DNA of 35,209 nucleotides from Oscillochloris sp. ZM17-4 (GTDB lineage: Bacteria; Chloroflexota; Chloroflexia; Chloroflexales; Chloroflexaceae): assembly GCF_019599295.1 (NCBI RefSeq), contig NZ_JAIEWN010000003.1, forward strand, positions 110,954 to 146,162. The letters are read 5' to 3'. Numbering within the stretch: position 1 is the first letter of the stretch; every line of letters begins with the position of its first letter. The notes below the pieces were generated by a model. It worked only from the letters and a program-made list of their open reading frames with translations, had not been told where the DNA came from and made no database searches. Shown piece after piece: positions 1 through 35,209 of the stretch. The translations under genes were made by a program, and so were the position numbers.

Positions 1-660
1 GAGCTCCTCGTCGTCGAGCTCCTCGTCGTCGAGCTCCTCGTCGTCGAGCTCTGGCTCAGCGCTCGACTCACCCCCGCTCTCCGCCGCTATCTTCGCCAGC
101 CGCGGCTGCTGGGCCTGGGCCTTCTGCGCCTGCTGGGCGGCCTTGATCACCTTGGCGGTGGGCGCGAGCAGCAGCGAGAGCACGCGGCCCTCCATCAGCG
201 GCTTCTGCTCAACCACCGAGATATCGCGCAGCTGCTCTGCGATCTGCTCTAGCATCTTCCGCCCGATGTCGGGGTGGGCCATCTCGCGCCCGCGGAAGCG
301 TACGTTGAACTTGACCTTGTCGCCTCGCAGCAGGAAGCGCCGCGCCTGGTTGGCCTTCACCGTCATGTCGTGATCGTCGGTCTTGGGCATCAGGCGGATC
401 TGCTTGAGCTCTGCCTGCTTTTGGTTCTTGCGCGCCTCGCGCTCCTTCTGACTCTGCTCGTAGCGGAACTTGCCGTAGTCGAGCAGGCGGCAGACGGGCG
501 GCACAGCGTTAGGGGCCACCTCAACAAGGTCGAGGCCGCGCTCTTCGGCAAGAGCAACCGCCTCGCGCACCGAGACAATCCCGACCTGTGTCCCGTTCTC
601 GTCGATCAGGCGAACCTCACGCGCGCGGATACGGTTGTTGATGCGAAACCGGTCTCTAAT
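1..660 (-). CDS. infC: Translation initiation factor IF-3, 3' end cut by the window
   Basis: IF-3 binds the 30S subunit and keeps it apart from 50S during initiation. Reading the minus strand from 660 gives RDRFRINNRIRAREVRLIDE, the conserved N-terminal opening, followed by the usual basic linker and C-terminal domain (FRGREMAHPDIGRKML). There is no ATG/GTG/TTG at the proper place. The frame begins with ATT (660-658), seven bases after AGGAG. ATT is the classical infC start that lets IF-3 repress its own translation, so I take it as real. After about residue 175 comes an extension rich in Ala/Gln, then exact repeats of a 15-base unit (1-45) coding E-L-D-D-E. No stop is reached in the window. 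IF-3 is usually near 170-180 aa, so this tail of more than 40 residues is unusual. rpmI and rplT would normally follow outside the window. Confidence 0.95.
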   Translation of the reverse strand, partial: MRDRFRINNRIRAREVRLIDENGTQVGIVSVREAVALAEERGLDLVEVAPNAVPPVCRLLDYGKFRYEQSQKEREARKNQKQAELKQIRLMPKTDDHDMTVKANQARRFLLRGDKVKFNVRFRGREMAHPDIGRKMLEQIAEQLRDISVVEQKPLMEGRVLSLLLAPTAKVIKAAQQAQKAQAQQPRLAKIAAESGGESSAEPELDDEELDDEELDDEEL

Positions 661-820
661 AGCGCGACTCCTTCGTCTATCAGATGCAGCAATCCGCACA
701 TGACCAACAGCCAGACCGATACGGCTGGCGCTGATCGCTGCGTTTGGAAGGTGCTGCGGCCCTGGCGTTCCTGGCAGGGCGACAGGTGGCCATCTTGTGA
801 CCATCCGATACCGAAGCGGT

Positions 821-849
821 ATTATAGCAGTCAGGCAGGCGCTGGTCAA
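821..849 (-). promoter_or_regulatory. Sigma70-type promoter of infC
   Basis: On the minus strand TTGACC (849-844) and TATAAT (826-821) are separated by 17 bases. The predicted transcript has a leader of about 155 nt before the ATT start of infC. Such long leaders upstream of infC often carry L20-type control, but I could not identify a fold. Confidence 0.75.
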
Positions 850-873
850 ACGGACAGAGCGTCTCTCGACAGG

Positions 874-2163
874 CTACGTGGCCGTAGTGATCTCGGCCGC
901 CGCCCGCCGTCCCAGCTCCACGGCGAAGTTTGTGCCGCGGTCCCAGGGGTAGACCTGGCTCATGCTGGCCCAGTGCAGCCCGCGCAGCGGCGTGGTGATC
1001 GGCGGGATGTTGCGGCTATGGTTCAGCGGCACGATCGGCTGGGCGTAGGGCTCGCGGTGCAGCCAGTGGGCGCGCACCCAGCTGCGCTCAAACGCCGGGT
1101 TCACCCGCTTCAGCGCCGGCAGGAAGCGCTCAAGCAGCTCGTCCTCGCTCAGCCGGAAGTACTCGTGGTCTGGCTCCAGATAGTCGCCGCAGTAGACTAG
1201 CCGGTCGCCGCCATAGTGCTCGGCCTCGATAAAGTTCGTGTGCTCGACGAGGGCCAGGAAGGGGAACTCGCCCTTTGGCGGCATCAGCCAGTAGACGGTG
1301 TCGAGCAGCTGCTGGCGCAGGGCCAGGGTTAGCACGACGGCGCCCATCGAGCGCAGCTGCTTCAGCTGCCCCAGGTAGCTGGCGGGCAGCTGCGGCGCCA
1401 GGCGCGACAGCAGCTGCGGCGACCCGGTGACGAGCAGCTGGTCGAAGGTGATCGCCGGCGCCCCCGGCGTGATCAGCTCCCAGCGGCCATCCTCCAGCTG
1501 GTGGGCGGCGCTCGCCGCCGTGTTCAGGTGGACTCTCGCCCCCTTGGCCTCAACCGCCCTCTGGAGCGCATCGACAAAGCCTTGGAACCCGCCCTGGAAG
1601 TAGCCCAGCTTGAAGCTGCGCGCCTTAAAGCGCGACCAGAGCCAGGCCATGTTCACCTCGTCGGCGTGCGGGCCGAACTTGCCCTCAAGCAGCGGGCGGA
1701 TCAGCGTCGTGTAGGCCGGCTTGCCCATCCAGCGCCGCGTCCAGCTCGCGGCCGTGGTGCCCTCAAGCCGCCGCCAGTTATTGGTCACATACTTCAGGTA
1801 GGCGATCGCCGCCCCGAAGCGCACCCGGTCGGGGAAGGGGAGCCCCGGGAAGCGCAGCACTGGCAGCACGCCGTCCAGGGCGTAGGGTCGATCATGCCAC
1901 CACTGCGCCGTCACCGCGCTGCGGAAGAACAGCTCACGGGTGAAGCCGATCTCCTCCGTCAATTTAATGATCGCGGCGTCAGTCTGAAAGATATGGTGGT
2001 AGAAGCGCTCCAGCGGCCAGTCCCAGCGCTCATCGCGGAAGCCGGCGGCCAGCCCGCCGGCCACCTGGCCGGCCTCAAAGACCGCCACCTCGTGGCCGCC
2101 GCGGGCAAGGTCATAGGCCGCCGACAGTCCGGCGATGCCGGCACCAACAATCGCAATTTTCAC
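874..2163 (-). CDS. FAD-dependent amine oxidase-type oxidoreductase
   Basis: A 429-aa flavoprotein of the NAD(P)/FAD amine oxidase/protoporphyrinogen oxidase-like superfamily. The N-terminus MKIAIVGAGIAGLSAAYDLA carries the GxGxxG dinucleotide-binding fold (residues 7-12), followed by a glutamate ending the second strand (VFEAG) and the GG doublet of the family. The C-terminus GLHWASMSQVYPWDRGTN occupies the place of the second FAD-binding motif. The middle (FKLGYFQGGFQGFVDALQRA) resembles UDP-galactopyranose mutase and HemG-like sequences. The substrate is not known. The start is GTG (2163-2161), whose GTGA overlaps the TGA of the upstream membrane protein. The two genes are therefore translationally coupled, which suggests a shared role in lipid or cell-envelope metabolism (inference). 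Confidence 0.85.
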   Translation of the reverse strand: MKIAIVGAGIAGLSAAYDLARGGHEVAVFEAGQVAGGLAAGFRDERWDWPLERFYHHIFQTDAAIIKLTEEIGFTRELFFRSAVTAQWWHDRPYALDGVLPVLRFPGLPFPDRVRFGAAIAYLKYVTNNWRRLEGTTAASWTRRWMGKPAYTTLIRPLLEGKFGPHADEVNMAWLWSRFKARSFKLGYFQGGFQGFVDALQRAVEAKGARVHLNTAASAAHQLEDGRWELITPGAPAITFDQLLVTGSPQLLSRLAPQLPASYLGQLKQLRSMGAVVLTLALRQQLLDTVYWLMPPKGEFPFLALVEHTNFIEAEHYGGDRLVYCGDYLEPDHEYFRLSEDELLERFLPALKRVNPAFERSWVRAHWLHREPYAQPIVPLNHSRNIPPITTPLRGLHWASMSQVYPWDRGTNFAVELGRRAAAEITTAT

Positions 2164-3218
2164 GGTAGCACTCCAGGGGCGACATCATCGCGCTCAGGTT
2201 CAGGCGAGTCGGGGTTGGGCGCGTCGCCCGGGTGCTCCTTGATCGCTGCGGCCCGCTCCATATCGCGCCAGCCGATGCTCTCGCGCAGCATATAGAATGC
2301 GCCGAGCACGGTGATCGGCAGCCAGAGCGCCACGTGGAGCACCAGGGTATAGCCGGTGGCGATCGCCTGCGGGACGCCGAACTGGGTGAGCACGGCGATC
2401 CCCGGCGCGTCGAAGGTGCCGACATAGCCCGGGGTCGAAGGGATGGTGGTGAACAGGTTCACCACCGCCGTCATCAGCATCAGCACTGGGAAGGAGACGC
2501 TGAAAGGGAAGGCGTGCATGACAAACCAGTACTTGAGCGTCTCGCCCAGCCAGATGACTGTCGAGGTGAGGAAGATAACCGCCAGCTCGCGCGGGCTGCG
2601 CAGCGACTGGAGGCCGATGATGAATCGGTCGAAGAGCCCGTGGATGCGCGGCCTGATGGCCGGCGGGGCGAAGGTGTCGACGGCCAGCGTGTAGAGCCGG
2701 CTCATCCGCGCGGGCTGGGCTGCCAGGAGCATAAAGGTGAGCAGCGCCACCCCGAATAGGATGCTGAAGCCGATCACCAGCCAGCGGTAGGTGGGCGGTA
2801 GCGGCGCGAAGGGTAGCGTGGCGAACACAAAGAGTAGCATCACCAGGCCGTCGAAGAGCCGCTCCAGCACCACCGTGGCGAGCGAGGCGCTCATCGGCAC
2901 CCCCTCCTTGCGGCGCAGCACGTAGCTGCGCAGCACCTCGCCGGCCCGCGCCGGGTAGACGTTGTTGCCCATGTAGCCGATCACCACCACCGGGAAGAGC
3001 CGGCGTGTCGGGATCGGCTTGATATGCGTCAGCATCGCGTGCCAGCGCCACGTGCGTACCCAGACAACAGCTCCATAGACACCCACGCCTGGCACGAGCC
3101 ACCAGTAGTTTGCGCTGCGGAGGGTTTGCCAGAACTTCCCGAGATCAAGGCCTTGGAGCGCGATACCGATGAAGATGGCGCTTATCAGCAGGCCGACCCA
3201 TAACTTCCAGCTACGCAA
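2160..3218 (-). CDS. Flippase-like integral membrane protein (LPG synthase TM family, UPF0104)
   Basis: A polytopic membrane protein of 352 aa related to the transmembrane part of lysylphosphatidylglycerol synthases (YbhN/AglD family). Family marks are NNVYPARAGEVLRSYVL near the first third and TTIPSTPGYVGTFDAP near the end; about seven or eight hydrophobic helices are visible. Members move or sense lipid-linked sugars or lipids, but no substrate can be assigned here. The longest open frame starts at 3257, but its ATGATG lies inside the -10 hexamer of the promoter. I take TTG at 3218, seven bases after AGGAGGG (3231-3225), giving MRSWKLWVGLLISA with an immediate membrane helix. It overlaps the FAD oxidoreductase downstream by 4 bases. 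The C-terminus is charged and Pro/Asp-rich. Confidence 0.85.
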   Translation of the reverse strand: MRSWKLWVGLLISAIFIGIALQGLDLGKFWQTLRSANYWWLVPGVGVYGAVVWVRTWRWHAMLTHIKPIPTRRLFPVVVIGYMGNNVYPARAGEVLRSYVLRRKEGVPMSASLATVVLERLFDGLVMLLFVFATLPFAPLPPTYRWLVIGFSILFGVALLTFMLLAAQPARMSRLYTLAVDTFAPPAIRPRIHGLFDRFIIGLQSLRSPRELAVIFLTSTVIWLGETLKYWFVMHAFPFSVSFPVLMLMTAVVNLFTTIPSTPGYVGTFDAPGIAVLTQFGVPQAIATGYTLVLHVALWLPITVLGAFYMLRESIGWRDMERAAAIKEHPGDAPNPDSPEPERDDVAPGVLP

Positions 3219-3252
3219 TCCGTACCCTCCTGCTAGCGGATAATGACGCCTC

Positions 3253-3282
3253 ATCATACCGCCGGGCGCTAGCCCTTGTCAA
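3253..3282 (-). promoter_or_regulatory. Promoter of the flippase/oxidoreductase operon
   Basis: TTGACA (3282-3277) and TATGAT (3258-3253) with an 18-base spacer on the minus strand. The position of this -10 excludes the upstream ATG starts at 3257 and 3254 of the flippase-like gene. Confidence 0.7.
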
Positions 3283-3307
3283 AGTAGGAGCTGTCTCACA
3301 CAGCCAC

Positions 3308-3336
3308 TTGTAAAAACAGAACACTCGTGCTATACT
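3308..3336 (+). promoter_or_regulatory. Promoter of the 54-aa gene
   Basis: TTGTAA (3308-3313), a 17-base spacer and TATACT (3331-3336). It is divergent from, and about 25 bases away from, the promoter of the flippase operon, so the two probably share a control region. Confidence 0.65.
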
Positions 3337-3429
3337 GTGAGTAGGGCAAATACAACTATCACGACGGTGATTCCGCCGTCGTCGGGACGACACCATCATC
3401 ACGGGCGAGGCCCGGAAAGGCAGACGACG

Positions 3430-3594
3430 ATGTACGAGAAAGAAATCGTCTATGACCCGGAGACGCGGGATTTTGCCATGTACCTGGATGGCGAGCTTGT
3501 GGGCTTCGCTCGTACCTACCAGGAGGCCGAGGTCACGCTGGATCAACTGGTCTTCGAGCTGATCAACGGCCAGTACTTTCGTGAGGCCGCCTAA
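3430..3594 (+). CDS. Small conserved-looking protein, 54 aa
   Basis: Encodes MYEKEIVYDPETRDFAMYLD followed by GELVGFARTYQEAEVTLDQLVFELINGQYF. The longer frame from 3337 begins within a few bases of its own promoter and reads through a low-complexity His/Ser stretch. ATG 3430 is preceded by GGAAAGG about ten bases away and fits better. The sequence is acidic, with no membrane segment or signal. Its pattern (a short beta-rich front with 'YDPETRDFAMYLDGELVGFA', then a helix) resembles small hypothetical proteins commonly encoded in plasmids and Chloroflexi genomes. I do not assign a function. It has its own promoter at 3308 and is probably monocistronic. Confidence 0.7.
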   Translation: MYEKEIVYDPETRDFAMYLDGELVGFARTYQEAEVTLDQLVFELINGQYFREAA

Positions 3595-3599
3595 TCGCA

Positions 3600-3627
3600 T
3601 TGCCCTCGCGATCCTCTCGTGTATAAT
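3600..3627 (+). promoter_or_regulatory. Promoter of the 70-aa gene
   Basis: TTGCCC (3600-3605), 16 bases, TATAAT (3622-3627). It begins only six bases after the stop codon of the 54-aa gene. Confidence 0.6.
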
Positions 3628-3686
3628 AGATGCCGCTCCTATCGCCTGAGGATGATAGTATGGATGATACATAAGGTGGTGCGGCT

Positions 3687-3899
3687 ATGGCAGAGCGAGA
3701 TGGATGGCTGGGGCGGCTACGTGCGGTGGTCGAGCGTGAGTATGAGCGACGGATCCGCGCTGCGAGCCTGGTGACGGAGTACGGGGTGGGGCACGGGGCG
3801 CACCAGAGCCATGATGACGACGATGGCGCTGAGATCCTCAACCTCCCGCGTGGTGCGCGGCGTCCAGCACTCCATCACGAGGATACTCCCGCCGAGTAG
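3687..3899 (+). CDS. Hypothetical charged protein, 70 aa
   Basis: Starts MAERDGWLGRLRAVVEREYE and ends in an acidic/histidine-rich segment (HQSHDDDDGAE ... HHEDTPAE). The start has AAGGTGG (3673-3679) seven bases upstream and a promoter about 60 bases upstream, which is why I prefer it to the overlapping minus frame at 3717-3974. The first 30 residues would form a basic amphipathic helix; nothing else is recognisable. A four-codon reading frame (3660-3674) with its own GAGGA sits just before the Shine-Dalgarno. Function unknown; it could still be a chance frame. Confidence 0.55.
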   Translation: MAERDGWLGRLRAVVEREYERRIRAASLVTEYGVGHGAHQSHDDDDGAEILNLPRGARRPALHHEDTPAE

Positions 3900-3961
3900 C
3901 GGAACCAACACAATTTGAGCGCTGCGTGTGCCCGCATAGCACGCGGGCTGGTGATGACGAG

Positions 3962-4000
3962 AGAGGGCTTGCACAAACGGTGCGGCCCTCTTGTCATTTT
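3962..4000 (+). terminator. Rho-independent terminator after the 70-aa gene
   Basis: Stem AGAGGGC (3962-3968) / GCCCTCT (3985-3991), extended inside by GCAC/GTGC, followed by TTGTCATTTT. The T-rich tail also supplies the -35 box of the next promoter. A second, smaller hairpin, GCCCGC/GCGGGC, lies at about 3930-3950. Confidence 0.65.
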
Positions 4001-4019
4001 AGGCAGATGGTAGTATACT
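3991..4019 (+). promoter_or_regulatory. Promoter of the 222-aa membrane protein
   Basis: TTGTCA (3991-3996), 17 bases, TATACT (4014-4019). The leader to the start at 4174 is about 145 nt and relatively AT-rich. Confidence 0.65.
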
Positions 4020-4173
4020 TATTACATATAAGCAATCTTATTGCGCAGATCAATACGTTTGCGCTTACATATGGCATGATCTCGGGCATTTCCTGGACAA
4101 GCCTTGTATGTATGCGTTGCAAAAGCTGTGCGATGAGCCCTGGGCAGTAATCACGAATAATGTGGAGCATCCC

Positions 4174-4842
4174 ATGGATGTCCAACTAGAAAACGCGACG
4201 ACGACCAAGTCCGAGATCACGTATGTACGTATGGGCATGGCGCACCCCGAGCGGGCTATCCTCATCTACTGGGGTATCTCGCTTGTGCTGGGTGTTGTCG
4301 CGCTCCAGAGCTGGCTCAGATCGTGGGCAGTTCCTACAACGTTCGCGAACCTGGGGTTTGTGGCCTACCTCGTGATCACCTTCGCGCTAAGCCAGGTGCT
4401 CTATGTGCTGGTCGCTCGACACGATGACCGGCCGTTTTTGCCATTGCCCACCCTGATCTTCTCGCTTGGCAATGGCTTCTTCGAGACGCTCGCATTCGCC
4501 GTTGTGTACTGGCTTGGCGCGATGCTTGGCTCCTGGGCCGTCGGCCTCTTCGCCCCCGCAGCCGCCAGTGTCGCCGGTTTTGTGGTCGGGCTGATCTTCT
4601 TCTCTATCTATGGCGGCCTCATCCACGGGCTCTTCTGGCTGCGCCTGCTGCCGCCGCATCTCGATGAGTCGCCGCGCTCGCAGTCGATTCGCAAGCTTCG
4701 GCCTATGGCCGAGGTCGCCCTGGTTGTTGGTTGGAGCGCCTGCTTCTGGCTGTACCAGGATATCTGGACGGTTGTGCTCATCCACATCCTCGTCGATTTA
4801 GGTCTGATGCTGCGGGTTCGACCAGTGATCTTCCATCGCTAG
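4174..4842 (+). CDS. Polytopic membrane protein of unknown function
   Basis: A 222-aa protein with about six hydrophobic segments: ILIYWGISLVLGVVAL, LGFVAYLVITFALSQVLYVL, FETLAFAVVYWLGAMLG, AGFVVGLIFFSIYGGLIHGL, EVALVVGWSACFWLYQ and TVVLIHILVDLGLML. The start chosen is ATG 4174 (MDVQLENATTTK), six bases after GGAG (4164-4167). The longer frame from 4108 lacks a ribosome site. The spacing of GLIHGLFW and VLIHILVDLG recalls the last two histidine motifs of CPBP (CAAX/bacteriocin-processing) membrane proteases, but I do not see the EExxxR motif, so the match is only suggestive. It has its own promoter and terminator. Confidence 0.75.
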   Translation: MDVQLENATTTKSEITYVRMGMAHPERAILIYWGISLVLGVVALQSWLRSWAVPTTFANLGFVAYLVITFALSQVLYVLVARHDDRPFLPLPTLIFSLGNGFFETLAFAVVYWLGAMLGSWAVGLFAPAAASVAGFVVGLIFFSIYGGLIHGLFWLRLLPPHLDESPRSQSIRKLRPMAEVALVVGWSACFWLYQDIWTVVLIHILVDLGLMLRVRPVIFHR

Positions 4843-4870
4843 ATCGCGCGTTGCCGCTCTTGCGGTGCTG

Positions 4871-4911
4871 ACGGGCGTCGCGACAATACGTCGCGGCGCC
4901 CGTTTCTGTTT
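4871..4911 (+). terminator. Rho-independent terminator
   Basis: Stem ACGGGCG-T-CGCGAC (4871-4884) / GTCGCG-G-CGCCCGT (4890-4903), 14 paired positions with one T·G wobble, loop AATAC, then TTCTGTTT. It ends the membrane-protein transcript. Confidence 0.85.
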
Positions 4912-5105
4912 AGGAGATCTTTGGGTCAGACACATCCACCTGGTGCAAGCGCGCGTAGAGGTTGATAGAGCGCCTGGGTGTGCAAGTCATTTGCGAAAGA
5001 TGTTCACCCGCAGCCATTGTCGCGGCTGGCCCGTGGGCAACCTCAATCGCCACCAGCGCTCAAGAGAAACACACTGCGCATCTCTGCGTACTTAGGAGGA
5101 ACCCA

Positions 5106-5903
5106 ATGACTCTTCGTAAGGCAACTGTTCTGAGCCTCGCCGCTCTGTTCCTCGCCCTGGCCATGATCCCCTCGGCCTTCGCCCAGGGCACTGCCAAAGT
5201 TCGCGTTCTGCACGCCTCGCCCGACGCTCCCGCCGTTGATGTCTATGTGAACGGCAGCAAGACTCTGAGCGATGTCCCCTTCTTTACGGCAAGCGACTAC
5301 CTCGATCTTCCGGCCGGCACCTACCGCGTGCAGGTCACCCCCGCTGGCGCGCCGGCGAGCGACGCGGTGATCGACGCCAATGCTACGGTTGAGGCCGGTA
5401 AGGCCTACACCATCGCCGCGACCGGCCCGGTTGCCGCGATCTCCCCGACGATTATCGTCGACGATCTGAGCGCCCCGGCCAGTGGCCAGGCCAAGGTGCG
5501 GGTCTACCACTTCTCCCCCGATGCCCCGGCCGTCGATGTGAAGCTCGCGAGTGGCACCACCCTCATCTCTGGCCTGGCCTTCCCCAATGCCAGCGACTAC
5601 CTGGAGGTTCCTGCCGGTAGCTACGACCTGCAGGTGACGCCCGCCGGTGCCAGCGCTGTTGTGATCGACCTGCCTGGCACGAGCCTTGCCGCCGGCAAGA
5701 TCTATAGCGTCTTCGCGACGAACGTCGTCGCAAGTATCAAGCCGGAGTTGGCAGTGAGCGACCCGGTCGCGGCGTCGAGCGCTGCCCCCACCAGCCTGCC
5801 GAATACTGCCGCCGGTGATGTCTCGCCTCTGGGGCTCATCCTGGTTCTGGCTGCGACGATGCTCGTCGCCGGAGCGTTGCTCATCCGCCGCCGAGCTGCC
5901 TAG
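5106..5903 (+). CDS. DUF4397 surface protein with LPNTA-type C-terminal anchor
   Basis: A 265-aa secreted protein. ATG 5106 has AGGAGG (5094-5099) at ideal distance; the longer frame from 4962 has no signal for starting. Residues 1-25 form a signal peptide ending SAFA|Q. Two homologous DUF4397 (Ig-like beta-sandwich) repeats follow, opening with KVRVLHASPDAPAVDVYVNG and with KVRVYHFSPDAPAVDVKLAS. The tail has LPNTA (residues 231-235), a hydrophobic stretch (LGLILVLAATMLVAGALLI) and RRRAA, the order of a sortase sorting signal except that Ala replaces the usual Gly. It is probably exposed on the cell surface, anchored by a sortase-like enzyme or simply by its helix. The role of DUF4397 is unknown; adhesion or S-layer association is a guess. 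A strong terminator follows. Confidence 0.85.
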   Translation: MTLRKATVLSLAALFLALAMIPSAFAQGTAKVRVLHASPDAPAVDVYVNGSKTLSDVPFFTASDYLDLPAGTYRVQVTPAGAPASDAVIDANATVEAGKAYTIAATGPVAAISPTIIVDDLSAPASGQAKVRVYHFSPDAPAVDVKLASGTTLISGLAFPNASDYLEVPAGSYDLQVTPAGASAVVIDLPGTSLAAGKIYSVFATNVVASIKPELAVSDPVAASSAAPTSLPNTAAGDVSPLGLILVLAATMLVAGALLIRRRAA

Positions 5904-5944
5904 CGTAAGTCGTACACGATAGGCCTGACGCCGGTAGATGTGGA

Positions 5945-5995
5945 GGACAGGGCAGCAGTGCGCCAACGACTGCTGCCCTGTCCTTTCGGTATTTT
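5945..5995 (+). terminator. Strong terminator after the DUF4397 gene
   Basis: A 15-bp perfect stem (5945-5959 with 5969-5983; GGACAGGG.../...CCCTGTCC) with a nine-base loop, followed by TTTCGGTATTTT. Confidence 0.9.
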
Positions 5996-6019
5996 CTGAA
6001 AAGCCTTGACACTTGGCTC

Positions 6020-6048
6020 TTGACACCCGCTGTGGTGCATGATACCAT
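6020..6048 (+). promoter_or_regulatory. Promoter upstream of the lipoprotein gene
   Basis: Perfect TTGACA (6020-6025), 17 bases, TACCAT (6043-6048). Another TTGACA stands 14 bases upstream (6006-6011), so the -35 motif is duplicated. Confidence 0.55.
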
Positions 6049-6269
6049 CTGGGTTAGTAGTGTGTGATAAGAAGAACACATATACGTCTTTGGTGATCGG
6101 TACTATGTCAATCTGTGACCAAAGCGTAATGTCCTACTATGAGTCGTAAATAGTCAACATGTGGTAAAATCGCACAGGTCTATTGTGCTGACGCAATGTC
6201 GTGCGCCTCTGGTCCCAGATCGCGCTAAGGGCACGCGAAGAAAACCGAGCGATTGTGCGAAGTGTGCGA

Positions 6270-6962
6270 ATGGTTCTGCGGGAAAGGCAGCGTTTCCCCT
6301 TTCTCGGCAGGTATCGATGGGTTGTTGCTGTTCTCATAGCAGCTGTTGCCTCGGTGATACTGAGCGGCTGTATGGAAGCTCTTCAGAGTGGGCAGAGCAA
6401 TGTTGGTCTTCCGCCATCGGCTCTTCCATCGGCGACAAGCATACGTGCCCCCACGATCTCTACTGCCGTGGATTCGGAGACGTCGGTCGCTCCCACACAA
6501 GCACTGTTTCCCACTGATATCATTGCTCCAGAGCCTACCCTAGCGCCAACTGAGACGGCAACTGTTGTGATCGATCAGGTGCTTCCAACACCTGAAGCAA
6601 CATTTACCCTGCCGACTCGGCAGCCTCTGACGAATGAGCAGCGCTGGCGGGCACAGGAAATCAATCGAAGAGTATTTGATCAGCAGCAAAACTATACGAC
6701 TTTAAGCAGTGAACTTTGGTGGTACGATCCAATCAATCAGCAGCATGTTATTTTAGGCACATTTACTGGCGATTTTCTTGCGCAGGCTCAATTCACGCTC
6801 CGTGGACAGGGGATTGAGGCGTTGGAGGTGCCATACCAGGTGAATAAAAGCTATGGTCTTACTGCGCTCTCACCGGCGATTATCGCGAGGATCGCTGCTG
6901 CTGGGGGTGAGGATTGGATTGAGACCTACGTTTTTGTGACTCCGAATGTTGCGCCTCGGTAG
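6270..6962 (+). CDS. Putative lipoprotein with Thr/Pro-rich linker
   Basis: From ATG 6270 the protein is 230 aa: a basic n-region (MVLRERQRFPFLGRYRW), a hydrophobic core and the lipobox LSGC with the lipidated Cys at residue 34. The frame is open to a GTG at 6201, but that would put the lipobox at residue 57, and no Shine-Dalgarno marks it. After the Cys comes a long Ser/Thr/Pro linker, then a compact C-terminal domain of about 110 residues (QRWRAQEINRRVFDQQQNYT onward) that I do not recognise. Codon use is clearly less GC-rich than in the neighbouring genes (many AAT, ATT, CAA, TTT, TTA), which suggests a different history or acquisition. It is probably attached to the outer face of the cytoplasmic membrane. 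Confidence 0.75.
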   Translation: MVLRERQRFPFLGRYRWVVAVLIAAVASVILSGCMEALQSGQSNVGLPPSALPSATSIRAPTISTAVDSETSVAPTQALFPTDIIAPEPTLAPTETATVVIDQVLPTPEATFTLPTRQPLTNEQRWRAQEINRRVFDQQQNYTTLSSELWWYDPINQQHVILGTFTGDFLAQAQFTLRGQGIEALEVPYQVNKSYGLTALSPAIIARIAAAGGEDWIETYVFVTPNVAPR

Positions 6963-7096
6963 AGGTATCATTAGAAGGCATGCCAGCTTCACGATTTAGC
7001 CTCATTCAGCGGTTTTATAGAATGGACACGCCGGCTTGGGTGCCCGTGGGGCGTCCGACGCCTCAGCATCGCCATCCAAATTATAAAAGCTCTGCT

Positions 7097-7131
7097 CGAC
7101 CGGCTCTACTGAGGCCGGTCGTCTTATTATT
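7097..7131 (+). terminator. Rho-independent terminator
   Basis: Stem CGACCGGC (7097-7104) / GCCGGTCG (7114-7121), loop TCTACTGAG, then TCTTATTATT. It lies about 135 bases after the lipoprotein stop and is its likely transcript end. Confidence 0.75.
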
Positions 7132-7166
7132 CCTCGCACACATGTGCGATCATGACGTATTGCTCT

Positions 7167-7215
7167 GCGCGGACGCGCCCTGCCCATCATGCGAATGGGC
7201 AGGGCGCGTCCGCGC
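7167..7215. repeat. Perfect 21-bp inverted repeat in the spacer
   Basis: Arms 7167-7187 and 7195-7215 are exactly complementary (core GGACGCGCCCTGCCCAT) around a seven-base loop. No T-run follows on either side, so it is not a standard terminator. It stands alone in the spacer between the lipoprotein terminator and the next promoter. I see no second copy in the window. The rest of the spacer 6963-7418 holds the terminator at 7097, the promoter at 7330 and no believable gene. Confidence 0.85.
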
Positions 7216-7329
7216 TAAGGTAATCAGCGTAGCTTCAGCCCGGCCCTTCGGCTGGCTCCATATCCTGCGGCCTTGGCCGGCGGGCGATGCTGGGTGCAAT
7301 AAAGACGGAATATCCATCAAAAGGGATAT

Positions 7330-7357
7330 TTGATCCGCAGAACAATTGTGCTATAAT
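7330..7357 (+). promoter_or_regulatory. Promoter of the four-helix membrane protein
   Basis: TTGATC (7330-7335), 16 bases, TATAAT (7352-7357), with TGC before the -10 (extended -10). Confidence 0.7.
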
Positions 7358-7418
7358 GTGTCAACTGCCGCCAGCGCTTGCATACCTGAGCAGCTGACGG
7401 CTGTCGGAAGGAATGATC

Positions 7419-8327
7419 GTGAGCAGCAGATACCTCGACATGGTTCGCGGGCAGCGGCGCCGCAACAGCGGCGGCTGGCAGTTCACTGCCAAGTCGCTTC
7501 TTGCCATACTCGCCTTCATCGCAATGGTGGGGTCAGCTGTCTACTGGTGGGGTGTACAGAGTCAGCTCACGAGTAATCAGGTGGTTGCGGTTGCGTTTAC
7601 CGCTATTCTTGTCCTTGCCCCGCCAAGCCTGACCTCATTCCTCATCCCCTGGTCGCCGGGCGGCATGCTGCTCCAGAAGATCAACGCGCGCACATGGGGC
7701 TACAGCGTGATCATCGCCGCATCGCTCTACCTCCTGTACTACTCCTTTGAGATTCAGTATAGCTGGTGGGCCATCCAACCGGTCGTCGCGAACAGCGGGC
7801 TGATTTTGCAGCAGGTGATCATCGGGATCATCGGGTTTATTATTATCCCCGCCCTGCTCTGGACCCCGGTCACCAGCGAGGAGCTGGTCGAGCAGGTGCG
7901 CCAGGCCCACCTGGTGCGCCGCTATGAGCTCCAGACCCAGGCCGACATTGCGATCCTGCGCGCCACCCTGCTGCGTGCCCAGGAGAAGGCGCTGATCGGC
8001 TTCGCGAACCTCACCGTCCAGGAGAAGGAGGAGCTCGCCTCCGTGATGCGTGGCCTGGTGAAGGGCATCGATGGCACGCTGCGCGATATCGGCGAGAGCG
8101 TGAAGACGGTCAGCGGGGCCGCCGTCCCGTTCAGCAGCCTCGATGATAACGACGATATCCGCGGCTACCTCGACTATATCCACGAGAGCCTGACCGATAA
8201 CGCCCTGCTGCCGCGCCGCGCCGGGCAGACGGAGCGGCTGCGCGTTGAGCCGCACTATGCGGAAGAGTATGAGGATGAGGCGAGCTACGATGACCGGCGT
8301 CCGCGCCTGCGCGATAGCCGCCGCTAG
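7419..8327 (+). CDS. Four-helix membrane protein with cytoplasmic coiled coil
   Basis: About 302 aa. Four hydrophobic helices are seen: SLLAILAFIAMVGSAVYWW, QVVAVAFTAILVLAPPSL, GYSVIIAASLYLLYYSF and LQQVIIGIIGFIIIPALLW. A long helical, charged region follows (about residues 150-225), then an acidic/arginine-rich disordered tail. GTG 7419 lies six bases after GGAAGGA (7406-7412). ATG 7413 abuts that Shine-Dalgarno and is less likely; both are in frame. It is followed after 27 bases by the 81-aa gene, so they probably form an operon. No family is recognised; the layout suggests a membrane scaffold or signalling adaptor (inference). Confidence 0.75.
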   Translation: MSSRYLDMVRGQRRRNSGGWQFTAKSLLAILAFIAMVGSAVYWWGVQSQLTSNQVVAVAFTAILVLAPPSLTSFLIPWSPGGMLLQKINARTWGYSVIIAASLYLLYYSFEIQYSWWAIQPVVANSGLILQQVIIGIIGFIIIPALLWTPVTSEELVEQVRQAHLVRRYELQTQADIAILRATLLRAQEKALIGFANLTVQEKEELASVMRGLVKGIDGTLRDIGESVKTVSGAAVPFSSLDDNDDIRGYLDYIHESLTDNALLPRRAGQTERLRVEPHYAEEYEDEASYDDRRPRLRDSRR

Positions 8328-8354
8328 CGCCCTGCACTTTCCCAGTGAGGCCAT

Positions 8355-8600
8355 ATGCGCGGGTATCGCTACAGCACCGACCGGCGTCTCCCTGAGCGCG
8401 ATATGCTCGACCTCGCCGATACGCTCGCCCTCCAGCTCCACGAATCGCTTGGCTCTCGCGTGTATATGCTGCCCCGCACCGATGTGGCCGAGCTGATCCG
8501 CGCCTACGTGGACGATATCAGCCCTGAAGATCAGCACGATATCTCGTGGATTATCTGGCACCTCTTTCAGGACGCTCGCGAGATGGATGGCGCGGAATAA
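8355..8600 (+). CDS. Hypothetical protein, 81 aa
   Basis: Starts MRGYRYSTDRRLPERDMLDL and continues through an acidic helical protein with SWIIWHLFQDAREMDGAE at the end. GTGAGG lies four bases before ATG 8355. No signal peptide or membrane helix is visible. It sits 27 bases after the membrane protein and before a strong terminator, so it is likely the last gene of that small operon. Function unknown. Confidence 0.7.
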   Translation: MRGYRYSTDRRLPERDMLDLADTLALQLHESLGSRVYMLPRTDVAELIRAYVDDISPEDQHDISWIIWHLFQDAREMDGAE

Positions 8601-8643
8601 TCAGCCTCTCCGCAGACACCACCCGTACTATTGGCTTTGTGAT

Positions 8644-8684
8644 CGCGCAGGTGTGGTATAACACCTGCGCGTCTTGTTGTGTTT
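8644..8684 (+). terminator. Terminator whose loop carries a -10-like box
   Basis: Perfect 11-bp stem CGCGCAGGTGT (8644-8654) / ACACCTGCGCG (8661-8671) with loop GGTATA, then TCTTGTTGTGTTT. The same bases read TGG-TATAAC (8654-8662), an extended -10 that could start the nadD-rsmG transcript. Confidence 0.85.
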
Positions 8685-8704
8685 ATGCTGGGGGATAGAC
8701 GACG

Positions 8705-9319
8705 GTGACGAGCGCGCAGCGGATCGGGATCTACGGGGGGACGTTCGACCCCATCCACATCGGGCATCTGGCGATCGCGGAGGAGGCGCGCTATGCCCTC
8801 GGCCTCGGACAGGTGCTCTTTGTCCCCGCCGCACGCCAGCCGCTGAAAGACGACGCACAGGGCGCGACCCCCGAGCAGCGGCTTGTGATGGCGCGCATGG
8901 CCTGCGCCACGAACCCGCACTTTGCCGTCTCTGACCTGGAGCTGCGCCGCCCCCCGCCCTCCTACACGGTCGATACGCTCTCCACGCTGCGGGCTGAGCT
9001 TGACATCGCTACGGAGCTCGTGTTTATCCTCGGCGCTGATGCCGCCCGCGACCTGCCGCGCTGGCATCGCGCCGCCGAGATCACCCGGCTGGTCCACCTG
9101 GCTATTGTCGGGCGCCCCGGCTACAGCCTAGACCTCGCGGCGCTTGAGTCGCGCCTCTCTGGCGTCGGCGAGCGCTGCACCCTGATCGCCGGCCCGCGCC
9201 TCGACGTCTCCAGCAGCGACCTGCGCGCCCGCCTGGCCCTCGGCCGCCCCGCCCGCTACCAGATCCCCGACCCCGTGCTCGACTATATCGCCGAGCACGG
9301 GCTCTATCGAGAGCGCTGA
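8705..9319 (+). CDS. nadD: Nicotinate-nucleotide adenylyltransferase
   Basis: Transfers AMP from ATP to nicotinate mononucleotide to make deamido-NAD, a step common to de novo and salvage NAD synthesis. The 204-aa protein begins with GIYGGTFDPIHIGHLAIAEE, holding the nucleotidyltransferase H-x-G-H motif (H18-x-G-H21). The second signature is SSSDLRARLALG, with DVSSSDLR in the C-terminal third. Length is normal. GTG is the start, with GGGGGA about nine bases upstream. The stop is followed by one base and then the ATG of rsmG, so the pair is cotranscribed. In many bacteria rsfS sits beside nadD; here it does not. Confidence 0.95.
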   Translation: MTSAQRIGIYGGTFDPIHIGHLAIAEEARYALGLGQVLFVPAARQPLKDDAQGATPEQRLVMARMACATNPHFAVSDLELRRPPPSYTVDTLSTLRAELDIATELVFILGADAARDLPRWHRAAEITRLVHLAIVGRPGYSLDLAALESRLSGVGERCTLIAGPRLDVSSSDLRARLALGRPARYQIPDPVLDYIAEHGLYRER

Positions 9320-9320
9320 T

Positions 9321-10034
9321 ATGCACCCCCCAGAAGATCAGCTCGCCCAGACCTGCGCCGCCTGGGGCATCCCGCTGGATGCCGGCCAGATCGCGCAGTT
9401 CGCCGCATACGACCGTGAGCTTCGGCTCTGGAACGAGCGGATCAACCTGACGGCGATCAGGGACTCGGCCGAGATCTACCGCCGCCACTTTCTCGACTCG
9501 CTCAGCCTGGCCCGATTCTGGGGCGATGATCCGGCGAGCCTGGCCGATATCGGCAGCGGGGCGGGCTTCCCTGGCCTGGCCCTGAAGATCCTACGGCCGA
9601 GCATACGCATCACGCTGGTCGAGTCGGTGGGCAAGAAGGCGGACTTCCTGCGGCATATGGCGGACGAGCTGGGCATGTCCGGGGTGCGGGTGCTCACCGC
9701 GCGGGCTGAGGATGTTGGCCGCGACCGCGCCGAGCGCGAGCGGTACGGTCTCGTGACGGCGCGGGCCGTGGCCGAGCTGCGGGTTCTGGTCGAGTATGGC
9801 CTGCCGCTGCTGCGGGTCGGCGGGCGGATGCTGGCCCCAAAAGGCGCCGCCGCCCACGACGAGGCGGCGGCGGCGGCGCGGGCTATCGATGTTCTGGGGG
9901 GCGAGCTCGTCGGCGTGGAGCCGGTGGAGATCCCCGGCCTGGACGCCCACGCGGTGGTGATCATCACGAAGGTGCGGCTGACCGACTCGCGCTACCCGCG
10001 CCTCCCCGGCATGCCCCGCCAGCGCCCGCTGTAG
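9321..10034 (+). CDS. rsmG: 16S rRNA (guanine-527-N7) methyltransferase
   Basis: RsmG (GidB) methylates N7 of G527 in 16S rRNA using SAM; loss gives low-level streptomycin resistance in known bacteria. The 237-aa sequence shows the N-terminal helix bundle with LWNERINLTAIRD, the DSL (HFLDSLSLARF) and the SAM-binding loop LADIGSGAGFPGLALKI (about residues 73-89). TARAVAELRVLVEYGLPLL follows. The gene starts one base after nadD. Its last codons CCG CTG TAG are part of a 17-bp inverted repeat shared with the convergent carboxyltransferase gene, so both proteins end in Pro-Leu. Confidence 0.95.
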   Translation: MHPPEDQLAQTCAAWGIPLDAGQIAQFAAYDRELRLWNERINLTAIRDSAEIYRRHFLDSLSLARFWGDDPASLADIGSGAGFPGLALKILRPSIRITLVESVGKKADFLRHMADELGMSGVRVLTARAEDVGRDRAERERYGLVTARAVAELRVLVEYGLPLLRVGGRMLAPKGAAAHDEAAAAARAIDVLGGELVGVEPVEIPGLDAHAVVIITKVRLTDSRYPRLPGMPRQRPL

Positions 10035-10061
10035 GACGCAGCACGCTGCGTCCTACAGCGG
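10026..10061. repeat. Palindrome spanning both stop codons of convergent genes (family copy A)
   Basis: Arms 10026-10042 and 10045-10061 are perfectly complementary (17 bp, core TAGGACGCAGC) with a two-base loop. The left arm holds the last two sense codons and the stop of rsmG; the right arm holds those of the carboxyltransferase gene. It could act as a bidirectional 3' hairpin, though no T-run follows. Confidence 0.9.
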
Positions 10062-11606
10062 AATGTTCCCGTGCTTGCGCGACGGCATGCTCTGGCGCTT
10101 GGTGCGGGCGATTCGCAGGGCCTTGATCAGGGCCGGGCGCGTCTCCTTCGGCTCGATCACCGAGTCGATATAGCCGCGCTCTGCCGCGACGTAGGGGTTG
10201 GCGAAGCGGCCCTGGTAGTCCTCCACCAGCTCGGCCATGCGGGCCGCCGGGTCCGCCGCCTCGCCGAGCTCCTTGCGGAAGATGATCCGCACCGCCGCGT
10301 CCACGCCCATCACCGCGATCTCTGCCGTGGGCCAGGCGAAGTTGAAGTCGGCGCGGATGTGCTTCGAGGCCATCACATCATAGGCGCCGCCGTAGGCCTT
10401 GCGGGTGATCACCGTCAGCTTGGGCACGGTGGCCTCGCAGTAGGCGTAGAGCAGCTTGGCCCCGTGGCGGATGATCCCGCCGTACTCCTGCTGCGTCCCC
10501 GGCATAAAGCCCGGCACGTCCACGAAGGTCACCAGCGGGATGTTGAAGGCGTCGCAGAAGCGTACGAATCGCGCCGCCTTCGCCGAGCTGTCGATGTCGA
10601 GCGTGCCGGCCATGTGCGCCGGCTGGTTGCCCACCACGCCGACCACGTTGCCGTCGAGGCGGGCGAAGCCGATCACGATGTTGCGCGCCCAGAATGGCTG
10701 CACCTCGAAGAAGAAGCCATCGTCCACCACCGACTCGATAACCGTGACCATGTTATAGGCCTTGCGCGGGCTGTCGGGGATGAGCGTCTGGAGCGACTCG
10801 TCCATGCGCTCCGGGTCGTCGCTCGGCGCGACGTAGGGCGGGTCGTCCATATTGTTCGCCGGCAGGAAGGAGAGCAGGGTGCGCAGCTGCTCGAAGCACT
10901 GGGCCTCATCATCGGCCGCGAAGTGGGCCACGCCGCTGCGCGCGTTATGGGTCATCGCCCCGCCCAGCTCCTCGAAGCCCACCTCCTCGCCGGTGACCGT
11001 CCTGATCACGTCGGGGCCGGTGATGAACATCTGGCTGCTGCCCTTGACCATCATGATGAAGTCGGTCATCGCCGGCGAGTAGACCGCACCCCCGGCGCAT
11101 GGCCCGGCGATCACCGAGAGCTGCGGCACAACGCCGCTGCTCAGCACGTTGCGGTAGAAGATCTCGGCGTAGCCGCCCAGGCTCACCACGCCCTCCTGGA
11201 TGCGCGCCCCGCCGCTGTCGTTGATGCCGACGCAGGGCACGCCCATGCGCACCGACAGATCCATGATCTTGCAGATCTTCTCGGCGAAGACCTCGCCAAG
11301 CGACCCGCCGAAGACGGTGAAGTCCTGGGCGAAGAGGCAGATCGGCCGGCCCTCGACCGTGGCGTGCCCGGTGATCACGCCGTCGCCCAGGGGCTTGCGC
11401 TTCTCCATGCCGAAGGCCGAGGTGCGGTGGACGGCGAAGGCGTCGAGCTCAACGAAGGACCCTGGGTCTACCAGGGCGTCGATCCGCTCGCGGGCGGTGA
11501 GCTTGCCGCGCTCGTGCTGGCGGGCCTCGGCCGCGCTATCGTTATGTAGCGACTGCGCCCGGCGGCGGCGCAGCTCCTCGATCTTCTCGGCGGTAGTGTG
11601 GGACAT
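10053..11606 (-). CDS. Acyl-CoA carboxylase carboxyltransferase subunit (propionyl-CoA carboxylase beta type)
   Basis: The subunit that moves the carboxyl group from biotin to an acyl-CoA, giving methylmalonyl-CoA or malonyl-CoA. The 517-aa length is normal. The N-terminal half has [18 protein letters not shown] and [20 protein letters not shown]. The C-terminal half has [34 protein letters not shown] and [10 protein letters not shown], with the two oxyanion-hole regions intact. ATG 11606 follows GGAGAGG at four bases; the open frame continues upstream without meaning. No biotin carboxylase or biotin carrier gene is nearby. In phototrophic Chloroflexia such an enzyme serves the 3-hydroxypropionate bi-cycle; otherwise it serves propionate or branched-chain degradation. 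Which applies here cannot be told. Confidence 0.93.
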
Positions 11607-11637
11607 AGATCCTCTCCGGGTATGGTTGTGCTGAAGG

Positions 11638-11704
11638 GGGCGCAGCAGTCGCCCTGCAAGGGCTGTACTTTTACAGGTGTGCGCTTGGGGCGACTGCTGC
11701 GCCC
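11638..11704. repeat. Inverted repeat with CGCAGCAG core (family copy E)
   Basis: Arms 11638-11654 and 11688-11704 are complementary over 17 bp (GGGCGCAGCAGTCGCCC and its complement) around a 33-base loop. The right arm touches the TAA stop of the glycosyltransferase gene. It occupies most of the 98-base gap between the glycosyltransferase and the carboxyltransferase. Confidence 0.85.
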
Positions 11705-12514
11705 TTACACTTCTGGGTGTCTGTTTGGTTGGCGAGATGCCCGGCTCCCCTGGGCGATCACCCGCCAGGCGAAGCGCGGCACCGCGTTCATGATCCGCCG
11801 CCAGCGGCTCGGCTGCCGCGCTAGCCGGTAGGCCCACTCCAGACCTATCCGGCGGATCGGTGCCGGGGCGCGCGGCACCCGCCCCGAGAGGTAGTCGAAG
11901 GTCCCGCCGACCCCGATCGCCAGGGGGACCTGGAGCGCCGGCTGATTGCGGGCGATCCAGAGATCCTGCTGCGGGTGCCCGTAGGCTACCAGCAGCACGT
12001 CTGGGCGGGCGGCGGCGATCAGCTGGCGTAGGAATGGCTCGTGGCGCTCCTGCGGCGACCCGGCGAATGTGCCGGCGATGATCAGCCCTGGGTACATGGC
12101 CTGGAGCGCTGCGGCGGCCTCGGCGGCGACCCCGGGCGCCGCGCCGAGCAGGAACATCCGGTAGCCCCTGTCCGCGCACAGCCCGGCCAGTTGCCTGGTC
12201 AGCTCGACGCCCGTCACCCGGCCGCGCAGCGGCATGCCGAGGTAGCGGGCCGCCAGGATCAGCCCGAACCCGTCGGCCGTGGCGATGTCGGCGTCGGCCA
12301 GCGCCGCGCGGAAGGTGGGGTTCGCCTGGGCCTCGATCACAAACTCGGGGTTGACCGTGACCAGCTGGTGCGGCCCGCCGGCGGCGATCAGCGCGTCGGC
12401 CTGCGCGATCACCTCGCCCTCGGTCAGATCGTCAATCGTGACTCCGAGGATCGTGATGCGTCGCCGGCGGGCGGGCGATACCTGTGGGCTTGGGGCTGAC
12501 TGCTTCACGGCCAC
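11705..12514 (-). CDS. WecG/TagA/CpsF-family glycosyltransferase
   Basis: A cytoplasmic, membrane-associated transferase of family GT26, which adds a sugar (N-acetylmannosamine or its uronic acid in known members) to a lipid-linked acceptor in surface polymer synthesis. The 269-aa protein has [34 protein letters not shown], the family [15 protein letters not shown] and [35 protein letters not shown] and [11 protein letters not shown] follow. These are the conserved T-x-D/N-x-x and GxPxQE-like segments; here the usual PKQE reads HPQQDLW. Start is GTG 12514; no clear Shine-Dalgarno is present, and GTG 12508 is an equal alternative. A TATAAT lies upstream at 12560-12555. No partner polymer genes are seen. 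Confidence 0.88.
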
Positions 12515-12554
12515 ATTATGCGCTACGAAGATACAAATCTAAGGGATTGGCAGC

Positions 12555-12596
12555 ATTATAGCGCAGAACAGCCCCCGCGCAGCAGCGTGCTATAAT
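12555..12596. promoter_or_regulatory. Divergent -10 boxes for the glycosyltransferase and aspS
   Basis: On the plus strand TGC-TATAAT (12588-12596) is an extended -10 that would start aspS mRNA near 12603. On the minus strand TATAAT (12560-12555) points to the glycosyltransferase gene. Neither has a good -35. Confidence 0.55.
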
Positions 12597-12618
12597 GCGG
12601 CGGATCGTATGTGCTGGA

Positions 12619-12643
12619 ATCTACAAATCTGCAATCTGCAATC
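12619..12643 (+). repeat. AATCTGC heptamer repeat in the aspS leader
   Basis: Units AATCTAC, AATCTGC, AATCTGC and AATC run up to the AGGAG of aspS. The same heptamer appears inverted and repeated at 25343-25447. A transcript of aspS would carry it as the whole leader. Confidence 0.75.
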
Positions 12644-12653
12644 AGGAGTGACT

Positions 12654-14414
<1,761 letters not shown>

Positions 14415-14430
14415 TGCGCTTTCAGCGCAG

Positions 14431-14465
14431 GGGTTAGGAGTTGGGAGTCGGGGGTTGGGCGTTGC
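14431..14465 (+). repeat. Degenerate heptamer array after aspS
   Basis: Five seven-base units in register: GGGTTAG, GAGTTGG, GAGTCGG, GGGTTGG, GCGTTGC. The rest of 14415-14560 shows no gene. Confidence 0.7.
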
Positions 14466-14560
14466 AACGCGCGAGCGCCCTGCCTCGTGCCCAACAAGGT
14501 CGCTTGAAACTGCACGAGCAGGGGCATAGTCGCCTCGCTATAGCTGTGCTGTGAGCTAAT

Positions 14561-14606
14561 CGCTGCCCGGATCACTAATCAGTGATCCGGGCAGCGTTGT
14601 CTTGTT
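14561..14606 (+). terminator. Rho-independent terminator downstream of aspS
   Basis: A perfect 16-bp stem (14561-14576 with 14581-14596; CGCTGCCCGGATCACT and complement), loop AATC, then TTGTCTTGTT. Confidence 0.9.
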
Positions 14607-14735
14607 AGGAAATAGTGAGACGTGAGGCGGGCAGATCGTCTGCTCGTGCGCTATACTGGTGGAACCCTCTCATTGTCTGTACATCTGCGCTGTACCCCGC
14701 CTGGGCGGCGGAGGCGTCGCATGGAGGTCGATCTG

Positions 14736-15725
14736 ATGTCAAAGCGCATCTTGATCGTGGATGATGACCCTGATATTCGGCGGATCGTCACGCTGGCCCT
14801 CAGCGACGACTCGCCATACATTGTGAACGCGGTCTCCTCAGCCGAGGCGGCGCTGCTCCATATCGCTCGCCAGCCCGTCGATCTGCTCTTCACCGACATC
14901 CAGATGCCTGGGATGAATGGCCTCGATCTGGTGCGGCGGGTGCATGAGCTCGACCCAAATACGGCCGTGGTCATCTTCACGGTCAGCCCTGAGGATCTCA
15001 CCCCCGACCGCGCCGCCGATCTGAACATCGACTGCCTGCTGGCGAAGCCGGTGGAGCCAGACCGGCTGCGTCAGACGGTCGATATGCTCCTCAACCCGAT
15101 CGGGCAGATGCCGCGCCCCTCGCAGCGGGCGATCCACTCGCTGGAGGAGCTGGCCGTGTCCATGCCAGTTACGCCCGAGGTTATGCTGCACCCCTCCCCG
15201 CCGCCCGCCCCAGCGCATACCGCGACTGGCCCGCTCGGGCAGCGACTCTCGGCCCTCCGCGCCAAGAAGCAGACGGGCAGCCTCAGCGATGGCCCGGTCG
15301 CTATGCGCCTGACGCCTAACCGGGCTGGGAGCAGCGGCCGCAGCTACTCGGATATGCAGATCGAGCAGATGCGCCTGGCCCTCAAGGATCTGGCGATGGA
15401 GCCGGATGTGGCCTGCGCGGTGCTGGCCGATATGAGCGGCATGGTGCTGACCCACTGGAGCCGCCAGCGCGATATTAATGTCACGGTGGTGGCCGCCCTG
15501 GCGGCGGGGAACACCATCGCCATGACCGAGATCAGCCGGAACCTTGGCCAGCGTCAGCCGGGCCGCCTCGTGATCCACGAGGGCCAGGATCTGAGCATCA
15601 TGATCGCCACGATGGACAGCCTGCTGCTGCTGATCGCCATCGGCCCCCAGGCCTCGCTCGGCTGGGCCCGCATCGCGGTGATGCGCGCATGCGAGGATGT
15701 GCTGCTCATCGCCCGCGGCGGCTAG
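14736..15725 (+). CDS. Response regulator receiver fused to a Roadblock/LC7 domain
   Basis: A 329-aa two-domain signalling protein. Residues 1-120 are a receiver: acidic pocket D9-D11, phospho-acceptor D54 (LLFTDIQMPGMNGLDLV), switch residue T82 and K104 (LLAKPVEP). A Pro/Ser-rich linker (about 125-205) follows. The C-terminal 120 residues (IEQMRLALKDLAMEPDVACA through LLLLIAIGPQASLGWARIAV) fit the Roadblock/LC7 fold, which in bacteria usually partners MglA-like small GTPases. There is no DNA-binding domain, so output is probably through protein contact. Start: ATG 14736 has GGAGG at seven bases; the longer frame from 14622 crosses the leader. Neither a histidine kinase nor a GTPase lies near. 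Confidence 0.87.
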   Translation: MSKRILIVDDDPDIRRIVTLALSDDSPYIVNAVSSAEAALLHIARQPVDLLFTDIQMPGMNGLDLVRRVHELDPNTAVVIFTVSPEDLTPDRAADLNIDCLLAKPVEPDRLRQTVDMLLNPIGQMPRPSQRAIHSLEELAVSMPVTPEVMLHPSPPPAPAHTATGPLGQRLSALRAKKQTGSLSDGPVAMRLTPNRAGSSGRSYSDMQIEQMRLALKDLAMEPDVACAVLADMSGMVLTHWSRQRDINVTVVAALAAGNTIAMTEISRNLGQRQPGRLVIHEGQDLSIMIATMDSLLLLIAIGPQASLGWARIAVMRACEDVLLIARGG

Positions 15726-15736
15726 AGCGCGGAGGT

Positions 15737-15765
15737 TTGACACCCCCCGCCGACTTTGTTATAAT
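15737..15765 (+). promoter_or_regulatory. Consensus promoter of the rplU-rpmA-rpmE operon
   Basis: TTGACA (15737-15742), exactly 17 bases, TATAAT (15760-15765): perfect consensus, as expected for ribosomal protein genes. The leader of about 125 nt contains GCGG/CCGC arms followed by TCTCTTTTCTT near 15780-15810 and could hold an attenuator, but I cannot show it. Confidence 0.85.
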
Positions 15766-15895
15766 GCATAAGGTTTAGGGCGGTTCAGCCGCTCTCTTTT
15801 CTTGTTGTCTAAAACCATCTGATGTAGCAGCACCGGCGTGACGGTTGGCGCAGCCGTAACGAGATCTGTTGCACCGCTGCCCAAGGAGCATGGAC

Positions 15896-16207
15896 GTGTA
15901 CGCGATTATTCGTGACCGCGGTATGCAGTACCGCGTTGAGAAGGGCCAGGTCGTGAACATCGACCTGCTGGATGTTGAGCCGGGGAGCCAGATCGAGCTG
16001 GGCGAAGTCCTGCTGATTGGCGATGGCGATGCGGTGCAGGTCGGCGCCCCGCTGGTGAGCGGAGCGGTGGTGAAGGCAGAGGTGCTGGGCATGAAGAAGG
16101 GCGAGAAGATTATCGTCTTCCGGTACCGCAACAAGAAGCGCTACCGCCGCCGCACCGGCCACCGCCAGCGCTACACAGAGATCAAGATTAGCGATATTCT
16201 CGCGTAG
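15896..16207 (+). CDS. rplU: 50S ribosomal protein bL21
   Basis: A 103-aa protein that binds 23S rRNA. The sequence [20 protein letters not shown] matches the usual MYAVIKTGGKQYRV opening, and [19 protein letters not shown] is the basic C-terminal signature. The start is GTG 15896, seven bases after AAGGAG. The ATG six bases upstream (15890) is only one base from that Shine-Dalgarno and would add a non-family Met-Asp. First gene of rplU-rpmA-rpmE. Confidence 0.95.
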
Positions 16208-16259
16208 GCTGCCCTCGCCCGCGCGCCGTGAACTATCTGAAAGCTCGGGAGAAACCACT

Positions 16260-16547
16260 ATGGCACATAAAAAGGGGATGGGCAGCTCGCGCAACGGCCG
16301 CGACAGCAAGCCGAAGATGCGCGGCGTGAAGCGCTATGGCGGCGAGCTCGTCGCGCCGGGGAACATTATTGTTCGCCAGTGCGGCACCAAGATCAAGCCC
16401 GGCAAGAATGTCGGCCTCGGCCGCGACTACACCATCTACGCGATGGTCGCGGGGCATGTTGAGTTCAAGCCATACTCGCGCGACCAGAAGATGGTGAGCG
16501 TCGTCCCGGTGGCGCAGCTGGCCGAGACGGCCGCCGCCGCCGACTAG
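16260..16547 (+). CDS. rpmA: 50S ribosomal protein bL27
   Basis: A 95-aa protein near the peptidyl transferase centre. [20 protein letters not shown] is the invariant start; [20 protein letters not shown] and [18 protein letters not shown] follow. No Firmicutes-type cleavable N-terminal extension is present, since the sequence begins directly with MAHKKG. It lies 52 bases after rplU, with GGGAGA before the ATG. The C-terminus is short and Ala-rich. Confidence 0.96.
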
Positions 16548-16620
16548 CTGACCGCGCATCGGAACCTAGCGGGAGGTAACCCGGCCGCGCCCGGCCCCTC
16601 CCAGAAGATGGAGCACTACG

Positions 16621-16920
16621 GTGAAGAAGGGTATTCATCCTAACTATAATACCGACGGGATCGTCTGCACGACCTGCGGCACCAACTGGAAGATTGGCTC
16701 GACGCGCTCCGGCATGCGCGTTGAGATCTGCGCGAACTGCCACCCGTTCTACACGGGCGAGCAGCGCATCGTCGATACGGCCGGCCAGGTCGACCGCTTC
16801 ATGCGGCGGCTGAGCGCGGCCCAGGATCGCCAGGCCAGCATCGAGAAGCAGAAGAGCTCCCGCAGCGCGCCCGAGCCGAAGAAGAGCCTCCTCAAGGAGC
16901 TCTACGGCGATGAGGCCTAG
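16621..16920 (+). CDS. rpmE: 50S ribosomal protein bL31, zinc-binding form
   Basis: A 99-aa protein with GTG start. MKKGIHPNYNTDGIVCTTCG contains the first CxxC (C16, C19), and ICANCHPFYTGEQRIVDTAG the second (C37, C40), so this is the zinc (C+) form. The C-terminus after DRFMRRL extends about 35 residues beyond the usual 65-70, and is charged (KQKSSRSAPEPKKSLLKELY). rplU-rpmA are commonly paired; rpmE as third gene is less usual. A 26-bp hairpin follows. Confidence 0.95.
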   Translation: MKKGIHPNYNTDGIVCTTCGTNWKIGSTRSGMRVEICANCHPFYTGEQRIVDTAGQVDRFMRRLSAAQDRQASIEKQKSSRSAPEPKKSLLKELYGDEA

Positions 16921-16925
16921 ACTCA

Positions 16926-16980
16926 GCAGACGCATAAAGGGGGCGGGCCACTCTGTGGCCCGCCCCCTTTATGCGTCTGC
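16926..16980. terminator. 26-bp perfect hairpin between convergent rpmE and the WYL regulator gene
   Basis: Arms 16926-16951 and 16955-16980 are perfectly complementary with a three-base loop. The stem has a GC-rich core flanked by AAA/TTT and a GCAGACGCAT end. The symmetry suits bidirectional termination; stems this long without mismatch are uncommon. Confidence 0.85.
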
Positions 16981-17006
16981 CTAACGCACTAAAGCCTCGG
17001 CGGGTG

Positions 17007-17978
17007 TTACGCGCTGTACAGCGCGGCCATGCGCGTGCTGTGGGCGTAGACCTCGGCGCGCAGCTCCGGCGGCGCGATGACCTCGACGTCGGCTCCCCAG
17101 CTGAGCACCCAGGGCATCACCTCGCGGATCCCGCCGATGGTCATCAGCAGGTCGCACCCGCCATCGTCGCGCTCGACGAGGCGCTGGCTGTGGTGCCAGA
17201 CGCTCTCGCGCACCCGTGGGGCCACCTCTGCCTCGAAGCGCAGGTGGACGCCCACCTCGGCGTCGTCCATCACGCCCCAGGCGTTCGAGAGGAACACGTA
17301 GGGGTCGAAGTCGTCGGGGATCGTGTAGTGCTCGTCGAGCAGGTCGGCCCGCTCGATCCGCTCGATCTTGAAGGTGCGGATCGCGCCGCGCAGCCGGTCG
17401 AAGCCGATCACATAGGCGGCCGGGGTGCTGCGCGAGACCTCGACGAAGTAGGGGGCGACCTCGCGCTCGGTGATCTCGCGGTTCGGCGCGCGGTAGCGCA
17501 GCAGCACCATGCGCCGGTCGGCCCAGGCTCGGGTCAGCGCCTCCAGGTTGCGGATATAGTCGGAGCGCACCGGGCGCGACCGCACCACGTCGGCGGCCTG
17601 GGCGATGTGGGACGAGATCGTCTGATCCGGCAGCCCGGCCGCCAGCTTGTCGAGGGCCGAGACGATGTGTGGGTTGTGCTCGTCGCTGTGGTGGGTGAGG
17701 AGCCGCGCGGCGAAGTAGAGGGAGATCGCCTCGTTGAGGTTCAGGCGCACTGTCGAGAGGTAGGTGGCTCGGTCGATGCCAAACCGGCCCTTATCCTCCC
17801 AGACCGGCACGCCCATCTCGCCGAGGGCCATGAGGTCGCGGTAGATCGTGCGGCGGGCCACCCCGCAGTCGTCGGCCAGATCGGTCGCGCGTAGTCCGCC
17901 AGGGGTGTTGTAGAGCCGGTGCTCGATCCGCCGCAGGCGGGCGGCCTTGCTGCGGATCCGGTCGTCATCCTCAGCCAC
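17007..17978 (-). CDS. WYL-domain transcriptional regulator
   Basis: A 323-aa DeoR/YafY-like regulator: an N-terminal winged helix (RLRRIEHRLYNTPGGLRATD, then CGVARRTIYRDLMALGEMGV) followed by a WYL sensing domain (LLRYRAPNREITEREVAPYF) and a WCX C-terminal region. In many bacteria WYL proteins control DNA repair or defence genes through nucleic-acid ligands. No such target is adjacent here. The open frame reaches 18299, but that part overlaps the small membrane gene. GTG 17978 with AGGGG upstream gives the family's normal length. The start lies in a hairpin formed with the end of the upstream gene (17973-17994). Confidence 0.88.
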   Translation of the reverse strand: MAEDDDRIRSKAARLRRIEHRLYNTPGGLRATDLADDCGVARRTIYRDLMALGEMGVPVWEDKGRFGIDRATYLSTVRLNLNEAISLYFAARLLTHHSDEHNPHIVSALDKLAAGLPDQTISSHIAQAADVVRSRPVRSDYIRNLEALTRAWADRRMVLLRYRAPNREITEREVAPYFVEVSRSTPAAYVIGFDRLRGAIRTFKIERIERADLLDEHYTIPDDFDPYVFLSNAWGVMDDAEVGVHLRFEAEVAPRVRESVWHHSQRLVERDDGGCDLLMTIGGIREVMPWVLSWGADVEVIAPPELRAEVYAHSTRMAALYSA

Positions 17979-17994
17979 AGCCGCCCCTGTGGCT
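17973..17994 (-). promoter_or_regulatory. Start-codon hairpin of the WYL gene
   Basis: Eight-bp arms AGCCACAG (17994-17987) and CTGTGGCT (17980-17973) enclose GGGCGG. The Shine-Dalgarno is partly in the loop and the GTG start in the 3' arm. The upstream stop codon TAG overlaps the 5' arm, so translation of the small membrane protein would open it. Confidence 0.5.
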
Positions 17995-18184
17995 AGATGA
18001 AGAAGTAGAACGCGATCATGCCGACGAAGAGCAGCCCGCCCCAGAGCGTGATCATCATCAGGTCGCGTCGGACGTAGGCGTAGTCGCGCGAGTAGTCGGG
18101 CGGCTCGATCACCCTGGCCGGCGTGCGGCGCTGCTGCGTGCGCGTCGGCTGGCGACGGCGCTGGCTGCGGGTTGTGGTGGGCAT
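17993..18184 (-). CDS. Small single-span membrane protein, 63 aa
   Basis: MPTTTRSQRRRQPTRTQQRR makes a very basic, Arg/Thr-rich front, followed by a short polar segment (PPDYSRDYAYVRRDLMM) and one C-terminal helix, ITLWGGLLFVGMIAFYFFI. The charge pattern predicts N-in orientation. GGGAGAA precedes the ATG. It is the first gene of the pair with the WYL regulator and is translated just before it. I do not recognise a named family. Confidence 0.75.
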   Translation of the reverse strand: MPTTTRSQRRRQPTRTQQRRTPARVIEPPDYSRDYAYVRRDLMMITLWGGLLFVGMIAFYFFI

Positions 18185-18246
18185 CGCGTTCTCCCTGGTT
18201 TACTGGTATACGGCCGCGCACGGCCGGGATATGGCATACTCCGCCC

Positions 18247-18255
18247 ATTATACCA
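18247..18255 (-). promoter_or_regulatory. Extended -10 of the small membrane protein-WYL operon
   Basis: TGG-TATAAT on the minus strand (18255-18247); no recognisable -35. Leader about 55 nt. Confidence 0.55.
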
Positions 18256-18283
18256 TCTTCCCGGAGCCGCGCCCCACTCTCGC

Positions 18284-18312
18284 TTGCGCGGCGTCGCAAC
18301 TGCCGCTATGAT
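18284..18312 (+). promoter_or_regulatory. Promoter of purK, predicting a leaderless mRNA
   Basis: TTGCGC (18284-18289), 17 bases, TATGAT (18307-18312). Transcription would start at about 18319-18321, on or next to the ATG of purK at 18321, and there is no Shine-Dalgarno. Confidence 0.6.
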
Positions 18313-18320
18313 AACGCACC

Positions 18321-19451
18321 ATGACGCGACTAGGTATCTTTGGGGGCGGCCAGCTCGCCCAGATGCTCACCCAGGCCGCCGTCTCCCTTGGCGTGGAGAC
18401 GGTGATCTTCGAGCGCGGTGCTGATAGCCCCGCCGGCCGGCTCACTCAGGCCGAGATTGTCGGCGCGTGGGACGACCCGGCCCTGCTCGACACGTTCGCC
18501 GGACGCTGTGATCTGGTGACTCTTGAGAATGAGTTTATCGACGCGGCCATCCTGGCCGGCCTGGAGGCCCGCGGCCTGCCGGTCTTCCCCGGCGGAGCGA
18601 CCCTTGCCCTGGTGCAGGACAAGCTGCTCCAGAAGGAGCGCATCGCGGCGGCGGGGATCCCGGTGCCCGCCTTCTGCGGGGTTGCTGCGCCCGAGGATCT
18701 TCGTGCCGCTGCTGGCGATATGGGCTGGCCGCTGCTGCTCAAGGCCCGCCGCAACGGCTACGACGGCTATGGGAACGCCACCCTGCGCGGCCCCGAGGAT
18801 GTCGCGCCGGCCTGGGGGCGGCTCACCCGCGGCGGCAGCCCCCTGCTCGTCGAGGCGTTCGTGCCCTTTGTGCGCGAGCTGGCGGTGATGGTGGTGCGCG
18901 GGCGCGATGGCGAGGCGCGGGCCTACCCGGTGGTCGAGACGGTGCAGCGCGAGCATATCTGCCATATTGTGCGCGCCCCCGCGCCGATCTCGGCGGCTGA
19001 GGCGGATGCGGCCACCGCTCTAGCGATCGCGGCCGTGGAGGCGGTTGCGGGCGTGGGCATCTTTGGCGTCGAGCTGTTCGCCCTGGCGGACGGGCGCATC
19101 CTGTTCAACGAGCTTGCGCCGCGGCCGCACAACTCCGGCCACTACACGATCGAGGCCTGCGTCGCCTCGCAGTTCGAGAACCACCTGCGCGCTGTGCTCG
19201 GCTGGCCCCTTGCCCCCACTGAGCTGCGCGCACCGGCGGCGGTGATGGTGAACCTGCTCGGCCGACGCGCCGGCCCGGTCGGCCCCAACGCGCTGCGGGC
19301 CGCCCTGGCCGTGCCGGGCGCCCACATCCACCTCTACGGCAAGCGCGAGTCGCGGGTGGGCCGCAAGATGGGCCATGTCACCGCCCTGGGGGCGACGCTG
19401 TCCGAGGCTGAGGATCTGGCGCTGCGCGCGGCCGACCTCGTAGATATCTGA
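18321..19451 (+). CDS. purK: N5-carboxyaminoimidazole ribonucleotide synthase
   Basis: Uses ATP and bicarbonate to carboxylate AIR to N5-CAIR in purine synthesis. This ATP-grasp protein of 376 aa starts [20 protein letters not shown], with the glycine-rich PurK front. It shows [50 protein letters not shown] and [20 protein letters not shown], which is the PurK metal/substrate segment. [15 protein letters not shown] follows. ATG 18321 has no ribosome-binding site and sits at the predicted transcription start. The next gene, purE, starts 41 bases after the stop; together they perform the two-step AIR to CAIR conversion. Confidence 0.95.
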
Positions 19452-19492
19452 GTTTTGCCGTGGGGCCGCACCCCCGCTGGGAGGCGACAGGG

Positions 19493-19963
19493 ATGATCGG
19501 AATTGTGATGGGGAGCGACAGCGACCTGCCGACGATGCAGGGCGCCGCCGATGTCTGTCGGGAGTTTGGGGTGGCCTACGAGCTGCGGGTGGTCTCGGCG
19601 CACCGCACGCCGCAGGACATGGCCGAGTACGGCGTGGCCGCCCACACCCGCGGCCTGCGGGTGATCATCGCCGGGGCTGGCGGGGCCGCCCACCTGCCCG
19701 GCATGCTCGCCGCCTACTCGCCCCTGCCGGTGATCGGCGTGCCCGTGCAGAGTAAGGCGCTCAGCGGGCTCGACTCGCTGCTCTCGATCGTGCAGATGCC
19801 GGCCGGCGTGCCGGTTGCCACCGTGGCTATCGGCGGCGGGCGGAACGCCGGCCTGCTGGCCGTGCAGATCCTCGCCGCGTCGGACCCGGCGCTGCTGGAG
19901 AAGGTCCTGGCCTATAAAGCGGGCCTGGCCGCGCAGTCGCGGGCGAAGAACGCGAGCCTGTAG
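19493..19963 (+). CDS. purE: N5-carboxyaminoimidazole ribonucleotide mutase
   Basis: Class I PurE, which moves the carboxyl group of N5-CAIR to C4, giving CAIR. The presence of purK just upstream supports class I. The 156-aa protein has [34 protein letters not shown] with the catalytic SAHR, and [23 protein letters not shown] 19493 is preceded by GGGAGG at about ten bases; the frame from 19460 has none. The last residues Ala-Ser-Leu and the stop are inside a 24-bp palindrome, and the convergent gene also ends Ala-Ser-Leu. Confidence 0.96.
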
Positions 19964-19997
19964 GGACGCAGCGCGCTGCGTCCCTACAGGCTCGCGT
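19950..19997. repeat. Palindrome spanning both stop codons (family copy B)
   Basis: Arms 19950-19973 and 19974-19997 are complementary over 24 bp with no loop. The core TAGGGACGCAGCG matches the other family copies. The outer 11 bases of each arm (ACGCGAGCCTG) are coding sequence of purE on one strand and of the 74-aa gene on the other. Confidence 0.92.
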
Positions 19998-20208
19998 ACC
20001 CCTCGGCGTCCTCGACGATCACCATGTAGCCTGTCTCGCTGGCGCGGAAGCGCAGGTGGCGCGGCGCGAGGGGCAGCCCCTGGCGCAGCAGGTCGGCGTG
20101 AACGATGGCCTGTATCTCGCCCCACAGCGCGGCCTCGCCCCGGTAGTAGCGGCGCAGCAGCGCGGTGAGCTCAGCGCCGGCCTCCCACTCAATGGCCCCT
20201 TGGCGCAT
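19984..20208 (-). CDS. Hypothetical protein, 74 aa
   Basis: MRQGAIEWEAGAELTALLRR begins a helical protein that ends RASETGYMVIVEDAEGYASL. ATG 20208 follows GGAGG by five bases and overlaps the TAA of the LOG-family gene (TAATG), so the two are coupled. The longer frame to 20346 lies inside the LOG gene. No known domain is recognised. Its last three codons and stop are in the palindrome at 19950-19997, so the native C-terminus may have been changed by that repeat. Confidence 0.7.
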   Translation of the reverse strand: MRQGAIEWEAGAELTALLRRYYRGEAALWGEIQAIVHADLLRQGLPLAPRHLRFRASETGYMVIVEDAEGYASL

Positions 20209-20978
20209 TATGGCCTCCGCTTCTTCTCTGCGGCCCGGCGCAGGTTGCTCGCGGAAGCCTGCTCGGCATCCTGGCGGTCGGCGCTGGCCTGCCGCTCGGT
20301 GTAGGAGGCCTTGATCAGCGCGCAGACCTCGGCCGGGTCGTCGCATAGGGTCAGCAGGTCGATGTCAGTGGGGCTGACTTTGCCGCTGGGGAGCATGGTG
20401 TCGCGCACCCAGCTGAGCAGCCCGGCCCAGTAGGCCGAGTCGAAGAGGACGATCGGGAAGTTGTGGACCTTGCCGGTCTGGATGAGCGTGAGCGCCTCGA
20501 ACAGTTCGTCGAGGGTGCCGAAGCCGCCGGGGAAGATCACGAAGGCCGAGGCGTACTTCATAAACATCGTCTTGCGGACGAAGAAGTAGCGGAAGCGGAT
20601 CTCGAGATCGACATAGGGGTTGGCGCCGGTCTCGAAGGGTAGCTCGATCGTGCAGCCGATGGATGGGCCGCCGCCCTCGCGGGCGCCTCGGTTGGCGGCC
20701 TCCATCAGGCCTGGCCCACCGCCGGTGATGATCGCGAAGCCCTCCTCGGCCAGCAGTCTCGCCGTCTCGATCGCGGCGGTGTAGGCCGGGTCGCCCTCGC
20801 GGACGCGGGCGGAGCCGAAGATGGTCACGGCGGGGCCAGTGCCGGCGAGGGTATCGAATCCCTCGACGAACTCGCCCATGATCCGCAGCACGCGCCATGG
20901 ATCGGTGTGGGTGAAGTCGCGGGGGCGGTCGTTGGCGTCGGTGCGGAGCAGCCGCTCATCCTCGGTGATTCGCTTCAT
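20208..20978 (-). CDS. LOG-family protein (TIGR00730-like, cytokinin phosphoribohydrolase fold)
   Basis: A Rossmann-fold protein of 256 aa. It has GPAVTIFGSARVREGDPAYT, ITGGGPGLMEAANRGAREGG and the signature PGGFGTLDELFEALTLIQTG (PGGxGTxxE). Bacterial members cleave nucleoside monophosphates to base and ribose-5-phosphate; true substrates are often unknown. ATG 20978 gives MKRITEDERLLRTDANDRPR. The Shine-Dalgarno is poor (GAAAGA, ten bases away). The C-terminal tail from about residue 230 is charged and probably disordered. It is followed by, and coupled to, the 74-aa gene. Confidence 0.88.
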   Translation of the reverse strand: MKRITEDERLLRTDANDRPRDFTHTDPWRVLRIMGEFVEGFDTLAGTGPAVTIFGSARVREGDPAYTAAIETARLLAEEGFAIITGGGPGLMEAANRGAREGGGPSIGCTIELPFETGANPYVDLEIRFRYFFVRKTMFMKYASAFVIFPGGFGTLDELFEALTLIQTGKVHNFPIVLFDSAYWAGLLSWVRDTMLPSGKVSPTDIDLLTLCDDPAEVCALIKASYTERQASADRQDAEQASASNLRRAAEKKRRP

Positions 20979-21139
20979 AGGGGCATGATCTTTCTTTTTT
21001 ATCCGTGTGGATGGGGAAAACGTGGTATACTCCCGCATCCTTTTTGCCGTCGCGCATGGTCTTCCGGGGCGTGGCCTCTTGTGGGGCCGATGCGCAATTG
21101 CCGTGTGGCGGCGAGCGATGATCCGGAGGAGGAAAGTAC

Positions 21140-21721
21140 GTGACACGTCCAGGTTCGGGCGGCCGGCTCGAGGTGATCTGCGGGTGTATGTTCAGCGGCA
21201 AGACTGAGGAGTTGATCCGGCGGATGCGACAGGTGCAGATCGCCCGTCAGTCATGCAAGGTCTTCACGCCGCGGCTCGACACGCGCTACAGTAGCAGCCA
21301 TGTCGCCAGCCATAGCGGCGCGCGGCTGGAGGCGGTGCCGGTGAGCTCAATCAGGGAGGTGATTGCCGGGGCCGAGGATATCCAGGTGATCGCCATCGAC
21401 GAGCTACACTTTCTAGAGGACCGTCCGGAGGATATTGTCGCCGCCTGCCAGGAGCTCGCCGACCGTGGGCTGCGCGTGCTGGTGGCCGGGCTCGACCAGG
21501 ACTACCGCGCCGAGCCCTTCCCGGCGATGTCGCAGCTGATGGCGCTGGCCGAGCAGGTGGACAAGCTCTACGCGATCTGCGTGCGCTGCGGAGCCTACGC
21601 CACCCGCTCGCAGCGCCTGATCGACGGCCGCCCGGCACCCGCCGACGCGCCGACGATCGTGGTGGGCGGCCTCGACCTGTACGAGGCGCGCTGCCGCAGC
21701 TGCTACGAGCGCGCCCGTTAA
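21140..21721 (+). CDS. tdk: Thymidine kinase, type II
   Basis: Phosphorylates thymidine (and deoxyuridine) in salvage. The 193-aa protein has a P-loop [11 protein letters not shown] (residues 15-25), catalytic Glu in AIDELHFL (E88), and the four zinc-binding cysteines C147/C150 and C185/C188 of the lasso domain. [14 protein letters not shown] is the usual segment. Position 16, most often Pro in this family, is Cys. GTG start with GGAGGAGG upstream; an extended -10 TGG-TATACT is at 21023-21031. The gene ends just before a heptamer hairpin array. Confidence 0.95.
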
Positions 21722-21725
21722 GACA

Positions 21726-21780
21726 AGGGGACAGGGGACAGGGAGTTGCCCTGTCCCCTGTCCCCTGTCCCCTGTCCCCT
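21726..21780. repeat. GGGGACA heptamer inverted array
   Basis: The left arm has two GGGGACA units (21726-21743); the right side has repeated CTGTCCC units (21749-21780). 18 bp pair perfectly around AGTTG. It lies between the convergent tdk and pspA genes and can fold in either transcript. Confidence 0.9.
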
Positions 21781-21784
21781 CATT

Positions 21785-22447
21785 TTAGCTCAGGCCCATC
21801 TTCCGCTTGAGCTCGGCCAGCTCCGAGTCGACCTCCTGATCCTTCTCCAGGTTGCGGAACTTCGTCTCGAGCGAGCCCTGCTCCAGCTTGGCCATCGCCT
21901 CGGCCTTGGCGAGCCGGTCGTCGACCTTATCCTCAAGATCATCGAGCTTGTCCATCGCGCTGATCCGGCCCATGCTGGCGGTCGTGCGCTGGAGGGCCTC
22001 CTGCGTTGCGGCGCGGTTCTTCTTGGCGATGATCAGCTCTTTCTTCGCCTTCACCTCCGCGATCCGCGTCTCCAGATCCACCAGGGCGTCCTGGAGGGCG
22101 CTGACCTGCTCCTCCTGGGCGACCTCCTGCTGGCGGTACTGGTCGGACAGCTTCTGGGCCTGCACCTTGCGCGCGAGGGCGGCCTTGGCCAGCGCCTCAT
22201 CGCCGGCGCGCAGGGCCGCCTCGGCCTTCGACTGCCACTGGTCGGCCTCGCCCTGGGTTGAGATCCGTCGCTGCTCCAGCTTCGTCTCATCGGCCATGGC
22301 GGCTGCGACACCGGTGCGCGCCTCGTAGAGCTCATTGGTGAGCTGGCGCAGGTACTCGTTCGCCATCTTCTCAGGGTCCTCGGCCTTGTCGAGCATAGAG
22401 TTGACGTTGGCGCTGACGAGATCCTTGATTCGGCCCAGGATAGACAT
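21785..22447 (-). CDS. PspA/Vipp1 (IM30) family membrane-stress protein
   Basis: A 220-aa coiled-coil protein of the ESCRT-III-like PspA/Vipp1 superfamily, which coats and repairs the inner membrane. It opens MSILGRIKDLVSANVNSMLD with the amphipathic membrane-binding helix, then EDPEKMANEYLRQLTNELYE, long heptad helices with many Ala/Glu/Lys, and ends DSELAELKRKMGLS. There is no C-terminal Vipp1 extension, so it is nearer to PspA in length. ATG 22447 follows AAGGAGG. No pspB/pspC or PspF is beside it. It has its own promoter at 22534-22562. Confidence 0.92.
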   Translation of the reverse strand: MSILGRIKDLVSANVNSMLDKAEDPEKMANEYLRQLTNELYEARTGVAAAMADETKLEQRRISTQGEADQWQSKAEAALRAGDEALAKAALARKVQAQKLSDQYRQQEVAQEEQVSALQDALVDLETRIAEVKAKKELIIAKKNRAATQEALQRTTASMGRISAMDKLDDLEDKVDDRLAKAEAMAKLEQGSLETKFRNLEKDQEVDSELAELKRKMGLS

Positions 22448-22533
22448 GGTCGATTCCTCCTTAAAGAGCGAGTTTGTCGCATCCGACAACACTGTACGGC
22501 GAGTTGGAACAGACGACCAGTGTGACGCAGCCT

Positions 22534-22562
22534 ATTCTAGCATGCGCATCGCTGTTCCACAA
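22534..22562 (-). promoter_or_regulatory. Promoter of pspA
   Basis: TTGTGG (22562-22557), 17 bases, TAGAAT (22539-22534) on the minus strand. No sigma54 GG-N10-GC element was found, so control differs from enteric psp operons. Confidence 0.6.
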
Positions 22563-22680
22563 CAGATATACGTTGCCTGTAGCAAAAGGTTGCGTGTTTC
22601 GTGGGCCAATCCTCCGCGCGCGGCTACCTGCGTTGTTGCTGGGGACGATAGTCATATCGGCCGATCGAACTTCCGTCCTA

Positions 22681-22710
22681 TTGCAACCTGATAAGAGCCT
22701 GTGCTATGAT
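22681..22710 (+). promoter_or_regulatory. Promoter of the partner-switching genes
   Basis: TTGCAA (22681-22686), 18 bases, TGC-TATGAT (22702-22710). The leader is about 105 nt and includes the hairpin at 22753-22772. Confidence 0.6.
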
Positions 22711-22820
22711 GGTGAGGCATTGCGCATAGCGTGTTTCGTGTACATAGCGGTAGGCGTGTGTGCGCACACGCCCGCTCAGCAGGCTTCTGTCATTAGCCGA
22801 GCCGCACTCCCCGGCGGCCC

Positions 22821-23297
22821 ATGCACACCTTTCTTATGGGCAAAAGCGACGACACTTCACATGAGCCTGTTGAAAAGATCATCGAGCTGCGCCTGCCGAG
22901 CAGGCTTGGCTATGAGCGTGTCGCTATGGACACCGCCTCATCGTTGGCTCGGCGCATGGGCTTTCATGTCGACCGGGTGGAGTCGCTGAAGACAGCGATC
23001 AGCGAGGCGGTGACAAATGCGATCGAGCACGGGAATCAGCACGACGCTGCGATGAAGGTGGTGGTGCTGCTTACGGCTCGCGATGATGAGCTGATCATCA
23101 GCGTCGCAGATCAGGGCCGGAAGATTCTGGATCAGGATTGTACGACGAGCAGCCCGCAGATAGCCGACGTGCTGGAGAAGTCTGATAAGGGCGGGTGGGG
23201 GATCTGGCTGATTCGTGAGCTGATGGACGAGGTTGAGTTTACTACGGCGCCTAGCGGTGGCAATCAGGTACGTATGGTGATCCATCTCGAACAATGA
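22821..23297 (+). CDS. RsbW-like ATP-binding protein (anti-sigma kinase type), copy 1
   Basis: A 158-aa GHKL ATPase of the SpoIIAB/RsbW group, which phosphorylates STAS antagonists and holds a partner protein. The N-box SEAVTNAIEHGN carries E62 and N66, the G1 box is VADQG (D97), and the G2 box is KGGWGIWLIREL. The start is uncertain: ATG 22821 or ATG 22836, neither with a Shine-Dalgarno. It ends ATGA-overlapping with the next gene and is clearly its paralogue (LGYE at the front; AIEHGN). Which target it binds is unknown; no sigma gene is in the window. Confidence 0.85.
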   Translation: MHTFLMGKSDDTSHEPVEKIIELRLPSRLGYERVAMDTASSLARRMGFHVDRVESLKTAISEAVTNAIEHGNQHDAAMKVVVLLTARDDELIISVADQGRKILDQDCTTSSPQIADVLEKSDKGGWGIWLIRELMDEVEFTTAPSGGNQVRMVIHLEQ

Positions 23298-23752
23298 CAC
23301 TCACAACACACCCTATGAGCATGGAACTCACTCTCCCAAATGAGCTTGGCTACGAGCTGATCGCTCGCGACGCCGTCGCCGCTTTCGCGCGGCGGCTCGG
23401 GATGCCGCATGATCGGATCGATGATCTGAAGACAGTGCTCTGCGAGGCCTGTATCAATGCGATCGAGCACGGGAACTCGCTGAAGCCAGATCTGCGCGTC
23501 GAGATCTCCTGCCGCGTCGATGATGATCGTCTGGTGATTGATGTCTGCGACCAGGGGGTGCGCCCGTTCGCGCCGAGCTCTGAGCCGCTGAGCATGGTTG
23601 AGAAGCTGGCCGGCCTCGGGTCGCTCCGCGGGATGGGCCTGATGCTGATCAGCCAGCTCTGCGACGAGTCTGGCTTTGTATCGTGTGATGATGCGGGAAA
23701 CTGCTTTCGCTTTGCATTTCAGCGCCACCGGGCGGTGAGCCTTAGCTGTTGA
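23294..23752 (+). CDS. RsbW-like ATP-binding protein, copy 2
   Basis: 152 aa, overlapping copy 1 by the four bases ATGA. N-box CEACINAIEHGN (E51, N55), G1 box VCDQG (D86), G2 region LRGMGLMLISQL. Compared with copy 1 it keeps the fold and the key residues but differs strongly elsewhere, so this is an old tandem duplication. The N-terminal MTLTTHPMSMELTLPNELGY may start at the inner Met (residue 8 or 10). It may bind a different partner from copy 1 or form a heterodimer with it (inference). Confidence 0.85.
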   Translation: MTLTTHPMSMELTLPNELGYELIARDAVAAFARRLGMPHDRIDDLKTVLCEACINAIEHGNSLKPDLRVEISCRVDDDRLVIDVCDQGVRPFAPSSEPLSMVEKLAGLGSLRGMGLMLISQLCDESGFVSCDDAGNCFRFAFQRHRAVSLSC

Positions 23753-23909
23753 GCGACGCGGGCTGTGTATCGTATAGATAGTCGGCGCACGTTCGTCTCG
23801 GCATATGCCCGTCATGGTGTCGCCGATATAGCACTGATCCTCGGTTGTGGTAGATGTCCTGGATTGCTGCTGTCGTCTCTGACGGCTGTCGATAAGCTTG
23901 GAGGAGCGC

Positions 23910-24278
23910 ATGATGCTGGAAGATGAGTTGACGGTGAGCACCCGTGAGCGCGATGGCGTGGCGATCATCGATCTCGTCGGTGATGTGACTACCTTCGCCG
24001 AGGAGAAGATTAATAGCGCGTACCGCGAGGTGACAAATAAGGGCTCGCGATTCGTGCTGTTGAACTTTCGCCAGAACGATTATATCAACAGCGCTGGCAT
24101 CGCGATCCTGATCGGGATCGTCACCGAGGTCAACCGCAACAGCCAGAAGCTGGCCGTGAGCGGCCTCTCGCAGCACTTTCAGAAGATCTTCCGCATGGTG
24201 GGCCTGGCGCAGTACGCCGAGATCTACCAGAATGAGGATGATGCCCTCGCTGGCTTCAAGCGGCTCAACGCCGCATAG
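23910..24278 (+). CDS. STAS-domain anti-sigma factor antagonist (RsbV-like)
   Basis: A 122-aa single STAS domain, the usual substrate of RsbW-type kinases. It reads TVSTRERDGVAIIDLVGDVT, then FRQNDYINSAGIAILIGIVT with the phosphorylatable Ser at residue 61, preceded by Asn where Asp is more usual, then FQKIFRMVGLAQYAEIYQNE. ATG 23910 is four bases after GGAGGA (23900-23905). It lies 157 bases after the second kinase. No obvious promoter was found in the gap, so it is probably part of the same unit. A terminator follows, overlapping the next gene's end. Confidence 0.88.
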   Translation: MMLEDELTVSTRERDGVAIIDLVGDVTTFAEEKINSAYREVTNKGSRFVLLNFRQNDYINSAGIAILIGIVTEVNRNSQKLAVSGLSQHFQKIFRMVGLAQYAEIYQNEDDALAGFKRLNAA

Positions 24279-24309
24279 CTTCTGTGGCCCGAGCAGTTTT
24301 TTGGGGCAC

Positions 24310-24342
24310 AAGCACGATGCTTACGCGTCGTGCTTTGTTATT
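24310..24342 (+). terminator. Terminator of the partner-switch genes, inside the 3' end of the convergent kinase gene
   Basis: Stem AGCACGA (24311-24317) / TCGTGCT (24328-24334), then TTGTTATT. The stem overlaps the last codons (KHDA) of the sugar kinase on the other strand. Confidence 0.6.
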
Positions 24343-25337
24343 GGTGCGGGCGGGGCGACGAGGGCGGCCGCGAGCTCATCGGGCGAGACGACGGCGTTTC
24401 CAAGCCGCCGCACGACGAGCGCCGCCGCCGTGTTGGCGATCTGGGCTGCCTCGACGGGCGCGAGGCCGCCGGCTAGGCCGAGGGTCGCCACGGCGATGAA
24501 GGTATCCCCCGCGCCGATGGTGTCGTAGACCTCGCTCACCTGGACGGCCGGCAGGTGCTGGTATCCTGTGCCCGCGCCGATCAGCGAGAGGCCGTGCGGC
24601 CCGCGGGTGACGATCACGAGGCCCGCCTGGAGCTCGTCGCGCAGGCGGGACAGCCCAGCCACAAAGTCCTCCTCGCGCTCCAGCCGCAGGCCCAGGGCCG
24701 CCTCGGCCTCCTGGTTGTTGCAGCGGAAGAGGTCGGCGCCGTGGTAGGCGTGGGAGCTACCCTGGGCGTCCACGGTGAAGAGCACGCCGTGGGTGCGGCA
24801 GAGCTGGCGGGCCGCCGCGATCACGGCGGGGGTCATCAGCCCGAGCTGGTAGTCGGAGCAGATCAGGGCGTCGGCGGCGGGGATCTGCTCGTGCAGCGCG
24901 GCGATGACGCTGGCCTCCTCGGCGGGCGCGAGCGGCGAGCGGTCGAGCCGGTCGAGCCGGGCGACCTGCTGGGGCAGCCGCGGCGACTCGTCGGCGAGGA
25001 TGCGGGTCTTGCGGGTGGTGGGGCGGTCTGGTGATGTGACGAGGCCCTGGGCGGCGATGCCGTCCTGGCGCAGCAGGTCGCGCAGCTGCTTGCCCTCGGG
25101 GTCTGCGCCAACGATGCTGACCTGGGCGGCCGCGCTGCCGAGGGCGACGATGTTGCGGGCCGGGTTGGCCGCCCCGCCGAGGATGATCTGGCGGCGGATC
25201 AGCTCAAGGACGGGCACGGGCGCCTCGCGGGAGAGGCGGGTGGCCCGGCCGAAGAGGTACTCGTCGAGCGAGACATCGCCGACGACCAGGATGCGCCGGC
25301 CGGCGAGGCGGGGGACGAGGGCGGCGAGTGTGCTCAT
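24321..25337 (-). CDS. PfkB-family sugar kinase, RfaE1/HldE kinase-like
   Basis: A ribokinase-fold kinase of 338 aa. RLSREAPVPVLELIRRQ and ILGGAANPARNIVALGS match the N-terminal part of heptose-7-phosphate kinases. FTVDAQGSSHAYHGADLFRC and NNQEAEAALG match their middle. The C-terminal DTIGAGDTFIAVATLGLAGG holds the catalytic Asp and anion hole. The cytidylyltransferase half of HldE is absent. Chloroflexota are thought to lack heptose-containing LPS, so the substrate may be a sugar for surface glycans (inference). GTG or ATG choice: ATG 25337 used, but the Shine-Dalgarno is overlain by the ATTGTAG repeat and is not clear. Confidence 0.85.
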   Translation of the reverse strand: MSTLAALVPRLAGRRILVVGDVSLDEYLFGRATRLSREAPVPVLELIRRQIILGGAANPARNIVALGSAAAQVSIVGADPEGKQLRDLLRQDGIAAQGLVTSPDRPTTRKTRILADESPRLPQQVARLDRLDRSPLAPAEEASVIAALHEQIPAADALICSDYQLGLMTPAVIAAARQLCRTHGVLFTVDAQGSSHAYHGADLFRCNNQEAEAALGLRLEREEDFVAGLSRLRDELQAGLVIVTRGPHGLSLIGAGTGYQHLPAVQVSEVYDTIGAGDTFIAVATLGLAGGLAPVEAAQIANTAAALVVRRLGNAVVSPDELAAALVAPPAPITKHDA

Positions 25338-25342
25338 AGGGA

Positions 25343-25447
25343 ATTGTAGATTGTAGATTGCAGATTGCAGATTGGCTCATTGCTTAGCATGTGACATTGT
25401 GCAGGGCGTTTTGTCGGGTCAAATCTGCAATCTGCAATCTGCAATCT
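25343..25447. repeat. ATTGCAG heptamer arrays in inverted orientation
   Basis: Left array: ATTGTAG, ATTGTAG, ATTGCAG, ATTGCAG (25343-25370). Right array: three CTGCAAT units (about 25422-25447). The two arrays pair over about 20 bp around a 48-base loop. They fill the gap between the small membrane gene and the sugar kinase. The same heptamer stands before aspS (12619). Confidence 0.88.
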
Positions 25448-25776
25448 CATCGTATGCGGCGGGTGCTGGCGCGGATGTAGAGGCCGGCGGCGACCAGCAG
25501 CACGATGGCGTCGCCAATCGTGCGGGTGGGCGTTGGCAGGAGCCCGACGACGGCGAGCCCGAGGAGCGACCAGGCGGCGATGTGGAAGATCTGGAGCGGC
25601 AGGCCGCTGGTGCTGATATCGCGGCGCAGCCGTCGGGTCTGGAGCCAGGTGAGGACGGCCATCGCCAGCAGCCACCAGGTGGCGTGACGTCCGAAGGATA
25701 TCAGGAGTCCGGCGCAGAGGACGGTGGTGGCGATGGCGATAGCGCGGGCGAGCCGGGCGCGGGCGTTCTGGTTCAT
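25447..25776 (-). CDS. Small membrane protein, 109 aa
   Basis: Four hydrophobic segments are visible: AIAIATTVLCAGLLISF, TWWLLAMAVLTWLQ, IFHIAAWSLLGLAVVGLL and IGDAIVLLVAAGLYIRA, with Arg-rich loops between and RASTRRIR at the end. No named family is recognised. ATG 25776 is the only good start; a Shine-Dalgarno is not evident. It lies 70 bases after the aminotransferase, separated by a 17-bp inverted repeat. Confidence 0.7.
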   Translation of the reverse strand: MNQNARARLARAIAIATTVLCAGLLISFGRHATWWLLAMAVLTWLQTRRLRRDISTSGLPLQIFHIAAWSLLGLAVVGLLPTPTRTIGDAIVLLVAAGLYIRASTRRIR

Positions 25777-25793
25777 ATGCTGGGCGGGCTTGG

Positions 25794-25836
25794 GCGTCGC
25801 CTCGTGCGGCCTGCGGGCCGCCGCACGAGGCGACGC
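25794..25836. repeat. 17-bp inverted repeat
   Basis: Arms 25794-25810 and 25820-25836 (GCGTCGCCTCGTGCGGC and complement) with a nine-base loop, directly after the aminotransferase stop on the minus strand. It could end that transcript, but no T-run is present. Confidence 0.8.
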
Positions 25837-25845
25837 TGCTAGTGG

Positions 25846-27054
25846 TTAGTTGAGGGCGGCGGCGAAGCGGCGCATGCCCTCGATGATCTGGTCCTCGCTG
25901 GTGGCGTAGGAGAAGCGGATGAAGCCCGGCGCGCCGAAGGACTCGCCGGAGACGGCGGCGATGTGGGCCTCGTCGAGCAGGTAGTTGGTCAGCTCATCGC
26001 TGGTGGCGCAGACCGTATCGCCGCGCAGGGGCCGGTTGAGCAGGCCGGTGACGTTGGGGAAGACGTAGAAGGCGCCGTCGGGCACGTTGCAGGTGATGTC
26101 GGGGATCTCGGCGAGCAGGTCGAGGATCAGGTCGCGGCGCTTGTGGAACTGGGCGGCCATCTCGACCACCGTGGCCTCGATCTCGGGGTTGGGTGTGTAG
26201 GCGGCCAGGGCGGCGTACTGCGAGATCGAGGCGGTGTGGGTGCTGGTGTGGCTCTGGATGTCCTTGATCGCGGTGATGATCGGCTGCGGGCCGACCGCGT
26301 AGCCCACCCGCCAGCCGGTCATGGCGTAGGCCTTGGCGGCGCCGTTGATGATCAGGGTGCGGTCGGCCATCTCTGGGGCCACTTTGAGCCAGCGGGCGTA
26401 CTCGACATAACAGATCGCGTCATAGATCTCGTCGGTGATCACGATCGCCTCGCTGTCGCGGAGGACATCGGCGAGGGCGCGCAGCTCGGCGGCGCTGTAG
26501 ACGGCGCCGGTAGGGTTGCTGGGCGAGTTGAGCACGATGATGCGGGTGCGCGGGCTGAGGCTGGCGGCCAGCTGCTCGGGGGTGAGCTTAAACCCGCTCT
26601 CCTCGGTGGTCATCGGGGTGATCGGGGTGGCACCGGCCAGCTTGGCCTGCTCGATGTAGCTGACCCAGTAGGGCGCGGGGATGATCGCCTCGTCGCCCTC
26701 ATCGCACAGCGCCTGGAAGGCCAGGTAGAGCGCCTCCTTGGCCCCGGCGGTGGTGGTGACCTGGCCGACCCCGTAGGTCAGGCCGCTGTCGGCGCTGGCG
26801 CGCAGGGCGATGGCTTTGCGCAGCTCGGCGGTGCCGCCGGCGGGGGTGTAGTGGGTGTGGTTGTGGTTGATCGCGTCAATGCCGGCGTCCTTGATCGGGG
26901 TGGGGGTGTCGAAGTCGGGCTCGCCGACGCTGAAGGAGATGACATTGATCCCGGCGGCGCGCATCTGGGCGACCCGGCCGCCCATGGCGGCGGTGGCCGA
27001 GGGCTCAAGCTGGGCGACACGTCGGGCGAAGTGGTAGGCGGTCTGGGCGGGCAT
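25846..27054 (-). CDS. Class I PLP-dependent aminotransferase (aspartate aminotransferase type)
   Basis: A 402-aa fold-type I aminotransferase, close to the Ib aspartate/prephenate group. Features: ISFSVGEPDFDTPTPIKDAG, TAGAKEALYLAFQALCDEGD (phosphate site), VLNSPSNPTGAVYSAAELRA (NPTG), TDEIYDAICY, and INGAAKAYAMTGWRVGYAVG with the Schiff-base Lys near residue 240. FIRFSYATSEDQIIEGMRRF holds the C-terminal Arg for the alpha-carboxylate. The usual FSK before the active Lys is AAK here. ATG 27054 follows AAGGAG. It lies 39 bases after the TlpA-like gene, with which it is probably cotranscribed. Confidence 0.93.
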   Translation of the reverse strand: MPAQTAYHFARRVAQLEPSATAAMGGRVAQMRAAGINVISFSVGEPDFDTPTPIKDAGIDAINHNHTHYTPAGGTAELRKAIALRASADSGLTYGVGQVTTTAGAKEALYLAFQALCDEGDEAIIPAPYWVSYIEQAKLAGATPITPMTTEESGFKLTPEQLAASLSPRTRIIVLNSPSNPTGAVYSAAELRALADVLRDSEAIVITDEIYDAICYVEYARWLKVAPEMADRTLIINGAAKAYAMTGWRVGYAVGPQPIITAIKDIQSHTSTHTASISQYAALAAYTPNPEIEATVVEMAAQFHKRRDLILDLLAEIPDITCNVPDGAFYVFPNVTGLLNRPLRGDTVCATSDELTNYLLDEAHIAAVSGESFGAPGFIRFSYATSEDQIIEGMRRFAAALN

Positions 27055-27093
27055 GGGCTGCTCTCCTTAGGTACGATTGCAGATGAGGACGGG

Positions 27094-27660
27094 CTATACG
27101 AAAGGTGCGACGATGCAGGGGTCTCCCTCTGCGCCGCCGCACCTTCGTGGCGATCTGGCTTTTAGCTCCAGGAAGACCTGGAGGGTGCCGGGGGTGAGGG
27201 ATCCGGTGTGGCGGATGACGATCACGCCCTCGCTGTTGAGGAAGAATGTGGTCGGGATGCCCTGGATGCGGTAGCGCTGGCCGGCCCGCCCGCCCGGGTC
27301 GAGCACCACGGGCAGGCTCATGGCGCTGCCCTCGACGAAGGTGCTGACCTCGCCCCTGCTCTCTTCGGTGACGGCGATGAGCTGGAAGCCGGCGCCCTCG
27401 TCGGCGCCGTAGGCCTGCTGGAGCAGGGGGATCTCCTCCTTGCAGGGGCCGCACCAGGTGGCCCAGAAGTTGATCACCGCCGGCCTGCCGCGCAGGTCGC
27501 TCACCTTGACCTTGCCGCCCTCCAGGCGGGTGAACTCGGCATCGGGGAGGCGCATGCCCTCCTGGACACCGCTCTGCACGCTGTCGCCGCCGCCGCCGCC
27601 GCCGCAGCCGGACAGCATCGCCGCGCCGATGATAAGCGCCAGCATCAGGTGTCGCCCCAT
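27094..27660 (-). CDS. TlpA/ResA-like thioredoxin-fold lipoprotein
   Basis: An extracytoplasmic thiol:disulfide protein of 188 aa. MGRHLMLALIIGAAMLSGCG is a lipoprotein signal (lipid-modified Cys19), followed by a Gly stretch and the domain with FWATWCGPCKEEIPLLQQ (C70, C73) and the cis-Pro region GIPTTFFLNSEGVIV. Such proteins reduce apocytochrome c or copper sites, but no cytochrome maturation gene is in view. The C-terminal 20 residues after LELKARS are Gly/Cys-bearing (RRCGGAEGDPC) and atypical. AGGGGG precedes the ATG; an extended -10 TGG-TATAAT is at 27704-27696. Confidence 0.9.
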   Translation of the reverse strand: MGRHLMLALIIGAAMLSGCGGGGGGDSVQSGVQEGMRLPDAEFTRLEGGKVKVSDLRGRPAVINFWATWCGPCKEEIPLLQQAYGADEGAGFQLIAVTEESRGEVSTFVEGSAMSLPVVLDPGGRAGQRYRIQGIPTTFFLNSEGVIVIRHTGSLTPGTLQVFLELKARSPRRCGGAEGDPCIVAPFV

Positions 27661-27695
27661 GGATGCCCCCTCTATGGTTTGGGTCGGACGCGAAG

Positions 27696-27704
27696 ATTAT
27701 ACCA
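27696..27704 (-). promoter_or_regulatory. Extended -10 of the TlpA-like/aminotransferase operon
   Basis: TGG-TATAAT on the minus strand (27704-27696), about 36 bases before the start codon. Confidence 0.6.
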
Positions 27705-27724
27705 TGCCGCTTCTGGCAGGGGCG

Positions 27725-27856
27725 TTTGGATCACGAAGGACGTTTGGATCACGAAGGACGCGAAGGGGGTTTGGATCACGAAGGACGCGAAGGGGTGCGG
27801 AAGACGCGAAGGACGCGAAGGGCGCGAGGGCGCGAAGGGGTGCGGAGGGCGCGGAG
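27725..27856. repeat. Minisatellite with GGATCACGAAGGACG units
   Basis: Three exact 18-base copies of TTTGGATCACGAAGGACG stand at 27725-27742, 27743-27760 and 27770-27787. They are followed by degenerate nine-base units (GAAGGACGC, GAAGGGCGC, GAGGGCGC) up to about 27856. It fills the 199-base spacer upstream of the TlpA-like gene and touches the 3' end of the glycoside hydrolase. Confidence 0.9.
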
Positions 27857-27859
27857 TGG

Positions 27860-28969
27860 TTAGGGTTTTGCTTTAGGGGCTGCGTACGCCTGCACCGCCA
27901 GATAGATCGCGCGCGGGGTGCCGTCGGGGGCGACGAAGTTCCAGCTGTCGGGGTAGGAGTGGGTGGAGAAGGGCGTGCTGAACTGCCAGAGGGCGACGGC
28001 GACGAGCCAGGGGTAGCCGCGGGCCTGCTCGTAGGTGGCGATCGTCCAGCGTATGCGGCTGGCCGGGCTGATCGCGGCGCTCCAGCGCGGGTGGTCGTTG
28101 TAGCCGCCCTCGGTGATGATGATCGGCTTGCCCTGGCCGCCGAGCCGGTCGAGCAGGGCGCGCACCAGCTCGATGCGGCGGAAGTTGACCTGGGTGGGGG
28201 CGGGCGCGGCGTCGGGCGGCTCCTGTCCACCGTAGGCGTGGACGGCCCACATGTCGAAGAAGGGGCCGGCCTGGGCGTCGTAGAGCGAGGCCAGGTACTG
28301 CATGTCGTCCATGCGGGTCGCGCCGCCGTCGATCGACTGGCCGGGCGAGAGCGCCCCGGCGATGATGATCGCGTCGGGGACGGCGGCCTTGACGGTGGGG
28401 TAGACCACCTTGAGCAGGGCGGCGTAGGCGCCGGGGTCGGGCGGGCGCTCGCCCCACTCGAAGCGCAGGTTGGGCTCGTTCCAGATCTGGATGTGGCGCA
28501 GGCCGAGGGGCCGGTAGCGGGCGGCGAAGGCGGCCACGTAGTTGGCGTAGTCCTGGTAGCGGGCCGGGTCGAGGTAGCGGTCGGTGGCGTCGGCGGGCCT
28601 GGCCCAGATCGGCACGAGGTCGAGCCGGGCGACGACCTGGAGCCCCTGGCGGCGGGCGTGCTCGATGACCATGTCGGAGCCTGACCAGTCGTAGCCGTAG
28701 CGCGAGCGGGGCTGGACGTAGGCCCAGGGGAAGAGCTCGACAACCCAGCTGGCGCCCATCTCACGCACCTGCTCTAGGCTGCGCTGGATGTAGGCCTCAT
28801 CGCCGACGCCGTTGAGCCGGGTGTGGACGCCGACCAGCGGGTTGCTCGTGCTGACCTGCTGCTGGGGGGGCAGGTGCAGCGTGCGGGGCAGCCGGGGGCC
28901 GATGAACTCGGCCAGGGTGAGGGCGACCATGGCCAGGGCGGCCAGGGCGATAGGGGCAGTGCGTGACAT
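27860..28969 (-). CDS. Clan GH-A glycoside hydrolase-like protein, membrane-anchored
   Basis: 369 aa from ATG 28969 (GGGAG upstream). An N-terminal hydrophobic signal or anchor (IALAALAMVALTLAEF) precedes a TIM-barrel domain. The acid/base Glu is in HIQIWNEPNLRFEW (E165) and the nucleophile Glu in PIIITEGGYNDH (E287), the strand 4 and 7 positions of clan GH-A (GH5/GH39-like). LVGVHTRLNGVGDEAY and WVVELFPWAYVQP fit the first strands. The sugar specificity cannot be read. The open frame goes on to 29035 but crosses the divergent promoter region. Its neighbours suggest no polysaccharide locus. Confidence 0.85.
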   Translation of the reverse strand: MSRTAPIALAALAMVALTLAEFIGPRLPRTLHLPPQQQVSTSNPLVGVHTRLNGVGDEAYIQRSLEQVREMGASWVVELFPWAYVQPRSRYGYDWSGSDMVIEHARRQGLQVVARLDLVPIWARPADATDRYLDPARYQDYANYVAAFAARYRPLGLRHIQIWNEPNLRFEWGERPPDPGAYAALLKVVYPTVKAAVPDAIIIAGALSPGQSIDGGATRMDDMQYLASLYDAQAGPFFDMWAVHAYGGQEPPDAAPAPTQVNFRRIELVRALLDRLGGQGKPIIITEGGYNDHPRWSAAISPASRIRWTIATYEQARGYPWLVAVALWQFSTPFSTHSYPDSWNFVAPDGTPRAIYLAVQAYAAPKAKP

Positions 28970-29014
28970 GGGGTCTCCCGTTGTGGGGCGGCGCCGCGCG
29001 CGGGGCGCGTCACC

Positions 29015-29043
29015 TTGCGCCGCATGGGGAGCCATGTTATAAC
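29015..29043 (+). promoter_or_regulatory. Promoter of the phytoene desaturase-like gene
   Basis: TTGCGC (29015-29020), 17 bases, TATAAC (29038-29043). The leader of about 78 nt contains the hairpin at 29060-29094. Confidence 0.6.
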
Positions 29044-29059
29044 GGATTCATGATATGTC

Positions 29060-29094
29060 TAGGGGCGCAGCAGCCGAAGGCTACTGCGCCCCTA
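29060..29094 (+). repeat. TAGGGGCGCAGC palindrome in the leader of the desaturase gene (family copy F)
   Basis: Arms 29060-29075 and 29079-29094 pair at 15 of 16 positions around GAA. It lies between the promoter and the ribosome site of the next gene, so it is part of the mRNA leader. Confidence 0.8.
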
Positions 29095-29127
29095 CGCTGC
29101 GGTGATACATATATCGAGGTGGATACG

Positions 29128-30507
29128 ATGCGGGTGATTATCGCGGGCTCCGGCCCCTCGGGGATGGTGGTGGCGCGCACGCTGGCCGGGCGCGGCCACG
29201 AGGTGGTGGTGCTGGAGAAGCGCGAGGTGCCGGGCGGTAAGGTGTCGGCCTGGCGCGACGCCGATGGCGACTGGGTGGAGAGCGGGCTGCACGTCTTCTT
29301 CGGGGCCTACCATACCCTGCTGGGCTTCCTGGGCGAGCACGGCCTGGGCGACACCTTCAACTGGAAGCCGGCGGAGATGATCTTCGCCTCGGAGCGCCAC
29401 GGCATGGCCGGGATCTCGTTCGTGCCCTGGCTGCCCACGCCGCTGAACGGGCTGGCCGGGGTGCTGAAGTTTACGCCGCTGACCCTGGGCGACAAGCTGC
29501 GCATGGGCCTGGGCCTGCTGCGGCCGATCTTCGGCGACCAGTCCTATGTGGACCAGCAGGACGACCAGAGCTACGCCGCCTGGCACCTGCGCCACGGCAT
29601 GGGCCAGCGCTCGCTGGACGAGGTGATGCACACGATGGCCCTGGCGCTGAACTTCCAGCGGGCTGATAAGGTCTCGGCGAAGCTGGCGCTGACGGCGATG
29701 CTGCACTTCGCCCACGAGAAGAACGCGCCGAAGATGGCGCTGGTGAAGGGCTCGCCCGACACGAATATCTGGCGGCCGCTGATCGGGCAGATCGAGGGGC
29801 TGGGCGGCCAGGTGCTGCTGGGCCGCCGGGTGGCCTCGATGCTCTACGACGAGCCGGCGAACGAGCTGCGGGGCTTCGTGCTCGACGACGGCAGCGTCAT
29901 CCAGGGCGACGCCTATGTCTCGGCGATGCCGGTACACAGCCTGCGCAAGGTGTTGCCGGACGCGCTGCGGCAGTTCGACTACTTCGACAACCTGAAGCAC
30001 CTCAAGGGCTCGCCGGTGATCACCATGCAGCTGTTCTTCGACCGGCAGATCGCCGGGGTGGACAACCTGCTGTTCAGCGCGGGGACGCACCTGAGCGTCT
30101 ACGCCGACATGGCGATGGTCGCGCCGGAGTACCACAACGGCGGCCAGAGCATCATGCAGTTTGTGGTGGCCCCGGCCGAGAAGCTGATCGGCATGCCCGA
30201 TGATGAGCTGGTGCGCTTTGTGATGGATGAGTTCACCCGGCTGCACCCGGTCGCCCGCGAGGCAACGCTGCTCAAGCATACGATCGTGCGCATCCCGAAC
30301 TCGGTCTACCAGGCCCTGCCGGGGGTGGACCAGTACCGGCCCGACCAGGCCTCGCCGGTGCGCAACCTGTTTCTGGCCGGCGACTACACGCGCCAGCACT
30401 TCCTGGCCTCGATCGAGGGGGCGACGATCAGCGGGAAGCTCTGCGTGGAGCGGATCGAGTCGGCGGTGGCCCGGGGCGACCTCGCGGCGGCGGCGGCGAC
30501 GGCGTAG
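29128..30507 (+). CDS. Phytoene/zeta-carotene desaturase-like FAD oxidoreductase (CrtP/PDS type)
   Basis: A 459-aa flavoprotein. The Rossmann motif is MRVIIAGSGPSGMVVARTLA (G7-x-G-x-x-G12), followed by VLEKREVPGGKVSAWRDADG and WVESGLHVFFGAYHTLLGFL. These are close to the cyanobacterial/plant phytoene desaturase opening, unlike CrtI. The C-terminal FLAGDYTRQHFLASIEGATI is the GDYT FAD motif of that family. It would desaturate a carotenoid or related isoprenoid at the membrane. No crtB, crtQ or other carotenoid gene is nearby, so the substrate is open. ATG 29128 has GAGGTGG five bases before it. The stop codon begins repeat copy C. Confidence 0.88.
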   Translation: MRVIIAGSGPSGMVVARTLAGRGHEVVVLEKREVPGGKVSAWRDADGDWVESGLHVFFGAYHTLLGFLGEHGLGDTFNWKPAEMIFASERHGMAGISFVPWLPTPLNGLAGVLKFTPLTLGDKLRMGLGLLRPIFGDQSYVDQQDDQSYAAWHLRHGMGQRSLDEVMHTMALALNFQRADKVSAKLALTAMLHFAHEKNAPKMALVKGSPDTNIWRPLIGQIEGLGGQVLLGRRVASMLYDEPANELRGFVLDDGSVIQGDAYVSAMPVHSLRKVLPDALRQFDYFDNLKHLKGSPVITMQLFFDRQIAGVDNLLFSAGTHLSVYADMAMVAPEYHNGGQSIMQFVVAPAEKLIGMPDDELVRFVMDEFTRLHPVAREATLLKHTIVRIPNSVYQALPGVDQYRPDQASPVRNLFLAGDYTRQHFLASIEGATISGKLCVERIESAVARGDLAAAAATA

Positions 30508-30687
30508 GGACGCGTAGGGACGCAGCGCGCTGCGTCCCTACGCGTCCCGCCATGCGGGGGTTTGGGGGTGGCTCGCCACCCCCAAAGATTTTTTTGTTGG
30601 GATTTTGGCGGCGAAGCCGCCAAAATCCCAACAAAAGCAGGGTCTGGGGCGCAGCCCCAGGACGTTGCGCTGCGTCCCTACGCCGTC
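30498..30687. repeat. Stack of nested palindromes after the desaturase gene (family copies C and D)
   Basis: (1) 21-bp arms 30507-30527/30528-30548 with TAGGGACGC repeated twice per arm. (2) 12-bp stem 30561-30572/30575-30586. (3) 21-bp stem 30592-30612/30616-30636 around GAA. (4) CTGGGGC/GCCCCAG at 30644-30660. (5) a distant 16-bp pair: 30498-30513 (gene end plus repeat) is complementary to 30672-30687. So one palindrome appears to enclose the others. Confidence 0.88.
30561..30595 (+). terminator. Terminator of the desaturase gene
   Basis: Stem TTTGGGGGTGGC/GCCACCCCCAAA with a two-base loop, followed by GATTTTTTT. Confidence 0.75.
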
Positions 30688-30719
30688 CGCGAACATCTGC
30701 TGCGTCACGGCGATCAAGC

Positions 30720-30728
30720 TGGTACAAT
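30720..30728 (+). promoter_or_regulatory. Extended -10 of the pseudokinase gene
   Basis: TGG-TACAAT (30720-30728); the -35 is poor (CTGCGT 17 bases upstream). Confidence 0.45.
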
Positions 30729-30798
30729 GAAAATCATAGCCACGGGCTATTGATATGCTTCCGTGGCGCACGTCGCCGCAGCAGACCCTGAGGATATG

Positions 30799-33549
30799 AT
30801 GCTGGCACTCGAGTCTACTCTGTACGAACACTACCGGATTACCTATGTTGTCGACGAGCGTCCCGACTGCGTGATCTACCGCGCGATCGACCTGCGCTCG
30901 TCGCTGCGTGTGCTTGTCGCCGAGCTGCCGCAGGTGGGCGCGCCCGTGATGGACGATGTGCGCGCCCTGGCCGGCCAGATCGCTACGGTGAGCACGCCGG
31001 GCCTGCTCGCTCTGCGCGACCACTTCGCCCAGGCGGCGGACTACTATCTGGTCGCGGATGATCCGGGCGGCCAGGACCTCGACCGGGTGGCGCGGGACCG
31101 CAGCGGGCCGATGCCGGAGCCCGAGGTGCTGAACCTGGTGGACCGGCTGCTGGGCGCGCTGGATGTGCTGCACGAGCGCAACCCGCCGCTGCTGCTGGGC
31201 GACCTGCGCTCGACGGATCTGTGGTCGTCGCCTGACGGCGGCCTGAGCCTCGCGCCCTTCGCGCTGGTGCGTCACGTGGGTGCCGAGCCATCGGCCTACC
31301 GGGCCCCCGAGCTGCACGACACGCAGGCCGAGCCGACCACGTCGAGCGACCTGTACGCGATCGGGGCGGTGCTCTACCAGCTGCTCACGGGCTGGCCGCC
31401 GCCCACGGCTGCGCAGCGCGACGCGGGCACGCCGCTGAACGCGCCGCGCACCCTGAACGCGCGCGTCTCGGCTCTGGCCGAGCAGCTGGCCCTGCGGGCG
31501 CTGGAGAAGAAGCCGGCGAACCGCTACCAGCGCGCCCGTGAGATGCGCAGCGCCCTGGAGACGGTGCGGCTGATGGCGGGCCGCCCGCTGGGCGCCCTCG
31601 CGCCAGTCGATGCGGCCATAGCGCCGCCGCCCGCGCCGCCCGCACAGCCTGATCGCCCGGCCGAGCCCGCAGCGGTGGTCGGCCCGCCGCCGCCCGCGCC
31701 GCCCTACGGCCAGCCGGCGCCCGGCACCTACGCGCCGGCCCCGCAGCCGCAGTTCGCCGGCGGCTACACCCAGGTGATTCCCCAGGCCGCCCCCCAGTCC
31801 GCGCCGCGGCCGTCGCCCCGGATCAGCAACGGCTGCCTGATCGCGATCGTGGCGGCCCTGGCCCTGATGACGCTGCTGATCTGCCTCGTCGGGGCCTTCA
31901 TCGGCTACCGGATCTATACCGGGGCCGGCATCCCGCTGCTGAGCGGCGGCGTCGCGATGAGCACGCCCGCCCCCGCCGGCGGCGCCGCTCAGGCGACGAC
32001 TCCGGCGGCCGAGCAGCCGGCGCCTACCGCCGGGGGCGTCGCCTCGGCGACCGAGACGTTCACCCAGACCCAGCAGATCCAGGAGGATGCTGTCGGCTCC
32101 GTTGCCTACGCGCCGAGCGGACAGGTGCTCGCTGTCGGCGTCGGCAAGACGATCCAGCTGCGCACGGGCGATACGCTCGACCAGGGGCCGACTCTTATCG
32201 GGCACACCGGCACGATCAGCGCGCTGGCCTTCTCGCCGGACGGCGCGATCCTCGCCTCGGGCGCGCAGGATGAGAACACGGTGATCCTGTGGGATGTGGC
32301 CACCGGCCAGGAGCTGCGCCGCCTCGATGGCCACACCGGCTGGATCCGCAGCCTGGCCTTCTCGCCCGATGGGGCGGCCCTGGCCTCGGGCAGCACCGAC
32401 ACCACCGTGCGCCTGTGGGACGTCGCGCGCGGGCAGCCCCTTGGCGTGCTCGAAGGCCACACGGACTTTCTGGGCAATCTCGCCTTCTCGCCCGATGGCT
32501 CGACCCTCGCCTCGGCATCGCGGGATGGCACGCTGCGCCTCTGGGACGTGGCCTCCCGGCAGCCCTGGGCCGGCTTCAGCTACACGGCCCCCACCGACCC
32601 GTCCACCAACCAGCCCTACTGGCTCACCGGGGTCGCCTATAGCCCCGATGGCAAGAGCATCGCCGTAGGCTCGGTGAGCACAAGCATCTACGTGCTCGAC
32701 GCGGCCAGCGGCAAGCTCCAGCGCGAGCTGAAGGGCCATCAGGACTGGGTGGTCATCCGCGGGCTGAGCTACAGCCCAGATGGCCGCACCCTGGCCAGCG
32801 CGAGCCTCGATGGCACGGTGCGCCTCTGGAGCCCGCTCACCGGCACTGAGCGCGCCTCGCTCACCCAGCGCGGCATGCGCCTGATCGGCCTGAGCTGGGC
32901 CCCCGATAGCCAGCGCCTCGCGGTCACCAGCGACACTGCCGGCTCGCTGACGATCTGGAATGCCCAGAGCCGACAGGCCGAGCGGACGCTGCTGCTGGCC
33001 CAGGGCACGGTGACGACCCTGGCCTACTCGGATAGCGGCACGGTGCTCGGCTCCGGCGGCGCCAGCGGCACGGTGCGCCTGCATATCTTCCCGAACGATC
33101 GCCAGGTGAACTTGAACGGCGGCGCGCCGACCAGCCAGTTCATCGGCTTTGTCAGCGACACACAGCTGGCCGCGATCAGCGACGCCGGGGAGGTTGTGAT
33201 CATCGACCTGACCGGCCAAGACCGCAACCGGCAGCTCCAGGGCCTCTCGGGATTCGCCCTCAGCCTCGTGGTGAGCCGCGACCGCAGCCTTGTCGCCGCC
33301 GGCAATGAGCGCGGCGAGGTGGCGATCTGGGAGGTCAGCAGCCAGCGGCTCCTGCGCACCCTGCGCGGGCTGAACGGGGCCGCCTTCTCGCTCGCATTTA
33401 ACCGCGACGCCTCGCAGATCGCCGCCGTCACGAATCAGGACGCGGGCACCTCGCAGATCGTCGTCTGGGCAGTCCAGGATCTGGAGCGCGTCCGACGGCG
33501 CGGCGATCCGCACGATCACCGCGCCGGCCGACGACCACTGGTTCAGTAG
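30799..33549 (+). CDS. Pseudokinase-transmembrane-WD40 repeat protein, frameshifted at the 3' end
   Basis: The N-terminal 270 residues have the fold of a PknB-like Ser/Thr kinase but lack its key residues. VLVAELP stands where the VAxK lysine belongs, LLLGDLRSTDLW where HRDxKxxN belongs, and LAPFALVRH where DFG belongs; no glycine-rich loop is seen. A Pro/Ala-rich linker, one TM helix (CLIAIVAALALMTLLICLVG) and a second linker follow, then about eleven WD40-like blades outside the membrane (SALAFSPDGAILASG...VILWD and so on). The frame ends early in unrelated sequence (ERVRRRGDPHDHRAG), while two more blades continue in another frame (33482-33757). Start: GAGGA precedes ATG 30799 by four bases; GTG 30763 is the longest option. 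Role unknown: a membrane sensor or scaffold (inference). Confidence 0.85.
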   Translation: MLALESTLYEHYRITYVVDERPDCVIYRAIDLRSSLRVLVAELPQVGAPVMDDVRALAGQIATVSTPGLLALRDHFAQAADYYLVADDPGGQDLDRVARDRSGPMPEPEVLNLVDRLLGALDVLHERNPPLLLGDLRSTDLWSSPDGGLSLAPFALVRHVGAEPSAYRAPELHDTQAEPTTSSDLYAIGAVLYQLLTGWPPPTAAQRDAGTPLNAPRTLNARVSALAEQLALRALEKKPANRYQRAREMRSALETVRLMAGRPLGALAPVDAAIAPPPAPPAQPDRPAEPAAVVGPPPPAPPYGQPAPGTYAPAPQPQFAGGYTQVIPQAAPQSAPRPSPRISNGCLIAIVAALALMTLLICLVGAFIGYRIYTGAGIPLLSGGVAMSTPAPAGGAAQATTPAAEQPAPTAGGVASATETFTQTQQIQEDAVGSVAYAPSGQVLAVGVGKTIQLRTGDTLDQGPTLIGHTGTISALAFSPDGAILASGAQDENTVILWDVATGQELRRLDGHTGWIRSLAFSPDGAALASGSTDTTVRLWDVARGQPLGVLEGHTDFLGNLAFSPDGSTLASASRDGTLRLWDVASRQPWAGFSYTAPTDPSTNQPYWLTGVAYSPDGKSIAVGSVSTSIYVLDAASGKLQRELKGHQDWVVIRGLSYSPDGRTLASASLDGTVRLWSPLTGTERASLTQRGMRLIGLSWAPDSQRLAVTSDTAGSLTIWNAQSRQAERTLLLAQGTVTTLAYSDSGTVLGSGGASGTVRLHIFPNDRQVNLNGGAPTSQFIGFVSDTQLAAISDAGEVVIIDLTGQDRNRQLQGLSGFALSLVVSRDRSLVAAGNERGEVAIWEVSSQRLLRTLRGLNGAAFSLAFNRDASQIAAVTNQDAGTSQIVVWAVQDLERVRRRGDPHDHRAGRRPLVQ

Positions 33550-33757
33550 CTTCGCCTTCTCTCCCGATGGGAAGCTGCTGGTGACGGGGAGCGTTGTCGG
33601 CACGGTTGAGTTCTGGGACCTGCAGAGCGGCGCGCGGCTGAGTACGATCCGCCTCGGCTCGGGCAGCGTGATGGCCCTTGCCTTCCGCCCCGATGGCAAG
33701 CAGATCGCCGCGAGCACGCGGGCGGGCGGGATCTATCTGCTGGAGCCGGCCGGCTAA
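33482..33757 (+). pseudogene. Displaced C-terminal blades of the WD40 protein
   Basis: Read one base out of register with the upstream frame, this stretch codes ASDGAAIRTITAPADDHWFS, then FAFSPDGKLLVTGSVVGTVE and ALAFRPDGKQIAASTRAGGI, ending YLLEPAG and TAA (33755-33757). These are two complete WD40 blades, with neither start codon nor ribosome site. The shift lies around 33470-33490. It is either a real mutation, a sequencing or assembly error, or a translational frameshift. Confidence 0.85.
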
Positions 33758-33808
33758 CACGAGGTGTGTGTCACGGGCTCCGAGGGGCGGGTGTAACAGA
33801 ATCCTGGG

Positions 33809-33814
33809 TATAAT
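33809..33814 (+). promoter_or_regulatory. -10 box before the sulfite-oxidase-like gene
   Basis: TATAAT (33809-33814), 59 bases before the start codon; no clear -35. Confidence 0.45.
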
Positions 33815-33873
33815 GGACATGATCCCCGTGCCGCTCCCCGCGCCGCGTCAGCCCGATCATAAAGGAGAGCCCG

Positions 33874-34488
33874 ATGTTTGACTCATTCAAGCAGAAATAT
33901 GATCGCACCCCCACCGGCCAGGAGGATCGCGTGCCGCCTGGGCAGTATGTGACGGAGAAGTTTCCGGTGCTGCACTATGGCAGCGTGCCGCAGTATGCGG
34001 ATCTGGATGCCACCTGGGATCTGCGCGTCTGGGGCGAGCTTGAGGACTCGGCTAGCCTGAGCTTCGCGGAGTTCCGCGCGCTGCCGACGATCCAGATCAC
34101 CACGGACATCCACTGCGTCACCCGCTGGAGCAAGCTCGATACGCGCTGGGAGGGCGTGCAGTTTAGGGAGTTCCTCAAGCATATCCCGGCCCTCAAACCG
34201 GCGGCGCAGTTTGTGATCGCGCACTGCGACCAGGGCTTCACGGCAAATGTCCCGCTCGAGGTGCTCCTCGACGATGAGGCCATGCTCGCCTATAAGTTCG
34301 ATGGCGAGGAGCTGACCCCGGAGCACGGCTTCCCGCTACGCCTGCTCACCCCGCGCAAGTACTTCTGGAAGAGCGCGAAGTGGCTGCGCGGCCTGGAGTT
34401 CCTGTCCTACGATAAGCTTGGCTTCTGGGAGCGCTACGGCTATAACAACAACGCCGACCCCTGGAAAGAGGAGCGCTACGCGGAGTAG
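33874..34488 (+). CDS. Sulfite-oxidase-fold molybdopterin oxidoreductase
   Basis: A 204-aa protein of the sulfite oxidase/YedY-like catalytic family. TTDIHCVTRWSKLDTRWEGV contains the Mo-binding Cys (C81) and typical Trp/Lys pattern, and AHCDQGFTANVPLEVLLDDE and HGFPLRLLTPRKYFWKSAKW bind the pterin. There is no twin-arginine signal or heme domain, so it is cytoplasmic and needs a separate electron partner. The substrate is unknown. ATG 33874 follows AAGGAGA. It stands alone and ends at a heptamer hairpin. Confidence 0.9.
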   Translation: MFDSFKQKYDRTPTGQEDRVPPGQYVTEKFPVLHYGSVPQYADLDATWDLRVWGELEDSASLSFAEFRALPTIQITTDIHCVTRWSKLDTRWEGVQFREFLKHIPALKPAAQFVIAHCDQGFTANVPLEVLLDDEAMLAYKFDGEELTPEHGFPLRLLTPRKYFWKSAKWLRGLEFLSYDKLGFWERYGYNNNADPWKEERYAE

Positions 34489-34493
34489 TTATG

Positions 34494-34534
34494 AATGGTG
34501 AATGGTGAATGCTGCACATTCACCATTCACCATT
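34494..34534. repeat. AATGGTG heptamer hairpin
   Basis: Left AATGGTG x2 plus AATG (34494-34511), loop CTGCA, right the exact complement (34517-34534): 18 bp without mismatch. It fills the gap between the sulfite-oxidase-like gene and the endonuclease V gene. Confidence 0.92.
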
Positions 34535-34540
34535 ACGCTT

Positions 34541-35209
34541 ATGGAGTGGCCCACGACAATCGAGGAGGCCCTGGCCGTCCAGGAGCGGCTGCGCGGACAG
34601 GTGATCGTCGCTGACGAAGAATTCCCGCTGCGCACCGTCGCCGGCGTCGACGCCGGGTTCGAGGAGGATGGGACGGTCGCCCGGGCCGCCGTGGTGCTGC
34701 TCTCCTTCCCCGAGCTCTCGCCCGTCACCCACGCCATCGCCCGCAGCCCCGCGCCCTTCCCCTACATCCCCGGCTTCCTCTCGTTCCGTGAGGCCCCCGC
34801 GATCCTCGCGGCCCTGGACACGCTTGATGTCGCCCCCGACCTGCTGATCTGCGACGGCCAGGGGATCGCCCACCCACGGCGCCTCGGCATCGCCAGCCAC
34901 CTCGGCGTGCTCACCGGCATCCCCGCCATCGGCTGCGCCAAGTCGCTCTTGGTCGGCCTCCACGACCCTGTTCCCGACGAGCGCGGCGGGCGCGCACCGC
35001 TCATCCATCGGGGCGAGCCTGTCGGCTACGTACTGCGCACCCGCGCCGGCGTCAGGCCGGTCTATGTCTCCCCGGGGCATCGCGTGAGCCTCGATCGCGC
35101 CGCCGACCTGGTGATGGCCTGCACCACCCGCTACCGCCTGCCCGAGACCACCCGCTACGCCCATAATCTCGCCTCCCACGGCACCATCCCGCAGCCGCGC
35201 AGGCGTCTG
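34541..35209 (+). CDS. nfi: Endonuclease V, cut by the window end
   Basis: Cleaves DNA (or RNA) near deoxyinosine, starting repair of deaminated adenine. 223 codons are visible with no stop before the edge. Features: TVAGVDAGF with the first catalytic Asp; PYIPGFLSFREAPAILAAL, which is the PYIPGxLxFRE wedge motif with catalytic Glu; LLICDGQGIAHPRRLGIASH with the second Asp; and GCAKSLL with the active Lys. ATG 34541 is six bases after the hairpin array and lacks a clear Shine-Dalgarno, so the hairpin may affect its translation. About the family's full length (220-230 aa) is already present, so only a short tail is missing. Confidence 0.93.
   Translation, partial: MEWPTTIEEALAVQERLRGQVIVADEEFPLRTVAGVDAGFEEDGTVARAAVVLLSFPELSPVTHAIARSPAPFPYIPGFLSFREAPAILAALDTLDVAPDLLICDGQGIAHPRRLGIASHLGVLTGIPAIGCAKSLLVGLHDPVPDERGGRAPLIHRGEPVGYVLRTRAGVRPVYVSPGHRVSLDRAADLVMACTTRYRLPETTRYAHNLASHGTIPQPRRRL

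Follow-up and report, generated by a model that had tools for sequence, protein, structure and literature searches.

A three-hairpin MITE, probably inserted into an older REP-like palindrome, at the end of a desaturase gene in Oscillochloris sp. ZM17-4

Palindrome nesting similar to that described here is already on record for Thermomicrobium and for Volvox organelles. GTAG-tagged REPs are 20–40 bp, high-copy intergenic palindromes that carry GTAG at the end and a 2-nt loop and that often lie downstream of genes; in T. roseum, GTAG-23 REPs and two other REP families sit inside palindromes (Di Nocera et al., 2013, PMC3733652), and the target palindrome of GTAG-23 is present there in hundreds of genomic copies (PMC3733652). 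IS1397, IS621 and ISPpu9 are IS elements specific for REP targets (Tobes and Pareja, 2006, PMC1525189). In Volvox organelle DNA, short palindromes inserted in one another give larger composite repeats (PMC2670323).

The locus considered here lies in a window of 35,209 nucleotides (the whole stretch of DNA analysed, C106:110954–146162) in the 6.69-Mb draft assembly of Oscillochloris sp. ZM17-4; coordinates without a contig name refer to this window. As a draft, the assembly may lack some repeats or a transposase gene. From this genome 1.98 Mb was read in tiles (about 30%), and from a genome of the same genus, G005, which we infer to be Chloroflexales bacterium ZM16-3, about 0.37–0.39 Mb (6%). 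The two are about 87–90% identical at syntenic loci.

Between 30498 and 30687, every inverted repeat listed by the first-pass annotation is in place and free of mismatches, far beyond chance. The outer arms (30498–30513 and 30672–30687; 16 nt) are 100% complementary. Between them lie loop-free 21-nt arms (30507–30527 and 30528–30548), 12-nt arms (30561–30572 and 30575–30586) that, with the GATTTTTTTG behind them, score as a terminator, 21-nt arms around a 3-nt loop (30592–30612 and 30616–30636), and a hairpin, CTGGGGCGCAGCCCCAG (30644–30660). A further inverted pair of 17 nt joins 30512–30528 to 30667–30683, and a 24-nt direct repeat joins 30527–30550 to 30667–30690. The motif TAGGGACGC occurs six times in the window against 0.28 expected, a count reached by no shuffle, and the predicted RNA fold of 30490–30700 (211 nt) has a z-score of −12.2, with no shuffle folding equally well. 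At the RNA level the block is a strong 3′ end of several hairpins, including one T-tailed terminator, which would be expected to terminate transcription between the desaturase and the co-directional kinase/WD40 gene. A search of Rfam (E≤1) returned chance hairpin matches only, such as mir-193, whose 33.5 bits fall short of the gathering score of 55.

The outer palindrome proves to be a repeat family of its own, separate from the elements within. The left outer arm, GACGGCGTAGGGACGC (30498–30513), consists of the coding end of the desaturase, GACGGC, and an extra REP half-unit, GTAGGGACGC, inside which lies the desaturase stop codon TAG (30505–30507). It is followed by a complete REP-like palindrome, GTAGGGACGCAGC GC GCTGCGTCCCTAC (30514–30541), a 28-mer identical to that at 19960–19987. 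What had been described as a second 21-bp palindrome has exact arms; it is this 28-bp core with 7 nt added on each side, and its left part overlaps the outer arm. The family, GTAGGGACGCAGC-NN-GCTGCGTCCCTAC, comprises 27 exact copies (identical 28-mers) in this genome and 96 at up to two mismatches in the core. Its members mostly stand alone, without a MITE nearby, and are often tandem or clustered (C117:110545, C95:199855, C1:279726). At C1:279726 the layout GACGGC-(GTAGGGACGC)n-REP recurs without a MITE and with n one larger. Exact copies are also found in ZM16-3 (23), in several other Chloroflexaceae and in two Rhodothermia records.

These are high-copy intergenic palindromes of 20–40 bp, as GTAG-tagged REPs are, but an unpaired GTAG at one end is not seen: the GTAG pairs with CTAC, so that the two ends have the same form. 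We therefore call the family only REP-like, since in addition no cognate RAYT (Y1 transposase, PF01797) was detected in this genome, a draft assembly. The Y1 genes of relatives, ZM16-3 included, have no such palindromes beside them, and a RAYT was accordingly rejected as the driver. The idea that the REP tag serves as a stop codon was likewise set aside, the enrichment being mild (42% in-frame long frames versus 12–28% in controls).

The terminator, the TTTTGTTGGG palindrome and the small GC hairpin form one fixed MITE of ~152 bp. When window 30490–30695 was searched against its own genome, dozens of matches covered query ~65–179 (window ~30554–30668), in both orientations; matches to the whole block fell mostly on this MITE segment or on the REP segment (query ~4–59), and the complete joining of the two occurred in the window alone. 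In the 1.98 Mb read from this genome, an iterated profile (nhmmer) counts 53 copies of the MITE. Their common layout runs from CAGGGCTTCTGCAACGTC through hairpin A (GGGGGCGGC or GGGGGTGGC) and a T-rich spacer to hairpin B (TTTTGT...GGCGGC/GCCGCC...ACAAAA), GGGTCTGGGGCGnAGCCCCAG (hairpin C) and GACGTTGCAGAAGCCCTG, and the ~152-nt consensus has terminal inverted repeats (TIRs) CAGGGCTtcTGCAACgTC and GACGTTGCAgaAGCCCTG, also given as CAGGGCTNNTGCAAC. Full-length relatives are present in other Chloroflexaceae: the consensus is matched end to end in ZM16-3 (97%), in G002 and G003 (~80%) and in G023 (75%), at full length also in G000 and nearly completely in G016 and G043, with some match in 20 of 61 relatives. 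Eight copies whose TIRs pair as CAGGGC...GCCCTG are flanked by identical 10-bp duplications, for example GCCTAGCGCA, AGGCGGAGTC, CCCATACCCT, ATGAAAGCGC and GATGGCAATG, and three more by duplications identical at nine of ten positions. The element is short and non-coding, the longest frames inside copies being read-throughs of 50–59 aa. Shared layout, TIRs and 10-bp duplications are the signature of a MITE. The three inner hairpins, which travel as a unit in this genome and in related genera, therefore did not arrive one after another, contrary to what had been suggested.

No TIR pair enclosing a transposase-sized frame with a matching duplication was found in 1.98 Mb of this genome and 0.39 Mb of ZM16-3, and none of five DDE_Tnp_1 matches in this genome was linked to the MITE. 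The MITE is often abutted or truncated by another three-hairpin element, whose ends resemble TGCGCATCAACGTTAGGGC and which has a core TTGTTTTGGCCAACATGGCCAGC (L002, L007, L009, L016 and L023, around position 1500).

We consider it probable that the block consists of two mobile repeats, the MITE lying inside an older REP-like palindrome that was opened by a single insertion and not by a chain of insertions into hairpin tips. That the outer palindrome was opened by another element, as the first-pass annotation had proposed, is most likely. A palindrome of the form GACGGC-GTAGGGACGC-[GTAGGGACGCAGCGCGCTGCGTCCCTAC]-GCCGTC would have stood at the desaturase stop codon, and one ~152-bp three-hairpin MITE would have inserted at GCTGCGTCCC in its right arm. 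The insertion would have duplicated 10 bp, or a little more, and moved the end of this arm some 130 bp downstream; the MITE would later have lost its outermost 10–15 nt at both ends.

The features of the block can be read along these lines. The putative left target copy, GCTGCGTCCC (30529–30538, plus strand), lies within the 24-nt direct repeat and has the 10-bp length of MITE-family duplications. The MITE body (30543–30668, plus strand; left border uncertain by ~5 nt) belongs to the subfamily with GGGGGTTTGGGGGTGGC and TTTTGGCGGC and carries the intrinsic-terminator-like hairpin A on the plus strand (30561–30586), hairpin B with its T/A-rich base (30592–30636) and hairpin C (30644–30660). The right REP half, GCTGCGTCCCTAC (30669–30681), starts exactly at the REP centre and adjoins the MITE directly, its first 10 nt being the putative right target copy, and is followed by GCCGTC (30682–30687), the complement of GACGGC and the end of the right outer arm. 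The MITE is thus flanked on the left by a complete REP extended by a single GTAGGGACGC unit and on the right by a REP half, and the 17-mer GCGCTGCGTCCCTACGC occurs on both sides (30527–30543 and 30667–30683). At C95:56988–57015 the intact right TIR of another MITE, AGCCCTG, runs directly into GCTGCGTCCCTAC; insertion at GCTGCGTCCC in a REP right arm would account both for this contact and for the layout in the window. Against the insertion stand three features of the window copy: its outer TIR tips (CAGGGCTTCTGCAA... and AGAAGCCCTG) are absent on both sides, 10–15 nt each, so that a formal target duplication is not readable; the flanking direct repeat measures 17 nt and not 10; and TACG separates the MITE from the presumed left copy of the target.

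Two alternatives bear on the junctions themselves. The inner ~115 bp of the block is a fixed unit, as would be expected if all 190 bp were a single composite repeat, the outcome named beforehand as fatal to any nested order. A search for the MITE–REP junction in six congeneric genomes, however, found only two, in the window and at C95:56988–57015, with different spacing, and the 190-bp compound occurs once. The block is therefore not a fixed unit, and a composite repeat, already contradicted, is scarcely credible. It is improbable, too, that the MITE came to be flanked by two independent REP-like elements, the right one of which then lost its left half by deletion; the frequent clustering of REPs and the start of the right half at the REP centre suit this account, which requires an extra insertion, a deletion ending exactly at the MITE, and a coincidental match between the outermost GACGGC and GCCGTC.

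The insertion that we favor need not imply targeting of REPs. None of the eight perfect 10-bp duplications contains REP sequence, which argues against REP-specific insertion. For nine of the 53 MITEs another palindrome is found within 20 bp, a share that does not clearly exceed the intergenic background, and a preference of the MITE for palindromes was therefore discarded; the two MITE–REP contacts are about what intergenic insertion would produce, and contact alone thus shows no targeting.

At the orthologous site, twelve relatives with the same desaturase–kinase neighborhood lack both MITE and REP. The same-genus genomes examined contain no desaturase orthologue, and the comparison is one across genera. 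One of the twelve, G023 (L052), which belongs to another genus, has a different element between its desaturase and kinase genes, with a CAGATTACGC palindrome enclosed by related termini, AGGGCTGTTGCAAAGT...ACTTTGCAGCAGCCCT. Other repeats in the window include head-to-tail copies of a 15-bp unit, GAGCTCCTCGTCGTC, at its start (1–51); short tandem repeats, GGACGTTTGGATCACGAAGGACG and GGGCGCGAAGGGGTGCGG, at 27716–27856, just past the 3′ end of the reverse-strand gene at 27860–29035; and long palindromes at 16926–16980 and 21719–21787, one a perfect 26-nt palindrome (GCAGACGCATAAAGGGGGCGGGCCAC) and one of GGGGACAGGGGACAGG type.

Palindromes lying within palindromes are real in this genus. This genome is unusual overall, with about 247 strong palindromes per Mb versus 0 per Mb in a shuffled control, and both this genome and ZM16-3 hold hundreds per Mb. 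REP flanks remain complementary to each other past the 28-bp core. In this genome they do so over 3.7 nt on average, where the control gives 0.55 and the highest value among 2,000 re-pairings is 1.17; in ZM16-3 the mean is 2.9 nt and the control 0.64. At C95:340360 one REP sits dead centre in another, and at ZC1:237618 ZM16-3 carries GTAAGGGCGCAACA[GGAGGGGCGCAACGTGCTGCGCCCCTCC]TGTTGCGCCCTTAC where this genome has the uninterrupted GTAAGGGCGCAGCAGCGC...TGCGCCCTTAC (C1:260042). Since the GTAAGGGCGCAGCAGC family has 72 sites here and none in the ZM16-3 sequence read, a later replacement in this genome is possible at the latter pair. L218 and C68:39160 likewise have both outer arms in common, with a different inside. 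REPs at the centres of longer palindromes speak for the originally suggested chain, in which four or more palindromes would have entered in turn, each into the previous hairpin tip; for the present block such a chain is very improbable, and is already contradicted for the inner part, where the three hairpins lie side by side without nesting and make up a single element conserved across genera.

Whether the order of nesting records the order of jumps can be judged from a second REP copy in the window (19950–19997), whose locus-specific 10-nt arms, ACGCGAGCCT and AGGCTCGCGT, allow arm copying to be tested. In the four congeners compared at this site (19960) the sequence differs from one to the next; ACGACAACCT and ACGACAGTTT are examples of their left flanks. 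The left arm of this genome reads ACGCGAGCCT, which is exactly complementary to the right arm, and it departs from the congeners at just those positions where it matches that arm. Arms can therefore become complementary after insertion. The broader suggestion that palindromes insert into palindrome tips thus holds in part, in that REPs lie at the tips of longer palindromes beyond chance and one filled/empty pair is known, but arms are also copied afterwards; the claim that nested order is a clean record of jumps is not borne out, and nesting alone gives no dated record of insertion.

The same observation lends some weight to another origin of the block, in which MITE and REP landed side by side and a later template switch at an imperfect palindrome copied one arm onto the other and overwrote the MITE tips with REP. 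REP letters indeed take the place of both TIR tips, in one and the same register; at C1:162502 and L224 the orthologous flank matches only one of the arms; and quasipalindrome-to-palindrome template switching is an established class of mutation (PMC3820800). We regard this origin as possible although doubtful, as it needs a switch site with 130–160 nt between the arms, and insertion explains the 17-nt direct repeat of the REP half more simply.

Among 122 orthologous comparisons, some of them reciprocal, the palindrome was the same in 31, different in 44 and absent in 42; five were classed as having outer arms in common, and among these five are two reciprocal pairs, one of them a compensated homologue. 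At many gene ends, C1 of this genome (L048–L050, L081–L100) and C1 of ZM16-3 (L247–L263) carry unrelated palindromes at the same site, of the types AGATTGC, GGGGACAG, AATGTTGA and GTAG. Several families are nearly species-specific, GTAGGGCCGAAGCA having 101 sites here versus 1 in ZM16-3. GTAG...CTAC palindromes might preferentially enter the centres of gene-end palindromes without a Y1 transposase, leaving species-specific palindromes at the same terminator site; we think this unlikely, but if true, filled and empty sites at orthologous positions would mark palindrome tips as the actual landing site of RAYT-independent mobile palindromes.

The present case shows how a composite of MITE and REP can mimic a chain of nested jumps and how the two can be distinguished. 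The more useful wider result is that close genomes keep palindromes at the same gene ends, often with unrelated sequence. Comparison of filled with empty orthologous sites makes the origin and spread of REP-like elements testable, and the aspect that merits further study is how palindromes are replaced, site by site, between two closely related genomes.

Among known systems, the inner element resembles MITEs in being short and non-coding, with TIRs, a constant target duplication, many intergenic copies and internal hairpins; it differs in that the window copy lacks its TIR tips and no autonomous transposase partner was found. No description of a three-hairpin MITE with a T-tailed terminator was found in the literature searched. 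The REP-like family differs from GTAG-tagged REPs in the pairing of GTAG with CTAC and in that no Y1/RAYT gene was found in this genome, and shares with them its size, copy number, terminal GTAG, 2-nt loop, position downstream of genes and nesting (PMC3733652). As with the REP-targeting IS elements (PMC1525189), a mobile element appears to have opened a REP palindrome, although those elements are autonomous and REP-specific whereas the intruder here is a MITE most of whose duplications are non-REP. The Volvox repeats (PMC2670323) likewise place palindrome within palindrome, in organelle genomes and with largely different sequence and composition. Because REPs within palindromes, IS elements that target REPs and the nesting in Volvox are all known, the block at the desaturase 3′ end is a new instance of element types that are already known.
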